Assembly: GCF_001584725.1 (NCBI RefSeq)
Contig: NZ_CP014606.1
Location: forward strand, 124,001-188,000
Source of the DNA: an endosymbiont 'TC1' of Trimyema compressum
GTDB lineage: Bacteria; Bacillota; TC1
Length of the DNA: 64,000 nucleotides
Direction of reading: 5' to 3'
Shown here: positions 1 to 64,000 of the stretch, one piece after another
How the letters are laid out: the number at the start of each line of letters is the position of its first letter
Numbering within the stretch: the stretch's first letter is position 1
The notes under the pieces: generated by a model
What the model was told of the DNA's origin: nothing
The model's input: only the letters and a program-made list of their open reading frames with translations
Databases searched by the model: none
Position numbers and translations under genes: made by a program

Positions 1-2
1 TT

Positions 3-659
3 GCTAAAAATAATGGGGCTACTCTATTTGGAGTAGCCAATCTTTTACCTGCAAAAGAATATATTAAAGAAAATTATGATCCTCGATATTTAAATTTAGA
101 TAAAGCCATTGTTTTAGGGGTTCCTTATCCAAAGGAAATTGTAAATGAATTAGCCCAAGGGCCTACTCATACTTATCTTTATTATTATAAAATTTTAAAT
201 ACAAAGCTTGATGACCTAGCATTACAAATAGCTATTCATTTAGAAGCGGAAGAGGTCATTGTTCCTTTCCTATACCTGCATCGCAAAGAGTAACTGATAG
301 CCGTCTAAATGGTATTTTTCTCACCGGTTAGCTGCTCATTTGGCTGGTTTAGGTTGGATTGGAAAAATGCTTCACTAATTACAAAAGAATATGGTCCTAG
401 ACTTCGTTTAGTAACTATTCTTACTTATGCACAATTACTTTGCAATGAGCCTTTTGAAGGAGATTATTGTGGAAACTGTACTGCTTGTCAAGAGGCCTGT
501 CCATCAGGCGCAATTCTAGGCGCCTCTTTTAAGGCTACTGATTCTCTTGAAAAACGGTTTATTGGAGAACGCTGCGATGTTCATTTAAGTAAAGTTAGAA
601 ATACATTTGAGAAACGTATATGTGGTAAGTGTTTAAGTGTTTGTCCCCATGGAAGATAG
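3..659 (+). pseudogene. epoxyqueuosine reductase-like 4Fe-4S protein, 5'-truncated and frameshifted
   Basis: The reading frame is open from the window edge to about 292 and resumes in another frame from about 325 to 659. The second part holds a glycine-tryptophan-rich stretch (GLGWIGK) and two ferredoxin-type cysteine clusters, CGNCTACQEACP at about 470-505 and CGKCLSVCP near the end, as in QueG/DUF1730 proteins. QueG reduces epoxyqueuosine to queuosine in tRNA. One break is clear: the A run at 363-367 is one base shorter than the GWIGKN reading needs, so it is an indel in a homopolymer. The start lies outside the window. Other members of the DUF1730/QueG-like family with a different role cannot be excluded. 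An AGGAG at 658-662 serves the next gene. Confidence 0.75.
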
Positions 660-671
660 GAGTTATGTGAA

Positions 672-2054
672 ATGGAATATACCAAAAAGAATGTTTGGGA
701 TGAAGTTGAAGATAAAAATTCAATTTTTAAATTTAGTAAAGGCTACTTATCTTTCTTGACAGCTGTAAAAACTGAAAGAGAAGCAGTTAATTATTTAGAA
801 GAAGAAGCAAAAAAAGAAATTATGTTGATTTAAAGACCGTAGATAAATTGCTAGAAAATCAACCTTTTTATTTTAATCATAGAAATAAATCCTTTTTTTA
901 TGGGAACTATTTCTGGCTTGCTTAAAGAGGGAATGCATTTTCTTGGTGCTCATATTGATGCACCAAGATTAGACATTAAAAGTCAGCTTTTATATGAAGA
1001 AGAAGGTGTTGCTTTGTTTAAAACCCACTATTATGGTGGTATTAAAAAATATCAGTGGGTTACAATGCCTCTATCTCTTCATGGCGTAGTTTACAAAAAG
1101 ATGGTTCAAAAGTTACTGTTGCAATCGGTCATAGAAATACTGATCCAGTATTTACTATTACAGATTTATTTCCTCACTTAGCTAGAACACAAATACAAGA
1201 AACTATGGAGAAGGGAATTAAGGGTGAACAACTCAATGTTTTAGTTGGCAGTATGCCTGTTGAAAAAAGCCAAGAATAAAGAAGAAAAGGTAGAATAAAG
1301 AAATTAATATTAGACTATTTAGGAAAAGAATATGGCATAGAAGAAGATTTTTTAAGAAGTGAATTAGAAATTGTACCAGCATTTACACCGAGAGATGTTG
1401 GTTTGGATAGAAGTATGGTTGGTGCCTATGGACAAGACGACAGGGTTTGTTCTTATACATTAATGGAAAGTTTGTTTGAATCTAAGTCTCTTAAAAAATC
1501 TGTGCTAGCTTGTTTTTTGATAAAGAAGAAATTGGCAGCAGTGGTGATACAGGGGCTAAATCAAGAGTTTTAGAGTATCTTGTCACTTTATTAATTGAGA
1601 AAATAGGAGAAAAAGTTGCTCCTCTAGAGGTTTTATATAATTCAAAGGCCTTGTCTTCAGATGTTAGTGCTTGCGATGATCCAAGTTATCCAGGCGCTTT
1701 TGATAACTATAACAAGGCAACTATTGGTAATGGTGTTGTTATTTCAAAATATACAGGCTCAGGTGGTAAATACGATGCTAACGATGCCAGTGCAGAATAT
1801 GTAGCTGAAATAATGTCTATTTTAGATAAACATAACGTTATTTACCAGTTTGGAGAATTAGGAAAAGTTGATGAAGGTGGCGGTGGAACTATTGCTCAAT
1901 ATCTATCAGAACTAGGAATGGAAATTATATATATATTGGAACTGGTTTACTGAGTATGCATTCACCATTTGAAATTGCTTCAAAAGGCGATATTTATATG
2001 ACGTATTTGGCAAAAAGGTTTTATAGAAAGTTAGGAAGGTATAGGTATGATTAA
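672..2054 (+). pseudogene. M18 family aminopeptidase, multiply frameshifted
   Basis: Starting at ATG 672, the translation reads as an M18 zinc aminopeptidase (aminopeptidase I / aspartyl aminopeptidase type), but only by changing frame several times (near 830, 1070-1080, 1280, 1510 and 1940). Recognisable family segments are GAHIDAPRLD at about 947-975, the metal-binding region FDKEEIGSSGDTGA around 1515-1555, and the C-terminal GTGLLSMHSPFEIASKGD before the stop at 2052-2054. These cytosolic enzymes remove N-terminal residues from peptides and use two zinc ions. The last codons overlap the selD start, so the two genes look co-transcribed. Most breaks sit at short homopolymers, so sequencing indels are a live alternative to true loss. 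Confidence 0.8.
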
Positions 2055-3075
2055 ATTAACACAAAAAGTAAAAGCAGCTGGTTGAGCAGCAAAGGTGGGG
2101 CCGGGGGTCCTCAGTGAAGTACTAAAGGATTTAAGCCGTTTTGAAGACCCGGCAGTGTTAGTTTGTGGCGATACCTATGATGATGCTGGTGTTTACCAGT
2201 TGACTGAAGATATTGCATTAGTTCAGACAGTAGACTTTTTTACACCGATGGTAGATGATCCTTATATGTTTGGGAAAATAGCTGTTGCCAATGGTTTAAG
2301 TGATGTTTATGCTATGGGAGGGATTCCCAAAACTGCATTGAATGTAGTAACATTTCCAGTAGACTGTCTGGACGTCAGTATTTTAGGGGATATTCTAAAA
2401 GGTGGTGCTGACAAGCTGAAGGAAGCAGAGGTTTCGCTTTTAGGAGGACATACAGTTGAAGATGATGAGCCTAAGTATGGGGTTTCAGTTACTGGTATTG
2501 TTCATCCAAAAGGCATTTGGACTAATGAAGGTGCAGCAGTTGGAGATGTTTTAATTTTAACTAAACCTTTGGGAACTGGTTTAATTACGACGGCTATTAA
2601 AGGAGAACTAGCAACTACGGAAGAAATAAATGAGGCGTCTCAATCAATGGAAACTTTAAATAAGCTAGCAGCAGAAGTAGCGCATAAAGTAGGCCAGGTT
2701 CATGGCTGTACGGACATTACAGGTTTTGGCTTTACTGGACATCTTCTTGAAATGGTAGGAACAGCCTCTATTTCATTTTTAATTGATTCAAAAAAATTAA
2801 ATTTTTTACAAGGTGCCCTAGAATATGCTAAAATGGGTTTAATACCAAAAGGCGCAGAAAACAATAGACGTTTTGTGAATGATAGAGTTGATTTTAAGGT
2901 AGAGGAATATATGGAAATGACTTTAGTTACCCCAGAAACATCTGGGGGGCTTGTTTTGGCTTTTAATAAAAATCAAGCAGAAGATTATTTAAAAGAAATG
3001 CAAAAAAGAAATCAACTAGCTTATGTCATTGGCGAAATTATACCTGAGAGAACAAAAAAACTTATAATTAAATAA
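2047..3075 (+). CDS. selD: selenide, water dikinase SelD, itself a selenoprotein
   Basis: SelD makes selenophosphate from selenide and ATP, the selenium donor for selenocysteine and for selenium-modified tRNA. I start it at ATG 2047, preceded by AGGAAGG at 2033-2039; the frame then meets an in-frame TGA at 2083-2085 and continues to 3075, about 342 residues, the normal family length. The TGA lies in the N-terminal motif AAG-U-AAKVGPG, where SelD proteins have a catalytic Cys or Sec, so it is best read as selenocysteine. Starting after the TGA would remove this active site. Later motifs include the VQTVDFFTP segment, GGHTVEDDEPKYG and the CTDITGFGFTGH ATP-binding segment. A gene caller that ignores recoding would give a truncated protein starting near 2095. 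Confidence 0.93.
2086..2116 (+). promoter_or_regulatory. candidate bacterial SECIS hairpin in selD
   Basis: Immediately after the UGA a short stem can form: 2096-2100 (TGGGG) with 2109-2113 (CCTCA), including one G-U pair and an eight-base loop that ends in GGGT. The GGTCC at 2106-2110 begins 20 bases after the UGA, close to the spacing of the GGUCU apical loop in the Escherichia coli fdhF element. Bacterial SECIS elements bind SelB and sit directly downstream of the Sec codon. The stem is short and was found by eye. Confidence 0.5.
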
Positions 3076-3094
3076 AATAAAGGAAGGTGTCATC

Positions 3095-3565
3095 ATGAAT
3101 GGTTACAAAAATATTGTCGTTGGAGTAGATACATCACCACAAGCCTATGAGGTTTTTAAGAAAGCGATGGATGTTGCTAAAACGGAAGGTAGTACACTGC
3201 ATATTGTTTCAGCAGTACCTTTTATTCCAGATACAGATGTTATTAACACAACCATTGAACTAGGTGTAACACCTAGTGTTCGACAAGAACAGGAATTTGC
3301 TGTAGAAATAAAGGAAAGAAGAGCAATCCTGGAGACTTACGTTGCCGAGGCTAAAGAATACGGTGTTGAAACAGTAACGCTTACTATTGAATCTGATCAC
3401 TCCAAAAACCTAATATTAACAGAATTAGAAGACTTTGAAGGTGCATTAATTGTTATTGGTGCCAGTACTAAAACACCATTAAAACGTTTTATGATTGGTT
3501 CGACTGCAAAATATTTAGCAACCCACGCACCATGTAATATTTTAATAGTAAAATCCTATATGTAA
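3095..3565 (+). CDS. universal stress protein, UspA family
   Basis: A 156-residue single-domain protein with the UspA fold signature: N-terminal NIVVGVDTSPQA and C-terminal VIGASTKTPLKRFMIGSTAKYLATHAPCNILIVK. The C-terminal segment matches the ATP-binding G-2x-G-9x-G(S/T) pattern (GAST...GSTAKYL), so it is probably of the nucleotide-binding type. The start is ATG 3095, with AAGGAAGGTG just upstream. It follows selD by 19 bases and is probably in the same transcript. Usp proteins act in the cytosol in stress survival; the specific role is unknown. Confidence 0.9.
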   Translation: MNGYKNIVVGVDTSPQAYEVFKKAMDVAKTEGSTLHIVSAVPFIPDTDVINTTIELGVTPSVRQEQEFAVEIKERRAILETYVAEAKEYGVETVTLTIESDHSKNLILTELEDFEGALIVIGASTKTPLKRFMIGSTAKYLATHAPCNILIVKSYM

Positions 3566-3622
3566 TATATTTATAAAAGGGGGAAAAATGAAAGTTGCTA
3601 CTAAAAAAAGGTTAAAGATCTT

Positions 3623-4153
3623 ATGAATAGATGTTTATATGCTTATCCAAGACTTTTTTGGGAGTTTTTCATTTTCTCATTCTTAGGTTGGATTGTAGAG
3701 ACTGTCTATGTATATGGAATGACTGGGGAATGGACTATGAGAGGTACATTAGCTTATGGTTTACCAATTATTCATATTTATGGACTAGGTGGACTCATTA
3801 TAGTTTATTTAATTGGCAAACTTAAGAAGAAGCCTATTGTATACTTTATAGTCAGTGCCATTGTTTTGAGTTTAGTAGAATTAGCTGGTAGCTATTATGA
3901 GCAATATTTTATTGGAGAAAGAACTTGGGACTATGCAGATTTACCCTTTAATTATCAAGGACGAATATCCTTATCAACTGCATTGGGGTGGGGAACATTA
4001 GCATTTTTAGTTGAGTATATTATTTATCCGGAAATAAGGTGGTTAATTAATAAAATCCCTAGATTGATTTTAATTTACTCATCAATTATTTTGACAATCT
4101 ATGTATTTATTGTTACAATCCTCAGATATGTTGTCTTTCCAGGTTTTTATTAA
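3623..4153 (+). CDS. ABC_trans_CmpB-type (DUF1113-like) integral membrane protein
   Basis: A 176-residue hydrophobic protein with about four to five membrane segments. The N-terminal motif FWEFFIFSFLGWIVETVY followed by a GTLAYGLPIIHIYGLGG segment is characteristic of the putative ABC-transporter type IV / CmpB family common in Firmicutes. Its function is not established. A strong ribosome site (AAAAGGGGG, 3575-3583) actually precedes an ATG at 3588, which opens a frame of 12 codons (MKVATKKRLKIL) before a stop. That suggests an N-terminal frameshift and a true start at 3588. A terminator follows at 4178. Confidence 0.7.
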   Translation: MNRCLYAYPRLFWEFFIFSFLGWIVETVYVYGMTGEWTMRGTLAYGLPIIHIYGLGGLIIVYLIGKLKKKPIVYFIVSAIVLSLVELAGSYYEQYFIGERTWDYADLPFNYQGRISLSTALGWGTLAFLVEYIIYPEIRWLINKIPRLILIYSSIILTIYVFIVTILRYVVFPGFY

Positions 4154-4177
4154 TGTAAAAAAGCAGTTAAATCTTAA

Positions 4178-4217
4178 TTAGGAAAAAGAACTTTAGATTC
4201 TTTTTCCTAATTTTTTT
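4178..4217 (+). terminator. intrinsic terminator after the CmpB-type gene
   Basis: A perfect 13-bp stem (4178-4190 with 4198-4210), a 7-base loop and seven T residues at 4211-4217. It separates the selD-uspA-cmpB group from the Tad-type locus. Confidence 0.9.
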
Positions 4218-4231
4218 ATTGAGGTGAGAAA

Positions 4232-5636
4232 ATGATAAAAAAGAAAGAGGCAATATAACAGTCTTTTTAGCACTATTTTTACCTATCTTTTTTTGTTTTT
4301 AGGAGCATTGGTGGATATTGTTTCTATTAAGTATACGACTAATATTTTAAAGGAAACATTGTATGGTAGTTGTGATAGTATACTGTCTCAATACAATCAG
4401 CCACTGCGAAATCAATATAGCTTATTTGCCTTAGGAGACGCCATAGAATATTATGAGGATCAGGAAGCTTTGCTATTAGATAATTTTTATGGAAAGGATA
4501 TTACATTAGAAAATCATAGAATTGAAGTACGGTTACATTTAACAGGAGAGGTTCTAAAAAACAAGTTTTAGAAGAAATGAAAATAGATGGCTTTATTGAA
4601 ATAAGAAAAACATTAATAGATAAAATAAGTTTCATAAATGATGCTTTAGATTTAGAGAAATTACTGACACTTTTAGGCGAGTCTAGCGGTAATATGGAAA
4701 CTGTTATTAAAGAAACTGTGGCTGACAATGTTCACGCTATTAAAGATTTAGAAGAGCGGAGAAAAATGGTGAAGGTGATTTAGATGAATTAATTGAGAAA
4801 ATGTATAAAGAGAATAAAGAACTTTTAATTTTAGCTGAAGATATTAAGGATGGAGAATTAGAGGTTTTAAATAAGGATGAAGAACAAAATACTGGGAACT
4901 GGCTGGAGAGCTTTAATATACTGAAGGAAGTTTTTGGAGATGAAGCTGATAATCTTGAAAACGCTAAGAAGAATCCATTAGATTATTTTAATAAAAGTAA
5001 AAGGAGACAACAAAATCTATTGAGGAGGTATTAGAAGGTGCATTTATAGACTTTAGAGACCAACTTTTATTAGATGAATATATTTTGAAGAGTTTTTCTA
5101 CCATGATAGGAGAAGGGCGTGGTGATGTGGAATGGATTATGTCAGGAGAAGGTGGAAAAGGAAAAGTTGTTTTAGAACTATTTTTAATTCGTTTTCTTTT
5201 AAATGGTGTAGGTTATATGACAATTGATCCGAAAAGCCCACCAGAACCTATCAGTCGTCTTCTTTATGGTTTGATAGGAGGATTACTAACAGGTATTGCT
5301 GATTCTGCAACGTTATTAACTGATGAAAATGGGATGGTGCCTTTTGTGCATATTGTTCCTTCTGGTACAAATATTTGTGAATCATTTCAATTGAGTTATA
5401 AAGATCATTTAAGGGGAATGCTTTTGTATCGAAATGAAGATGAAAAACTTTCAAGGGTTCAGACATTAGTCAATAAAGATTTTGGAGCTGAATTATATAC
5501 AGGCTTTAATTGTGAAGGGACGGTGTCCATTAATTTACTTTTTTTAAAGTGTTTACCAGATGGAACTAAAATACTAGATTGTGAAATAGTAGGAGGTCGT
5601 TATTATGTATCCCAAGCTGTTTCAAAAAATTATTAG
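4232..5636 (+). pseudogene. DUF5702-like Tad/Flp-locus protein, multiply frameshifted
   Basis: ATG 4232 has the ribosome site GAGGTGAG. Read through indels, the N-terminus is a short basic stretch followed by GNITVFLALFLPIFFCFLGALVD, a single membrane anchor as in proteins encoded beside TadE in clostridial Flp pilus loci (DUF5702-type). Then comes a periplasm-facing region with ILSQYNQPLRNQYSLFAL, typical of that family. Two breaks are one-base deficits in homopolymers (A run near 4235-4240, T run near 4297-4301); further breaks are near 4570, 4780 and 5035. The frame from 5085 to 5636 is open and ends over the start of the TadE-like gene. Assignment to DUF5702 is from remembered family features and context. 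Confidence 0.55.
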
Positions 5637-6036
5637 AAAAGAAAAAGCTAGCTTAGTTGTTGAAGCTGTTATTTTGTTTCCTATTTTTCTGATGCTTATC
5701 ATTGCATTTATGGCATTAATTCAAATTAATACATTATCCACTTATTTTCGCCATAAAGCTGAAGTGGCCTCTCTCGAAGTTATTACCTTTAATTTAGTTG
5801 GAGAAGAGCTGTTAGAAGAATCAGTTTTCATAACAATAGATAAAAAATTTAATATTAGTTATGAAAAATTTAGACAGGGGCTTCTGGAAATGCCACTTAT
5901 TAGAAATGAGAATTTAGAGGTTATTATGGATTTAAGAGGGAATAGAATTCAGATTGATGTTGTTTATAATATGCCTTTTTGTTTAATTAAACTTATAGAA
6001 TATCTGAAAGGATTGTTAGAGAACGATGGTAGATAA
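5605..6036 (+). CDS. TadE-like pseudopilin
   Basis: A 143-residue protein: a basic N-terminus (KIIRKEKAS), then LVVEAVILFPIFLMLIIAFMALIQI. This is the class III-type pseudopilin signal, with the conserved glutamate followed by a hydrophobic segment, as in TadE/TadF proteins. TadE-family proteins are small membrane-anchored components of the Tad (Flp) pilus assembly machine. Start ATG 5605 is preceded by AGGAGG at about 5591. It overlaps the end of the previous gene by 32 bases and its stop overlaps the next start. The Tad ATPase, platform and prepilin genes are absent from this window, so this is either the tail of a locus that lies elsewhere or a remnant. Confidence 0.75.
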   Translation: MYPKLFQKIIRKEKASLVVEAVILFPIFLMLIIAFMALIQINTLSTYFRHKAEVASLEVITFNLVGEELLEESVFITIDKKFNISYEKFRQGLLEMPLIRNENLEVIMDLRGNRIQIDVVYNMPFCLIKLIEYLKGLLENDGR

Positions 6037-6706
6037 TATGGTCATGGTCAGAAATGGTTATGAGTTAGTAATTTCAGGAAAAAATCCATTAGACAAAAAG
6101 GATTATCATCATTTAATTGAAAATAGGCTAGATGAATTAGTACCAGTTTCCCATCATCAAGAGGGGAATACCTATGTTTTAGTTTATGATTTAGGTATTG
6201 GTTATTCTATTGGTGAATTTTTAATAGAAAGGAAGATACCATAACCCTCCAACAGATTATTTATTTGTTGGAAAAAGTAATGTACCTAAAACAGCAATAC
6301 TTTTTTAGATGAAAATAAAATATATACTTCTTTATTCCCTCTATTACCAAGGTTCTTTTATGGAAAGGATTTTTCAACTAGTGAGCATGTTCTTTAAACA
6401 TAAGGAGTGGTTTTCTATATACTTACAAAAAGTAAATCAGTATACTCCTTTTGTAACATTAGAAAATTATTTTGGCTTAATGAATTTATTGGAAGACTCA
6501 TTAATTGAAAAAGGAGAATTAGATGAAGTTTATAGACCTTTTACAACTGAATCCATATAAGAGTATGAGACACTTATTGAAAATAAATTTACTAAGTATT
6601 TTTCTTATACATACATTGTTAATATTTTAAAAGAAAAAACCTTCTTTGGTTAGGGATTTCCATTTTATTTTTAATAGGCTTTTTAATAGGATTAATTTTG
6701 TTTTAG
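6026..6706 (+). pseudogene. DUF6382-like Tad-locus protein with C-terminal membrane segment, frameshifted
   Basis: ATG 6026 overlaps the tadE-like stop. The first 72 codons (to 6244) resemble the DUF6382 N-terminal domain that accompanies Tad loci in clostridia. The reading then shifts frame (near 6240, and at a T run near 6302), continues in the frame 6309-6560, and ends with the hydrophobic WLGISILFLIGFLIGLILF at 6648-6706, a probable C-terminal anchor. In the family this domain is often followed by an FHA domain, which I do not see here. The family assignment is tentative; the polycistronic overlap with tadE is certain. Confidence 0.4.
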
Positions 6707-6779
6707 TTGACATTTTAGCTACTCAGTGGTAGTATGTTTTAAATAAGTTTTAAAATAGATTTAGCTAAGGAGTGAGTAA

Positions 6780-7511
6780 TGATGAGAATAATAGGAAAAA
6801 CAGCTATCGTGACAGGTGGAACTGCTGGTATTGGGAAAGAAACGGTGCGACGTTTTGCAGAAGAAGGAGCCAATGTTTTTTATGGGAAGACGAGATGTTG
6901 AAGGTAAGGCTCTTGAAGAAGAATTAAGAAGCCAAGGTAAAAATGTTATCTATTTTAAAAGCGATGTAACTTGTGCAGAGAATATGCAAGAGGCTGTAGA
7001 AAAAACCTATAATGAGTTTGGTTCCATCGATATTCTTTTTAATTGTGCAGGTACTGCAGTGAATGGAACTATTGAAACTGTAAGTCCTGATGATTGGGAT
7101 TATATTTTTCAGGTAAATGTTAAGGGGCCTTATTTATTATCAAGAGAAGCATTACCTTACTTAAGAAAAAGCAAAACTGGTGTTATTATTAATGTTGCGT
7201 CAACTGCTGGGGTAGTAGGTGCTCCTTTTTTACATGCTTATAGTGCCACAAAAGGCGCTTTAATACAAATTGACTAAGAGTATGGCCATAAGCTATGCAG
7301 AGGATAATATAAGAGTTATTGCACTTTGTCCTGGTGCAACTAAGACAGACATGATGGATGTTGTAGATCAATCTTTTTTAAACAGAATACCTATGAAACG
7401 TATGGCAACAACAAAAGAGATAGCTGGAACAGCAGCTTTTCTTGCCAGTGATGATGCAGGTTTATTACTGGAGCAACTATTTTAAGTGATGGAGGTTTTA
7501 CAGCTATTTAA
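6780..7511 (+). pseudogene. short-chain dehydrogenase/reductase (SDR), frameshifted
   Basis: A classical SDR of about 243 residues read through three breaks. The N-terminus has the Rossmann motif TGGTAGIG; NCAG is at about 7042-7055, the catalytic Ser in NVASTAGV, the YSATK active-site Tyr/Lys at about 7240-7253, and the C-terminus ends in GATILSDGGFTAI. These NAD(P)H-dependent cytosolic enzymes act on varied alcohols or ketones; 3-oxoacyl-ACP reductase-like or sugar dehydrogenase roles are possible. Breaks lie at a T run near 6878-6883, at an AAA near 7267, and near 7460, all short homopolymers. Start is ATG 6780 or 6783, after AAGGAGTGAG. Confidence 0.8.
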
Positions 7512-7517
7512 AAACCA

Positions 7518-7546
7518 TTGACATTTAATATATCCTTTGTTAGTAT
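7518..7546 (+). promoter_or_regulatory. promoter of tRNA-Leu
   Basis: A consensus -35 TTGACA at 7518-7523, 17-base spacer, and -10 TAGTAT at 7541-7546, placing the start just ahead of the tRNA gene at 7559. Confidence 0.7.
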
Positions 7547-7558
7547 TAAAGAGGTGTT

Positions 7559-7640
7559 GCCGAAGTGGCGGAATGGCAGACGCATACGACTCAAAATCGT
7601 ACGGGAAACCGTGGGGGTTCGAGTCCCCCCTTCGGCACCA
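7559..7640 (+). tRNA. tRNA-Leu(CAA)
   Basis: The acceptor stem GCCGAAG (7559-7565) pairs with CTTCGGC (7630-7636), followed by discriminator A and an encoded CCA (7638-7640). The anticodon arm TACGA-CTCAAAA-TCGTA gives anticodon CAA, reading UUG. A long variable arm (ACGGGAAACCGT) is present, as expected for tRNA-Leu, and the T arm GGGGG-TTCGAGT-CCCCC is perfect. Confidence 0.95.
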
Positions 7641-7642
7641 TA

Positions 7643-7687
7643 AAAGCTAGGATACCTTTAAATAGGCAATCCTAGCTTTATTTTTTA
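7643..7687 (+). terminator. terminator of tRNA-Leu
   Basis: An 11-bp stem (7643-7653 with 7669-7679) followed by a T-rich tract to 7687. Confidence 0.85.
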
Positions 7688-7851
7688 TCTGTGGCAACAA
7701 TTTTTTCAATTACATTATGGAATCTATTAAATTGTTCAACAGTCCAGAATTGCATTTCTTTTTTATTTTTAATTTTCACATTTCCAATGACACGGCAAGG
7801 ATTATTTTTAGTATTATAGTACATCAAGCTGTGATTAAATGCAGATGACAT
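7678..7851 (-). pseudogene. tyrosine integrase relic (arm-binding domain only)
   Basis: On the reverse strand, 57 codons between an ATG at 7851 and a stop at 7678 encode NNPCRVIGNVKIKNKKEMQFW followed by TVEQFNRF. This resembles the linker and N-terminal SAM-like core-binding domain of phage and ICE tyrosine recombinases, where an NP...KKEMQFWT-EEF-KF pattern is common. The catalytic domain is absent. It ends inside the terminator of tRNA-Leu and points toward the tRNA, the usual arrangement for an integrase beside its attachment site. I infer a relic of an integrated element; no attachment repeat was identified. Confidence 0.55.
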
Positions 7852-7861
7852 AATGGTATGT

Positions 7862-7900
7862 AAAAAGCCTAGGGGATTGATTTTCTCTAGGCTTTTTTAT
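7862..7900. terminator. intrinsic terminator-type hairpin
   Basis: Stem AAAAAGCCTAG (7862-7872) with CTAGGCTTTTT (7887-7897), followed by more T. It could end transcription in either direction between the integrase relic and the surface gene. Confidence 0.7.
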
Positions 7901-8073
7901 TTTTTCATTGAATATATTCTTAATTTTAGATGTGTTCTAATCATAAGGCTATTAAATTAAAATAGATTGTTTTCTTTTTTTGAAATTATTATTGACAAGC
8001 AAGCATATTATAGAGTACACTGAAAAACATAATAACGACTGGCTAAATATTTAATGTGAAAGAAGGGAAAATC

Positions 8074-9522
8074 ATGAAAAGTCAAAGTCTAGCCATGTTT
8101 AAAAAAGCTATTATGTGTCTATTGATAATAGCAATGTTATTCACTAGTTTGAGTTTTACTCAGCCTTGTTCATTAAAGGCGGAGGAGCCTGTAACTAATC
8201 AGACGGAAAAGCCTGATACTATTCAAGAGCAAGTTGTACAGGTTAAAGAAGAAGCCTCAATTGTAGGCTTACAACCTTTAGAGAATATACCCGCTAATCA
8301 GTGTCAGAAACAGGAAAAAACTTATTGATAAATGGAGGATTTGAAGACTCTTATGGTTCAATTAGTAATATTGGTGTTACGCAAGTAAGCGTAAATCAAA
8401 GTAATGGATGGCATGGAATACCGAATGAAGATAAGATAATGGTTTGTAAAGACAAAGGCCGTAGATAATGGAATTCCAAGCCATAGTGGAAAAGTTTTGG
8501 CAGAAATTAATGGTAATTTTCCAAATACTGGCTTTGCATCATATTATAGAACTATTCAAACAGAAAAGAATTCTTTGTATAAATGGTCATTTTGGCATCG
8601 AGGCAGACATGGCATAGATACTGCTAGAGTTTGGGTGAATAATGAAAGTAACATAGTAAGTGATGAAAATGGAACAACTGAATTTCTTGATAATAATTCA
8701 GCTTGGGGATATCATCAAGGGCATATAAACCCAGAAAATTCTAGCGAAATTAAATTAGGGTTTCAAGAATATAGAGTATCAGATAATTATTATTATAAAT
8801 GGTAACTTTATAGATGATTGCAGTCTAATAAAAATAGCATCACCAACAACTAAAGTAATAAGTATAGGTGACTCAGTACCAGCTGACAGCACACTAGTAT
8901 CCTTTGCAGAGAACGGGTATAGAGTAGTAAAAGCAGATCCGGCACCTGATTTTTCAACTACAGGAATAAAACAAGTGAAAATGAATATTATAGATTCATC
9001 TAATAGAATAGTTGGAAGTGTTGAATCAACAGTAGTTGCAATAGAAAGAGTTCATATATTATATTTTGATTTAAATAGTAATAACGGAATTACTCCAAAT
9101 AATCAAGTAATAAGAACAAGAGATTTAGCAAGAGTTGTAGATAATCCAATAAGAGAAGGCTATACATTTAGTGGATGGAATACAGAAGCAGATGGCAGTG
9201 TGGATTACAGTGGGATTTTAATAAAACAACAATGCTAGGTTATGATACAACCTTATATGCCCAATGGCAACAAAATAAGCATACAGTAAGCTTTAATGGA
9301 ACATCAGGACAAGGAATAATGAACCTTATTACCCTTATTGAAAGAGAAAGTCAAAATTTACCAAAAAATGAATTTTTAAGTGATGAAAATACTTTTATAG
9401 GTTGGTCAACACAAGAAGATGGAAATATAGAGTATACTGATGAAGCACTATTTACAATGGGAACAAGTGATGTTACTTTGTATGCGGTATGGGAAAAAAT
9501 TGACATAACATATACATTAGCT
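8074..9522 (+). pseudogene. InlB B-repeat surface protein, 5' part, frameshifted and cut by an IS
   Basis: ATG 8074 follows GAAGGGA at 8061-8067. The product starts with a signal peptide (basic MKSQSLAMFKKAIM, then a hydrophobic core, cleaved near CSLKAEE). Next comes a region opening with LLINGGFEDSYG, like the start of secreted carbohydrate-binding modules. From about 9050 there are two Listeria-Bacteroides (InlB B / Flg_new) repeats, each with the pattern GYTFSGWNTEADGS...TTLYAQW and FIGWSTQEDGN...VTLYAVW. Frames change near 8320, 8470, 8800 and 9220. The gene stops at 9522, where IS copy 1 begins. A matching B-repeat fragment lies immediately beyond IS copy 2 at 15668, probably its 3' end. 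Confidence 0.75.
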
Positions 9523-9559
9523 TGGAAGAATGTCAATAGAGTAGATAGAAAAAGTGAAA

Positions 9560-10380
9560 TTAAGTTTTAATAGAAGTGAAAAAATAGTCTTCTTTGGAAT
9601 TAGGAGAAAGAATGTTATTAGCAGAGTGGGGACGTATAGGGGGTTGTAGAAGCCCTCAATGTGTTCAAAGCAGGAAAGCTTAATTTGAGCAAAGGAAGAA
9701 AAAGACCTACGAAGAATTTCTTCTTTTTTCATATATTTAAAAAGGACTCAACGACAGCATTGTCCCAAGGATGAGAAAGCTTAGAAAAAGATTGAATGAT
9801 ACCAAAAGAATCAAGGAGCTTTCTAAAGATAAAAGAAGTATATTAGGAACCTCTGTCAGAATGAAAAATAAGAGAAGTAGAAGGTTTTTGAGAATAAAAG
9901 GCTTTGATAAAAGTATCCTTAACAAGAGAAGTATCAATTTTAAGAGAGAGCTTCCAAGCAATAATTTTACGAGAAAATAAATCCATATTTAGGTAGTTAG
10001 GGCAATCAAAATTGGGAATAGACCTCGGATGAATAAACCGAAGTTTGATAGTAGGCATTTTAGGAAGATTCATGTCAGTCATCAGGCGGCTCGCTCTACC
10101 AATACTGATGTTGATGCCATAGTCATAGGAAAGAAGAGCCTTAATCTTAGATGGGCCAATACGTCTCTTAGTAAGATGACAAATCTCCGAGAATAAGCTG
10201 ACGGAGTTTTTAATTCTCAATAGTTCTAGGAGAAAGTTTTTCCGAAAAGTATTTGTAATAGGAGCTGCGGTTCACTTTAAGGACATGACAAAGAAAAGAG
10301 ATAGCGTGCTGAAAACGAAGGGTATGAACAGCCATTAATCTTTGTCTGAGTGAGGCGTGAATATGGCAATTGCTTTTTTT
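9560..10380 (-). pseudogene. IS3-family transposase OrfB, copy 1, catalytic Asp deleted
   Basis: The DDE integrase-type transposase is readable across frames. HLTKRRIGPSKIKALLSYDYG is at the N-terminal side, then NYLN joined directly to MDLFSRKIIAWKL, and later HSDRGSQ with the second Asp. The 93-bp deletion removes 31 residues, including WASDITYI with the first catalytic Asp, so this copy cannot be active even with frames repaired. Frameshifts near the OrfB N-terminus, at VESFFKYM and near the C-terminus are shared with copy 2. Confidence 0.8.
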
Positions 10381-10639
10381 AAAATGATATTTTCCTCCTA
10401 GAGTCGAGCATTACGCTTTTGAAGATCCTTAATCTGCTTATTTGAAGATCCTTAATCTGCTTAGCGGTTAGAATAGTATCATCATCAATTCTAACCTGAG
10501 AATAAAGTTTAATCCACTTGTGTAAAGCAGACATGGAGACACCATATTCTTTAGAAAGTTGGGATTGAGTTTTACCGTTTTGGTGTAAATTAACAATACT
10601 TTTTTTAAATTCTTCATCGTATTTCTTGTAATTATTCAT
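10379..10639 (-). pseudogene. IS3-family transposase OrfA, copy 1 (with a tandem duplication)
   Basis: Encodes the helix-turn-helix protein MNNYKKYDEEFKKSIVNL with SQLSKEYGVSMSALHKWIKLY. It normally ends after KDLQKRNARL (72 codons in the other copies). Here a duplicated 23-bp stretch changes frame after KDLQ and extends it to 86 codons. OrfA recognises the element ends. Confidence 0.85.
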
Positions 10640-10717
10640 AATTTTATCCTTTCTTATGTGTCTACTTATTTAAAACATGTTTCACTTTTTCCTGTCTACT
10701 TTTTTAGTATATGTCCA

Positions 10718-11902
10718 AGAGAAGAAGACATTAAAGGTTTTTGGAATTGTTGCTAAAACAATAACTGTTTTGCTATAATTGGTGTTATAGCAGTTGTTTT
10801 ATTAATCAGTTTATCAAGATATTCCAGCGAGATAAGTGAAATTATGTTTACCTATAATGCTGTTAATAATCGTTTTTATGAACCTGTTGAGAATAAAAAG
10901 GCTTTACAAGGAGTGCCAAATGGTATTGTCTCATCATTTTAGATGATCCTTACTCAGAATATTTTAACAAAGCAGAATTCGGAAATTTTGTTAATCAAAT
11001 ATCTGGCTCATATGGAGGCGTTGGTATTCTTTTAGGCAAAAATGCTGCTGGCTATGTTGAGGCGGTTAAGGCTTACTCTAATACACCAGCAGAAAAGGCT
11101 GGGGTAAAAGAAGGTGACTTATTTTTACATGTTGGTGACCTTGATGGAATGGGAAAAAGACTGAAGAGATTAGTGGGATTTTAAAAGGGGAACCTAATAC
11201 GGAAGTAGCAATAACTGTTTTTAGACCATCTGAAAATAAGGAAATTAATCTTTCCATTACTAGAGAAATAATAAGTTTACCAAGTGTTTCGGGAGGTTTC
11301 CTAAAATCTGAATCAGATACTCTTTACGTAGAAATACCTTCTTTTGTTGAAAATACAAGTAGTGAGCTGGAAACTCTAATAAAAGGATTGGATAAAAAAC
11401 CGAAGAAAGTTATTTTGGATTTAAGAGGCAACGGTGGTGGATTAGTGGAACAAGCTATAAAGGTAGCTTCATACTTTGTTCCTGAAGGAGCCGTATTATA
11501 TGAATTAGGCAGAGATGCTAATTCCCTTGAAACATTTAATGTAAGTGGCGCTAACTTTCTAGATGTACCACTTGCAGTTTTAGTTGATGGCAATACTGCT
11601 AGCTCTTCAGAAATTTTAGCTGGTGCCATTCAAGATAGGCAATCGGGTAAATTAATTGGAGAAACTACTTATGGGAAAGCCGTTATGCAATCTGTTATTC
11701 CAACTCCAGCAGGCGGAGGTATTCGTCTAACCACAAAGTGCTATTTAACCCCTAATAAGAGAGATATTAATAAAACGGGTTAAAACCTGATAGAGAATTA
11801 GTAATGACAAGTGAAGATTTCTTGAAAATTGATAGAAAGAACTTGCCAGATGAAAATAATGATTTAGCGTTAAAGAAAGCACTTGAATTTTTTAATGAAT
11901 AG
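10718..11902 (+). pseudogene. S41 C-terminal processing protease, N-terminus cut by the IS and frameshifted
   Basis: No start codon remains: sequence beyond the IS edge (10717) reads straight into a basic stretch and a membrane anchor (VIAVVLLISLS near 10785-10815). A PDZ domain follows (GGVGILL...AEKAGVKEGDLFLHVGD) and then the S41 catalytic domain, with KVILDLRGNGGG at about 11407-11440, the catalytic-Ser motif NTASSSEILAGA at 11592-11625 and the Lys region ETTYGKAV. Such proteases cleave extracytoplasmic proteins at C-termini. Breaks lie near 10776, 10938, 11155 and 11780. The ctpA-uvrB neighbourhood is typical of clostridial chromosomes, so this is core DNA. Confidence 0.85.
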
Positions 11903-11913
11903 TAGAGGTGTAA

Positions 11914-13881
11914 ATGAATAAATTTAAGCTAAAATCACCTTTTAAACCAAAGGGTGATCAACCTAAAGCAATTGATGAGTTAGTAAAAGGAATGGTGGGT
12001 GGAGATGTCCACCAAACTTTATTAGGTGTAACAGGTAGTGGTAAGACATTTACTATGGCTAATGTAATTGAAAAAGTAAATAAACCAACTTTAATTATAG
12101 CCCCTAACAAAACATTAGCAGCTCAATTATGTGGGGAATTTAAAGAGTTTTTTCCAGAGAATGCAGTTGAATATTTTGTTAGCTACTATGACTATTATCA
12201 ACCAGAAGCTTACATTCCTAGATCTGATACTTATATAGCTAAAGATAGTTCTATTAATGATGAAATTGATAAATTGAGACACTCTGCAACCTCTTCTTTA
12301 TTTGAAAGACGGGATGTAATTATAGTTTCTAGTGTGTCTTGTATCTATGGTTTGGGTTCTCCAGAGGATTATAAGACATTGCTTTTATCTTTAAGAGAAG
12401 GCCAAGAAATCTCACGAGATGAAATATTATCTAAATTAGTAGATATTCAGTATACTAGAAATGATATGAATTTTATTAGAAATACATTTAGAATTAGAGG
12501 GGATGTTATTGAGATTATTCCAGCTAACTTATCGGAACAGGGCATCCGTGTGGAATTATTTGGAGATGAAATAGAAAAAATGTATGAGTTTGATATTTTA
12601 ACAGGTGAGATTATGGGGAGAAGGAAACATGTAGCTATTTTCCCGACAAGTCACTATATTGTTTCTGATGATAAAATGCAGAGAGCAGTTAAAGCTATTC
12701 AAGAAGAACTACAGTTAAGACTGGCATATTATAAAAGTGAAGGAAAACTTTTGGAAGCCCAAAGACTTGAAGAGCGTACTATGCATGATTTAGAAATGAT
12801 GATGGAAGTTGGTTATTGTTCAGGTATTGAGAACTACTCAAGACACTTAACTGGTAAAAAACCAGGTGAAATGCCTAATACTTTAATAGACTATTTTCCA
12901 GATGACTTTTTGTTAATGGTAGATGAATCTCATGTTACTGTACCTCAAGTTGGTGGTATGTATGCAGGAGACCGTTCAAGAAAAAATGTTTTAGTCGACT
13001 ATGGTTTTAGATTGCCTTCTGCTCTTGATAACAGACCTTTATCTTTTGAAGAGTTTGAAGGAAAAATTAACCAAGCTGTTTATGTTTCTGCTACTCCTGG
13101 AAATTATGAGGCTACACATAGCACAAAAGTTGTTGAGCAAATTATTCGCCCAACGGGGTTATTGGATCCTGTAGTTGAAGTAAGACCGATAAAATATCAA
13201 GTGGATGATTTACAATCAGAAATAGAAAAAAGAATTGCTATAAATAATCGAGTGTTGGTGACTACTTTAACAAAGAAAATGGCAGAAGATTTAACCAACT
13301 ATTTTGAAAATAATGGTTTAAAAGTACGTTATTTACATAGTGAAATTAAAACCATTGAAAGAATGGAAATTATCCGTGATTTAAGGATGGGTGTTTTTGA
13401 TGTTCTTATAGGTATTAATCTATTAAGGGAAGGTCTTGATATGCCAGAAGTATCATTGGTAGCTATTCTTGATGGTGACAAAGAAGGATTTTTAAGATCA
13501 GAGCGCTCACTGATTCAGATTATAGGTAGGGCTGCTAGAAATGCAGAAGGTAAAGTTATTATATATGCGGATAGAATGACGGATTCTATGGAAAAAGCTA
13601 TTGGTGAAACCAATCGAAGAAGAAAAATTCAAGCAGCGTATAATAAAGAACATGGAATAAAACCAGAAACTATTATTAAAGAAGTTAGAGATATTCTTGA
13701 GATTACCTATGAAGGAGAAGCAGAACAGCAGCGAAAATCAATAGGTAAAATGAAGAAACGGGAAATGATGAAGTTAATTAAGGAGCTTGAAGCTGAAATG
13801 ACTAAAAAAGCTAAAGCATTAGATTTTGAAGGCGCAGCTGAATTAAGAGATATGATTTTAGAATTAAAGACTAGTTTGTAA
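11914..13881 (+). CDS. uvrB: excinuclease ABC subunit UvrB
   Basis: An intact 655-residue UvrB, the normal length. UvrB is the damage-verifying helicase-like subunit of nucleotide excision repair, loaded by UvrA and then bound by UvrC. Visible landmarks: Walker A GVTGSGKT at residues 39-46, the beta-hairpin region [12 protein letters not shown] near residue 92, the DESH helicase motif ([11 protein letters not shown]), motif [11 protein letters not shown], and the C-terminal UVR domain ([28 protein letters not shown]) that binds UvrC. Start ATG 11914 follows AGTAGAGGTG. The uvrA gene that commonly follows is missing; instead a promoter and a truncated amidohydrolase come next. Confidence 0.97.
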
Positions 13882-13888
13882 AAACACA

Positions 13889-13917
13889 TTGCTTTTTAGA
13901 TTCAAAGGCTTTATAAT
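13889..13917 (+). promoter_or_regulatory. sigma-A-type promoter downstream of uvrB
   Basis: -35 TTGCTT at 13889-13894, a 17-base spacer, and a perfect -10 TATAAT at 13912-13917. Transcription would begin near 13924 and meet the terminator at 13954. Confidence 0.7.
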
Positions 13918-13923
13918 ATAAGT

Positions 13924-13987
13924 AACAAAGTGGTCATGAAGCCCGACGTATATCCTCAGTAGATAGCGATCTACTGAGGGTTTTTAT
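13924..13987 (+). ncRNA. short leader or small RNA ending in a terminator
   Basis: Between the promoter and the terminator lies about 30 bases (TGGTCATGAAGCCCGACG is its most structured part) with no open frame. The layout of promoter, short RNA, terminator, then gene start 49 bases later suggests a regulatory leader for the amidohydrolase or a free small RNA. I could not match it to a riboswitch class I know. Confidence 0.35.
13954..13987 (+). terminator. intrinsic terminator upstream of the amidohydrolase
   Basis: A perfect 11-bp stem CCTCAGTAGAT / ATCTACTGAGG (13954-13964, 13969-13979), loop AGCG, then GTTTTTAT. Confidence 0.92.
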
Positions 13988-14035
13988 ATAAGCTTAAGAA
14001 TTTAATTATGAATATGACTTGAAGGAGTTGTTGTA

Positions 14036-14403
14036 ATGAAACAATTAATTAAAAATGCATGGCTTCTAACATTTGATGAAAACTGGAAAGAATACAAAAA
14101 TGGACATGTATATTTAGAAGAGGATAAAATTGTCGATGTAGGTGACAGTCTTGAAAGAGTAAGTAAATATGATAAGCTAGCAGAAAAAGTAATAGATGCT
14201 AAGGGACGTTGGCTATTGCCTGGTATGGTTAATGCTCATACCCATATGTTTCAAACATTCCAAAGAGGATTAGCAGACGATAAACCATTAAGACAGTGGC
14301 TTTTTGAAGAAATATATCCTTTTTGTGAAATTATGGAAGAAGAAGATTTCTATTTATCAGCATTAGTAGGTTGTCTTGAAAACTTAAAAAATGGTTCTAC
14401 CTC
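14036..14403 (+). pseudogene. amidohydrolase (SsnA/chlorohydrolase type), cut by IS copy 2
   Basis: ATG 14036 follows GAAGGAGTTG. The first about 123 residues are a clean amidohydrolase N-terminus: an initial beta-sandwich strand set, then PGMVNAHTHMFQTFQRGLAD, where HTH supplies two metal ligands. This matches the subgroup of SsnA, chlorohydrolases and S-adenosylhomocysteine/methylthioadenosine deaminases, cytosolic metal-dependent deaminases or hydrolases of about 430 residues. After NGSTS the frame runs into the IS at 14404, so about 70% of the enzyme is missing. The 3' part is not in this window. Confidence 0.8.
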
Positions 14404-14440
14404 TGGAAGAATGTCAATAGAGTAGATAGAAAAAGTGAAA

Positions 14441-15384
14441 TTAAGTTTTAATAGAAGTGAAAAAATAGTCTTCTTTGGAATTAGGAGAAAGAATGTTATT
14501 AGCAGAGTGGGGACGTATAGGGGGTTGTAGAAGCCCTCAATGTGTTCAAAGCAGGAAAGCTTAATTTGAGCAAAGGAAGAAAAAGACCTACGAAGAATTT
14601 CTTCTTTTTTCATATATTTAAAAAGGACTCAACGACAGCATTGTCCCAAGGATGAGAAAGCTTAGAAAAAGATTGAATGATACCAAAAGAATCAAGGAGC
14701 TTTCTAAAGATAAAAGAAGTATATTGGGAACCTCTGTCAGAATGAAAAATAAGAGAAGTAGAAGGTTTTTGAGAATAAAAGGCTTTGATAAAAGTATCCT
14801 TAACAAGAGAAGTATCAATTTTAAGAGAGAGCTTCCAAGCAATAATTTTACGAGAAAATAAATCCATAATAACACAGAGATAAGCAAAAGAGGCATTTAA
14901 ATTAATATAGGTAATGTCACTAGCCCAGACTTGATTGGGCTGAGGAACATTAAAATTTTGATTTAGGTAGTTAGGGCAATCAAAATTGGGAATAGACCTC
15001 GGATGAATAAACCGAAGTTTGATAGTAGGCATTTTAGGAAGATTCATGTCAGTCATCAGGCGGCTCGCTCTACCAATACTGATGTTGATGCCATAGTCAT
15101 AGGAAAGAAGAGCCTTAATCTTAGATGGGCCAATACGTCTCTTAGTAAGATGACAAATCTCCGAGAATAAGCTGACGGAGTTTTTAATTCTCAATAGTTC
15201 TAGGAGAAAGTTTTTCCGAAAAGTATTTGTAATAGGAGCTGCGGTTCACTTTAAGGACATGACAAAGAAAAGAGATAGCGTGCTGAAAACGAAGGGTATG
15301 AACAGCCATTAATCTTTGTCTGAGTGAGGCGTGAATATGGCAATTGCTTTTTTTAAATGATATTTTCCTCCTAGAGTCGAGCAT
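14441..15384 (-). pseudogene. IS3-family transposase OrfB, copy 2, frameshifted
   Basis: A DDE transposase with both Asp motifs present: QVWASDITYINLN and FHSDRGSQYTS, then the catalytic Glu in DNAVVESF. Frame changes occur near 15187 (after SPRTIEN), near 14615 (VESFF, one T short) and near 14520 (a C run), and the final frame ends at 14441 with a stop after TSIKT. The same changes occur in copy 1, so they predate copying or are systematic base-calling errors at homopolymers. Confidence 0.85.
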
Positions 15385-15589
15385 TACGCTTTTGAAGATC
15401 CTTAATCTGCTTAGCGGTTAGAATAGTATCATCATCAATTCTAACCTGAGAATAAAGTTTAATCCACTTGTGTAAAGCAGACATGGAGACACCATATTCT
15501 TTAGAAAGTTGGGATTGAGTTTTACCGTTTTGGTGTAAATTAACAATACTTTTTTTAAATTCTTCATCGTATTTCTTGTAATTATTCAT
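15371..15589 (-). CDS. IS3-family transposase OrfA, copy 2
   Basis: A 72-residue helix-turn-helix protein (SQLSKEYGVSMSALHKWIK) that ends at a TAG after QKRNARL. The same frame would continue EENIILKKAIAIF past the TAG, the normal leucine-zipper end of IS3 OrfA proteins, so the TAG may be a shared nonsense mutation. It is present in all three copies. Confidence 0.85.
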   Translation of the reverse strand: MNNYKKYDEEFKKSIVNLHQNGKTQSQLSKEYGVSMSALHKWIKLYSQVRIDDDTILTAKQIKDLQKRNARL

Positions 15590-15667
15590 AATTTTATCCT
15601 TTCTTATGTGTCTACTTATTTAAAACATGTTTCACTTTTTCCTGTCTACTTTTTTAGTATATGTCCA

Positions 15668-15861
15668 AAATACGCCTGAAGATCAAGTATTGTATGAAGG
15701 GGATAAAGCGTGGAATGTTAATAGACCTTTTAGGTTGTGTTATAATTTCAAAGGTTGGAATACAGCTAAAGATGGATGTGGAGAAAACTGGGATTTTAAT
15801 AAAACAAAAAATGCCAGGGCATGATGTAAAACTATATGCACAATGGCAATGCTGGTGGTAA
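15668..15861 (+). pseudogene. 3' fragment of the InlB-repeat surface gene
   Basis: Directly beyond IS copy 2 the plus strand encodes one further B-repeat: [31 protein letters not shown] and VKLYAQW, with one indel near 15812, ending at 15861. There is no start codon or signal peptide. It continues the repeat pattern of the gene interrupted at 9522, so it is most simply the 3' end of that gene. No LPXTG motif is visible in the readable frames. Confidence 0.7.
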
Positions 15862-15933
15862 TATAAAAAATATAAGTCAATATTGCTACTGTCTTGATAT
15901 CAATAATTTTTATTGTGATTTTTTATTTAAGGT

Positions 15934-15970
15934 AAAACTCCCTAAGCATTATGCTTAGGGAGTTTTATTA
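15934..15970 (+). terminator. terminator after the split surface gene
   Basis: AAAACTCCCTAAGCAT (15934-15949) is complementary to 15951-15966, followed by ATTATA. The hairpin centre GCATTATGC would open as the loop. Confidence 0.85.
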
Positions 15971-16057
15971 TATTATGGAACAAAGACCCTTATCCAATAA
16001 CTGAATGAAATTTAGAATTTTATTAATTATTTTAATTTGGATAAAAATAGAGAAAAA

Positions 16058-16086
16058 TGAAACTTTTTATGCTTGATATGCTTCTA
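16058..16086 (+). promoter_or_regulatory. candidate ECF-type promoter (autoregulation)
   Basis: TGAAAC at 16058-16063, 17-base spacer, CTTCTA at 16081-16086, 30 bases before the sigma gene. ECF sigma factors of Firmicutes often use TGAAAC-type -35 and CGTMTA-like -10 boxes, so this may be its own target. The -10 match is partial. Confidence 0.4.
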
Positions 16087-16115
16087 ATTAACGTGAAAGA
16101 AAAAAGGAGGAGAAT

Positions 16116-16694
16116 ATGAAAAAAGAAAAACAAATAGAAAAAGCAATTCGAGGAAACAAAGCTGCACTTGAAGAATTGCTTATTCATATGCAGGAGCAAT
16201 TATATCGAACAGCCTATATTTATATGAATAACAAAGAAGATGCATTAGATGTAGTACAAGAAACAGCATGTAAAGTTGTTGAATCTATCAAAAGTTTAAA
16301 GGAAATCAGATATTTTAAAACATGTGTTATACGGATTTTAATAAACACGGCATATACTGAATTAAGAAAAAGAAAAAATGTTGTTTCATTAGAAGCAGTT
16401 TATCAATTAAAATCTTCTAATGAAATGGAGGCTACTGTAATTGAAAGGTTAGAATTAAATAGTCAACTTAAAAACCTAAAAACAAAATATAAAACAGTTA
16501 TTTTGCTTTATTATTATCATGACTTGTCTATTAAAGAAATTGCTTTTACAATGGATATCCCAGAAGGAACAGTAAAAACTTACTTAGCGAGAGGAAAAGA
16601 GCAATTAAAAATCAATATTAGAAAGGAAGAAGAGTATGAAAAATGTTACAACAGGAAATTGATAGTATTGAAGTGCCAAAAGAAGTTACAATAG
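16116..16694 (+). CDS. ECF-type RNA polymerase sigma factor
   Basis: A 192-residue protein with region 2 at residues about 25-85 (AYIYMNNKEDALDVVQETACKV, the DALDVVQE core-binding helix) and region 4 at about 125-175 (YKTVILLYYYHDLSIKEIAFTMDIPEGTVKTYLARGKEQL, the -35-recognition helix-turn-helix). ATG 16116 follows AAAAAAGGAGGAG. The stop overlaps the downstream DUF4179 gene, the usual coupling of an ECF factor with its anti-sigma or membrane sensor. The last 15-20 residues look out of frame with the expected end, so a one-base indel near 16640 is possible. Confidence 0.92.
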   Translation: MKKEKQIEKAIRGNKAALEELLIHMQEQLYRTAYIYMNNKEDALDVVQETACKVVESIKSLKEIRYFKTCVIRILINTAYTELRKRKNVVSLEAVYQLKSSNEMEATVIERLELNSQLKNLKTKYKTVILLYYYHDLSIKEIAFTMDIPEGTVKTYLARGKEQLKINIRKEEEYEKCYNRKLIVLKCQKKLQ

Positions 16695-18027
16695 CTATAA
16701 AAAAGGGATGCAAAAAAAATAGGAAAAAGAAAACTTTATTTAAAATAATGGTTAGTGGAATAAGTGCAATTGTACTGACTGTATTAATGGTAGCTGCTAT
16801 GCCATCTATTTTATCATATTTTCCTACTATAGATAAAATGGAGGACACAATTGGTAGTAAGCTAAAAGCTGAAGGAAAAATAACTCCCCAAAATATTACA
16901 GCAGAAGATAAAGGGATTACAATTATTGTAACAGGAAGTTATTTTAATGGAGGACAAATAGGCGTTCTCTACAGTGTAAAGGGATTGCCTAAAGACTGCT
17001 CTTCTCCAGAAATTGCAAGTGAAATAAAAATGAATGATGAAAATCTGCAGTTTGCTAATGAGACAGGGCGTGGAACAAATAAACTATTTAAAAAAGATCA
17101 AGACACTTATGAAGGTGGGTTCACTATGAGCTATCCAGGTGAAGTAGCTGGAGAAAATTTTACGCTTCCACTTGAGATTAACAATATCTTTGAAGTGATA
17201 AATCCGGAAAAGAAAGGTGCTTCATTAAATATAAATGGAAGTTGGAATTTTAATATTCCTATAGGAACGATGAAAGTAGAAATTACTAATGTAAATTCTG
17301 TTAAAAGCCTTCCTAATATGGATATAGGTATTAGTAAAATTATAAAAGGAGAATATTGTACTAGTATAGATTATTATGTAGCAAGTAATAAAGAAATATT
17401 AGATGCAGATTTATATAGTAAAAATGCATCTACAGGTGAAGAAATTGGTGGGGTTTTTATTTCATCAGGTGCAGTTGTGAAAAAGAAGAAGATATTAGGG
17501 GTAATAAAACAACATTTAGAAATCTTATTGAAAATAAACCTAATATTACTCCGGGTAAATTATCCTGCACTATGAATGTAGTTGAAAAAGGAGATGAAGA
17601 TGATGCTCTTTATTGTCCAATTGGAGCGTTTCCTACTAGTAATCACACAGGCAATCAAGATTATTTAGGCTATAGAATTGAAGGGGATAATATTTATCTG
17701 AAATTTAAAATTAATGGAAATGAAAAATATAAGGAAAATCTAGAAAATGGTAAAGATATATTTAGTATTGGAAGTGAGGATTATGTAAAAAATCCCAATT
17801 ATCCTAATGAAGGATATTTTGGTATAAAATATTTTGATGAGTTAAACTGGTTAGATAGAGAACAAGGAATTGCTGAAGTTAAATTCAATAGTAACAATAC
17901 AATGTCTGATATTCCTAAATCTCATTCAAGTAAAGACTATTTTAAAATTGACAGTGCTTACATCAGAATAGGTATTCTCAATTCTAATGTTGAAATTGAT
18001 GGTTTAGAAGTTAATATGGGTAATTAA
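16643..18027 (+). pseudogene. DUF4179-type anti-sigma/sensor membrane protein, one frameshift
   Basis: The N-terminal about 35 residues are cytoplasmic and basic (KKGCKKNRKKK), followed by one membrane helix (ISAIVLTVLMVAAMP) and a large extracytoplasmic domain of DUF4179 type. A frame change at about 17480-17490 lies in an A run (five A where the continuous reading needs six); the domain resumes to 18027. In the family these proteins sit in an operon with an ECF sigma factor and are taken to hold it inactive at the membrane. If the break is real, a protein truncated at 17575 could still hold the sigma factor. I place the start at ATG 16643, inside the sigma gene. Confidence 0.7.
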
Positions 18028-18764
18028 AACATAATTAGGAGACAAATTTAAAGCATTTAGTCACCAAACGATGTATTTATTGCATAAGAAAAATATATCC
18101 GTTAGCCCTAGGAGAAATAAATAAGGGCTACCATTAAATAAAGAATGAAGAAAAAGGAATGCTTTTTAGGAAATTAATTGAGTATTCAAGATTCATAATG
18201 TTATATATAATTAATTGATACAAAAGATAGTAGTTGCTGTGAATATTTGCTATAAGAAATGTATATAAATAATTAATTAAAATTTGGATTAAAATAAAAA
18301 AACTATAGTTATATATATGAACAGAGTAAATCGCTTGTTTAATTCAAAATAAACAAGCGATTTTAATTAATTGAGAGTATGCTTTAGATTTATAGGATTT
18401 TTGTAATAGGTATTAATGTTGATTTTTTAGTAAAATATTTCATGTGTTTAGTATCTTTTTAACATTCTATAGATTATAAAAAATGAAAACATTTTCTTAA
18501 TATTTTTTTAAAAAAACTTGTATTTTGATTTTATGTGCAATATACTAAAAAAATCGGTTGTATAAAAATACAAAAAAGGAAATAGATATAAACAATATCT
18601 GTGGATAAATATAACATACTTTTTTTATTTATGCAACCCTTTATTATTATATTTAAAATAAAAAAATTAATAGTAGCTCTCAAGGCATGGAATAAAGTAG
18701 CCATATTCAAAAATATTAGATTGAGAGGCCTATTTATTATAAAAGGTAAAGGAGAAATTGTTAT
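18028..18764. other. 737-bp gene-free stretch
   Basis: Very AT-rich with stops in all frames. It holds a weak hairpin (TAGCCCT at about 18103 with AGGGCTA at about 18124), the terminator at 18328, and no recognisable gene. The part just before the permease has AAAGGAGAA as ribosome site. I looked for a purine riboswitch ahead of the permease and did not find its conserved core. Confidence 0.6.
18328..18366 (+). terminator. intrinsic terminator hairpin
   Basis: AAATCGCTTGTTTA (18328-18341) pairs with TAAACAAGCGATTT (18350-18363), followed by TTAATTAA. Confidence 0.8.
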
Positions 18765-20066
18765 ATGTTTGAAAAACTTTTTAAGTTAAAAGAAAATAAC
18801 ACTACAGTTAAAGTTGAACTTTTAGCTGACTTCACAACATTCTTGGCCATCGCATACATTCTTGGTTGTAAACCCTGAGATATTGAGTATTGCAATTAAT
18901 GTTAATGGGAATCCTCAAGCATATCTGAGACAATTAGCTTTTGTTACAGCATTGTCGGGTGCCTTTGGCTCTATTCTAATGGCGATTATGGGAAATTTAC
19001 CAGTTGCATTGGCTCCAGGTATGGGAATGAATACTTTTTTGCTTTTACAGTAGCTGCTCCAGTTGCTATGGGCGGAATGGGATTCGCTTGGCAAGAAGCT
19101 TTAGCAGCAGTATTTTTAGCAGGAATTATTTTTATTATTATTACGGTAACAGGTCTTAGAGAAAAAGTTGTTCGTGCAATCCCTAATTCTCTTAAATCAG
19201 CGGTTGGTGTTGGAATTGGTTTTTATTGCTTTTATTGGCTTGCAAAAAATCAGGTATTATTGTTCAAAATCAAGGTACTTTTGTAGCTATGGGGAACTTA
19301 ACAGATCCAAAAGTATTTCTTTCAATTTTTGGTGTTTTAGTTATAACGTATACAATTGGTGCAACTAATAGTATTTGGGATTTAGGGGTTAAAATTCCTC
19401 AATCTATCGTTTCTTGGACACCGCCAGTTGAATTTGTTTGGTCAATGTTTTGGTGCTATACCAGGTTTGTTTTCAGCTGAGAAAGTTGCAAGTTCATTAA
19501 CTGTAATTGCAACAGTACTATTTGTAAACTTTTTTGATACAACAGGGACTTTACTTTCAGTAACAAAGAGAGCAGGATTAATAGAAAAAGATGGACAGCC
19601 GAAAAATATTGGAAAAGCATTATTTGCAGATTCAATTACAACGGCTGTAGGTGCTGTGATGGGAACTTCATCTGTTACAACATGTGTTGAATCGTTAACA
19701 GGTGTTGAAGTTGGTGGCAAAACTGGATTAACATCATTTTTTACGGGGATTTTTTCTTAATAGCTATTGTTTTTGCTCCAGTTTTTGCTATTGTAAAGCC
19801 TCGGATTACGGCGCCAGCACTTATTACAGTTGGCTGTCTCGTGGCTCAATCGTTTGGAGAAATTGATTTCAAAGATAAAGAAACTACGTTTGCTGCATTT
19901 ATTACAATTATTATGATGTTATTAACATTCAGTATTGCAAAAGGTATTGCCTTTGGATTTATTGTTTATGGGTTTTTAATGCTTGCTTCAGGTAGAGTAA
20001 AAGAAATTCCAGTGCTAAATATATGTATTAGACATTCTTTTTATTTTAATATTGGCTTTAAACTAG
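18765..20066 (+). pseudogene. NCS2-family purine permease (AzgA/PbuG type), multiply frameshifted
   Basis: ATG 18765 has AAAGGAGAA upstream. The concatenated reading is a full-length NCS2 permease of about 430 residues with 12 or more membrane segments. Marker segments are the N-terminal LADFTTFLAIAYILVVNP, ALAPGMGMNTFFAFTV, FFDTTGTLL, and a C-terminal KEIPVLIYVLDILFILILALN. This subgroup imports guanine/hypoxanthine or adenine by proton symport. Frames change near 18865, 19040, 19230, 19445, 19760 and 20020, several at T or C runs. With so many breaks the gene as given cannot make a transporter. Confidence 0.88.
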
Positions 20067-20490
20067 AGATTGAAAGATTATTAATAGCTCTCAAACAATC
20101 TAATATTTTTGAATATGACTACTTATCTGTGATATAAGGATTAATTTACAGTATAATATAAAACGATACATAATTGTTAGAATTATTTACAAAATGGAAC
20201 TGTATTTTAATATAGGAAATTTAATATAGGAAAAAATAAGCGGTTTGATGTTTTTTCAAATCGAATAAATGAACAAAAACAGTAATGTGTATTAGCTATA
20301 TTTGATATTTGCTATATATCATTGAAGCATTGTACTAATGCAACATACAGAGAAAAGATGATTAAGTTAAGCGTATTTATAACATGCGAATTATTGATTT
20401 TAATAATTCAAAATGTCAGTAATGTCAGAGTTTTATATAGTAATAAAACAATTTATTATATTCATTTTTCAGAAAGATTTCAGGTGCTAA
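20067..20490. other. gene-free stretch between permease and mprF relic
   Basis: No supportable gene. It contains AT-rich DNA and a partly self-complementary stretch around 20237-20265 (AAGCGGTTTGATG...CAAATCG). A short open frame at 20322-20504 lacks a ribosome site and family features. Confidence 0.5.
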
Positions 20491-22203
20491 ATGTAAAATT
20501 ATAAGAGATTTAAGAGATTATTAATTAATATTGCAATTGTTTTTATTATTGTACTGGCTTTGAGGAACATTCTAATTTTTTGGCCTTTTTGTTTGGGCTA
20601 TATTTCAAATATGTTGCTTTTAATAATAATCTTTATCTAGCAAATGGTATTATTAATTTTATTATGGGACTTTTGACTTTTTTATTGCTATACGTTTGTA
20701 TAGAAATGTAGAAATAGCTTGGTATTTAATAGTTGTTTTATTATTATTTTCTTTATATATGAGACTTTTTCATTGACATGAGACTTCATTACTGATTACA
20801 GTGACTAATATTATGATACTATTTATTTTATTGTTTTCAAAAAAAAGATTTTAAACGTAAAGTATCCTTGTTAAATATAAAAAAGCCATTAAAGTTTTTA
20901 TGGGGTTAGTTTTCTTTTTTATTGTTAATATAATAGTATTAGAATTTATATTTAGAAACCAGATGTTTGAATTGGTTAATATATTCAAAATATTTTTTCT
21001 TTTAGATTATTCAAACATTGTGATTACGGATAAAATAATTAATAATTAATAATTATATTGGTATAGTTTTCTTGATTAATTGGATTAGTATTTTCTATAT
21101 TGTTTCCTTAATAAATACGACTTTATTTATTAGGCATAGTCAAGAAATTAATAATAATCGATTACGGGAATTAGTAGTAAAGCATGGTCAAAACCCTATA
21201 TCCTATTTAACACTTGAGTCTGATAAAAAGATATTTTATAGTAAGAATTTAGATGCTGCCGTTGCTTATAAAGTGGTTAGAGGCATATTTGTTTGTTGTG
21301 GAGATATTATTTGCAGTGATGATGATAGTGAGATTTTTTTGAATGAAATACAAAATTTTTGCAAACAAAATGGATGGTCTGTTTTGTTTTTAAATATTAC
21401 TGGTCATTATTTAAATTTATATAAAGCAAATAATTTTAGGATAGCAAAGTATGGTGAAGACGCATGTTTTAATCTTTCAGAATTTTCCTTAAAAGGTGGC
21501 AAGATAGCTACTGTTAGGAGCTCTTATAATCGCAGTCAAAGAGAAGGGATTATTGTTAAGGAATACAAGCACGCTTTTGGAAGAGACTATGAACTAGAAA
21601 AGAAAATAAAAGAAATTTCTGAGGAATGGTTAGAAAATAAAAACACGTTAGAATTATCTTTTATGTTAGGCAGTGTCTGCTTAAATAATTTATTAGATAG
21701 ACGTATTTTTATGGTGTTTACTCTAATAATAATATGGTGGGTTTTGTTATTTTATTACCATTTTCTAATAAGTCAGCATATTTACTTGAAACTACTCGTT
21801 ATAAAAAAATGGACCTAAGGGGTGTTTGGAAAAAATAATAGTAGAAGTATTTTTTGAACTTAGAAAAGAAGGGGTTGAACATGCTAGCTTGGGCTTGTCT
21901 CCATTATACAACCAATACAACCAATACAACCAAAAAAAATGGTGAATCGAAATTATGTATTGAAAGATTTTTTAATTTTGTTTATAGAAAAATTAATGGC
22001 TTATATGATTTTAAAGCATTACATTTTGCTAAAGAAAAATATAATCCTAATTATTGGGAAGAACGTTATATTGCGTATAGCGGCTCCAAAATGTCTTTTA
22101 GTTACATGTTGGTTATAGTGAAAATACACATGCAGCACAGTTTACTATTTGTTTTAATTTATCAAATATATAGTCTATTCTTTCTCACTGGTTAGCTAAT
22201 TAA
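20491..22203 (+). pseudogene. phosphatidylglycerol lysyltransferase MprF-like, decayed
   Basis: Hydrophobic segments read across shifting frames from about 20500 to 21060, as for a membrane flippase part. From 21072 a longer open stretch carries the soluble C-terminal DUF2156 domain: a GDIICSDDD-type segment, FCKQNGWSVLFLN, the RSSYNRSQREGI stretch, and near the end FKALHFAKEKYNPNYWEERYIAY. The last matches the family's C-terminal motif (residues KxKF-P-W-RY-A). MprF adds lysine or another amino acid to phosphatidylglycerol, lowering envelope negative charge and giving cationic-peptide resistance. A 9-bp unit (CAATACAAC) is repeated about three times near 21905-21930. Breaks near 21715, 21815 and 22090, plus the many upstream, make this a pseudogene. 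Confidence 0.7.
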
Positions 22204-22632
22204 CGAACCTTTAAAAAATAAAATAGCCTATAATCTATTTTGAAATATAGAAAAATCATTAACCATCGCTGTATGAAATTATATTTTTATATATGTTTTG
22301 ATTGAAAGCAATATCTTTTGGATGTTGCTTATTTTTTTAGAATATCTGTCAGAGCTACTTGAATCATACTAATGCTTCCTTGCATCCTATCTTACACTTA
22401 GTAATTTTCTAGTTTTTAATCTTAATATTTTCCTTTGTACGTTCAATTTTAACCATTTATAATTCCTCAAATTATACCGAATTTGATAATAACAACAGGA
22501 TTTTCTATTTTTATATTGACATGCATAAGTGTCCGTGATAGACTACTTATATTACTTGAATAGGTAATACGCGCGTAATAATAGCATAATTTGTATTCTG
22601 TGTTAATAGAGTTAAGAAAGGAGGGAGTTAGA
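22204..22632. other. intergenic region ahead of the WxL locus
   Basis: Holds a likely terminator (AGCAATATC near 22308 with GATGTTGCT near 22320, followed by TATTTTTTTA) and the WxL promoter. I see no gene between them. Confidence 0.5.
22516..22544 (+). promoter_or_regulatory. promoter of the WxL locus
   Basis: -35 TTGACA (22516-22521), 17-base spacer, -10 TAGACT (22539-22544). The transcript would have a leader of about 80 bases before ATG 22633. Confidence 0.55.
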
Positions 22633-23256
22633 ATGAAGAAAAAAATAAGTGTTTTATTATTGGGACTAATTTTTGGATTAGCGTTACCTACTTCTGTTTT
22701 ATTTGCAGATACTGTAGTATCAACAACAACTACAACTGCATCCGCTACTTTTTCTCTAGGAACATTAACTATGAATTATGTACCGGCTAATTTTACTTTT
22801 GGAACTTTGCCAGTGGCTATTAGTACAGTAACAGCAACATTAGGAGCTGAAGATAGTTATGATTTAGGTGTAACAGATTCTAGAGGTGGTACTAATGGTT
22901 ATAATGTTACTGTTAAAGCAGGTAAAATGAAGTCAATGGATGCTCAACATACATTGGGCGGGAATAATATCAAACTAATTAATGGTTCTACACAATTAGT
23001 TACTCCTGGTTCCGTTGAGGCTACTGCACCATACGTACAACCAATAATTTATGTTGATTTTGTTGATGGTAGTGGTGTTAGTGTTCCTTCAGTGGTTCAA
23101 GATGCTCAAGCAAATACTAATCAAGGTTTATTAGAATGGAAAACTAGCTGGACAGGAAATAGTATTTCATTAATTGTATTACCGGGTGAAGCAAAAGCTC
23201 AAACATATAGTACTAGTATTATATGGACATTAAATGATGTTCCACCAGCACTATAG
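22633..23256 (+). CDS. WxL-domain surface protein
   Basis: I start at ATG 22633 because of AAAGGAGGGA at 22616-22626, giving 207 residues; an upstream in-frame ATG at 22591 has no such site. A clear signal peptide (MKKKISVLLLGLIFGLALPTSVLFA) leads into a WxL domain: LEWKTSW near residue 160 carries the WxL-type motif, and the end YSTSIIWTLNDVPPAL matches the second conserved motif (Y-x4-WTL-x2-P). WxL proteins bind peptidoglycan non-covalently on the surface of Gram-positives. It is followed by its typical partner. Unlike its neighbours, this gene is intact. Confidence 0.88.
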   Translation: MKKKISVLLLGLIFGLALPTSVLFADTVVSTTTTTASATFSLGTLTMNYVPANFTFGTLPVAISTVTATLGAEDSYDLGVTDSRGGTNGYNVTVKAGKMKSMDAQHTLGGNNIKLINGSTQLVTPGSVEATAPYVQPIIYVDFVDGSGVSVPSVVQDAQANTNQGLLEWKTSWTGNSISLIVLPGEAKAQTYSTSIIWTLNDVPPAL

Positions 23257-23278
23257 CGGTGAGATTTTATTAGAACTT

Positions 23279-23313
23279 AAAAGTGACTGTTAGAAAATAA
23301 CGGTCACTTTTTG
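23279..23313 (+). terminator. hairpin between the WxL gene and its partner
   Basis: AAAAGTGACTGTTA and TAACGGTCACTTTTT pair around a GAAAA loop, with a short T tract. It is possibly an attenuating terminator, making the WxL protein more abundant than the gene that follows. Confidence 0.65.
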
Positions 23314-23340
23314 ACGCAAAATATAAATAGGAGTGTTTAA

Positions 23341-24336
23341 ATGAAACAATTACGTATTATTTTTGGAGTGCTATTTTTTTTTCTAATATTATTTTTTCCA
23401 TTAAGTGCTATTTTGGGAAATGATACAGCATTTGTATCTGAAATAATCCAGCCTGATAACCAGATAAGTAAATCAGCATCATTTTTTGATCTTGATATTA
23501 ATTCAGTAAAACAACAAGAGCTTGAAATTTTGCTTACAAATAAAACTAATAAACAGCTAGTGCTTGAGGGAGCGGTAACTAACGCTTGGACAACTATAAA
23601 TGGAGTTATTGATTATTCCTCAACTGAGTATCCTTTGGATTCTACTTTAAAAAATCCATTATCTTCTTTATTAGTATTAAATTCTAAAGAAATAGTTATT
23701 CCACCTATGGAGCAAATTCGAGTTACAGCAACTTTAAATATACCAGACAATATTCATGAAGGAGTAGTTTTAGGTGGAATTCAATTCTGTGAAAAAGGGG
23801 ATTCTTTCAATAATCCAAATGAATCAAGTGTTTATAATAAGTATGCAGTTGTAAAAGGTGTTAAATTAACTAAGGGGGAAATTCCTAACCCAAATATAGA
23901 GATTAGCAATGCTAAAGTATCGCAGTTAAGAAAAATACCTGCAATCACTGTTAATATTAAAAATACTGAGGCCACAATGATTGGGGAAATGAGTTTTAAA
24001 ACAGAAGTTAGAAAAGAAAATTCCCAAGAAATATTACAGTCTGATGAAACAAAACCAGTACAGATGGCTCCAAATTCAAATGTAGATTTGCCTATTTATT
24101 GGAAGGATACCACAATACAACCTGGGAAATATACTGTGCATGCAACTGTTGAAATAGCAGGGAAGACTTGGGATAACAACTTGAATTTTACAGTTGACGA
24201 TAAAACATCTAAAAAAATTGCTAATGCTGAAAAACCAGTAGATAATGTACTCACAATATGTGTAGTCATTATTGTAGTATTGATTCTGCTTAGTAGCATA
24301 TTAGCCTATTTATTAATAAGAAAAAATAAAAAATAA
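23341..24336 (+). CDS. WxL-interacting protein (DUF916-DUF3324)
   Basis: 331 residues: signal peptide (residues 1-25), DUF916 domain (about 30-150; VSEIIQPDNQISKSASFFDL, ending in EGVVLGGIQF), DUF3324 domain (about 160-295; PAITVNIKNTEATMIGEMSF), then a C-terminal membrane helix (LTICVVIIVVLILLSSILAYLLI) and a basic tail RKNKK. This is the standard architecture of the membrane-anchored partner that binds WxL proteins and, in some cases, host or cell-surface ligands. Start ATG 23341 follows AGGAGTG. It is intact and 84 bases downstream of the WxL gene, with a weak inverted repeat between (AAAAGTGACTGTTA / TAACGGTCACTTTTT at about 23279-23313), which may lower downstream expression. Confidence 0.9.
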   Translation: MKQLRIIFGVLFFFLILFFPLSAILGNDTAFVSEIIQPDNQISKSASFFDLDINSVKQQELEILLTNKTNKQLVLEGAVTNAWTTINGVIDYSSTEYPLDSTLKNPLSSLLVLNSKEIVIPPMEQIRVTATLNIPDNIHEGVVLGGIQFCEKGDSFNNPNESSVYNKYAVVKGVKLTKGEIPNPNIEISNAKVSQLRKIPAITVNIKNTEATMIGEMSFKTEVRKENSQEILQSDETKPVQMAPNSNVDLPIYWKDTTIQPGKYTVHATVEIAGKTWDNNLNFTVDDKTSKKIANAEKPVDNVLTICVVIIVVLILLSSILAYLLIRKNKK

Positions 24337-24402
24337 ATATTATAATTATAAATAATAATTAATATTATTAGCGCATAAGGCAAAATAACTAATAAAAGGA
24401 TA

Positions 24403-27400
24403 ATGGTTTTAGGATTAAAGTCATTAGCGTACCTATGAATATTACATTTAGGTATTGTTTTTTTAATGTGTATGCCTAATTTGCTAGCTGCTGACAATGT
24501 TACTTTTGAACAACAATTTCCTGATACATATACAGCTACTATTATTGCTGGCTATTTTGGGAAAAATAAAGAAGATGTTATGGACGCTAGTTTTTTATCT
24601 ACAACAGATTTAATGCTAAATGATAAAGGACTTGCTAACATTGATGGTATAGAAATTTTTACGAATTTACATACGTTAGAATTATCTAATAATAAAATAA
24701 CAACTTTACCAGAAAGTCTTAGTAATCTTACTACATTAACTTGGTTGAATTTTTCAGCAAATAAGGTGACTAAGCTGCCTGAAAATATAGGTAATTTATC
24801 AAATCTAAATTATATTTGTGCATCTGACAACCAAATTACTAGTTTGCCAATTAGTTTTAACTCTCTTCCAGCTAAAACTGAAAAATGGTTTTTAAATAAT
24901 CTGCTCCCAGTATCTGCAGGAACACAAGATCAGTTGTTGCTTAAGACTGGCCTTGACACTCAAACAAATTAACTCGAGATGCTCTAGATAATTTAGATTT
25001 AAAAAAGATGGTGTTATTACAATCAGGAGAAATTGTATCACCAAGCCATATATTTATATTAGATGATTATAGAAATGCAGCTACATTTGAGTCAATAAAT
25101 ATAGATGATTATTTTGTTGGAAATAATGCTAAAACTTCTGCTCAAATATCAGCAGCTGTAAGTGCTACAGGAACCGGTTTGTTTCCTAATAATAGCCCTG
25201 CAGCCGTAACTGAAGCTAGAGTTTTTTTAAATATTGTTCCATATTATAATCTCTCATTTGATTTAAATAGAGGTAGTGGTACCTAGCCTGATTCACAGCA
25301 AATAGTTGGTGGAGATAAAGCTACGGTAGTTACTAATCCAACAAGAACAGGATATGTTTTTCAAGGATGGAATACAGCACAAGATGGAAGTGGTGATACT
25401 TGAAATTTTGATATAAGTGTTATGCCAGAAAACGATACTGTATTATATGCTCAATGGAGTCCAGATGGTGAAATAATAGCAAATTTATTTCCTGATCCTA
25501 ATCTTGCTCAGGTAGTCGCAAATGCCGTGTCAGGTGGAGATATAAATGCAAGGTTAAATAGTGAAATGATTAATAATTGTACTTATTTAAATGCTGGAAG
25601 GATGGGAATTAAAGATGTTTCAGGTAATTCATTAACAAGTTTTTCCACTGAACTTTGTTTATTGCCAGATCTAAAGATATTAGATCTTAAAAATAATAAA
25701 ATAACAGAAATTCCAAAAGAAATAGAATTATTAACAAATTTGAATGAATTATTGATGGAAAAGAACAAACTAACAGGAATTCCAATTGAATTAGGAAACC
25801 TAAACAGCTTATATGCTTTAAATTTAGCTAGGAATCAAATAGTGGAAATTCCAAAAGAAATATGCAATTTACCTAGCTTACGTATTTTGGAATTAAGTGT
25901 AAACCAGATAACTAGTATACCTGGTGAAATTAAGAACTTAGTAAATACCTTAGCGGGTCTTAACCTAGGCAATAATTTATTAACAAGTATACCAACAGAA
26001 GTATGTGAGTTAGTTAATTTGGATGCTTTTGCAGCCTATGGCAATAAGCTAACGGCTATTCCTCATGAAATAGACAATTTAAAGTAAACTGTATTCCTTA
26101 GACTTTGAAAGAAACTCTTTGTTAAGTATTCCGCCTGAATTAAGAAATTTAGAAAACTTACGTTATTTAAGCCTTGAGAATCAAATGATTAAGTTGCCTA
26201 AAATGAAACTTACTGATTGATTCTACATTTACGCTTACTTCTCTTATTACAAATATGGATAGTATAGTTATACCACCAAGTAGTTCTGTGAGTGATACTT
26301 ATGAAAATACAATACAAGGAAATGATATTACTTGGACAGGTCTTAATAGCCAAGTATTATCGTTGAGTTTTGTATTTGAACAGCCAGCAATTACTATTGG
26401 GACGCGCACAATTAATTATGCAGGAACTGGTAACGCAGCCTTTTGGAGATTCTTACACTGTAAGTTTCAATAGCAATAGAGGCACAGGCACAATGGCTGG
26501 ATTTTCAATTTTTGAAGGAAATAGCCAAAATTTACCAAGTAATAGTTTTACAAGAGCGGTTATACCTTTGCAGGCTGGTCAACAAGCCAAACAGGTAGTG
26601 TGGAATATGCAGACCAAAGTTCTTATACCATGAGAACAAACGATGTAACTTTATATGCTGTTTGGAAAATAAATGATAAAGCAATTGCTGAGGTATTCGC
26701 AGACAAAAATTTAGCACTGGCTATAGCAGAGCAATTAACCAGTGGAGACGTTAATGCAATATTGACAGAAAATATGATTAATAGTTGTACTACATTAAAT
26801 TCAGAGTCTAAAGGAATTACAAATCTAGTTGGCATAGGAAAACTAGTTAATTTAAAGCAATTATTATTGGCAAATAATAAAATTATGTCTTTACCATTAG
26901 AACTAGTAAACTTAGTAAATTTGACTGATTTAACGTTGGATAATCAACAAATTACTTTGCAAAAAATGTCAAGTAATTCTTCATTTACATTAGCATCACC
27001 AATTAAAAATCAAAATGGTGATAGTGTACCACCGAATAGTAGTTTTGGAGATTATGTAATTAATGGGAATGATATTACTTGGAATAATCTTAATAATCAA
27101 GTGAGTTCCGTGAGCTTTACATTTGAACAGGAAATCTCCTTAGGAAAGGTTAAAGCAACATTTTCAGGAATGGCAATAAAACCATTAGATGTTGAAATAG
27201 CATATGTGTTATCATTTGGTTTAAATGGAGGAGAAGGGAATATACCGCCGTCTCAAAGTGTGAAAAGTGGATCACTAGCTATTGTGAGGTAAAGAATCCA
27301 ACTAGAAAAAGGTTATAGTTTTAAAGGTTGGAATACAGCAAAGGATGGTAGTGGAAGAACATGGGATTTTGCTATAACGAAAATGCCAGATGAAAATATA

Positions 27401-27578
27401 ATGCTATATGCACAATGGCTAGAAAATGGAAATGATAATTCAAATAATGTGATAATAGACAATTCAACAGGAACATTGCTACCTAGGACAGGTGAATTTT
27501 CAATGTTAATAACAAGTTGCTTTAATGATGTTAATTGGGGTTGTTTTTTGTTTTCCGATTATTAATAGAAAAAGATAA
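24403..27578 (+). pseudogene. giant LRR / InlB-repeat / LPXTG surface protein, multiply broken
   Basis: About 1050 residues if repaired. ATG 24403 begins a signal-like segment (IVFLMCMPNLLAAD) interrupted by TGA at 24436. Domain order: leucine-rich repeats (24640-24880, units like LPESLSNLTTLTWLNFS), a linker, an InlB B-repeat (to YAQW at 25456), LRRs (25640-26210), B-repeat (26460-26665), LRRs (26810-26950), a linker, B-repeat (27190-27420), then the sorting signal LPRTG at about 27480 with hydrophobic segment and NRKR tail ending at 27578. Between 25008 and 26087 the frame is continuous and broken only by TAG 25284 (where Q is expected) and TGA 25401 (where W is expected). Elsewhere the breaks are indels. 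Likely a sortase-anchored adhesin working with the WxL pair. Confidence 0.8.
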
Positions 27579-27612
27579 TAGTTATTTTTGTGGCTTATGA
27601 GGAGGAAAAGTG

Positions 27613-29400
27613 TGAAAAAAATAATATAGAAAAATATTATTTATAATATTTATAGTAATTTCCCTTGAAATAGGAATGGGAATGAGTGGGGCAACAAATG
27701 GTGGAATTGGAAAACCAATAAAAGAGAATTTTACTGATATTAATTTGGCTCAAGCAGTTGCTAGTGGAGATGTTAATGCAGTTTTAACAAGCGAAATGGT
27801 AACTAACTGTACTAATATTAAAGCTACAGAAAAAAATATTACTGACTTGTCAGGAATTGGAGTTCTAACTGAATTAGAATATTTGGATTTAGCTAGTAAT
27901 AACATATAAACTATTCCTGCTGAAATTGGTGATTTGAATAACTTATCATATTTGAGTTTTTTCTAATAAATCTATCAGTGCTATTCCATCTGAAATAGGA
28001 AATCTAACGAAGTTAGAAACTTTTAATTTAATTACAAACTCAATTACAAGTTTACCTTCGGAAATAGGAAGCTTAACGATGTTGAATTCACTAAATTTGA
28101 GTCATAATCAACTAACAAAGTTGCCAACAGAAATAGGTTCCTTATTAAATCTATCTTTTATAGATTTAAGCTATAATTTACTTAGTGTTTTGCCAACAGA
28201 AATAGGTAATATGGCTCATTTGACAAATTTACTATTAGAGGATAATAGATTAACAAGTTTACCAGACGAAATATGCAATTTAATAGAATTAAGGAATTTG
28301 GTAATTTATTTTAATCTATTAACAAGTTTACCAAATGAATTTGGAAATTTAAAAAATTTAGTAACTTGTGAGTTGTGGGAAAACTTATTACCAGATAGTT
28401 ACCCTAGTACTTTGAATGCATTGGGTTTCCCTAAGATAGTGTTTACTTATAATCCACAATCACAATTAAGAATAATAGGAGTTGTTTCTCCATTTGAAAT
28501 TACCAAGGAATCTGATTTATCAAAGCTTGATTTATTTTCATTGGTTGAAATAAACCAAGCCTCCTATGGGTCTGTAATTAATTTATCATCAGATTTTAAC
28601 TTAGAATTAGAGTTAGTTAATTATAAGAATATGAATAATAATGTTGTTAATATTAGTGACTATATCCAAAATGGCCTTGTAAAAAAGAGTGGTACAATTT
28701 ATGCTCAAGTACAAATAAAACCAGCTAATAACGGACTGTTTCCTAGCACAAATAATCATTTGGTAACTAATGAAAAAATACAATTAAATTTTAAGAAATC
28801 TTATTCAGTAAATTTCGGTAGTAATGGTGGCGAAGGATTGATGAATTCTCTATCCATTCCAGAAGGAGATATTGCGAAATTACCAATTAATAGCTTCACA
28901 AAGGCTGGTTATACTTTTAATGGGTGGGCAACAATTAAAGATGGTAATGCAGTATATGTTGACCAGGATTCTTATACAATGGGAACAAGCGATGCAACCT
29001 TATGTGCAGTATGGACATCCGCTACATACAGTTACTTTTGATAGTAATGGGGGGGGTAGTGAGACAATGAGTTCGCTGTCAATGCCAGAAGGAGCAACAC
29101 AAAATTGCCGACTAATGAATTTACAAAGGCTGGTCAACAATAAAAACAGGATTAGCAGAATATGTTGATGGTGCTTTATTTACAATGAAAACAGAAGATA
29201 CTAAATTGTATGAAATTTGGGATAATACATTGTTACCAGACCAAGATTCGAATAATAAAATTGGTCAAATTGATGGGAAAGACTTAACAAACAAATTGCC
29301 AAAAACAGGAGAGGGTAGTTATTATTTGTTAGATTTAATGATTTTAAGCATAGGCTTAATTGGCTGCTATTTTTCAATTAAAAAAGAAAAGGAAAAATAA
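27613..29400 (+). pseudogene. second LRR / InlB-repeat / LPKTG surface protein, broken
   Basis: GTG 27613 follows AGGAGG (27601-27606). A signal segment (ILFIIFIVISLEIGMG), LRRs (27840-28380, units such as LPTEIGNMAHLTNLLLEDNRLTS), a linker domain, two InlB B-repeats (28800-29020 and about 29030-29215), and a full sorting signal: LPKTG at 29296-29310, hydrophobic LLDLMILSIGLIGCYFSI and KKEKEK tail. It is a paralogue of the preceding gene with one LRR block. Breaks: near 27630, TAA at 27907, a T run near 27957, 29040 and 29120; the middle (28079-29041) is open. The intact sorting signal shows sortase anchoring was the ancestral state. Confidence 0.82.
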
Positions 29401-29819
29401 ATAATATTTTCTAGAATTAAAAAACATTTAGAGTAATAGGGCAAATAGAAGCTTTTTATCTATACGAAATATTGTTTTGATGATTTAATTGATACTGTGT
29501 AAACAAAGATGAGAAAATTTTGTTTACACAGTTTTTTGTTTTTTATATATTAAAGATAAATATTATCAATAATGGCTTGCTTCTTGATATAATGAACAAG
29601 AGATATTATTTAAACGGCTTACTACAAATTATAGTTAATAGTTAATAGTTAATAGTTAATAGTTAATAGTTAATAGTTAATAGTTAATAGTTAATAGTTA
29701 ATAGTTAATAGTTAATAGTTAATAGTTAATAGTTAATAGTTAATAGTTAACTATAACTAGATTAATTTAGTAAATGTTTAAAACGTAACTGGACAAAATA
29801 ATGAGGAAAGTAATAAAGA
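29401..29819. other. intergenic region with terminator-like hairpin and tandem repeat
   Basis: Near 29499-29537 CTGTGTAAACAAA and TTTGTTTACACAG pair around a short loop and are followed by T residues, a good terminator for the surface-protein genes. The rest is the heptamer array (separate entry) and the topB ribosome site GAGGAAAG. No gene is seen. Confidence 0.7.
29631..29749. repeat. heptanucleotide tandem repeat (ATAGTTA) x17
   Basis: Seventeen perfect copies of ATAGTTA without a single substitution, flanked by TTATAG on the left and CTATAA on the right, so the array edges are inverted (TTATAGTTA / TAACTATAA). It lies between the surface genes and topB, about 70 bases before the topB start. 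Perfect homogeneity points to recent expansion by slippage, or to an assembly artefact of a collapsed array. Confidence 0.97.
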
Positions 29820-31547
29820 TTGAAAACATTAATTTTTTCGGAGAAACCAAGTGTTACAAAGGATTTGGTAGAAGCTATTGATCCAACAGCAAGATATCAC
29901 AATGGTTATTATGAGAGTGTTGATTATATTTTCACCAATGCAATTGGCCATTTACTCAGGTTGAAAAACCCTGAGGAAATTAATACAAAATACAAGAATT
30001 GGAATCTTGTTTCTCTACCTATTCAAATACACAATAAAATAATTTCGAATTATACAGTAAATGAAAAGACGAAAAAACAACTTAGTACTGTTGCAGATTT
30101 GTTTAAAAGAAACGACATTAATTCTATTGTAAATGCAACGGATCCTGATAGAGAGGGTGAGTTGATTTTTAGTACTCTTTACTCATATTTAGAATGTACA
30201 AAACCCAGTCTGCGTTTAATTTTAAAAGATATGACCGCTGAAGGTATTAAGGAACAGCTTGCTGTTTTAGAGCCTGGAGAAAAGTATAATGGATTGAAAG
30301 CTTCTGCTTATTCTAGATCTATAAGTGATTAATTTAATTAGTAGGTGTGAATATTACAAGAGCTTTAACAGTGAAATATGGACGTGGTAGTGTATTGTCT
30401 GCAGGGAGAGTACAAACACCAACTCTTAAATTAATATATGATCGAACTAAAGAGAATTTAGCCCACAAAAAATCTATTCACTATGTAATTAAAGCACAGA
30501 TTGAAGATAGTGATATTTTACTGACTTTAGATAATAAAAAGTTTCGGAAAAAAGAAGAAGCCGAAAAGTTAATTGAAAATTTTCCAGATAAGTTACCTAT
30601 AGAAATGAATCGAAGAAAAAAGATTAAAGTTCCACCGCCACTTCCCAACCTACTGGATATTCAAAAGAATGCCAATAATAAATGGGGATATAAAGCGGAG
30701 GAGACTTTGAATACTGTTCAATCTTTATACGAAAAATACAAAGCTGTTTCTTACCCTAGAACTGACTGTAATTTTGTTACTGCAAATACAGCTTTAAAAC
30801 TTGATAAAAAATTAAGTAAGTTCGAAAAATTTTAAAAATATCCTTATATAGATTTTAAAAATCTTAATAATAAGAATATTGGGGAGATAACAGCTCACGA
30901 AGCTATTACGCCAACAGGTGTTATTCCTAACTATAATGTAATGAGTGAAAAAGAAATTAATATTTATACAGAAATTACCAGCATGTTTTTTCAAATTATT
31001 GTGAAAACTATTCTTATAATGACATTATTTATACAGCTAAATTTGAAAAATATCTTTTTAAGACGATTGAGAAAGAGCTATTAAATGAAGGTTATTTGAA
31101 AGTCTATAAAAATGTAAACCATAAATATAAAGCTATTTTTGAATCAGGTCTATATTCAATAAGATATCAAGTGGCTGAAGTGGAAAGCAAATCTAAACCT
31201 TTTTTACTGAAGCAACCCTAATTTCAAAAATGGAAAATATTCATAATAAAGAAAAAGGGGAAATTAAAAAAATCTTAAAAGATATTAAAGGAATTGGGAC
31301 ACCTGCAACAAGAGGCTCTATTATTGAAACTCTTTTTAAGAGGGAATATATACAAAATAAAGGAAAATCAATTGTTACAACAGATAAAGGCAATAAGTTT
31401 ATAGAACTTTTGCTAGCTATAGATTCAAGACTATTGGATGTAAAGTATACGGCAGATTTAGAAACTAGTTTGAAGGAAATGGTTAGTAATCCCGCAGATT
31501 TCAAATCATTTTTAACAGAAGTTAATGCCTTAACGTCAGAATACTAG
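29820..31547 (+). pseudogene. topB: DNA topoisomerase III, frameshifted
   Basis: Starts at TTG 29820 after GAGGAAAG. The product is a type IA topoisomerase: TOPRIM domain with SEKPSVTKDL at residues 6-15 and ATDPDREGELI (metal-binding DxDxxGE-like) near residue 107, then GRGSVLSAGRVQTPTL and the active-site Tyr in AVSYPRTDCNF at about 30745-30778, then HEAITPTG and a C-terminal GIGTPATRGSIIETL. These cytosolic enzymes decatenate DNA. Breaks: near 30330 (SISD then eight extra or altered bases before LVGVN, not a homopolymer), 30835, 30995 and 31205. Without repair, only the first 170 codons would be translated. Confidence 0.88.
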
Positions 31548-31708
31548 AGGAGATTATACAATCAAATGAGAGGATATCTTTTAAGTAAAATATTTGTAAG
31601 CATAAAAGAAATCATTTTCAAAAAGCATTTGTTTTGTTATAATATAATATATAGAAATTAAATGATAACTAGAAATAATAATAAAAATGATTATTAGGAG
31701 GATTGTAA

Positions 31709-33094
31709 TTGGAAATTGAGAAGAAAAAGCGACTTAAAGGTAAAATTAAAATATGGCTTAATACCTTTATATATTTTATTTATATTAATAGGTGTGGAAT
31801 TATTAGCTCGCTTAAATCCTTTAGAGGGTATTATAGCGATGATTATTAATCCATTTGCATTTTTAGTTAATCTTTTAATTATTAGTTTATGCTTTATATT
31901 TCTATTAATTCTTTTTAATAATAAATATATTGGCTCTTCTATTCTTTTAATAGTAAGTATTATTTTAGGAGTAGCTGCAAAGATTAAATATGATTTTAGA
32001 GGCACCGGTTCTTCACCATCAGATTTTTTAATTATTGGAGAAGGGGCGCATATGGCTAATGCTTTGTCAACGGAGTTTCTAATTAAAACAGGTACTATTG
32101 TTGCCGTTTTAATTATTATTGCTATTTTTTTAATGAGAAAAATGATGGTGCCTAAATTAACTATACTACAAAGAATAAGTAGTTTAGGCGTTACAATAGT
32201 TTTTTGTATACCTTTATATTTTTTTTACACCAGCAGGTATTATTATTAAAAATGTTGCGGGAGGTTCGTAAGGGAACTGCTATGGAAGTATGAGCCTATT
32301 TTTATTTTGTTTCTCAGTTTAATAATAAAGGTGATATTAAAGAACTAGTAAGTGATAAAGAGGATTTGAAAAGGCGAATAGATCAACGTTTTGGTTCTAT
32401 TCTTGAAAATATAGATAATAATAAAAAAAGTGGCGAAAAACCTGATATTATTTATATTCAAGCTGTATCTGTTCAGACCCATGCACCTTTTGGAGCCAAT
32501 AAAAACCCCAACTACAATGTAACGTATACCGGGGGATAAATCAACACGAAAAAGTACTCTTGAAGAATTTAATGGTTATCTTAGAAATTTAAAAGAAACA
32601 GATGATTCATTAAGGATTTTAATGGATTATTTAAAAACAAGAGATAAAGAGACTATAGTTGTATTTTATGGGGATCATCAACCGAGATTAGAAATGTTTC
32701 CTTATGCAGATTCTTTAACTATGGAAGAAAAGCAAAAAAAAGACATGAAGTCGGGGCATTTGTTTGGAGCAATAAGGAAGCTTTAAAAACAATAGAAACT
32801 GTAATTGATATGGCTTCCTTAGGAGAAAAAGGATTAACTGCAGCATCTGTTGATATGCCAAATTATTTCTATATTTTAAGGAATTTGAGGGAAGAAGAGA
32901 AAGTTAATAGTTTTAATAGTTTTTATCTACTTAAAGATGGTCAATATTACTTTAAAGGACAACCTGAATATGAAGAAATTTATAAGGACTATTTTTTAAT
33001 TTACAAAGATATATTAGATGGGAAACGCTATATTGAACAAGAAAATGATAAATGGTTAATAGAAAATAATAATGACTACAAGGGGGCTAAATAA
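31709..33094 (+). pseudogene. lipoteichoic acid synthase-like sulfatase, catalytic core deleted
   Basis: TTG 31709 follows AGGAGG. The N-terminal part has about five membrane helices (for example YILFILIGVELLARL) as in LtaS/YfnI proteins. At about 32460 the reading jumps from KPDIIYIQ, the start of the extracellular sulfatase domain, directly to AVSVQTHAPFG, a late segment of that domain. The roughly 200 residues between, with the nucleophilic Thr, are missing. The end keeps ETIVVFYGDHQPRLE. LtaS enzymes polymerise glycerol phosphate. Indels near 31755, 32245 and 32530 and TGA at 32291 add to the damage. Confidence 0.78.
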
Positions 33095-33115
33095 AATACG
33101 TTGGGAGCTTTTTAA

Positions 33116-35214
33116 ATGAAAAAGAAGTTTATTGTGTCTTATTGGCAGTGTTTATGTTAGCTGTGCTGTTTGGATTTACTAATGATAGTAATGTTATTAA
33201 AGTTGAACCAACAAAAATAGAAGCAACTGTAGGAGAAAAAGGCGCTATTAACGAAGAAATTTTGGAGGAAGCATTAAAACAGACTAGTTTAAACTATAGT
33301 AGTGGTGATGCTAATATTATTACTATTGATAATAAGGGTAACTGGGAAGCTTTGGCAGCAGGGAAAACAGAAATTTTTGTAAGTCTTTCGTCAGAGGTTA
33401 AACCAGTTAAAAAAGCATTGAAGTTATAGTTAATAAAAAACAGGTTGTGAACACCCTTTCCTCTAAAAGTAGCGGAGCTGTACCATTAGTGGGAAATGTT
33501 GTTCCTGATGTAGTTTTGAAAAAGCTATTAATGAACAATTGTCAAGGCCTGTTGATACAGATATTACAGTTGCTGATTTAGAGACTTTAACATCTCTTAG
33601 TATATATGGTCCTTATAAGATGGGTTCTACAGAACCTAGAGTTAAGTCTCTTGAGGGACTACAATATGCAGTTAATCTATCCATGCTCAATATTTCTAAT
33701 GGTGATTTAAGTAATCCAAACTCTATTTCAGCCATTGCTAATTTAGTTAAACTTGAGAGTCTAGATTTATCTTTTTCCAATGTGACATCAGATTCTTTAC
33801 GTTATCTTGTTAATTTAACTAAATTTAAATTCTTTAAGTCTCTATTATAACAATATAACAAATTGACAAATTTAGCACTTATTGAGCCTTTATTAGAGGC
33901 AAAACTACAGCAGTTTAGAAATAATCATGATAGTTCAGAGTTTTACTTTTATGTTATTCGTAACCCTATTATGGATTTTAGAGGAGGAAGACCTTACTTT
34001 GACTTAAGAAGAGAGTTTTTAATCTATCATGGTTTGACGCCAGCTGAAGCAGATGTTTATGGAGCAAATTATGTTATGAGAAGTATTAGTCCTCATATTT
34101 ACGAAAATGCAAGAACAATTAAATCCAGATTGGTCTGTTCATGGAAATTGGGGTGCTGATTTTGTAGCTAATAAACTGCCTGATATTTGGGCTTTAAGGG
34201 TGAATGAACAATCAAGCCCAGAAAAACAGAATTCCAATTAAAGAAGCAATTATTGATTTTAATGGAGATAAGGCTATTTTTGGTGTTGATTATAATTGGA
34301 AAGAGGATATTGGCAATTCTTATATTTCATTGCCTTTCTATACTAGAGCAGATGAAAAGTTTATGTATTCAAATGACCTAACGAATGGCTATAATAATAG
34401 TAGTCCTTGGACAGATACCGTAGAGGATTATTTTGCATTAGAAACAAGAGCTAGTTTTGATTATCCAGGTGAGACGGAATATTATTATAAGGGGAGAGAC
34501 TATAACATTGTTCTATACAACCCTCATGCTACAGGATCCTCAGATAGACAAGAGCCCATAAATACAGCAGATGGTAACATTGCAACCTGCTATTATTTAG
34601 AATTTAAAAATTTTAATGACCCTGTTTTATTACCAGGTAGTACAGAATATTATTATCCGAATATGTTTAAAAATACAGCAGATACAACAACTATTACGTT
34701 ATCCAGTAGACCTTTTTTAAAAGAAATGAATATACCGATTTTCAATTATTCTGGAAGCATTGTCTATAAGCAAGTTATTCATTGGATTAATCCAGAAGCC
34801 CCTGTAATTGATGGACTAACCAATATAAAGATTACAGCAGGTACACTTTTTGATCCTTTAGCTGGTGTAACAGCCTATGACCCAACAAGAGATGGGGAAA
34901 ATCCAAGACGGCTTAACACCAAAGGATATTACGAGTAGTATTGTTATTGTATCAGGTAGTGTAGATATTAATACACCAGGGACCTATGTAATTGTCTATA
35001 AAGTCTCACATTAGCCCTTATGGCATAGAAACAACAGGAGAACGCATTATTACTGTTGTAGCTTCTGATAATGGTGGCGGTGATAATAATTTGGTTCTGG
35101 AATAACTGGTGGTGGTACACTACCAGGTAATGGTAATGAAAAGCTATATGTTTTAGGAATATCTTTGTTAACCTTAGGTAGTTTTATGATTTTAAGAAAA
35201 AATCAAATAAGTAA
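33116..35214 (+). pseudogene. secreted LRR/Ig-like surface protein with degenerate sorting signal, broken
   Basis: ATG 33116 leads into a signal peptide (LLAVFMLAVLFGFT, across an indel near 33140). Then an Ig-like bacterial region (IKVEPTKIEATVGEKG...SSGDANIITIDNKGNWEALAAGKTEI, Big_2-like), a few LRRs (33600-33840), an unrecognised region (33860-34740) and a DUF5011-type domain (PVIDGLTNIKITAGTLFDPLAGVTAYD, TPGTYVIVYKVS). The C-terminus has LPGNG where LPXTG is expected, a hydrophobic segment YVLGISLLTLGSFMI and a basic tail. I end it at 35214, reading RKKSNK through one missing A. Frames change at least six times. Confidence 0.65.
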
Positions 35215-35217
35215 TAT

Positions 35218-35265
35218 GAAACAGCAAAGAGTCTTGGTAGTTTTACCAAGACTCTTTGCTGTTTC
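35218..35265. terminator. bidirectional hairpin between convergent genes
   Basis: A perfect 22-bp inverted repeat (35218-35239 with 35244-35265) with a 4-base loop. It lies between the convergent surface gene and copA-csoR relic. The downstream T tract is weak on both sides. Confidence 0.75.
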
Positions 35266-35273
35266 AATCTAAT

Positions 35274-35732
35274 TTATTTTGCAATTTTATTGAATAGTTC
35301 CACAATTTCTTATATTTTTTCTTGCTCATTACCAGTTTCAAATGCTTCTTTGACACAACCGGATAGATGACTTTCTATAATGAGTTTATTTGTTTTTCTT
35401 AAAATAGCTTCTGTGGCCATAATAGGAAAGTACCTGATACAATTAATCTGTTTTTCATATTCTTAAGTTCATCATTAAGTATATTTTTTTCTTTTGAATT
35501 GTTTTTTCTTCTTTTCTATCTTTGTCTACTAGTGTTGCACCAAAACCAATATCTGTAACTGCTTTAATAATATTTTCACTTGAAATCTTTTTTTCATCAA
35601 AATCAACTTTCATATTATTTGCTAATAAATTTACATTAACATTGTTTACTCCTGTAAGTTTGCTAACGGTTTTTCAATATTAGCAGAGCATGAGGAACAG
35701 CTCATACCGTTAATATCATAATTTTGTTTCAT
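35274..35732 (-). pseudogene. copA-csoR deletion relic (HMA domain joined to CsoR C-terminus)
   Basis: Reverse strand, ATG at 35732 after CGGAGGTG. The first half reads MKQNYDINGMSCSSCSANIE, a heavy-metal-associated domain with the CxxC copper site, then a linker ending NDELKNMKNRLIVSGTFL, the entry to the first membrane helix of a CopA-type copper ATPase. Near 35440 it passes directly to ATEAILRKTNKLIIESHLSGCVKEAFETGNEQEK, the C-terminal copper-site helix of a CsoR-family repressor, whose His and second Cys are in ESHLSGCV. So one deletion has fused the start of copA to the end of csoR. Internal stops and indels confirm it is dead. Confidence 0.7.
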
Positions 35733-35750
35733 AATTCACCTCCGATTACA

Positions 35751-35803
35751 ACACCCGTGGGGGGATATGTATAAAGTTTATTACTTTATAGCTTAATTGT
35801 CAA
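35751..35803 (-). promoter_or_regulatory. copper promoter with CsoR-type operator
   Basis: On the reverse strand TTGACA (35803-35798) is followed after 17 bases by TAAACT. Downstream lies ATATCCCCCCACGGGTGT (35751-35770), a near-palindromic C-run/G-run resembling CsoR operators (TACCCC-n-GGGGTA type). It precedes the copA relic. Confidence 0.5.
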
Positions 35804-36035
35804 TAAAAAAGTTAGCTAATTTTAACTTCTAATTATATAAGTGATATCAAGCTAAGGAAAAGATATAAATAGAAGTTAATTGTTTAACATGACTGTTAAT
35901 TTTGGTATAATAATAAAGTATAGTTTTTTAATATGGAGAAGTATTATCTCTCCATATTTAAGGGAATTGAATACATAGGCAAATGTAATTAATTTAATTG
36001 CTATTTATTATGGAAATAAGAAAGAGGAGAGTAAT
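35804..36035. other. upstream region of the polysaccharide locus
   Basis: AT-rich, no gene. A hairpin of the form GGAGAAGTATTATCTCC lies at about 35936-35952. AAAGAGGAGAG serves ATG 36036. Confidence 0.5.
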
Positions 36036-36971
36036 ATGAGTAGAGTACTAATAACTGGGGGGGCTGGTTTTATTGGATCTAATTTGACAGAGTATTTAAT
36101 TAATCACAATGAAGAAGTCGTTATTATTGATAATTTTACTACAGGGAAAAAGGAAAATATAGAAGCATTTAGAGATAAAATTACAGTATATGAAGGCGAT
36201 ATAAAAGATGAAGCATTAGTTGAAAAGTCCTTACAAGGTGTAGATGCTGTTGTTCATTTAGCTGCCATTCCTTCTGTTATTGAATCTGTAAATAATCCTA
36301 GAAAAGTAAGTGATAACAATATTATGGGAACTGTGGCACTTTTTGATATCATTGCTAAAAAAAGCAATGTTAAAAAAATAGTTCAGGCTTCTTCTTCAGC
36401 AATTTATGGCGATATTAAGGAAATGCCTATTGTTGAGACTGCTGGATACAATCCATTATCTCCTTATGCAATTGATAAAGTTGTGCAGGAACTTTTTGCT
36501 AATTTCTACAGCGAAACCTATGGTATTGATATTATCTCACTAAGATTTTTTAATGCATTTGGACCAAAACAAGATCCGAAATCTGTATATGCAGGCGTTA
36601 TCCCTATTTTTATTAGTAAATTAGTTAATAACGAATCTCCTGTAATTTTTGGGGATGGACTGGCATTGAGAGATTTTATTTTTGTAGGCGATATTGCTCA
36701 GGGAATTTATAAATCATTATTAAGCAAAAATAAAGGTCATAGAGTTTATAATTTAGGAACAGGAGCAGGCACTACAATTAATAAGTTAACTGAGACACTT
36801 ATGGGATTAATGGGTAAAAAAATGCCGCTTATTCATAAAGAAAAGAGGGCGGGAGAGGTAGATAAATCGGTATCTAATATTGATAGAGCAACAACTGAAA
36901 TTGGCTTTAAAAGTCAATTTACTCTCAAAGAAGGTTTAGTGCGACTCTTAGATTTTATGAATATAAAATAG
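36036..36971 (+). CDS. NAD-dependent UDP-sugar 4-epimerase
   Basis: 311 residues, an intact extended SDR: TGGAGFIGS at residues 7-15 binds NAD, ASSSAIYG holds the catalytic Ser, and SPYAIDK the Tyr/Lys pair. The size, the EGDIKD region and the RFFNAFGPKQDP loop fit UDP-glucose/UDP-GlcNAc 4-epimerases of surface polysaccharide loci; GalE, WbpP-type or UDP-glucuronate epimerase roles cannot be separated by eye. It probably supplies UDP-galactose for the mutase downstream. It stands 110 bases ahead of the first glycosyltransferase. Confidence 0.85.
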   Translation: MSRVLITGGAGFIGSNLTEYLINHNEEVVIIDNFTTGKKENIEAFRDKITVYEGDIKDEALVEKSLQGVDAVVHLAAIPSVIESVNNPRKVSDNNIMGTVALFDIIAKKSNVKKIVQASSSAIYGDIKEMPIVETAGYNPLSPYAIDKVVQELFANFYSETYGIDIISLRFFNAFGPKQDPKSVYAGVIPIFISKLVNNESPVIFGDGLALRDFIFVGDIAQGIYKSLLSKNKGHRVYNLGTGAGTTINKLTETLMGLMGKKMPLIHKEKRAGEVDKSVSNIDRATTEIGFKSQFTLKEGLVRLLDFMNIK

Positions 36972-37081
36972 TTCATATTTGACGGAGATAATATAGGATT
37001 TTCAGCCTACTTAAGGGGCTTAATACCTGTTTGACTAAAAAAATTGGGTATGCTAAAATAGCTTAGGAAGGGGAGTCATAG

Positions 37082-38137
37082 GTGAAGAAGTTATCAATTA
37101 TTGTTCCAATTTACAACATGGAAAAATATATTGACAGATGTGTTCAATCTGTTCTTGATGCCAAGTTAAATGACTCTATTGAAATATTGTTAATTAATGA
37201 TGGCTCAAAAGATAAAAGCCAAGAAATTATGGATAGTTACTATAAACAACATCCTGATATTATACGAGTATTTAACAAAGAAAACGGTGGACATGGTTCA
37301 GTAATTAATTTTGGAATAGATAAGTCAGAAGGAAAATATTTAAAAATATTGGACTCTGACGATTATTTTAATACTGAAAATCTAAAAAAACTGATTGCTT
37401 TCTTAGATAAAAATGAAGAGGTTGATTTAATTATTACTTCTTATTACAAAGTTTTTGAAAATAGTTGTTTAAAGCAAAAACTTAATATTAAATCTAATGA
37501 AATAATGCCACTTGAAAGTTTATATAGTATTTTTAGTGGTAATTCAAATAAAGAAAATATTAATTATGTTCCTATGGCTATGGTTACATATAAGACTAAA
37601 GTACTTAAAAACTGTAAAAAAAGATTACTAGAGAAAACATATTATGTAGATACTGAATTTAATGTTTTTTACATTAATGAGGTAAATGATTTTATTTATT
37701 TAGATTTACCTATTTATAATTACTGCATTGGCAGAGCTGATCAGTCAATTTCTTCTCAGAGTTTTGTTAACAATTATAATGACCATTCAAAAGTTGTACA
37801 CTCAATTATAGAGTATTACAATACGCATTTATTTAAAACAAAAATTCATAAATTAGTAACTGAGATAATGATAGTACGACTATTAAATACTCAATATGCA
37901 ATTTATGGCTATCATTTGAAAAAAGGTTATAATAGTCAATTACAAAAAGTCATGTTAGATTTTGATCAGTGGTTAAAACAGGAAAGCCCTTATCTTTATG
38001 ATAAAATGGCTATTCGAAAATACATTAGCTTAGGGAGAAAACATAATTTTAATAAAAGAATTTACAGACCATTTTTCTTTAAGTTGGCTATCGCATGGGA
38101 AATGATGCGAGGGACTTGGAAAAAATACAATATATAG
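37082..38137 (+). CDS. family 2 glycosyltransferase
   Basis: 351 residues, GTG start at 37082 after GGAAGGGGAG. GT-A fold: IVPIYNMEKYIDRCVQSVLDA at the N-terminus, INDGSKDKS, and the metal-binding DSDDYF (DxD) near residue 97. It has no membrane segment and is expected at the cytosolic membrane face, adding a sugar to a lipid-linked chain. The C-terminal half, from YVDTEFNVFYINEV to the GRKHNFNKR stretch, is clearly paralogous to the first 345 residues of the next gene, so the pair arose by duplication. Confidence 0.9.
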   Translation: MKKLSIIVPIYNMEKYIDRCVQSVLDAKLNDSIEILLINDGSKDKSQEIMDSYYKQHPDIIRVFNKENGGHGSVINFGIDKSEGKYLKILDSDDYFNTENLKKLIAFLDKNEEVDLIITSYYKVFENSCLKQKLNIKSNEIMPLESLYSIFSGNSNKENINYVPMAMVTYKTKVLKNCKKRLLEKTYYVDTEFNVFYINEVNDFIYLDLPIYNYCIGRADQSISSQSFVNNYNDHSKVVHSIIEYYNTHLFKTKIHKLVTEIMIVRLLNTQYAIYGYHLKKGYNSQLQKVMLDFDQWLKQESPYLYDKMAIRKYISLGRKHNFNKRIYRPFFFKLAIAWEMMRGTWKKYNI

Positions 38138-38175
38138 TTAATAGAAAAACAATAAAGTGCGAAAGGAATGTGTAA

Positions 38176-40413
38176 ATGAAAGTACTCACAGTAGTAGTTC
38201 CTGTTTATAATATGGAAGAATATTTAGGGAGATGCTTAGACAGCATGCTTGATGATAGTATAAAGGATGATTTAGAAATCATTTGTGTTAATGATGGCTC
38301 AAAGGATAATAGTATTAATATTATGGAGAAATATAGTCGAGAGTATCCAGAGACTGTCCGATTTATTGATAAGGAAAATGGGGGACATGGCTCTACTGTA
38401 AATGCAGGTATTGAAGCAGCTAAAGGAGAGTTTTTTAGAGTTGTTGACTCTGATGACTGGCTGAACAAAATTAATTTTATTCAGTTAGTAAAAAATTTAA
38501 AAGACCTTGTAAAAAAAGATGTGGATTTAATTATTTCTGCATATAGTAGGGAAGAGGCCTACAAAGGGTATCAGACTATTATTCACTATAATTTCCCCAA
38601 TCAAGAAATAGTAAATTTTATTTATGGAAATTATTTATTAGATAATTCTACAAAAGCTGATCAAGAAAAATACTATACAATGGCTGCAAGTACTTATCGC
38701 ACACAAATTTTAAAAGATAGTCCTCATCGTTTAAGTGAAAAAAGCCCATATGTAGACATGGAATACAATCTTTTCTTTATTAAGCATGTTAAAAATGTTT
38801 ATTATTTCGATGCACCTATTTATTGTTATTTTATTGGTAGAAAAGACCAATCAGTTGCAAAATCCAGTTTATTAAGAAACTTTTCATTTCATGAGAATGT
38901 ATTAAAAAGAGTTATTAGTTACTACAATGAAAATACTTATGACAATGCTGCTTATAAAAAATATATTAGAAAAACAATTGTTTATATGTTAAATACCCAC
39001 TATATGATTCAAGCTTTTTTTAGAGAGGGTAAAAAACAAAAAGAAGGTAATGCTTTAGCAAGAGTATTTGATGCATATTTAAAGGAAACATCTAAAGATT
39101 TATATGATGCTTTAAACCATCGTGCTTATATTGCGAAAGGCAGAAAACATAACTTTAGTACATCTTCTTTTAATATATTGCAATATGGTTTATGTCGAAG
39201 AAAAGAAATAAAAGCTAAAACATGGGAAAAACCCTTAGATAGACAAGATAAAGTCTATGATGTAATTGTAGGGGGAGCAGGTTATGCTGGCTCAATTATG
39301 GCACGGAAATATGCTGAATTAGGCAAAAAAGTATTGCTTGTTGATCGTAGAAAACATATTGGAGGCAATATGTATGATTATAAAAATGATAGCGGTATAT
39401 TAATCCATAAATATGGACCTCATATTGCATATATGGAAACCGATAAAGCCTATGATTTTTTGTCACAGTTCACTGAATGGAATCAATATGAACATAGAGT
39501 GAACGTAGAAATTCAAGGGAAAGAAGTTCCTTTACCTTTTAACTTAACTGGCATTGATATTATGTTTGACTCAGAAAAAGCAACTAAACTTAAAGATATT
39601 TTAATTGCCCAATATGGTATGTATAGTAAAGTTCCTATTTTAGATATGCTAAACAGTGATAACAAGGATTTAAATGAATTAGCTCAATTTGTTTATGACA
39701 ATATTTTTGTTGATTATACAACAAAAATGTGGGGTCTGGATCCAAAAGAAATATCACCGGCTGTAACAGGCAGAGTCCCTGTTCGTATTAGTTATGATAA
39801 TAGACACTTTACAAATAGAATACAAGTTATGCCTAAACATGGCTATACAAGAATTTTTGAAATTATGTTAAATCATGAAAATATTGACATTTTACTGGGA
39901 GAGGATGTAAAGAAGGTTGTTGTCCTTGATAAAAATAATAAAACGCTTTACTATAACAACCAAGTATTTAATGGCACTTATGTGTATACGGGGGCTTTAG
40001 ATGAGTTTTTAAATTATGAGTTTGGTGAACTTTCATACCGATCATTAGAATTTAAAATTGAGAATCATAATGTTGATAAAATTCAGGAAACCGGCACATT
40101 AAATTGGCCAGATAAACGACCAGAAACAAGGCGTTCTGAAATGAAGACTCTTACATCACAACAAGATATTAAAGGAACAACAGTTACACTAACAGAATAT
40201 CCAGGACCTTGTAATAAATATGCTGAACATTGGAATGAACCTTACTATCCAATTCCAAGTAATGAAAACGAATCAAACTATAAGCTATATTATGATGAAT
40301 TATCTAAAATTAAGAATCTTGTATTAGTAGGACGATTAGCTGAATATAAATACTATAATATGGAAGCAATTATTTTAAAGGCATTAGAATTATTTGAAAG
40401 GGTGGGTAAGTAA
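38176..40413 (+). CDS. fusion of GT2 glycosyltransferase and UDP-galactopyranose mutase
   Basis: 745 residues, uninterrupted. Residues 1-345: GT2 domain with VVPVYNMEEYLGRCLDSML, VNDGSKDNS and VDSDDWL. Residues about 358-745: flavoprotein UDP-galactopyranose mutase (Glf), with the FAD-binding VIVGGAGYAGSIMARKYAELG, HIGGN, KYGPHIAYM and the conserved ARG/Tyr-rich end LVGRLAEYKYYNMEAI. Glf converts UDP-galactopyranose to UDP-galactofuranose. Fusion suggests direct delivery of the unstable furanose donor to a galactofuranosyltransferase. The linker at residues 345-358 (KTWEKPLDRQDK) is hydrophilic. ATG 38176 has AAAGGAATG. Confidence 0.93.
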   Translation: MKVLTVVVPVYNMEEYLGRCLDSMLDDSIKDDLEIICVNDGSKDNSINIMEKYSREYPETVRFIDKENGGHGSTVNAGIEAAKGEFFRVVDSDDWLNKINFIQLVKNLKDLVKKDVDLIISAYSREEAYKGYQTIIHYNFPNQEIVNFIYGNYLLDNSTKADQEKYYTMAASTYRTQILKDSPHRLSEKSPYVDMEYNLFFIKHVKNVYYFDAPIYCYFIGRKDQSVAKSSLLRNFSFHENVLKRVISYYNENTYDNAAYKKYIRKTIVYMLNTHYMIQAFFREGKKQKEGNALARVFDAYLKETSKDLYDALNHRAYIAKGRKHNFSTSSFNILQYGLCRRKEIKAKTWEKPLDRQDKVYDVIVGGAGYAGSIMARKYAELGKKVLLVDRRKHIGGNMYDYKNDSGILIHKYGPHIAYMETDKAYDFLSQFTEWNQYEHRVNVEIQGKEVPLPFNLTGIDIMFDSEKATKLKDILIAQYGMYSKVPILDMLNSDNKDLNELAQFVYDNIFVDYTTKMWGLDPKEISPAVTGRVPVRISYDNRHFTNRIQVMPKHGYTRIFEIMLNHENIDILLGEDVKKVVVLDKNNKTLYYNNQVFNGTYVYTGALDEFLNYEFGELSYRSLEFKIENHNVDKIQETGTLNWPDKRPETRRSEMKTLTSQQDIKGTTVTLTEYPGPCNKYAEHWNEPYYPIPSNENESNYKLYYDELSKIKNLVLVGRLAEYKYYNMEAIILKALELFERVGK

Positions 40414-41670
40414 ATGAAGGGTATTGTTTTTTCTTATTTTTTTCCTCCGTTAAATAGTTCAGAAGGAAATGTAACTTTTAAACTAATTAATGCTTCAAAG
40501 TACGATTATGAAGTTTTTTATCAGAATCAGAGTGATTTATGGAGCTATGGTAAAAATATTTTTTTGAGAAGTGATAGAATTAAAGTTATTCCTAGTAATA
40601 CAAGTGATTTAGAAGGCTTTAGGGATAAAGGCATTGCATTATTCAGTAATGATAAAATGGCAGAATACGGATTCATGATGTCCCGCTCTATGCCTCTTGA
40701 AAGCCATCAAATAGCATTAGCTATTAAAAAAAGAAATTCAAATAAATTTTGGTTGGCAAGTTTTGGAGATCCAATTGCTAATAATCCATATGAAAAGTTC
40801 GCTTATGAATATACGTGTAGGCCGAGTATTAGAAGTTTGAGAGGCATTAAATTAAATATCAAACATCAGCTTATGAAAACGGCATATAAAAAGAAAAACC
40901 AAGGTCATATTATGTTACAAAATGAAATTTTTTCATTAGCTGAAAAACTAATTTTTAATAGTGAGCACCAATGTCGCTATATGTTAGGTGAGCGGTATGA
41001 TGAGTTAATTCATAAAGCTTTGATTTTACCACATCCATATGATTTGAATTTATATAAATCAAGATATGAAGAAATTGTAGGCATACCGGAGAACTCAAAT
41101 TTTCAAGATAGTAGAATTAAAATATTATTTGCAGGACATACAGATGATATCAGAAGTTTGAGATATTTTTTACAAGCTTTAGAAAGCCAAAAAGAGTATT
41201 TTAAAGATAAATTACAATTTACAATTTTAGGGAACTTGCCACAATCTGAAAGAGACTATATTTCTCTTCATGATTTATCGTCTTTGATAGTTTATGGAAA
41301 ACAAGTTAGTTACGAAAAATCATTGCTAGAAATGAGAGATGCTGACTTATTAGTTCATGTGGATGCTGAGTTTCCGCCAGAAGTGCTGCAGGAAAATATT
41401 TTTTTTGCAGCAAAAATTTCTGACTATTTAGGATCGGGGACTAAAATTGTAGGTTTAACGTCAGGAGGTATTTCAAAAAATATTCTAACAGAGACTGGGC
41501 AATATTGCCTAACTAACAATAAAGTAATCATTGCAAATTTCTTGTATGATGTTACTACTGGTAAGGTAGATTTAAGTAAAAATCCTAATCCGCCTGCTAA
41601 ATACAATTCAGTAAATATTGCAAAAATATATGATGATGTGCTAGATAAAGAAATAAAAGGTGAGAGTTAA
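40414..41670 (+). CDS. glycosyltransferase, GT4-like
   Basis: 418 residues, starting immediately after the stop of the fusion gene, so translationally coupled. The N-terminus VFSYFFPPLNSSEGN and the C-terminal Rossmann part (IKILFAGHTDDIRSLRYFLQAL, YGKQVSYEKSLLEMRDADLLVHVD, KISDYLGSGTKIVGL) fit GT-B enzymes of family GT4-like type, although the usual E-x7-E motif is not clear. Likely adds one sugar of the repeat unit at the cytosolic face. Its stop overlaps the permease start (TAATG). Confidence 0.75.
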   Translation: MKGIVFSYFFPPLNSSEGNVTFKLINASKYDYEVFYQNQSDLWSYGKNIFLRSDRIKVIPSNTSDLEGFRDKGIALFSNDKMAEYGFMMSRSMPLESHQIALAIKKRNSNKFWLASFGDPIANNPYEKFAYEYTCRPSIRSLRGIKLNIKHQLMKTAYKKKNQGHIMLQNEIFSLAEKLIFNSEHQCRYMLGERYDELIHKALILPHPYDLNLYKSRYEEIVGIPENSNFQDSRIKILFAGHTDDIRSLRYFLQALESQKEYFKDKLQFTILGNLPQSERDYISLHDLSSLIVYGKQVSYEKSLLEMRDADLLVHVDAEFPPEVLQENIFFAAKISDYLGSGTKIVGLTSGGISKNILTETGQYCLTNNKVIIANFLYDVTTGKVDLSKNPNPPAKYNSVNIAKIYDDVLDKEIKGES

Positions 41671-42473
41671 TGCTTGAAAGATTTAAATTAATTTTTAATT
41701 TATCACGATATGAATTTAAAAAAGAGTTCCTAGGAACGTCACTTGGCTATTTTTGGAATTTACTAAAGCCAACGCTAACAATTTTAATTTATTGGTTTGT
41801 TTTTGGGCATCTAATAAAGCAAGATAGTGCGGATCCTAACATTCCTTTTTTACTTCAACTTATTTCAGCCTTAGTTCCTTGGTTTTTTATTTCTGGAGCT
41901 ATGATGTCAGGCAGTGGCAGTATGCTAAGTAATGTTAATTTAGTAAAAAAAGTGAAATTCAGTCTCTATAATATTCCTTTAATTACTTTAATGGCTAACT
42001 TTTTTAATTTTCTTATTATGTTTGCAATTGTTATTGTAATATCATGTATATTTGGCTTTTTCCCTAATATATATTGGCTACAATTAATTTACTATATGTT
42101 AGCTACCTTGTTATTATTAAATGGCTTTAATTACATATTCGCAACACTTACTACATTACAAATAGATTTTCATCAATTGCTCGGTATTGTGCTCCAATTA
42201 TTAATGTATTTAATGCCTATTCTTTGGGCTATGGACTATGTACTTACTAAAACTAATGGAACATTACTTGCAACTATTTTAAAAATAAATCCATTTTTCT
42301 ATATAATTACAGGATTTAGAAGTACAATATTATATCCTGAGTTTAATATAGTTAATTATGGTTTGAATTCAATAAGCTATGTAGCTTATTTCTGGGTTTT
42401 TGTCATAGTAATTAATTTAATAGGTTTCCTATTATTTAGGAAATATAAAGGGGAGTTTGCAGATTTATTATGA
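41670..42473 (+). CDS. ABC-2 type polysaccharide export permease (TagG/Wzm type)
   Basis: 267 residues with six membrane segments and the family pattern FKKEFLGTSLGYFWNLLKPTLTILIYWFVFG at the N-terminus. This permease exports completed lipid-linked teichoic acid or O-antigen-type polysaccharide across the membrane with the next gene's ATPase. It overlaps the genes on both sides by 1-4 bases, so all three form one operon. It ends in TGA (42471-42473), evidence that UGA is a normal stop in this genome. Confidence 0.92.
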   Translation: MLERFKLIFNLSRYEFKKEFLGTSLGYFWNLLKPTLTILIYWFVFGHLIKQDSADPNIPFLLQLISALVPWFFISGAMMSGSGSMLSNVNLVKKVKFSLYNIPLITLMANFFNFLIMFAIVIVISCIFGFFPNIYWLQLIYYMLATLLLLNGFNYIFATLTTLQIDFHQLLGIVLQLLMYLMPILWAMDYVLTKTNGTLLATILKINPFFYIITGFRSTILYPEFNIVNYGLNSISYVAYFWVFVIVINLIGFLLFRKYKGEFADLL

Positions 42474-43663
42474 TGAATAATGATAAAGTAATAGAAGTAG
42501 TTAACTTAAATAAATCCTATAAGCTTTTTAAGAAAAATATCTATAAGATACTTGATATTTTTGCCTTTGGTAAAAAGCTTTATACACCTCATGACGTTTT
42601 AAAAGATGTTACATTTGATGTCTATAAAGGAGAGGTTCTAGGCATTATTGGAAGCAATGGTGCTGGTAAATCTACTTTACTAAAGCTAATTTCAGGTGTT
42701 TCAACACCAACTAGTGGAAGTATTAAAATTAATGGGAATGTAGTCTCTTTGTTGGAGCTGGGATCCACTTTTAATATGGAAATGACAGGGATTGAGAATT
42801 TAAAGCTTTTCTTTACTATCATGTTAGTTGATAAAGATAAGATGCAACAATATGTTGAAGAAGCTATTAAATTTGCAGATATTGGAGAATATGTTAATCA
42901 TCCAGTAAAGTTCTATTCCAGCGGTATGTTTGCTCGTTTAGCATTTGCTGCGAGTGTCCAAGTGGAACCAGAAATACTTGTTCTTGATGAAGTTCTTTCA
43001 GTCGGGGATATTGATTTTCAATCAAAATCCTTAGAAAAAATTATTGAATTGAAGAATAAGGGGGAAACAATTCTTTTAGTTTCACACTCATTCTCAGCAG
43101 TTAATAGTTTCTGTGATAGAGTAATATGGCTAAAAGATGGTGTTATTCATAAAATGGGTGATCCTAAAATCATTACTCAAGCATATCATTTTAACAGCAT
43201 TGGCTATGAAAATAATAGCAGTGAGCACTTTGCTGTAAAAGAAGATTCTGGTGCAGTTAAATTAAATAATGCTAGAATCAATAGGATAAAATATCAATTT
43301 AATGAAGATTTCCAGTTAGAATTAGATTATAAGGTTGAGAAAAAAATACCAATGGATTTAATAGTTGAAATTTGGAAGTATCAAGCAGAATACCCTAATT
43401 TCTTAAGAGGAGGTGAGCTTTTGATTGGTAAGTATTATGGTTCTAATCATCAATTTGATGCTACTAATAGTGATAGTTTAAAATTTTTCATTGAAAAGTT
43501 AAATTTAGGTGCAGGACAATACTATATTGATATTGCATTTAGTAATACTATTAATTCAAAATTATATCTTCATGTGTTTAATGTAGCTGATTTTGTAGTT
43601 TCCTCAAGAGATAAAATCGACGATGGAATTGTATTAATGGATGCTCATTTTAACAGAGGTTAA
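42470..43663 (+). CDS. ABC transporter ATP-binding protein (TagH/Wzt type)
   Basis: 397 residues. Nucleotide-binding domain at residues 1-245: Walker A GSNGAGKST, signature YSSGMFARLAFA, Walker B ILVLDEVLSVGD and switch His in LLVSHS. The usual long leader before Walker A of the teichoic/O-antigen subgroup is present (KSYKLFKKNIYKILDIFAFG). The C-terminal about 140 residues form a Wzt-type extra domain (HFAVKEDSG... to the end), which in Wzt homologues binds the terminal sugar of the chain. It drives export with the permease. Confidence 0.92.
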   Translation: MMNNDKVIEVVNLNKSYKLFKKNIYKILDIFAFGKKLYTPHDVLKDVTFDVYKGEVLGIIGSNGAGKSTLLKLISGVSTPTSGSIKINGNVVSLLELGSTFNMEMTGIENLKLFFTIMLVDKDKMQQYVEEAIKFADIGEYVNHPVKFYSSGMFARLAFAASVQVEPEILVLDEVLSVGDIDFQSKSLEKIIELKNKGETILLVSHSFSAVNSFCDRVIWLKDGVIHKMGDPKIITQAYHFNSIGYENNSSEHFAVKEDSGAVKLNNARINRIKYQFNEDFQLELDYKVEKKIPMDLIVEIWKYQAEYPNFLRGGELLIGKYYGSNHQFDATNSDSLKFFIEKLNLGAGQYYIDIAFSNTINSKLYLHVFNVADFVVSSRDKIDDGIVLMDAHFNRG

Positions 43664-43667
43664 AAGA

Positions 43668-44675
43668 ATGAATATATTAGTTACAGGGGGAGCCGGTTTT
43701 ATCGGCTCTCATTTTATAAAGGCATTGCTTCGTAATCCGCAAATTAAAAATGTAGTGAATTTAGATTGTTTGCGTTATGGCAATAATTTATTTTCTTTAG
43801 AAACTGTTAAAAGTGATAACCGTTATTCATTTATTGAAGGAAATATTACTAACAAAGAATTAGTTGATGAAATTTTTAAAATTTATAAAATCAATAAAGT
43901 GGCTCATTTTGCTGCTGAATCACATGTAGATAAAAGTTTAGTAGATTTTGAAGGATTCATAAAAACAAATGTTTTGGGAACCCAGGTCCTTCTTGAAAGT
44001 GCAAAAAAAGCTTGGCTAGTGAATAAAGAAGGTGATAGTTGGAGTAGTCTTGGAAATAAGAAGTTTCTGCATATTTCTACAGATGAGGTCTATGGACCAA
44101 CTAATAGCTTTAAAATACTTTTTGATGAAACAGCACCACTAAATCCTTCAAATCCATATGCAACAACAAAGGCTTCGGCTGACTTAGTTGCCTTAACTTA
44201 CAAAAATAACTTTAATTTGCCACTTAATATTACTCGGTCTACTAATAACTATGGAATTTTTCAATTTCCAGATAAACTAATTCCTAAAATGATTATTAAA
44301 GGTCTTAAGGGGGAGTTGTTACCAGTGTATGGTAAAGGACAGGAAGTAAGAGAATGGTTAAGCGTAGAGGATCATGTTAATGTTTTAGTAGAGATTTTAT
44401 TTGATAGTCATAAAGGAGAAATATATAATATAGCCAGTGGCATAAGGAAGAAAAATATTGAAGTTGTTGAATTAATTGTCCGGATTCTAGGATTACCGAA
44501 AAGTAGAATTACCTTTGTTAAGAATCGTTTATTTCATGATAAAGCCTATAGCATTGATGATAGTAAACTTAATAAATTATTTAATTTTGAACCAAATAGG
44601 AGCTTCCAGTTAGAAATGGAAAAAATTATTTCTTGGTATTGTAGGAATGAAAAATGGTGGTCAAAATTTATCTGA
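43668..44675 (+). CDS. rfbB: dTDP-glucose 4,6-dehydratase
   Basis: 335 residues from ATG 43668 (AGAGG five bases upstream). An extended SDR with TGGAGFIGSHF at the N-terminus, FAAESHVDKS, the STDEVYG catalytic Asp-Glu pair, and YATTK with Tyr/Lys. It converts dTDP-glucose to dTDP-4-keto-6-deoxyglucose, the precursor of dTDP-rhamnose and other deoxysugars. The partner genes (rfbA, rfbC, rfbD) are not adjacent, so they lie elsewhere or this feeds another sugar. It ends with TGA and a terminator follows. Confidence 0.9.
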   Translation: MNILVTGGAGFIGSHFIKALLRNPQIKNVVNLDCLRYGNNLFSLETVKSDNRYSFIEGNITNKELVDEIFKIYKINKVAHFAAESHVDKSLVDFEGFIKTNVLGTQVLLESAKKAWLVNKEGDSWSSLGNKKFLHISTDEVYGPTNSFKILFDETAPLNPSNPYATTKASADLVALTYKNNFNLPLNITRSTNNYGIFQFPDKLIPKMIIKGLKGELLPVYGKGQEVREWLSVEDHVNVLVEILFDSHKGEIYNIASGIRKKNIEVVELIVRILGLPKSRITFVKNRLFHDKAYSIDDSKLNKLFNFEPNRSFQLEMEKIISWYCRNEKWWSKFI

Positions 44676-44695
44676 TTACTTATAGTGTAAATATA

Positions 44696-44737
44696 AAACT
44701 TAATTTAAATAATATTTTAAATTAGGTTTTTCTTTTT
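44696..44737 (+). terminator. terminator of the polysaccharide operon
   Basis: AAACTTAATTTAAA (44696-44709) pairs with TTTAAATTAGGTTT (about 44715-44728), one G-U pair, followed by TTTCTTTTTT. Confidence 0.8.
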
Positions 44738-44803
44738 TAGACCTTACAGTTTCCTTAAACTTAGGCTTTAAAATAAAAGCTATAAAGCGAAAGGAAGGGT
44801 AAT

Positions 44804-45417
44804 ATGGAAAAATATATTCTAGAAACAAATAATCTAACAAAGTCATTTAATAAAGAAATAGCTAAAAATGATTGCTGGTATTTTAGACTCTACAGCCGAT
44901 CAGATCTATTTCCAGGGGAAGGTTTGGGAGCGAAAAGATTTATATAATATTATAGGGAGCACTAATTGAGTCTCCGGCTATTTATGGCAATTTAACTGCC
45001 TATGAAGAATTTAAAAATACACACACTTATACTAGGGTTGAAAGAATCTACTATAATGGATGTTCTTAGTATAGTCGATTAAAAGGAGACTGGAAAGAAA
45101 AAAGCATTCCAGTTTTCAATGGGTATGAAACAGCGATTAGGTATTGCTATTGCATTACTTGGGAATCCAAAACTTCTTATTTTAGATGAACCTATTAATG
45201 GGCTTGATCCTATGGGGATTAAAGATATGAGGGCTTTAATTCGTTCATTTCCTGCAAAAGGTATTACAGTTATATTGCCTAGTCTTCTTCTATCTGAGGT
45301 TGAGCAAGTAGCAGATTATATTGGTATTATTAATTAAGGCGTTCTTGGTTATGAAAGTAAAATAAATACTAATGAAAACTTAGAAGAATTATTCATGAAT
45401 GTTATTCAGAAAACTTA
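44804..45417 (+). pseudogene. bacitracin/lantibiotic-type ABC ATPase, Walker A deleted
   Basis: ATG 44804 follows AAAGGAAGGG. The start MEKYILETNNLTKSFNKE is that of BcrA-type ATPases, but the text passes near 44865 straight to KMIAGILDSTADQIYFQGKVW, skipping about 40 residues that include Walker A. Later parts remain: LIESPAIYGNLTAYE, FQFSMGMKQRLGIAIALLGNPKLLILDEPINGLDP (signature and Walker B) and VILPSLLLSEVEQVADYIGI. In the switch segment L-S-S-H has become L-P-S-L, losing the switch His. These transporters protect against bacitracin or lantibiotics. It is unable to hydrolyse ATP as given. Confidence 0.78.
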
Positions 45418-45606
45418 AAATTTTAAGAGGATTTTTTTCACGTAAAATTTTAATTATTGTTCCTTTATTTATTATTGTTTTTACTTTTTGGCAGCCTTTC
45501 TGGCAAATTTAGAAAACCAAGAGCTTTTAGCAATGATTTTTAATTGGTGGCCATTACTTTTTATGCCATTAGGGACCGCTACACTTTCAATTATGGCAAT
45601 TTATTA
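45396..45606 (+). pseudogene. ABC-2 permease of the bacitracin/lantibiotic type, N-terminal stub
   Basis: ATG 45396 overlaps the ATPase end. It encodes MLFRKLKILRGFFSRKILIIVPLF and one membrane segment, then across an indel NLENQELLAMIFNWWPLLFMPLGTATLSIMAIY, typical of the N-terminal two helices of lantibiotic immunity permeases. At 45606 it stops at a junction with a reverse-strand TetR fragment. Two thirds of the permease is missing. Confidence 0.6.
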
Positions 45607-45903
45607 GAGGCAGATGATTGAGATAACTTTCAAGACTTTTTGCAAATTTTTCGTAGGGGCTAAGAGATGGGTTATTAACAATTGTATTCTAATCTTTAAC
45701 TTTAATTTAATAGATTCTTTCAATAAGGGCATTAATAATTTCATCTCGGGAGGAAAAGTAGTAGTAGATGCTACCTTTGCCAATACCAACTTTTTTGGCA
45801 ATTTGAGAAATCGAAATATGATTATTTTTTTCCTTCATAAATAGAGTTTTAGTTACTCCGATATCAGATCCCTTTTATTAATTAACTTATCTTTGTTTTT
45901 CAT
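45607..45903 (-). pseudogene. TetR-family regulator relic, C-terminus lost
   Basis: Reverse strand, ATG at 45903 after GAGGTGTATT. Read through two indels it gives a TetR N-terminal DNA-binding domain: TKTLFMKEKNNHISISQIAKKVGIGKGSIYYYFSSRDEIINALIERI, with the turn GKGSIYYYF typical of the recognition helix. Part of the ligand domain follows (YEKFAKSLESYLNHL) to the junction at 45607 with the permease stub. It may once have controlled the adjacent ABC genes, but this arrangement (3' ends joined) is created by the deletion. Confidence 0.65.
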
Positions 45904-46124
45904 AATACACCTCATCCAAGTAAAATTGTTCTCTTATTATAGCAATAGAAAAGACAATAAGAGAGAATGAAGTGATTTAAAGATGGTATTCTTTTGACTA
46001 TTTAATTTTTTATTTTCATAATAAAATTACTCAAAATCACCAAAAAGAGATTGTTAAACTATAGGATGATGAAATAAATAATTGCGAAAACCCTCTTGTG
46101 GTAGCGGTGGGATATATTTTCTGT
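45904..46124. other. intergenic region between TetR relic and DUF2461 gene
   Basis: AT-rich. It has an imperfect inverted repeat around 45931-45973 (TTCTCTTATTATAGC...ATAAGAGAGAA) that could be the TetR operator. No gene is seen. Confidence 0.4.
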
Positions 46125-46803
46125 TTACTTTCTATTAGGTAATATAAAATCTACTAAAGCTTTATTAAGAAAATCATTTAAAGGTTTTATTGCTTTGTAT
46201 TTTTTTGTTAAAGTGAGTATTAGCTCTTCTTCTTTGCGCAATTCATTTTCATTAATAGCTGATTCAACATACCAGTTTTTATGTTTTAGTAATTCAAAAT
46301 AAGGACTGTCTTTATCATAGCCTTTAGGGCAGTTTTTTAGCTTAAAACCAGAGAGCTGAAAAATTTTTTAAAGGTACTATTGTTAATAATTTGTGTTAGC
46401 TCTTTTCCATGGGTAATGATATAGTCCCGAACCATTGCTGTTGCTTCTGGAAATTGAGTAGCATAAACACCACCAGCTGAGAAAGAAATTCCTTTAGGAT
46501 TGAATTGGAGAAAGTATCCAGCAAGGAATAAATTGTTTTCCTTTTGGGTCGATATGGGCTCTAAAAGAAGGATTGTAGGGGCTTTTATTGTGGCTAAAAC
46601 GAATATCTCTATTCAGTCTAAATAGGAATTTACTATCAGTAGGCTCAATTGCTTTATCAAAAGTTCTAATGTTGTTAATTAAAGCATCAAGGAATAATAG
46701 AAATTCATATTCTGCTTCTTTTTTTAAATCTTTATGTTTATGCATCCAATCTAAATTATTGTTATCATAATGAAAGAAAAGTAATTGATTTTTCTAAATT
46801 CAT
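46125..46803 (-). pseudogene. DUF2461 family protein, frameshifted
   Basis: ATG at 46803, preceded on the reverse strand by AAGGAGA. The product matches DUF2461 (TIGR02453-like): DWMHKHKDLKKEAEYEFLLFLDALINNIR, then the family core FLFRLNRDIRFSHNKSPYNPSFRAHIDPKGK, then GISFSAGGVYATQFPEA. The biochemical role of this family is not settled. Indels near 46770, 46500 and 46375 break it; the reading ends at TAA 46125. Length if repaired, about 226 residues, is normal for the family. Confidence 0.75.
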
Positions 46804-46845
46804 TTTAAATCTCCTTAAGTTTTTCATATATTATATCATAAATAG

Positions 46846-46890
46846 CCAGTAAAAAAGGAAGACCATAATCTTCCTTTTTTACTGGTAAGT
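46846..46890. terminator. strong bidirectional terminator
   Basis: A perfect 16-bp stem (46846-46861 with 46870-46885) containing A6 and T6 runs. It ends the ABC exporter operon (reverse strand) just upstream of the DUF2461 gene. Confidence 0.85.
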
Positions 46891-46897
46891 ATTTTAT

Positions 46898-48915
46898 TTA
46901 TGCTGCAGATGATTGTCCTAAAAATTGACTGTTTTATAAATTGTAATAGAAGCCACCTTGGGCTAGTAAAGTTTCATGTGTGCCTTGTTCAATTATTGAA
47001 CCTTTATCCATTACTAAAATTAAATCAGCATTTTTATAGTTGAAAGACGGTGAGCAATTACAAAGCTTGTTCTGTCTTTCATTAATTCTCCCATAGCTTG
47101 TTGGACTTGTTGGATAAGTAGCTCAGTTCTAGTATCAACACTACTAGTAGCTTCATCTAAAATTAATATTTTTTGATTAGCTAGGATGGCACGGGCAATT
47201 GTAATTAACTGTTTTTGACCTTGCGATATATTCGTCGCTTCTTCGTTAATTATTGTCTCATAGCCTTTTGCCAATGTTTTAATAAAATGGTCAGCATATG
47301 CTGCTTTAGCGGCATCAATAACATCATCAACAGTCGCTTCTTTACGACCATAAGCAATATTATCTCTGATTGTTCCATTAAATAGCCAAATGTCTTGTAG
47401 TACCATTCCAAAAAGACTGCGAAGACCACTTCTAGTTAAATCCTTAATGTTTTCACCATCAATAGTAATGGCACCACCATTTAATTCGTAGAAACGCATT
47501 AGGAGATTAACTAATGTTGTTTTACCTGCTCCAGTAGGACCTACAATTGCTACTGTTTGTCTTTCCCTCACATCAATGGATAAATCATTCATTAAGATGT
47601 TATCAGGCTCATAACCAAATTTAATATGATCAAAATGAATATTGCCTTTTAATGTATCTACTGGCAATGGTGTAGTTGTTTCTGGAACTTCTTCTTTTTT
47701 TCATCCAGTAATTCAAATACTCTTTCAGCAGCAGCAGTGGATTGTATAGTGTTAAAGATCTAGCTACTTGGGTAATTGGTTGTGTAAAGGAACGTGAGTA
47801 TTGAATAAAGGGTTGAATATTACCCAATAGTTAGTTGTCCCATACTTGCTAAAATACCACCAACAACACAGACAATAACATAGCCTAGGTTACTTACAAA
47901 GTTTAATAGAGGAATAATAATACTTGAAATAAACTGTGATTTCCAACCTGCTGAGTACAGTCTTTCATTAATATCATCAAACTCTTCAATAGAGCGTTTT
48001 TCTTGTCCGAAGATTTTTACTACTTTTTGGCCAGTATACATTTCTTCAACATGGCCGTTCATAGCCCCCCGATTCTTTTTGGTTAGCAATAAATTGTTTT
48101 TGCGAATGTTTCGCAATTTTTGTTGTAATAAAAGCAGCAAGAGGTAATGTGAGAACTGTTACTAATGTTAGTATAGGACTAATTGTTATCATCATAATCA
48201 CAACACCAACTATAGTAACAATTGAGGTGATAATTTGGGTTAAGCTTTGTTGTAATGTAGTACTGATTGTGTCAATATCATTTATTACTCGGCTTAAAAC
48301 TTCCCCATAGGTATGATTATCAAAGTATTTCATAGGTAATTTATCAAGTTTCTGACTGACATCATTACGCATATTAAAGACAGTTTTCTGAGTAATATTA
48401 GTCATAATGAAACCTTGAATATAGGAGAACAATGCACTTAGTAAATAGAGTCCTAATAGTAATAGGAGAATTTGACCAATAGCGCCAAAATCAATAATTG
48501 GTTTTACAGTTAAGTTGAGATTTTCAATATAATCAAGATAATTTGCTGGAATTTTATCTTTAATTTCAGCGGGCATGTTTTTTAAAACAGAAGCCCCTGT
48601 AGTACCTTCTGACAACTGAATTCCAGGTGGTAGTTCTTTATGCACCTGATTATAAATTGTAATGCCAACAACGCCTTTTGCCAAAACATCAGTAGCATTT
48701 CCTAAAATTTTAGGGCCAACAATGGCAAAGACTGTACTGGCTACAGCAAATAAGAATACGACAACAATATGAAATTTATAGCGTCTTAAATAGCCTGTTA
48801 AACGTTTTAAGGTTTGACCAAAGTTTTTGGCTTTTTCAGCAGGTCTCCCTAAAGAAGATCAAGGAGGTCCGCCTTGAGGAATTTTGCTTTTAGATTTTTC
48901 TTTTACTTCACTCAT
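46898..48915 (-). pseudogene. heterodimeric ABC multidrug exporter, second subunit, broken
   Basis: ATG at 48915 overlaps the stop of the first subunit (ATGA). An N-terminal tail (SKSKIPQGGPP, then a TGA, then SSLGRPAEKAKNF) precedes six membrane helices. The nucleotide-binding domain has Walker [12 protein letters not shown]-loop, signature NISQGQKQL, Walker [13 protein letters not shown] and switch His in VIAHRLST. The LmrCD/YheIH type is expected. Breaks: TGA near 48857, frame shifts near 48050-48060, 47825, 47690 and 47030, and TAA 46933-46935 (in GGFYYNL-stop-NSQF, where Tyr is usual). It pairs with the upstream subunit to export lipophilic compounds. Confidence 0.82.
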
Positions 48916-50640
48916 GCTGCTTCCTCCTCTGATAATTGTGACAAGACAATTTCTTTATAAATTTTATTATTTTTATAAAGTTCTTCATGGGTTCCTTTGC
49001 CAACTACTTTACCACTATCTAATACGAGTATTTGGTTAGCATCCATAATATTGCTTACACGTTGAGCTACTAAAATCATAGTCGTATCTTTTATATTTTC
49101 TTTTAATGCTTTTCTCAGTTTGCCATATGTTGTAAAGTCTAAAGCTGAGAAACTATCATCGAAAATAAATATTTCAGGTTTTCTCACTAGAGCTCTGGCA
49201 ATAGCCAAACGTTGTTTTTGACCACCAGATAAGTTTGTACCGCCTTGTGCAATTTCTGTTTCAAAACCTTCTGGCTTTTCATTGGTAAACTCTAAACATT
49301 GTGCTGTTGTTGCAGCAGCTTCTAGTTCTGCATCTGTAGCGTTTTCTTTGCCATAGAGAATATTTTCTGCAATTGTGCCTGAAAAAAGAACGGTTTGTTG
49401 GGGTACCATACCTATTTTATGTCTTAAAGTTTCCATATCCATATCGGTTATTGATACACCATCAATTAGAATTTCACATTCTTCTATATCGTAAAAACGT
49501 GGAATTAAATCAATTAAAGTAGTTTTACCAGAACCTGTACCACCGATAATAGCTCTTGTTTCACCGGGCTTAGCAGTAAATGTTATATTTTTTAGAACTG
49601 GTTCTTCTGCACCTTTGTGTCGAAAAGTAACATTTTTAAATTCAAGAATACCATTTAGTGTTTTAAATTTAGTTACTGGTTTTTCTGTAATTTTAATAGT
49701 GCTTTGAGAATTTAGTACTTTATTAATTCTCTTTGCAGACACTTGAGCTCTTGGTAAAAGGAAGAAAATCATGGAAAACATTAAAACAGAAAACATAATT
49801 TGCATTGCATATTGGATAAAGGCCATTAATGAACCAATTTCCATAGTTGTTGCTTCTACTTGAAATCCTCCAAACCAGACAATGGCAATTGTACTGATAT
49901 TCATAACTAGCATCATTGCTGGAAAGAGAATAGCCATAATCAAATTAATTCTCAGAGAAGTGTTTGTTAAACTTTTATTAGCTTTTTTAAAGCGTTTCTT
50001 TTCATCATCAGAACGATTAAATGCTCGAATAACTCTCATACTTGTTAAAAATTCCCTTAAAACTAAATTGAGTTTATCTAGCTTTTTTTGATTTTTCTTA
50101 AATAGTGGAACAATTAGTACTAGCATAAAGGCCATAATAACAACAATAATAGCAACGATAACAACAATAATCCAAGATAGTTTTGGTGTTTGAGATACAG
50201 CCATAATTATTCCTCCAATCATCATGATTGGGGCCCCTATCATCATTCTATACATAATGATAAATTGTTGTAATTGAGTAATATCATTAGTGGTTCTAGT
50301 AATAAGGGATGCTGTGCCAATTTTATTCATTTCATCATTTGAATAATAGGTTACTTTTTCAAATACGGATTTACGAACATTTTTTTGCCAATCCTGAACC
50401 AACTCGAGCTAACAAATAGCTGGCCAAGATTGTGGCTGTAGCACTTAATAAAGTAACTAGAAGCATAATACCTCCTGTTTTCCAAATAGCAGTGGTATCA
50501 TTTTTTAGAACACCATTATCAATAATTTGTGACATTAATTTAGGTAGATTTAAATCGAACATAGTTTGTGCAAAAATAAAGATAATTGCTAAAATAACAG
50601 CAATCCAATATTTTTCTAAATAACGTAAAATTTTTGTCAA
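48912..50640 (-). pseudogene. heterodimeric ABC multidrug exporter, first subunit, one frameshift
   Basis: Starts at TTG 50640 behind AAGGAG. The first 90 codons give two membrane helices; the frame shifts at about 50390 (VGSGLAK then NVRKSVFEKV), after which 496 codons run cleanly to TGA 48912. The nucleotide-binding domain has Walker A IGGTGSGKTT, signature LSGGQKQRLAIARAL and Walker B IFIFDDSFSALD, where the catalytic Glu is Asp. This identifies the degenerate-site subunit of a heterodimer. The single break is at an insertion/deletion near CATTTTTTTGCC, a T7 run, so sequencing error is quite possible here. Confidence 0.85.
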
Positions 50641-50641
50641 A

Positions 50642-51104
50642 TTAGTGGCTCCTTTCTTCTGAGGTATATAACATAATATCCTTTAAGGTCTCAACAAATG
50701 ATTCCATTTTTTCAACACCTATGTAATCAACAAGACCTGTTAAATGCTTCAGCATATGGGTTTGGTGATTTTTTAAAAATAAATCACCTTTTTAGATAAT
50801 TTAATGTAGATAGAACGTCTATCCTTTTTATTAATTGTTTTGGTAATAAAATCATTTTCCTCTAAACCATTAATAAGCTGGGTAATAGAGGATGATGTAA
50901 CATTCATAATTTTATCCATATGAGAGACTTTTACACCTTTAGGGTGCTTTTTTTGTTTCTCCCCATAAGACACACATGTAGAAAAGTCAATTGGGCAGGG
51001 CTTAAACACTCTTTTGAAGTATCTTTTGGCATATAATGTTTATGTTGCTTAAAATGGCGGATAACATTGATTAATTCAAGGGCCATTTTTTCTTTTTCAT
51101 CCAT
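50642..51104 (-). pseudogene. MarR-family regulator of the ABC exporter operon, frameshifted
   Basis: ATG at 51104 behind AGGAGGTG. A winged helix-turn-helix repressor: LSPAQLTFLHVCLMG, then VKVSHMDKIMNVTSSSITQLINGLEENDFITKTINKKDRRSIYIKLSKKG, the DNA-binding helix and the wing with the conserved DRR. Indels lie near 50970 and 50775. The last codons overlap the exporter start region, so it is the first gene of a MarR-ABC-ABC operon, an arrangement usually auto-repressed and relieved by the exported drug. Confidence 0.82.
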
Positions 51105-51447
51105 TGGAATTCAACACCTCCTTATTTAGTTAACTTGCTTAATTAATTAGCTGCTTAACTATTATATATAGATTGATTTTTTGTCAATAAAAAAAGGAGA
51201 ATTTTATTCTCCTTTTTAATAAAATATTATTTTTTGCAGAAAGAATGGGAACCACTGAGGCTAGAAATAGTGATTCCCTGAATAGACAATTTATCTTTAC
51301 CCTCTAAAGTATATACAATTTAATAGGTGTTTTCAATGGACAAAAGACCTTTATAGAAACATTTGATAATCCTTCGTTTAATATAAAATTATCAGTATTG
51401 CAATTGTTATAGACATGGAATACACTTAAGTAAGGAGGGCTATTACA
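51105..51447. other. intergenic region with a terminator and a small reverse-strand relic
   Basis: TTAACTTGCTTAATTAATTAGCTGCTTAACTA at about 51127-51159 contains dyad elements that could be the MarR operator. A hairpin AAAAAGGAGAAT/ATTCTCCTTTTT lies at 51191-51217. Behind it on the reverse strand a short frame ends ISSLSGSHSFCKK (about 51235-51330), perhaps the tail of a lost gene; I do not recognise it. Confidence 0.4.
51191..51221. terminator. intrinsic terminator
   Basis: A 12-bp stem (51191-51202 with 51206-51217) with A/T runs on both sides, so usable in either direction. Confidence 0.75.
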
Positions 51448-52148
51448 GTGACAAAAAAGAAAAAAATAGGGATTTGGATTAGCCTAATTATAATAGTAGT
51501 TATTCTATTTAGTGTCTTAACAGCTACAGGTGGTTTTGATTTATTAAAAGATGTAGAATCACTTCAAATTTGGATAGCTAGTTTTGGTAGTATAAGTTAT
51601 TTAGTCTATATTGGTATCTTTGTATTAGGTGCTGTTTTTTATTGTCTGCAAGTGTCTTCACAATAGTAGGAGGGTTATTTTTGGTTCAATTAAGGGAACC
51701 CTATTTGCTCTTATAGGGGCCACGCTATTAGTACAGCATTAAGTTTTCTGATTAGCCGCTATTTGGCTAGAGATTTTATTGTTAAGAAATTTCAGCATAA
51801 GAAGGTCTTTGAGACTATGGAAACAGGGATTGCTAAAAATGGTGTTGAGTTTGTCTTAATTACTCGCTTAATTCCAATTTTTCCTCACAATATTCAAGGG
51901 TATGCCTATGGCTTAACAAACATATCTTTTATTAAATTTACTGTTGTTTCTGCATTTGCTATGTTACCAGGGGCTTTTTATATGCTTATTTTGCTGGGGA
52001 GTTAGTGCGAACGGGGGTTACGCCTTTTTTTATTGGTCAGTTAATAATTGCTAGTCTTTTATTTTATATTCTTTTTAGAGTTGTTAAGAAAATAGCAAAA
52101 ATGAAAGGTATTTCTGTTGAGGAGTTAAGTGAAGAAAATAACGAATAG
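51448..52148 (+). pseudogene. TVP38/TMEM64 (DedA-like, VTT domain) membrane protein, frameshifted
   Basis: GTG 51448 after AAGGAGGG. It encodes an N-terminal helix (ISLIIIVVILFSVL), then the VTT core: FTIVGGLFFGSIKGTLFALIGAT, ARDFIVKKFQHKKVF, VLITRLIPIFPHNIQGYAYGLTNISFIKFTVVSA. The last is the conserved R-x3-P-x-P re-entrant motif region. The family is implicated in lipid scrambling and membrane homeostasis. Frames change near 51645, 51685, 51725 and 52005. Its end overlaps the following Fe-S gene by 20 bases, as also seen in other anaerobes where such pairs may work together. Confidence 0.8.
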
Positions 52149-53236
52149 AGTTTTGTATAATGAAAATATAAAGAAGCAAATTAAGGAGATTAAAACAGCC
52201 TGTACAGGTTGTCGAAGTTGCTTTAAAGTATTGTCCTATGCTTGCAAATTTTGGCAGGAATCCAATTGACATTGTTGAAAAACTGGAAGTTGAATTGAAT
52301 TTTGATTTAGTCTATAGTTGTCTTTTATGTGGTTCATGTAAAGTTGCTTGTCCTTTAAATTTACCTATTCCAGAACTTTTAAATGAACTAAGAATTGAGA
52401 TTGCGAATACTAATAAGGGCAAGGCAAACTCAAAAGGTCGTTTAGGAGTTGTGGCTTTTCAGACTTAGGTATCAAGCCCTATATTTAGAGGAAAGCAGGT
52501 TAAAAAATATGAGTAATATTGGTTTTATGGCTGGTTGTAACCTAAGTGCTTATAGTCCTTATGATGTAGAACAAGTTTTAATTTTTCTTAGCACCCTACA
52601 TGGAGGCAAGTTAAGAGGCATTAGTAATTGTTGTGGCAAGCCAACATTAATGTTAGGTGAAATGGAGCATTTTAGAAAAAATATGATTTGCCGGAAAATG
52701 ATTTTAGTTATTATAATCTAGAAACTGTTATAAAACCATTAGCAATCACTCTAATATACAGGTTGTCTCTCTCTGGCATGTATTGGCTGAGCGCCTGAAA
52801 ATAGAAAAAGATAGTCTGGTTAAGGATGCAGTAGTCTCTATTCAAGATTCTTATTCTGTTAGAAATGTTCCTTTAATTCATAATAGTGTTAGAAAGCTAT
52901 TAATAAAAAAAGGCTACTCTATTAAAGAGTCAAAATATTGTAAAGAGAAAACTCTATACTGTGGTATGGGAGGCATGGTTGGTATGCTGAGACCCTCAAT
53001 TAGCAATAAAGCATTAGAAATGGCAACAGCAGCAATGCCAGCTAATGAAGTCATTAGCTACTGTGGTGGCTGTCATTCCATGTTTTTAAGGACTGAAAAA
53101 AGCCACTTATCTTTTAGATCTTATATTTGAGAATAAGTCTAAAAGAGAGAAACCCTTATCATTAATTGAAAGTTATAAAAATCGTTTTAAAACAAAACAA
53201 ATTATAGATAATTTTAATAAAAAACAGATTAAATAA
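52129..53236 (+). pseudogene. 4Fe-4S / CCG-domain protein (HdrB/GlpC-like), frameshifted
   Basis: GTG 52129 after GAGGAG. Two ferredoxin-type clusters: CTGCRSCFKYCP across an indel near 52225 and CLLCGSCKVACP at 52320-52355. Then two cysteine-rich (CCG) domains: GCNLSAYSP...NCCGKPTLMLGE, and CGMGGMVG...SYCGGCHSMF. This layout, short ferredoxin plus CCG domains without a flavin domain, matches HdrD/HdrB-like and glycolate-oxidase GlpC-type subunits that move electrons in the cytosol. The partner dehydrogenase is not nearby. Breaks lie near 52225, 52465, 52690 and 53095. Confidence 0.75.
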
Positions 53237-53289
53237 TTCAGAGGAATTGACAAAGTGTCTTTTTATTCTTATATTATTAAAGGAACTAA

Positions 53290-53445
53290 ATAAGTCGGTA
53301 GGTGAGGTTACCGCATAGATAAGGATCGTTGCCGCGGAGTAGTGGAGACACTATGAGTTGGTTAGCAGGCTATGTCGATTCAAGGTATAATCTAATACAA
53401 TTTCATTGCTCTGCGAAGCTTAAGCTTGAACGGTGGTATACATTT
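53290..53445 (+). ncRNA. M-box (ykoK leader) magnesium riboswitch
   Basis: The 5' core GGTAGGTGAGGTTACC (about 53297-53312) matches the M-box signature GUUAGGUGAGGCU. Next come GTTGCCGC, GTGGAGACAC (hairpin), GTTGGTTAGCAGG, TGTCGATTCAAGGT and the 3' CTGCGAAGCTTAAGCTTGAACG, equivalent to the M-box 3' segment UGCUAAAGCUC-ACG. High Mg2+ folds the aptamer and lets the terminator form. It lies 36-40 bases ahead of the terminator at 53481, then a broken IS. Identification is by recalled consensus and not by covariance search. Confidence 0.75.
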
Positions 53446-53480
53446 TAATTGAATAGAGTGTATTAATTTGTGGAGAATAT

Positions 53481-53524
53481 AAACTTCTAGCCATTGTTTT
53501 GCTTTGGTTGGAAGTTTTTTTATT
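53481..53524 (+). terminator. riboswitch-controlled terminator
   Basis: A 13-bp stem with G-U pairs (53481-53493 with 53505-53517), loop of 11, followed by T4-A-T3. Expected to form when the M-box is Mg2+-bound. Confidence 0.82.
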
Positions 53525-53543
53525 TGCCATTCTTATTTAGATT

Positions 53544-53784
53544 AATTTTGATTTAGGTAGTTAGGGCAATCAAAATTGGGAATAGACCTCGGATGAATAA
53601 ACCGAAGTTTGATAGTAGGCATTTTAGGAAGATTCATGTCAGTCATCAGGCGGCTCGCTCTACCAATACTGATGTTGATGCCATAGTCATAGGAAAGAAG
53701 AGCCTTAATCTTAGATGGGCCAATACGTCTCTTAGTAAGATGACAAATCTCCGAGAATAAGCTGACGGAGTTTTTAATTCTCAA
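53544..53784 (-). pseudogene. IS3-family OrfB fragment, copy 3
   Basis: Reads RIKNSVSLFSEICHLTKRR and onward to PNYLNQN and then leaves the IS. The catalytic Asp, Asp and Glu are all missing. Confidence 0.85.
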
Positions 53785-53961
53785 TAGTTCTAGGAGAAAG
53801 TTTTTCCGAAAAGTATTTGTAATAGGAGCTGCGGTTCACTTTAAGGACATGACAAAGAAAAGAGATAGCGTGCTGAAAACGAAGGGTATGAACAGCCATT
53901 AATCTTTGTCTGAGTGAGGCGTGAATATGGCAATTGCTTTTTTTAAAATGATATTTTCCTC

Positions 53962-54180
53962 CTAGAGTCGAGCATTACGCTTTTGAAGATCCTTAATCTG
54001 CTTAGCGGTTAGAATAGTATCATCATCAATTCTAACCTGAGAATAAAGTTTAATCCACTTGTGTAAAGCAGACATGGAGACACCATATTCTTTAGAAAGT
54101 TGGGATTGAGTTTTACCGTTTTGGTGTAAATTAACAATACTTTTTTTAAATTCTTCATCGTATTTCTTGTAATTATTCAT
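53962..54180 (-). CDS. IS3-family OrfA, copy 3
   Basis: 72 codons, identical in sequence to copy 2 orfA, ending at the same TAG after QKRNARL. Confidence 0.85.
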   Translation of the reverse strand: MNNYKKYDEEFKKSIVNLHQNGKTQSQLSKEYGVSMSALHKWIKLYSQVRIDDDTILTAKQIKDLQKRNARL

Positions 54181-54285
54181 AATTTTATCCTTTCTTATGT
54201 GTCTACTTATTTAAAACATGTTTCACTTTTTCCTGTCTACTTTTTTAGTATATGTCCAAAAAATAAAAAGGAGGGTGAATTTATA

Positions 54286-54615
54286 ATGGACTATACTAAA
54301 GTATTGGCGGTTGATGCTATTGCAAATGACAGTAAAAGAATTGTTGTTGTAAATGACAATAAAATGCTATTAGCTAGAGTGGAGGATCAGTATTATGCCA
54401 TTGATAATGTTTGTCCTCATATGGACGGATCCTTAGGAGATGGGATTCTAAAAGGCTATGTGATCACTTGTCCAAAACATGGCAGTCAATTTGATATTAG
54501 AGATGGAAAAGTTGTTAAGAGAGGTAAGATTGCATTTGTTAAAGTAAAAGTAGATAATTGCAAGACTTATGAAGTCAAAATAGAGGGAAAAGACGTATTC
54601 ATTGGAATTGAATAA
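54286..54615 (+). CDS. Rieske-type [2Fe-2S] ferredoxin
   Basis: 109 residues, start ATG 54286 after AAGGAGGGTG. Rieske cluster motifs CPHMDG at residues about 47-52 and CPKHGSQF about 65-72 (C-x-H ... C-x2-H) bind the 2Fe-2S centre. It has the length of stand-alone soluble Rieske ferredoxins (as in bacterial dioxygenase systems or NirD-like small proteins). It begins 28 bases beyond the IS end and is followed by the ATPase gene; whether the two are functionally linked is unclear. The M-box upstream may have controlled this unit before the IS inserted. Confidence 0.9.
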   Translation: MDYTKVLAVDAIANDSKRIVVVNDNKMLLARVEDQYYAIDNVCPHMDGSLGDGILKGYVITCPKHGSQFDIRDGKVVKRGKIAFVKVKVDNCKTYEVKIEGKDVFIGIE

Positions 54616-54661
54616 TGCTATAATTAAGGGGATAAGAGAGTAAGAAGAGGGGATATAATCA

Positions 54662-57058
54662 TTGAGTTTTAAACAGGATGAGGCATTAGCAAAAACTCAT
54701 TTGGAGAAACAAAGTGCGTTGGTTGATGCTGGGCTTACAAATGAAGAAGTAGCAATTAGAGAAGAACGGGGAGAGGTCAATCGGATTCTTAAGGCACCTA
54801 CAAGAACGTTGTGGGATATCTTTAGAACTAACCTATTCACTTTTTTTAATGGCTTAAATATTGTTTTAGTTGTATTAGTACTAATTGCTGGAGAACCAAG
54901 AAATGCCTTATTTATTATAATTGTAATTGCCAATATATTAATTGGTATTATTCAAGAGTATAGAGCGAAAAAAACAATTGAAAAAATGTCTCTTTTAAAA
55001 AATGAACAAGTTCATGTGCTTAGAGAAGGCAAGGAAGAAGTTATTCCAATTGATGATGTAGTCATAGACGATTTGGTTATGCTTATTCCTGGCATGCAAC
55101 TGCCAGCAGATGTGATTATTGTTGAAGCTTTTGGATTAGAAATTGATGAGTCTTTATTAACAGGAGAATCAGACTCAATTGAAAAACAAGTAGAGGATTG
55201 TGGCTATTCAGGTAGCTTTGTTGTAGCCGGAACAGGAAAAGCGCAAGTTCTTAGAGTGGGAAAAGAAACCTATATTAACCAGTTGAGTCATGAGGCAAAA
55301 CGTTTTAAAATTGTTCATTCAGAATTGCGTGATTCTATTGATAAAATAATTAAATTTTTAACTTTAATTATTTTTCCTGTGGCATTATTATTGTTTATTA
55401 GTCAATTCTTTATTATTAAGCAAACTTGGAATGAAGCTATTCTTAAAACTGTTGCAGGTATTATAGGTATGATTCCAGAAGGCTTAGTTCTTTTAACAAG
55501 TGTTGCTTTTGCAGTAGGTATTATTTGTTTAGCTACGCACCGAACTCTTGTTCAAGAACTACCAGCAATTGAAAGTTTAGCTAGAGTTGATGTTCTCTGT
55601 TTAGATAAAACAGGAACTTTAACAGAAGGTTCGTTAGATGTAGCAAAAGTAATTACACTTGATGAGTCTTTTCAAAAGTTAAATATGGCATTAGCCACTT
55701 ATGCGTATATGAGCAAAGATAAAAATGAAACATCCCAAGCATTAATTGATTACTATAAAAATGAGGTGCAATTGCTTTGGAAAATTACCGATAGAATACC
55801 ATTTTCATCAACACGAAAATGGGCTTCTATGACTGTTGATGATGGTATGACTTATATTATGGGGGCGCCTGATATTTTAATAGAAGATAAAGCACTCTTA
55901 GATAAAGTAGAAATTTTTGCAAAACAAGGGTATCGTGTTCTTTGTTTTGCAATAACTAAGGAAACTGTAACTAAAAATAAACATCCTAGAGGCTTAGTTA
56001 TTGAAACTTTAATATTGCTACAAGATAGAATTAGAGAAGAAGCAAAAGCTACTTTAGATTATTTTAAAAAACAGGATGTAACACTTAAAATAATTTCTGG
56101 TGATAATCCAACAACTGTTGCAACTGTTGCTAGACGAGTAGGGATTCATGACCATGAAAACTACATTGATTCTAGAACTTTGCCTGAAGACCCAAAAGAC
56201 TTAGAAGCAATTATGGAAAACAATACAGTTTTTGGGAGGGTTACACCTCAACAGAAAAAAGAAATGGTTCAAGCGTTGCAAAGAAGAGGTCATATAGTTG
56301 GTATGACTGGTGACGGCGTTAATGATGTTTTAGCTTTGAAAGAGGCTGACTGCGGTATTGCCATGGCTTCTGGAAGTGAAGCATCAAGGGCTGTTGCTCA
56401 ATTAGTGCTCCTCGATTCAAATTTTGCAGCTTTACCTGTAGCTGTAACCCAAGGAAGAAGGGTTATTAATAATATTCAAAGGGTTGCAAGCTTATTTTTA
56501 GTGAAATCGGTTTATAGTATTATTTTGTCAGTATTTGTTACAATTTTTGGATTTGCGTATCCTTTTACACCGATTCAAATTTCATTAATAAGCACATTGG
56601 CTGTTGGGATACCAGCATTTTTCTTAGCGTTAGAACCAAATCAAGAACGGATTTCTGGTAGTTTCTTTTCAAAGATTCTATCAATAGCTATACCTGGAGG
56701 GATAACGGTATCCTTTAGTTTGTTATCCATTAACTTTTTGAATATGGTGACACACTTAAATTTTTCACCACCAGAAATGGCAACAATGCTTGTACTTGCA
56801 ACGGGATTAATCCAATTATTTGTATTGGCTAAGATTAGTAAACCGCTAAATATTTGGCGGATTGTATTAATTGGTACAATGTCTTTACTGTTTGTAGCTT
56901 GCTTCTTTATACCGGCTACAATTAGTTTCTTTGGCTTAGCTCGTTTAACATGGTTTCTTGCTTTTGTAGCTGTTTTATTTACTTTAACAGCTTCTTTATT
57001 AGTTATTGTAGGTGAGAAAATATTAAAAAGAGTATTTAAAAAAGACAATAGGGTATAA
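54662..57058 (+). CDS. P-type cation-transporting ATPase (CtpE-like)
   Basis: 798 residues, intact, TTG start 54662 behind AGAAGAGGGG. All P-type landmarks are present: LTGESD (actuator), DKTGTLTEG with the phosphorylated Asp near residue 318, and TGDGVNDVLALKEADCGIAMASGSEA. The PEGLVLLTSVAFAVG stretch in the fourth helix lacks the CPC of heavy-metal pumps. Eight or more membrane segments are visible, and the closest group by memory is CtpE-type (Ca2+ or other divalent cations), with Mg2+ plausible given the M-box located about 1.2 kb upstream. It is the only long intact transporter here. Confidence 0.85.
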   Translation: MSFKQDEALAKTHLEKQSALVDAGLTNEEVAIREERGEVNRILKAPTRTLWDIFRTNLFTFFNGLNIVLVVLVLIAGEPRNALFIIIVIANILIGIIQEYRAKKTIEKMSLLKNEQVHVLREGKEEVIPIDDVVIDDLVMLIPGMQLPADVIIVEAFGLEIDESLLTGESDSIEKQVEDCGYSGSFVVAGTGKAQVLRVGKETYINQLSHEAKRFKIVHSELRDSIDKIIKFLTLIIFPVALLLFISQFFIIKQTWNEAILKTVAGIIGMIPEGLVLLTSVAFAVGIICLATHRTLVQELPAIESLARVDVLCLDKTGTLTEGSLDVAKVITLDESFQKLNMALATYAYMSKDKNETSQALIDYYKNEVQLLWKITDRIPFSSTRKWASMTVDDGMTYIMGAPDILIEDKALLDKVEIFAKQGYRVLCFAITKETVTKNKHPRGLVIETLILLQDRIREEAKATLDYFKKQDVTLKIISGDNPTTVATVARRVGIHDHENYIDSRTLPEDPKDLEAIMENNTVFGRVTPQQKKEMVQALQRRGHIVGMTGDGVNDVLALKEADCGIAMASGSEASRAVAQLVLLDSNFAALPVAVTQGRRVINNIQRVASLFLVKSVYSIILSVFVTIFGFAYPFTPIQISLISTLAVGIPAFFLALEPNQERISGSFFSKILSIAIPGGITVSFSLLSINFLNMVTHLNFSPPEMATMLVLATGLIQLFVLAKISKPLNIWRIVLIGTMSLLFVACFFIPATISFFGLARLTWFLAFVAVLFTLTASLLVIVGEKILKRVFKKDNRV

Positions 57059-57131
57059 GATAAGTGTTGGTTTTTGTTAGTTTGGTATTAAGATGTTTTA
57101 AAGCTAGAATTTATTTGGGAGATTTGTCAAG

Positions 57132-57990
57132 ATGAGATCGAATAGTGAAGAAGAAAAAAGAAATTAACGAGACGGCAAGTGGTGCTAATTGCAACTATAA
57201 TTAGTGGGATTTTACTCCTTTGCTTAGCTATAGGCCTTTATGCAAAAGGACAAGATTTAGAGACCATGAAAGGTAGATTGGAAACACTTGAACAAAGAAA
57301 TGAAATATTAGAAAAAGAAAATAAAGATATGAGAGATTTAGTTGCCTATAATATTTCTGAGGGTATCCTGCTAAAAAATGCTTTCTTAACATTTGATGAT
57401 GGTCCATCTGACAATACAATGATTCTATTATCAACTTTAAAGGATGCTGGTGTAAAAGCTAACTTTTTTCTCTTAGGATGTAAGATTGATAACTATCCTG
57501 AAGCAACAAAAGCTATTGCTACAGATGGTCATGGTGCTTTTGTTCATTTCTGATACCCATCAATACAATCAAATATACAGTTCAAAAGATACTTTAATAA
57601 ATGATGTTTTGACTACCAGAAAAAATTATGGATTTAGGTATTAAAGAACCTACCCTATATCGTTTTCCAGGAGGTTCCAATACAGGCTATTTGAAAGATA
57701 ATGTATTTGCTGAAGTTAAGTTGGCTCTTAAAGAAAATAAGTTTACTTATGTAGATTGGAATGTAGATTCAGGCGATGCAAAAAGAAGCAATGTTTCTGC
57801 TGAAGAGATTAAGAATAATATTATTAATCAGTCAAAAACAAAAAACACTATTAGTATTCTAATGCATGATGCAAATTCAAAGGAAACCACTATCAATGCT
57901 TTGCCGGCAGTCATTAGTGGGCTTAAAGAGTTAGGCTTTCAATTTTTGGTAATTCCTGATGGTGTTTCAGGTCCAGAATTTAGAACTTAA
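57132..57990 (+). pseudogene. membrane-anchored polysaccharide deacetylase, frameshifted
   Basis: ATG 57132 starts MRSNSEEEKRN, then an indel near 57165, then a membrane anchor (VLIATIISGILLLCLAIGLYA), a coiled-coil-like stretch (METLEQRNEILEKENKD type), and a NodB-type deacetylase domain. Motif 1 TFDDGPSD has the catalytic Asp; a HTxxH-like segment is seen across an indel near 57545 (SDTHQYNQ, so the first His is not certain), and RFPGGSNTG is motif 3. MHDA is present near 57870. It would act outside the membrane on peptidoglycan or a polysaccharide. Confidence 0.78.
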
Positions 57991-57993
57991 AAA

Positions 57994-58034
57994 AACATAA
58001 AAAGCTGTAACATTATGCTACAGCTTTTTATGTT
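57994..58034. terminator. terminator between convergent genes
   Basis: A 16-bp stem (57994-58009 with 58019-58034) rich in A/T arms, ending both the deacetylase and the TM2 gene. Confidence 0.85.
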
Positions 58035-58039
58035 CTGTT

Positions 58040-58306
58040 TTAAATTAATCTCTTACAATTTATACCTCTAGCATCTGTATTAATACTACCAGTTAAGATT
58101 AAAATTCCTTTAATTAGGCCCCAAATTTCAGCTGCAAATATCAGCAGTACACCAATACCAAAACATGAAGTTAATAAGCCGACGATTGTCATTGAAAGTT
58201 GACCTGCTGCTTTCCCAGTATAGCCAAGGTAAAAATTATATACACCGAAGGCTCCCAAGAAAATACCAAAAAGACCGGCGGCTATTTTTGATTTTTGAGT
58301 TTCCAA
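58040..58306 (-). CDS. TM2-domain membrane protein
   Basis: 88 residues, ATG at 58306 behind AGGAGGAT. Two membrane helices joined by a short turn with the typical GAFGVYNFYLGYTGKAAGQL segment, the TM2-domain hallmark (G-x-x-G-x-x-x-F-Y-L-G). Function is not known in bacteria. It reads on the opposite strand between the deacetylase and xth. Confidence 0.85.
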   Translation of the reverse strand: METQKSKIAAGLFGIFLGAFGVYNFYLGYTGKAAGQLSMTIVGLLTSCFGIGVLLIFAAEIWGLIKGILILTGSINTDARGINCKRLI

Positions 58307-58433
58307 TTTGTATCCTCCTTTATTCTATATAAGCTAATTTTAGCTTATTTGAAAAACCTTGTAAAGGAGAAGCTCACATTTGTTTAACTAGATGGTAAAA
58401 CGAATTAAGAAAAGGAAAAAAGAGGAGATTATA

Positions 58434-59181
58434 ATGAAAATTATTTCGTGGAATGTTAATGGATTAAGAGCTGCTTTGAAAAAAGGTTTTGAAGCTATTA
58501 TAGAAGAGTTAGATGCAGATATTGTTTGTTTACAAGAGACTAAAATGGAACAAGGACAAGCTATTATTGACTTGCCAGATTATGAAGAGTATTGGAACAG
58601 TGCTGTGAGAAAAGGTTATTCTGGGATTGCGATTTTACTAAGAAAAAGCCCCTAAATGTAACTTATGGAATGGGACTTGAAGAACATGATCAGGAGGGAC
58701 GTATTATTACGTTAGAAATAAAAGATTTTTACTTGGTAAATGTCTATGTGCCCAATTCTCAAAGAGAATTGGCACGTCTAGAATATAGGATAGCTTGGGA
58801 AGATGCATTTAGAAACTATGTTGATGAATTGAAAAAACAAAGGCTGTAATTATTTGTGGTGATTTAAATGTTGCCCATCAGGAAATAGATTTAAAGAATC
58901 CTAAGAGCAATCGGGAAAATGCCGGATTTAGCGATGCTGAAAGAGCCAAAATGACAGAGCTTTTAGACAGTGGTTTTATTGATACATTTAGATTTCAAAA
59001 TCCAGAAAAAGAAAATGCCTATACATGGTGGACCTATCGCTTTAAAGCCAGAGAGAAGAATGTTGGCTGGCGTATTGATTATTTTTTATTTTCTGAAGAG
59101 TATAAGGATAAAATAAAAGAAGCAATTATTTACGAAAATATTATGGGAAGTGACCATTGTCCAGTAGGTTTAATATTTTAA
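58434..59181 (+). pseudogene. xth: exodeoxyribonuclease III, two frameshifts
   Basis: ATG 58434 behind AGGAG. An ExoIII/AP endonuclease of about 250 residues: MKIISWNVNGLRAAL, the catalytic Glu in CLQETKM, VNVYVPNSQ, the CGDLNVAHQEIDL Asp/Asn pair (across an indel near 58848), and a C-terminal RIDYFLFSE and GSDHCPVGL with the catalytic His. It repairs abasic sites in cytosolic DNA. The first break near 58650 lies at a C/A junction (AAAAGCCCC) and the second at AAACAAAGGC; only two short indels separate it from a normal gene. Confidence 0.88.
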
Positions 59182-59285
59182 GATAGGTTTTTCTATGGTA
59201 TAATATTAAAATGAATTATAAAGGAGTCTTTAGAGTAAGCTCTTTTTAATCCTATAAATGATTAATAAAGGAGAGGGAAAGTTAT

Positions 59286-60119
59286 ATGAAATTTACTAAA
59301 ATGCATGGTTTAGGAAATGACTATATATATGTTAACTGTTTTAAGGAAAATGTTGAAAATCCTAGCGCGCTTTCTATTGAAATTAGTGACCGACACTTTG
59401 GTATTGGTTCTGATGGTTTAGTTTTGATTATGCCTTCAGAAACAGAAGATTTTAGAATGCGGATGTTTAATAATGATGGCTCAGAAGGAGAAATGTGTGG
59501 TAATGCTATCCGCTGTATTGGAAAGTATGTTTATGACAATGGATTAACAAAAAAAGAAATTGTTTCAGTTGAGACTCTAGGTGGTACTAAGGTGATTGCT
59601 TTAAATATAAAAAACGGAATTGTGGAAAGTGCAAGAGTAGACATGGGGGGACCAATTTTAGAACCTGAAAAAATCCCAGTTAATTTTAAAAGTAATCCTG
59701 TAGTAAATGAACCTATTATTGTCGATGGCAAGACCTATGAAGTTACTTGTGTTTCTATGGGAAATCCTCATGCCATTACTTATATGGAGCAAATTAATCA
59801 TTTAGAATTAGATAAAATTGGACCTAGCTTTGAGTTCAATGAAAAATTCCCTAATAGAATAAACACAGAATTTGTCGAAGTTATTAGTAGAAAAAAACTT
59901 AAAATGAGAGTTTGGGAAAGAGGTTCTGGAGAAACATTAGCTTGTGGAACGGGAGCATGTGCCGTTTTAGTAGCCTCTGTTTTAAATGGCTTAAGTGAAA
60001 GAGTTGCTACTGTAGAATTAAAAGGTGGTTCTCTTAAAATTGAATGGAATCAAGAGGATAACCATGTTTATATGACTGGACCAGCAACAAAAGTATTTGA
60101 TGGTGAAATTGAAATATAA
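59286..60119 (+). CDS. dapF: diaminopimelate epimerase
   Basis: 277 residues, intact, ATG 59286 behind GGAGAGGG. DapF converts LL-diaminopimelate to meso-diaminopimelate for peptidoglycan and lysine. The two active-site Cys lie in EMCGNAIRC (residue about 73) and ACGTGACA (about 220), and the N-terminus [14 protein letters not shown] is typical. It is followed 12 bases later by dapL, an operon using the short aminotransferase route of LL-diaminopimelate synthesis. Confidence 0.96.
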
Positions 60120-60131
60120 GGAGAGTGCACG

Positions 60132-61334
60132 ATGATTAAAATTAATGACCATTTTTTAGATTTAAAAAACAGCTATCTTTTTTCAGATATTTCTAAAAGA
60201 GTTAGTAAATTTCAAAAGGAAAATCCTGATAGAGAAATAATTCGTTTAGGAATAGGGGATGTTACAAAACCTTTATCCAAAACTGTTGTTAAAGCATTGC
60301 ATAATGCTGTCGATGAAATGGCATCCAGCGAAACATTTAGAGGTTATGGCCCAGAACAAGGCTATGAGTTTCTAATCGATAAGATTATTGAGTTTGAATA
60401 TAAACCTTTAGGTATAAATTTAGAGCGTTCAGAAGTATTTATTAGTGATGGCTCTAAATGTGATACAGGAAATATTGGTGATATTTTAGATGTTTCCAAT
60501 ACTGTGGCTATTACGGACCCTGTATACCCAGTCTATTTAGATACTAATGTGATGACCGGTCGTTCAAAAATTGAGTTTTTACCTTGTAATCAAGAAAATG
60601 ATTTTGCGCCTTCCTTACCAAAGGAAAAAGCGGATATGATTTATCTTTGTTTACCTAATAACCCAACAGGAACAGTATTAACTAAAGACCAGTTAAAGGT
60701 ATTTGTTGACTATGCTAAAGCTAACAAGTCTTTAATTTTATTTGATGCAGCATACGAATCTTATATAACAGAGGAAAATGTACCTCATAGTATTTATGAA
60801 ATTGAAGGTGCTAAAGAAGTTGCAATTGAATTTAGAAGCTTTTCCAAACAAGCTGGCTTTACAGGAACAAGATGTGCTTATACAATTGTCCCCGAAGAAT
60901 TAATTGGCTATACTAAAAATGGTGGAGCTATTAATATGCATTCTCTTTGGCTTAGAAGACAATCCACTAAATTTAATGGGGTTTCCTATATTGTTCAAAA
61001 AGCAGCAGAGAGTATTTATACACCTGAAGGGCAGAAGGAAATTAAGGAATACATTAGCTATTACATGGAAAATGCAAAAATTATTCGCGATGGATTAGAG
61101 AGTATTGGCATTAAAACTTTTGGAGGTGTTAATGCACCTTATATTTGGCTAAAGACACCCGGAAATCTGTCTTCATGGGAGTTTTTTGATTTACTCTTAA
61201 ATGAAGTTGGTATTGTAGGTACTCCAGGAGTTGGTTTTGGAGATGAAGGGGAAGGGTACTTCCGCTTAACTGCTTTTGGTAGTCGTGAAAATACAATAAA
61301 AGCTATTGAAAAAATAAAAAAAATGACATTTTAA
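60132..61334 (+). CDS. dapL: LL-diaminopimelate aminotransferase
   Basis: 400 residues, intact, start ATG 60132 behind AAGGAGAG. DapL converts tetrahydrodipicolinate directly to LL-diaminopimelate with glutamate as amino donor, a route found in plants, chlamydiae, and anaerobes including Clostridia. It has the PLP Lys in [15 protein letters not shown] (residue about 240), the N-terminal [11 protein letters not shown] and DPVYPVY, and CLPNNPTGT. Class I/II aminotransferase fold, cytosolic. The substrate DapF needs is its product. Confidence 0.95.
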
Positions 61335-62064
61335 TTTATTATTTAAGGTCTTTTCTTCTTCAAGATGTTGACCATCACAAAATGGTTTGTTATGAGATTT
61401 TCCACAACGGCAAAGGGTGACTCGATTTCTTTTTTCGTAGGCACTATTGTCATCACCTATAATTTCTATATAGTTTTTCACCCAAAGGGGCCCTTCTTTA
61501 TTGGTAAAATAATCTTCTACAACACTAATTTCTGTTGGCATTTCATCTTCAATTATTTTCCCATCCTTAGTCTGTGGAGTTAAGCGTCCTCCAATACAGT
61601 TTAAGGCATCTCTAGTGAAGATTGCTTTCCCTTCTTTTGTTTCCTGTCTTATGTAACTGTGCTCTAACACCTCCTGCTCTTGAACAGAATTTAACAGCGG
61701 CACATAAATCACAGGCATCTAATAAATTCATATCAGCTCCTTCAAAAAAACAGACTGCCTCCTCAAGATAGGGTCTTTTAGAAGCAGTTTCTGTTCCGTC
61801 AGAGCCTAGTGTGTGTGCTATCGCAGAATGGCGCGCCCGCTTGTTAGCAGAATTGCCACAGCGACAAAGGGCATATTCTTCTTCTGTTTGATAATTCTTT
61901 TATTTTTTTTATTGTATCGCCATGAACCGTTTTATTTTCTGCATCAGGCGGCCCATAATAGCATATTCATTTAAAGGAATGTCAGAGGATACAATATAAG
62001 GGCCATCAGCAATAATTCTAATATGATTGCAATTTTCACATTTTTTTGAAGATATTAATATCAT
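61266..62064 (-). pseudogene. double-CDGSH iron-sulfur protein, frameshifted
   Basis: Reverse strand, ATG at 62064. Two CDGSH-type clusters are readable: CRCGNSANKRARHSAIAH, where the usual C-D-G has been disrupted by an indel at about 61835, and the intact CRCGKSHNKPFCDGQH near 61400. An N-terminal CENC and a central DACDLCAAVKFCSRAGG stretch add further Cys. Two-domain CDGSH proteins bind 2Fe-2S centres and take part in redox or iron handling. Indels near 61900, 61835 and 61670. The open frame runs on to 61266, overlapping dapL antisense; the natural stop may be nearer 61335. Confidence 0.72.
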
Positions 62065-62123
62065 TTCCTTTCATCAATAATAAATATAGTTAGGGGTATT
62101 ATTATTTTTTATGACAATGCTTT

Positions 62124-62426
62124 TTATAGGTTTCCCCATATTTCCATGGCTTTCAATACAGGCTTTAGACTTTTACCTGTATCTGTTAATGTATATTCTA
62201 CTCTAGGTGGAACTTCTGCGTATACTTTTCTTGTAAGTAATCCATTTATTTCCATAGTTCTTAAATTTGATGTTAAAACTTTTTGTGTTATTTTACCAAC
62301 AGCTCTTTGAAGCTGGGAAAAACGCATAGTACCATGTAAAAGTTCTCTAATAATCAGAGCTTTCCAAGAATCTCCCGTTAATTGTAAAGTCATTTCAACT
62401 GGACAGTTTGGATATTCTTTTGTCAT
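62124..62426 (-). CDS. HxlR-family transcriptional regulator
   Basis: 100 residues, ATG at 62426 behind AAGGAGG. A winged helix-turn-helix of HxlR type: CPVEMTLQLTGDSWKALIIRELLHGTMRFSQLQRAVGKITQKVLTSNLRTMEINGLLTRKVYAEVPPRVEYTLT. The C-P-V near the N-terminus supplies the thiol that several HxlR proteins use for redox or electrophile sensing. Divergent from the flavin-type gene at 62577, with a palindrome between them, so it probably controls that gene and itself. Confidence 0.92.
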   Translation of the reverse strand: MTKEYPNCPVEMTLQLTGDSWKALIIRELLHGTMRFSQLQRAVGKITQKVLTSNLRTMEINGLLTRKVYAEVPPRVEYTLTDTGKSLKPVLKAMEIWGNL

Positions 62427-62446
62427 AGTAAAACCTCCTTGCTATA

Positions 62447-62474
62447 GCTATAGTATCTTTAGGGATACTATAGC
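62447..62474. promoter_or_regulatory. palindromic operator candidate for the HxlR regulator
   Basis: GCTATAGTATC / GATACTATAGC (62447-62457 and 62464-62474): perfect 11-bp arms around TTTAGG, in the divergent promoter region. Confidence 0.6.
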
Positions 62475-62576
62475 ACTTTTTAGTGCCTTCTTTACAATTG
62501 GTCTATATAGAAGTATTATAAGTCTATCAGCAATTTATTGCAAATAAATGAAATTAATATAATGAAGGTTTTAATA

Positions 62577-62980
62577 ATGTTTGATTATGGAAAGTTTTTC
62601 GATGAGCATCCTAATGGTGTTTTAGCGACGTTTGATGAAGGGAAAATTAAAACAAGAATATTTCAATACCTTTTTACTGATAATAATAGAATCTATTTTT
62701 TTACCAATGAGAATAAGCCTGTTTATAAACAGTTAGTAAAAAAATCTGAGGTTTCTTTTTGTTCCCACCATGAAGGGTATTCTCCTGTTACATCAGTAAG
62801 AGGGAAAGCCATTTTTATTGATGATTTGAATTTAAAAAAAGAATATTTGGACAAAAATCCTAATATTAAGGCTATTTAAAATCTGCTGATAATCCTGAAC
62901 TAAAATTATTTTATATTGATATTGAAGAGGTAGAAACATTCAGTTATGAAGAAGGTCCTAAAAAATTCCAAATAAATTAA
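62577..62980 (+). pseudogene. pyridoxamine 5'-phosphate oxidase-like flavin protein, frameshifted once
   Basis: Start ATG 62577 (AAGG 13 bases upstream). A small split-barrel protein: NGVLATFDEGKIKTRIFQYLFTDNNRIYFFTNENKPVYKQLVKKSEVSFCSHHEGYSPVTSVRGKAIFI, typical of PNPOx-type FMN-binding proteins. It ends KLFYIDIEEVETFSYEEG after one missing T at about 62875-62878 (TTTAAAATC, a homopolymer). If repaired, about 134 residues. Its HxlR neighbour suggests a redox or electrophile response; the reaction is unknown. Confidence 0.8.
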
Positions 62981-62992
62981 TTAAGATGATTA

Positions 62993-63028
62993 AAAAGATG
63001 TAACAATTTCTTGTTACATCTTTTTATA
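62993..63028 (+). terminator. terminator after the flavin-type gene
   Basis: AAAGATGTAACAA (62994-63006) and TTGTTACATCTTT (63011-63023) around TTTC, followed by TTATATG. Confidence 0.88.
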
Positions 63029-63182
63029 TGTTATGAATAAATAAATAAAGTTATCCTAGAGCAACTAGTGATGGTTTTTATTTTTGCTTATTGAAGAACT
63101 CTATAAGTAAAGGGTATAGACCTGGAGAAAATAACATGCTATGATTTGCATAAAGAATAGTATAAAGGAAGGGGGAAGCATA

Positions 63183-64000
63183 ATGGGAAAACCAATTATG
63201 ATTCAAGGCACAATGTCTGGAGCAGGGAAATCAATTGTGACAACAGGTCTTTGTAGAGTATTTAAAGAAGCTGGCTATAAGGCGGTTCCTTTTAAAGCGC
63301 AAAATATTTCCTTAAACTCCTATGTTACTAAAGAAGGATTAGAAATGGGCAGAGCCCAAGTAGTACATAGTGAAGCGTGTGGTTTAGAACCAGATGTTAG
63401 GATGAATCCTATTCTTTTAAAGCCTGCAGGTATGAGGGGGGATACAAGTTATTGCCTTTGGTAAGGTTGTAGGAAATATGAAAATAGGTGAGTATGGGCA
63501 GTATAAGGAAGAGATTAGAGAGCAGGTTAAGGCTACCTATGAGGATTTATTAAAAGCAAATGATATTGTAGTTATTGAAGGGGCTGGAAGCCCAGCAGAG
63601 ATTAATTTAGGCTTTGAAAATGATTTAGTCAATATGGGAATGGCTAACTATTCTCCTTGTTGGTGATATTGATAGAGGGGGGTGTGTATGATGCTCTCTA
63701 TGGTACAGTTATGTTATTTGACGAGGCTGAAAGAAGTTATTTTAAAGGTCTTATTATTAATAAAATGAGAGGGAATTTAGATGTTTTAAAAGAAGGCAAT
63801 GAAAAGCTAGAAAAACTTTTAAATGAACCGATGGTAGGGATTCTTCCTTATTTAGAAATGGATATTGAAGATGAAGATAGTATTACAGAGCGTTTTAAGG
63901 CGAGGGGTTATGGAGATTATTTAAATATTGCTGTTATTCGTTTGCCGAGTTTATCTAATTTTACGGATTTTGCAGCTCTAGAAAGAATGGAAGGGGTTAA
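63183..64000 (+). pseudogene. cobQ: cobyric acid synthase, frameshifted and cut by the window end
   Basis: ATG 63183 behind AAGGAAGGGG. Glutamine amidotransferase-type Cob[45 protein letters not shown], the P-loop of the CbiP/CobQ ATPase domain; GRAQ and [12 protein letters not shown] follow. Frame breaks near 63455 (GDTSYCLW then FGKVVGN) and 63655 (ANYSP then VGDIDRGGV). CobQ amidates the b, d, e and g side chains of cobyrinic acid in cobalamin synthesis. The gene continues past the window, so the rest may be intact. No cobalamin riboswitch was found upstream. Confidence 0.87.

Follow-up and report, generated by a model that had tools for sequence, protein, structure and literature searches.

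A WxL–WxLIP gene pair intact beside broken LRR/InlB adhesin genes in a Firmicutes genome outside the Bacilli

Here, we report that an intact gene pair for a WxL surface complex, i.e., a small WxL protein and its DUF916-DUF3324 partner (WxLIP), stands in one row with two broken LRR/InlB adhesin genes in a 64,000-nucleotide stretch of DNA (hereafter, the window) from a Firmicutes genome outside the Bacilli (1.62 Mb, 97% complete). The complex was probably gained by horizontal transfer into this non-Bacilli lineage, would then have been amplified within the genome and is now decaying; the transfer and its timing we infer from distribution, trees, and composition. Multi-copy WxL genes in a reduced genome of this kind widen the range of the system and tie it to a plasmid-borne pair, and the locus offers a natural experiment on what a surface complex retains once its adhesins go. 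The features of the locus are as follows (window coordinates).

22516–22544, + strand: promoter-like sequence ahead of the WxL gene, TTGACA-17-TAGACT, the second hexamer being preceded by TG (consensus match only)
22633–23256, + strand: small WxL protein, 207 aa (PF13731 profile, alignments, and sequence)
23279–23311, + strand: hairpin between the WxL and WxLIP genes, 14 bp stem, 5 nt loop, T-rich 3' arm
23341–24336, + strand: WxLIP, 331 aa, with signal peptide, DUF916 (PGBD), DUF3324 (HBD), C-terminal transmembrane helix, and basic tail
24403–27565, + strand: pseudogene A, LRR - InlB repeat - LRR - LRR_adjacent - InlB - LRR - LRR_adjacent - InlB - LPRTG (27479–27493)
27613–29400, + strand: pseudogene B, LRR - InlB - InlB - LPKTG (29296–29310) - hydrophobic stretch - KKEKEK

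The intact WxL–WxLIP pair

The window WxL protein matches the PF13731 profile with 64.4 bits (cut-off 25) in an undisturbed frame; a signal peptide is followed by the WxL domain, and a Shine-Dalgarno-like aaaggaggg lies upstream of the gene. The distal motif YxxxLTWxLxxxP is present as YSTSIIWTLNDVP, with the second motif read as IIWTLNDVP. The proximal Trp-x-Leu that follows Asp-x-Arg-Gly in the dual motif is absent from this protein; DSRG is there followed by Tyr-Asn-Val, i.e., the first motif is GYNV with Tyr replacing Trp. As the dual motif is incomplete, we class the protein as a PF13731 member by profile and not as a canonical dual-WxL protein. The first-motif residue is Trp in 101 of 111 aligned WxL domains and Tyr in nine, the Tyr type taking in all five aligned copies from this genome and both Lactococcus garvieae copies. 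Promoter-like matches of the kind listed above are no commoner in the sequence than in its shuffles, and the AlphaFold model of the WxL protein (two-row alignment) was unusable, with a pLDDT of 31.

The WxLIP frame is likewise undisturbed and matches PF06030 (98 bits, residues 34–149), then PF11797 (110.7 bits, residues 161–294), ahead of a C-terminal membrane helix (residues 302–330), the helix being taken from an AlphaFold model of moderate quality that was built from a two-row alignment. Its ectodomain can be aligned by sequence end to end with the solved Enterococcus faecium WxLIP (PDB IDs: 9i1y and 9i25; E 4e-21) and the fold matches too, at an identity of ~24%; the window WxL gave a weak match to chain A of 9i25 (E 0.003). 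Ribosome-binding site, signal peptides, helix, and both stop codons of the pair are in order. The strong RNA hairpin between the two genes (−17.1 kcal/mol, z −4.7) is possibly a terminator or attenuator and could favor WxL output over WxLIP.

By analogy with E. faecium, in which WxLIP is seen bound to a long WxL (PDB ID: 9i25), the window WxLIP would be anchored in the membrane through its C-terminal helix, clamping WxL with DUF916 and presenting DUF3324. WxL itself would be exported and held non-covalently on peptidoglycan, as suggested by the E. faecium work (PMC10599100; PDB ID: 9i25).

Broken LRR/InlB adhesin genes downstream

Matches to LRR, LRR_adjacent, InlJ_IG, and Flg_new/InlB repeat are spread over several frames between 24.4 and 29.4 kb. 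By three-frame reading, pseudogene A carries ~10 stops or frameshifts, with the signal peptide and the sorting signal among the sites hit (its end reads LLPRTG, and the sorting-signal tail is displaced to another frame), and pseudogene B carries ~5, including in the signal peptide; disruptions also fall in the repeats. The domains, i.e., LRR, LRR_adjacent, InlB repeat, and sorting signal, are those of internalin-like LRR-InlB-LPXTG proteins; the genes are broken. Sequencing error is an unlikely source of the breaks, as the sampled housekeeping operons are mainly intact and nonsense codons occur besides frameshifts. Profile matches and three-frame reading confirm the initial annotation in placing a WxL gene, its DUF916-DUF3324 partner, and two LRR/B-repeat sortase substrates in one row, the pair intact and the adhesins broken.

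The LRR/InlB proteins, wall-attached through the single sortase of the genome, may formerly have been the binding arms of a WxL–WxLIP surface layer in a putative partnership; in the present strain, the presumed arms are pseudogenes and the WxL–WxLIP core of the window locus is still intact. Just past the LRR pseudogenes, the 7-mer ATAGTTA occurs in 17 perfect copies (window 29631–29750), and the locus is followed immediately downstream by a fragmented DNA topoisomerase III gene (topB type; window 29817–31547). Pieces of InlB or LRR type are also found in further broken genes for surface proteins at window 8440–9567 and 33091–34935.

Other WxL copies, sortase, and decay in the genome

The whole genome has eight PF13731 matches, every one in an open frame of ≤234 aa, and the same search found no large WxL protein. 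They fall in at least four clusters (the window, 73.5–76.8 kb, 1171.7–1172 kb, and 1534 kb), with a weak extra match at 649 kb; PF06030 (WxLIP) matches occur at three of these clusters. The 73–77 kb locus (L017, contig 1 66001–86000) keeps an intact WxLIP and one intact WxL, and the two further WxL genes that flank its WxLIP on both sides are broken; the window locus has one WxL. The 1171 kb WxL/WxLIP pair is broken and the 1534 kb WxL is without a start. The earlier suggestion that the window pair now works alone is therefore not borne out, as the genome holds another intact WxL and WxLIP along with further broken copies. One intact sortase lies elsewhere, at 603.7 kb, and is class D/E-like. 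InlB-repeat matches number 37, many in broken frames, so the adhesin layout, initially taken as the most unusual one in the window, belongs to a family scattered over the genome. The housekeeping regions sampled are for the most part intact, unlike the accessory regions.

Several side observations concern these clusters. In L017, two WxL genes that point in opposite directions have a 512-nt inverted repeat in common (9111–9622 and 10280–10791; 96% complementary, 657 nt apart), the minus-strand copy being frameshifted in the signal peptide; the repeat may reflect gene conversion in the recent past or an invertible segment, by which signal peptides would be swapped. A small secreted domain, 'AVYVDPKINLNL..', for which we found no convincing Pfam family, adjoins WxL genes and ends an LRR protein (L017 6895–7299; L019 3222–4340, C-terminal end; L019 5159–5719), with 60% identity between two loci. 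Near-identical copies of an IS3-family-like transposase are repeated at window 9846–10271 and 14613–15245, L017 11977–13256 and 15424–16685, L018 16133–17132, and L019 10887–12135, several of them lying no more than a few kb from a WxL cluster. A fragment resembling, by eye, a tyrosine integrase C-terminus (L018 12179–12448) lies ~2 kb from a broken WxL/WxLIP pair. Tryptophan biosynthesis genes (L028 4966–6222) look broken by eye, a sign of ongoing gene loss.

Host lineage and distribution

In the 16S tree, the genome joins its order in a 100/100 clade that lies outside the Bacilli (98.4/99) and, with weak support (81/64), nearest to Clostridioides and Vescimonas; 16S identity is 88% to order mates, 82.7% to C. 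difficile, and 82.3% to Bacillus. None of the 10 class genomes sampled, this one included, was found in the Bacilli. Lactobacillales is thus excluded as the host, which belongs to a minor Firmicutes lineage outside the Bacilli. The clostridial origin proposed in the initial annotation, taken as a place in "Clostridia" proper, is weakly supported by 16S. The neighbors that had suggested it, SelD, DapL, and CobQ (a fragment), are present in the window, as is DapF.

Firmicutes WxL proteins are reported to be 99% in Bacilli in surveys (PMC9772566), and the first description of such clusters reported none in clostridia (PMC1534035). WxL and WxLIP are missing from all nine other class genomes and, over the cut-off, occur in just one other genome of a 398-genome phylum sample, a Bacilli genome. 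This genome (G245) had looked like a second clostridial holder, a reading rejected because it is identical to G402, found in the class of Shouchella (Bacilli). A scan of genome contigs gave Shouchella as the sole match. WxLIP-like proteins elsewhere in the phylum are below the cut-off and branch apart. In the class genomes sampled, the locus is thus not a standard feature of its own family. Because InlB repeats occur in six of the 10 class genomes and WxL/WxLIP in no class relative, adhesins of this type are probably native to the class, with the WxL pair as an acquisition.

Trees and composition

Both window genes group with one L. garvieae plasmid pair, apart from all other Bacilli. In the unrooted WxLIP tree, which otherwise holds 43 rows from Bacilli plasmids and chromosomes, the three copies of the genome group together (98/94), with one L. 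garvieae plasmid protein as their sister (100/98). In the WxL tree (111 rows), the five aligned copies and two from L. garvieae form a clade of seven (98/91); the L. garvieae WxL nests among the paralogs of the genome, and monophyly of the genome copies is not rejected (p-AU 0.35). The window WxL is ~50% identical to the L. garvieae plasmid WxL and 35–41% to its own paralogs. Among 72,556 plasmids, the L. garvieae plasmid is the only one to match the window WxL at E 1e-5, and the top-scoring match in 395 Lactobacillales genomes is 36% identical. Contig 2 gave no plasmid relative and a scan of viral contigs no match; matches in the phage set come from fragments of Listeria and Enterococcus, and some of these records are very short.

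For WxL and WxLIP, GC and codon usage fall inside the genome range or near it, with low GC3 in WxL alone, i.e., the composition is ameliorated. Recent transfer is rejected on these grounds, since native-like composition indicates that the entry was not recent. Of the transfer or wider distribution proposed initially, transfer is favored by the absence of the pair from class relatives and by the tie to the plasmid; recent entry is not. A transfer that is old, and of either direction, is likely on these sequence comparisons.

Proposed history and competing readings

Absence from all class relatives makes transfer likely; loss in these relatives could, however, give the same pattern, as the genus is represented by one genome and the class by nine more. 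An old Firmicutes trait, kept here by vertical inheritance and lost everywhere else in the class and phylum, would fit the native-like composition of WxL/WxLIP and the split of the three WxLIPs from the other 44 (in unrooted trees). However, this requires loss in nine of nine class relatives and in nearly all of the phylum sample and does not account for the close relation to just one L. garvieae plasmid; we regard it as very unlikely. Another possibility is that the pair moved not from Bacilli but from this or a close unsampled lineage to the L. garvieae plasmid, consistent with the placement of the L. garvieae WxL among the paralogs and with a subfamily that is varied in this genome and elsewhere on one plasmid only. 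The nesting is not significant, however, and in the WxLIP tree the genome copies form their own clade with L. garvieae as sister, so that this direction seems somewhat doubtful. The broader proposal, that a non-Bacilli Firmicutes lineage is the main home of a separate WxL/WxLIP subfamily (Tyr in the first motif, sortase-anchored adhesive partners, no large WxL) and gave the L. garvieae plasmid its copy, is unlikely in our opinion.

As for the decay that would follow transfer and amplification, the whole locus may be a dying remnant, including a WxL pair that is now functionless and intact by chance or because its decay comes later; genes on both flanks are broken, as are most of the WxL/WxLIP paralogs elsewhere in the genome. 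We consider this rather unlikely. There are ~15 disruptions in ~5 kb of LRR genes (~3 per kb) versus none in the 1.6 kb pair, in which equal density would give ~4.9, with a chance of zero of ~0.7% by a rough hand calculation. Moreover, the second locus likewise retains one intact WxL and one intact WxLIP, and the signal peptide, helix, and both stop codons of the window pair are in order. The contrast in disruption density hints that the pair is retained rather than decaying at the rate of the LRR genes.

Comparison with known systems

The Csc/WxL clusters of Lactobacillus plantarum, Enterococcus faecalis, and E. faecium (PMC1534035, PMC9772566, PMC10599100) share with the window locus a small signal-peptide WxL beside a DUF916-DUF3324 membrane protein, with LPXTG proteins in the row. 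Here, however, the host is outside the Bacilli, the whole genome has no large WxL, the first motif is Y-N-V instead of W-x-L, and one WxL stands beside WxLIP where those clusters have two. At the structural level, the window WxLIP ectodomain is similar to that of E. faecium alone (9i1y) and with long WxL (9i25), although the identity is low. The Listeria monocytogenes lmo0549 locus (WxL class 2 internalin, small LPXTG, WxL, DUF916) also has LRR, LPXTG, WxL, and WxLIP in one row; there, the WxL domain is on the LRR protein itself, whereas the LRR/InlB proteins of the window carry LPXTG. The nearest relatives of both window genes in everything searched are the pair on L. garvieae plasmid NZ_CP141718.1, which has the same WxL-then-WxLIP order and Tyr in the first motif, and adjoins a BspA-type LRR protein and a small LPXTG protein. 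This pair is plasmid-borne with genes annotated as intact, and its neighboring LRR protein is of another type, ending in a WxL-like stretch (by eye). Rows of LRR, LPXTG, WxL, and DUF916 are thus already known from Listeria and the L. garvieae plasmid, and the window locus is set apart by its host, the Tyr in the first motif, the lack of a large WxL, and its LPXTG-ended LRR proteins.

Follow-up and report, generated by a model that had tools for sequence, protein, structure and literature searches.

A predicted fusion of a GT2 glycosyltransferase with UDP-galactopyranose mutase in the Trimyema compressum endosymbiont TC1

An intact operon and its surroundings

The window analyzed here (the whole stretch of DNA, 64,000 nucleotides long) comes from the genome of the endosymbiont TC1 of Trimyema compressum. 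Seven open reading frames (ORFs) lie on the same strand between positions 36036 and 44675, all of them intact and either overlapping or separated by short gaps, and we infer that they form one transcript. One of them (38176-40413, + strand) is a single stop-free open frame of 745 amino acids (aa), whose translation gives a GT2 domain in front of a complete UDP-galactopyranose mutase (UGM) domain. The features of the operon are the following.

36036..36971, + strand: GalE-like SDR of 311 aa, UDP-hexose 4-epimerase group, first operon gene (PF01370, 3.4e-60)
37082..38137, + strand: stand-alone GT2 of 351 aa, GGHG subfamily (PF00535, 3.5e-31)
38176..39225, + strand: first half of the fusion (residues 1-350), a GT2 domain with a GT-A fold and additional helices at its C-terminal end (PF00535 at residues 5-147)
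39226..39255, + strand: linker of the fusion, approximately residues 351-360 (homology to the paralogue stops at 352, and TIGR00031 begins at 361)
39256..40413, + strand: UDP-galactopyranose mutase domain of the fusion, residues 361-745 plus the stop codon (TIGR00031, PF03275)
40414..41670, + strand: 418-aa protein without a family match, possibly a GT-B glycosyltransferase by eye
41670..42473, + strand: ABC-2 type polysaccharide export permease, Wzm/TagG-like (PF01061, 8.2e-14)
42470..43663, + strand: TagH/Wzt-like export ATPase (397 aa) whose C-terminal extension weakly resembles Wzt_C (PF00005, 1.7e-24)
43641..44675, + strand: RmlB-like NDP-glucose 4,6-dehydratase, last operon gene (TIGR01181, 366.2 bits versus a cut-off of 365.1)

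The GalE-like SDR scored 199.4 bits with TIGR01179 (galE), below the cut-off of 262.3, and its best solved relatives were 6dnt, 6wjb, and the UDP-glucose 4-epimerase 4zrm. For the 418-aa protein, there was no match in Pfam or NCBIfam and no PDB sequence match better than an E value of 0.89; its single-sequence AlphaFold2 model was uninformative (pLDDT 31.6). An adjoining TagGH-like transporter had been proposed in the original prediction, and the exporter part of this proposal held, with an ABC-2 permease (PF01061) and an ATPase (PF00005) lying next to each other and both over their cut-offs. The finer assignment did not. The ATPase stayed below the cut-offs of two TagH models (PRK13545, 230.2 bits versus 538, and another with 185.4 versus 320) and of Wzt_C (PF14524, 23.0 bits versus 30.4), and the permease stayed below that of the galactan exporter Wzm (NF050109, 48.5 bits versus 380). 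By its family matches, the transporter is an exporter of the TagGH/Wzm-Wzt kind, not TagH or Wzt proper.

ORFs of at least 200 aa cover 97.7% of the operon bases versus 25.9% of the left flank and 37.3% of the right flank. As a check for assembly noise, ORF statistics were computed on 16 stretches of the same genome (320 kb) and 8 stretches of a genome of the same family (160 kb), and the corresponding coverages were 55.7% and 70.6%. Long unbroken frames in the TC1 genome include rpoB, smc, dnaE, rnr, and relA. Of ten long ORFs that were compared with families, nine gave a match at an E value of ≤1e-60 and the tenth did not; several long frames from a stretch consisting mostly of N were left out. 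Given that these long essential ORFs are intact, the decay of the flanks and of the genome probably reflects genuine pseudogene formation, not random error, and an intact operon amid such decay suggests that the operon is under selection.

The genome is rich in broken-gene lesions. Near the operon (genes named by eye), a topoisomerase III-like gene is broken across three frames (29820-31547), an ABC ATPase remnant lies at 44820-45420, and an ABC transporter is found in pieces at 47020-48684. Further upstream, a WxL-interacting protein and a leucine-rich-repeat protein (23341-24336 and 28079-29041) point to a Gram-positive surface. Outside the window, the same genome also carries a phosphoglycerate kinase-triosephosphate isomerase fusion of 643 aa (L088:8539-10467; 876.3 bits versus a cut-off of 883).

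Genes for sugar supply and wall attachment are found elsewhere in the genome. GalU and GalE are encoded outside the operon, both over curated cut-offs, which indicates that the genome can make UDP-Gal. A second galE-like gene of this genome (L109, L111, and L112) is interrupted by stops and shifts of frame, and the other galE is intact. A TagO/WecA-type primer gene and one LCP ligase gene are also intact, which fits a wall-attached polymer. The three NTP_transferase matches in the genome were GalU, GlmU, and IspD (the latter two by eye), so that RmlA was not seen among them, and the RmlC family (PF00908) had no match in an assembly rated 96.88% complete. The lone RmlB-like dehydratase could act on UDP-glucose, or it could be a leftover.

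The two halves of the fusion

Residues 5-147 of the fusion match Glycos_transf_2 at 1.3e-26 (94 bits versus a gathering cut-off of 23.3). Together with a DxD-type motif, in which D91, D93, and D94 were invariant in 12 aligned rows, this places the N-terminal half in the GT2 family. The motifs of its subfamily, taken from invariant alignment columns, are ENGGHG, D-x-DD (DSDD in the fusion), YVD, and one of the Y-x-x-I-G type. The gene just before the fusion had been described as a paralogue of the GT2 half, and it proved to be one, aligning to fusion residues 2-352 with 37% identity. In the tree, the two GT2s were sisters (support of 97/95), but on long branches. In the first full-length alignments (A1 and A2), the GT2 rows were misplaced, and these alignments were set aside for conclusions.

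An AlphaFold2 model of residues 1-354, built from 8 sequences (pLDDT 81, pTM 0.83), was compared with solved structures by VIA-align 2. The best scores were nearly tied: TarS (Z 24.0, rmsd 3.8, 311 residues), RmlT (Z 23.8, rmsd 3.7, 314 residues), TarP (Z 22.5, rmsd 3.6, 303 residues), and CgT/GalT1 (Z 22.4, rmsd 4.0, 271 residues). TarS, TarP, and RmlT are wall teichoic acid glycosyltransferases. The predicted fold of the GT2 half is thus like theirs over ca. 300 residues (Z 22 to 24), although sequence identity is only 13 to 18% and none of the three is fused to a UGM. This match fits a wall glycan, with the acceptor not fixed by the fold. Among the best 50 structure matches of the GT2 half, no characterized or solved galactofuranose (Galf) transferase was found, so that its link to Galf comes from the gene pairing with glf.

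With TarS, TarP, and RmlT, all decorators of teichoic acid, as the nearest solved folds and exporter models closest to TagH, the GT2 pair might add Galf as a decoration to a poly(polyol phosphate) resembling teichoic acid instead of building a galactan backbone. We hold this to be possible, if somewhat doubtful, since a shared fold does not set the acceptor and a Pfam search of the operon, and of the operon only, found no polymerase family of the TagF/TarF type. Decoration of this kind would be compatible with the mutase part of the reading that we favor below.

The C-terminal half (residues 361-741) scored 389.9 bits with the UGM equivalog model TIGR00031 (cut-off of 303.75), in agreement with its original assignment. 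Pfam placed NAD_binding_8 at 366-432 and GLF (PF03275) at 510-726 (1.5e-57, 195 bits versus 26.3), so that all Pfam matches of the fusion, Glycos_transf_2 included, were above their gathering scores. The best solved relative was 3hdq_A (residues 356-743, 1.2e-84), which we take to be the UGM of Deinococcus radiodurans. The fusion is the only Glf of the genome (a single PF03275 match in 1.62 Mb and 2 contigs).

The UGM half has the full domain length and the expected motifs: GAGYAG (the GxGxxG FAD motif), GPH (the histidine loop), KMWG, TRR, and RVPVR. In an alignment of 75 UGM rows (3 of them repeat copies), all 75 kept the His of the histidine loop, the Trp, and the T-R Arg, and the fusion also retains the last Arg of RxPxR. 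We take the Trp, the T-R Arg, and the RxPxR Arg to be core active-site residues of UGM, and we assume that the matched positions are His63, Tyr185, Arg174, and Arg280 in Klebsiella numbering. Directly after the histidine loop, which is described as holding the reduced flavin in UGMs generally (PMC3624792), the fusion differs from nearly all of its relatives, with GPHIAYM in place of GPHIFHT (I-A-Y-M for I-F-H-T). It differs again in having NRHF in place of N-x-YF, with His for Tyr. These positions are otherwise well kept (I-F-H-T His in 69 of the 75 rows, Thr in 71, and the Tyr in 70). The usual UDP-Galp-specific active site, that is, I-F-H-T plus the Tyr of N-x-YF, was not found in the fusion. 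In a Campylobacter mutase, substrate choice reportedly depends on the His of I-F-H-T. The closest relative of the UGM half, the mutase of L032, has I-L-V-I for I-F-H-T and, at the Tyr of N-x-YF, also a His. Despite the altered segment, the fusion is by its sequence a member of the UGM family; the changes in I-F-H-T and at the Tyr mean that its substrate may differ from UDP-Galp or that its activity may be low.

Along these lines, the mutase half might make another furanose donor, for instance, UDP-D-fucofuranose, with the RmlB-like enzyme acting on UDP-glucose, the SDR serving as a 4-reductase, and the mutase following. The altered I-F-H-T and Tyr would suit such a route, as would an RmlB-like gene in an operon whose genome showed neither RmlA nor RmlC, and a UGM homologue that makes CDP-fucofuranose has been described (PMC12369002). 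We nevertheless consider it unlikely. The mutase passes the TIGR00031 equivalog cut-off, the action of RmlB on UDP-glucose is only putative here, and L032 shares the changes, yet no RmlB-like ORF of at least 150 aa was seen by eye in its 23-kb locus. We find it quite unlikely, too, that the subfamily formed by the fusion and L032 has retooled its flavin-side active site as a whole for a donor different from UDP-Galp, for instance, UDP-D-fucopyranose supplied by the RmlB-like enzyme and the SDR of the operon. If this were true, the locus would encode a UDP-linked 6-deoxy-hexofuranose route in which a single chain carries both mutase and transferase.

Rarity and origin of the fusion

UGM-GT2 fusions are rare. 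In the phylum of TC1, 43 of 398 genomes had PF03275 over the cut-off, and the only frame longer than 512 aa was the present fusion. A search with the Glf half in 394 genomes from the order of the closest relative also gave 43 genomes (E value of ≤1e-70), the longest frame being of 533 aa (L138), with an extension without GT2 similarity and hence not a fusion. Among 395 genomes of another phylum, centered on a Bacteroidales locus, 65 had PF03275 over the cut-off and three frames exceeded 600 aa, one of them a true fusion (L161) and two not. The fusion of L161 (1035-3068, 677 aa) has a complete UGM first and then a GT2 of another kind. Across these surveys (43, 43, and 65 Glf genomes), which may overlap and would miss frames cut by contig ends, the present fusion and L161 were the only ones.

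In the class of TC1, a Glf match at an E value of ≤1e-60 was found in 1 of 10 genomes, the present one. None of the 861 matching records of a plasmid collection had one place covering at least 80% of the query, and a scan of a viral contig collection gave no relative of the fusion. Several candidates were discarded: L034 and L040 had near-whole-query matches made up of separate or broken genes, the phage-collection records L076-L079 covered at least 80% of the query with two genes each, and the long frames G913 (609 aa), G889 (937 aa), G971 (502 aa), and L067 (512 aa) carried extensions without GT2 similarity. In the open-access literature that we searched, at the level of listings and abstracts, a GT2-UGM fusion was not named.

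In a Glf tree of 72 sequences (quick method), the fusion domain was sister to L032, from a Ruminococcaceae genome (SH-aLRT of 99), and both fell within a supported Glf clade of 35 rows (99). The L032 mutase is unfused and 52% identical to the UGM half, and it adjoins a GT2 gene that precedes it, so that the order is the same as in the fusion. A same-strand GGHG GT2 adjoined glf in 26 of the 35 clade rows versus 1 of the 37 outside, a proportion biased by the window, L032, and L076-L079, which entered the set because both halves matched. The 26 pairs comprise 25 within 400 bp and L129, where the GT frame as called is too long. When only loci fetched by the Glf half were counted, the pair was present in 20 of 28 in-clade rows (this survey gave loci for 30 of its 43 genomes). 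In the phylum survey with PF03275, none of 30 loci had such a pair within the 0.7- to 1.4-kb flank. The order in the clade is mostly glf first and GT2 second; GT2 comes first in the fusion and L032.

A side feature of the clade is that the last Arg of RxPxR, presumably essential in the Klebsiella UGM, is absent in 25 of its 35 rows (L124, L125, L126, L128, and L134 among them), replaced by Phe (14), Val (5), Leu (4), Ser (1), or Tyr (1). The substrate or mechanism of this clade may therefore differ.

Given the pair throughout the clade, the gene order of L032, and the sister GT2s, the fusion probably arose by joining of a common neighboring gene pair, with duplication of the GT2. The L161 fusion, with its reversed order and other kind of GT2, is probably independent.

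The uninterrupted 745-residue frame joining a GT2 to a complete Glf, as originally described, was confirmed by translation, by Pfam, and by TIGR00031 over its cut-off. That it might be an artefact, with neighboring genes joined by an indel error or by a lesion that the decaying genome acquired very recently, strikes us as very unlikely. The related state is indeed one of two adjacent genes, there are many broken genes in the genome and window, and at the junction, an out-of-frame ATG (39222) is closely followed by short equal-base runs (39224-39233). However, a scan of the junction (39181-39297) found no frame-0 start codon, so a separate Glf would have none, and frames 1 and 2 are dense with stops there. 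Codon usage favors frame 0 continuously across 39180-39300 (+9.5 bits versus -25.2 and -39.1), and the entire operon and the long essential genes are unbroken. A missed stop from an assembly error, named in the original prediction as something that would refute it, is thus an unlikely cause of the fusion, although a single-base indel error near 39224-39233, hiding a stop and a restart, is formally possible.

A predicted route to a galactofuranose-containing wall glycan

The least probable reading is that the mutase half has lost catalysis or survives as a structural remnant; this would suit the changed active-site residues and the decay of the genome, but the half is of full length, keeps its core residues, passes a curated equivalog cut-off, and lies in an intact operon, and as the sole Glf of the genome, its loss would leave the GT partner without another source of Galf.

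Our preferred reading, which we regard as probable, if with some reserve, is that of a natural GT2-UGM fusion making and using UDP-galactofuranose (UDP-Galf) for an ABC-exported, LCP-attached wall glycan. With reduced FAD, the UGM half would convert UDP-galactopyranose, supplied through GalU and GalE, into UDP-Galf, and the GT2 half, probably with the stand-alone paralogue, would spend it on lengthening or decorating a glycan bound to a lipid carrier. A TagO/WecA-type primer would start this glycan, the adjoining ABC transporter would export it, and the LCP ligase would attach it to the wall, both primer and ligase being encoded elsewhere. As the mutase equilibrium would lie far on the pyranose side, the fusion could hold a scarce furanose donor beside its user (channelling). 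A pyranose-rich equilibrium of 92:8 is reported for CDP-fucose with a UGM homologue (PMC12369002). Bifunctionality is what the domain content of the protein suggests, and both enzyme activities, the channelling, and the polymer together with its export and attachment are likewise predictions from the genes present.

The component parts of this arrangement are all known; the fusion of UGM with a GT2 has been seen twice, in opposite orders. The Klebsiella O2a galactan locus has UGM as a separate gene, dedicated GTs, and a Wzm/Wzt-type exporter. The glf and GGHG GT2 pairs of the clade bring together the same two families side by side, but as separate genes, and L161 has both in one frame, but with UGM in front and a different kind of GT2. 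The pamABCDE galactan locus of Kingella combines a UGM with dedicated GTs, as here, but its mutase, PamB, is a separate gene, whereas in TC1 the mutase is fused to a GT and lies beside a TagH-like exporter (PMC12269835).

If the fusion works as we predict, it would be a ready-made test system for the channelling of scarce UDP-Galf. Its GT2 subfamily, to which we found no structure or paper assigning such a role, would be labelled as a user of UDP-Galf. The changed active site of the fused mutase, together with the Arg lost from most of the paired clade, would open the question of substrate to direct experiment. The same reasoning would make the glf-GT2 pair of many related genomes a likely origin of surface glycans that contain Galf.
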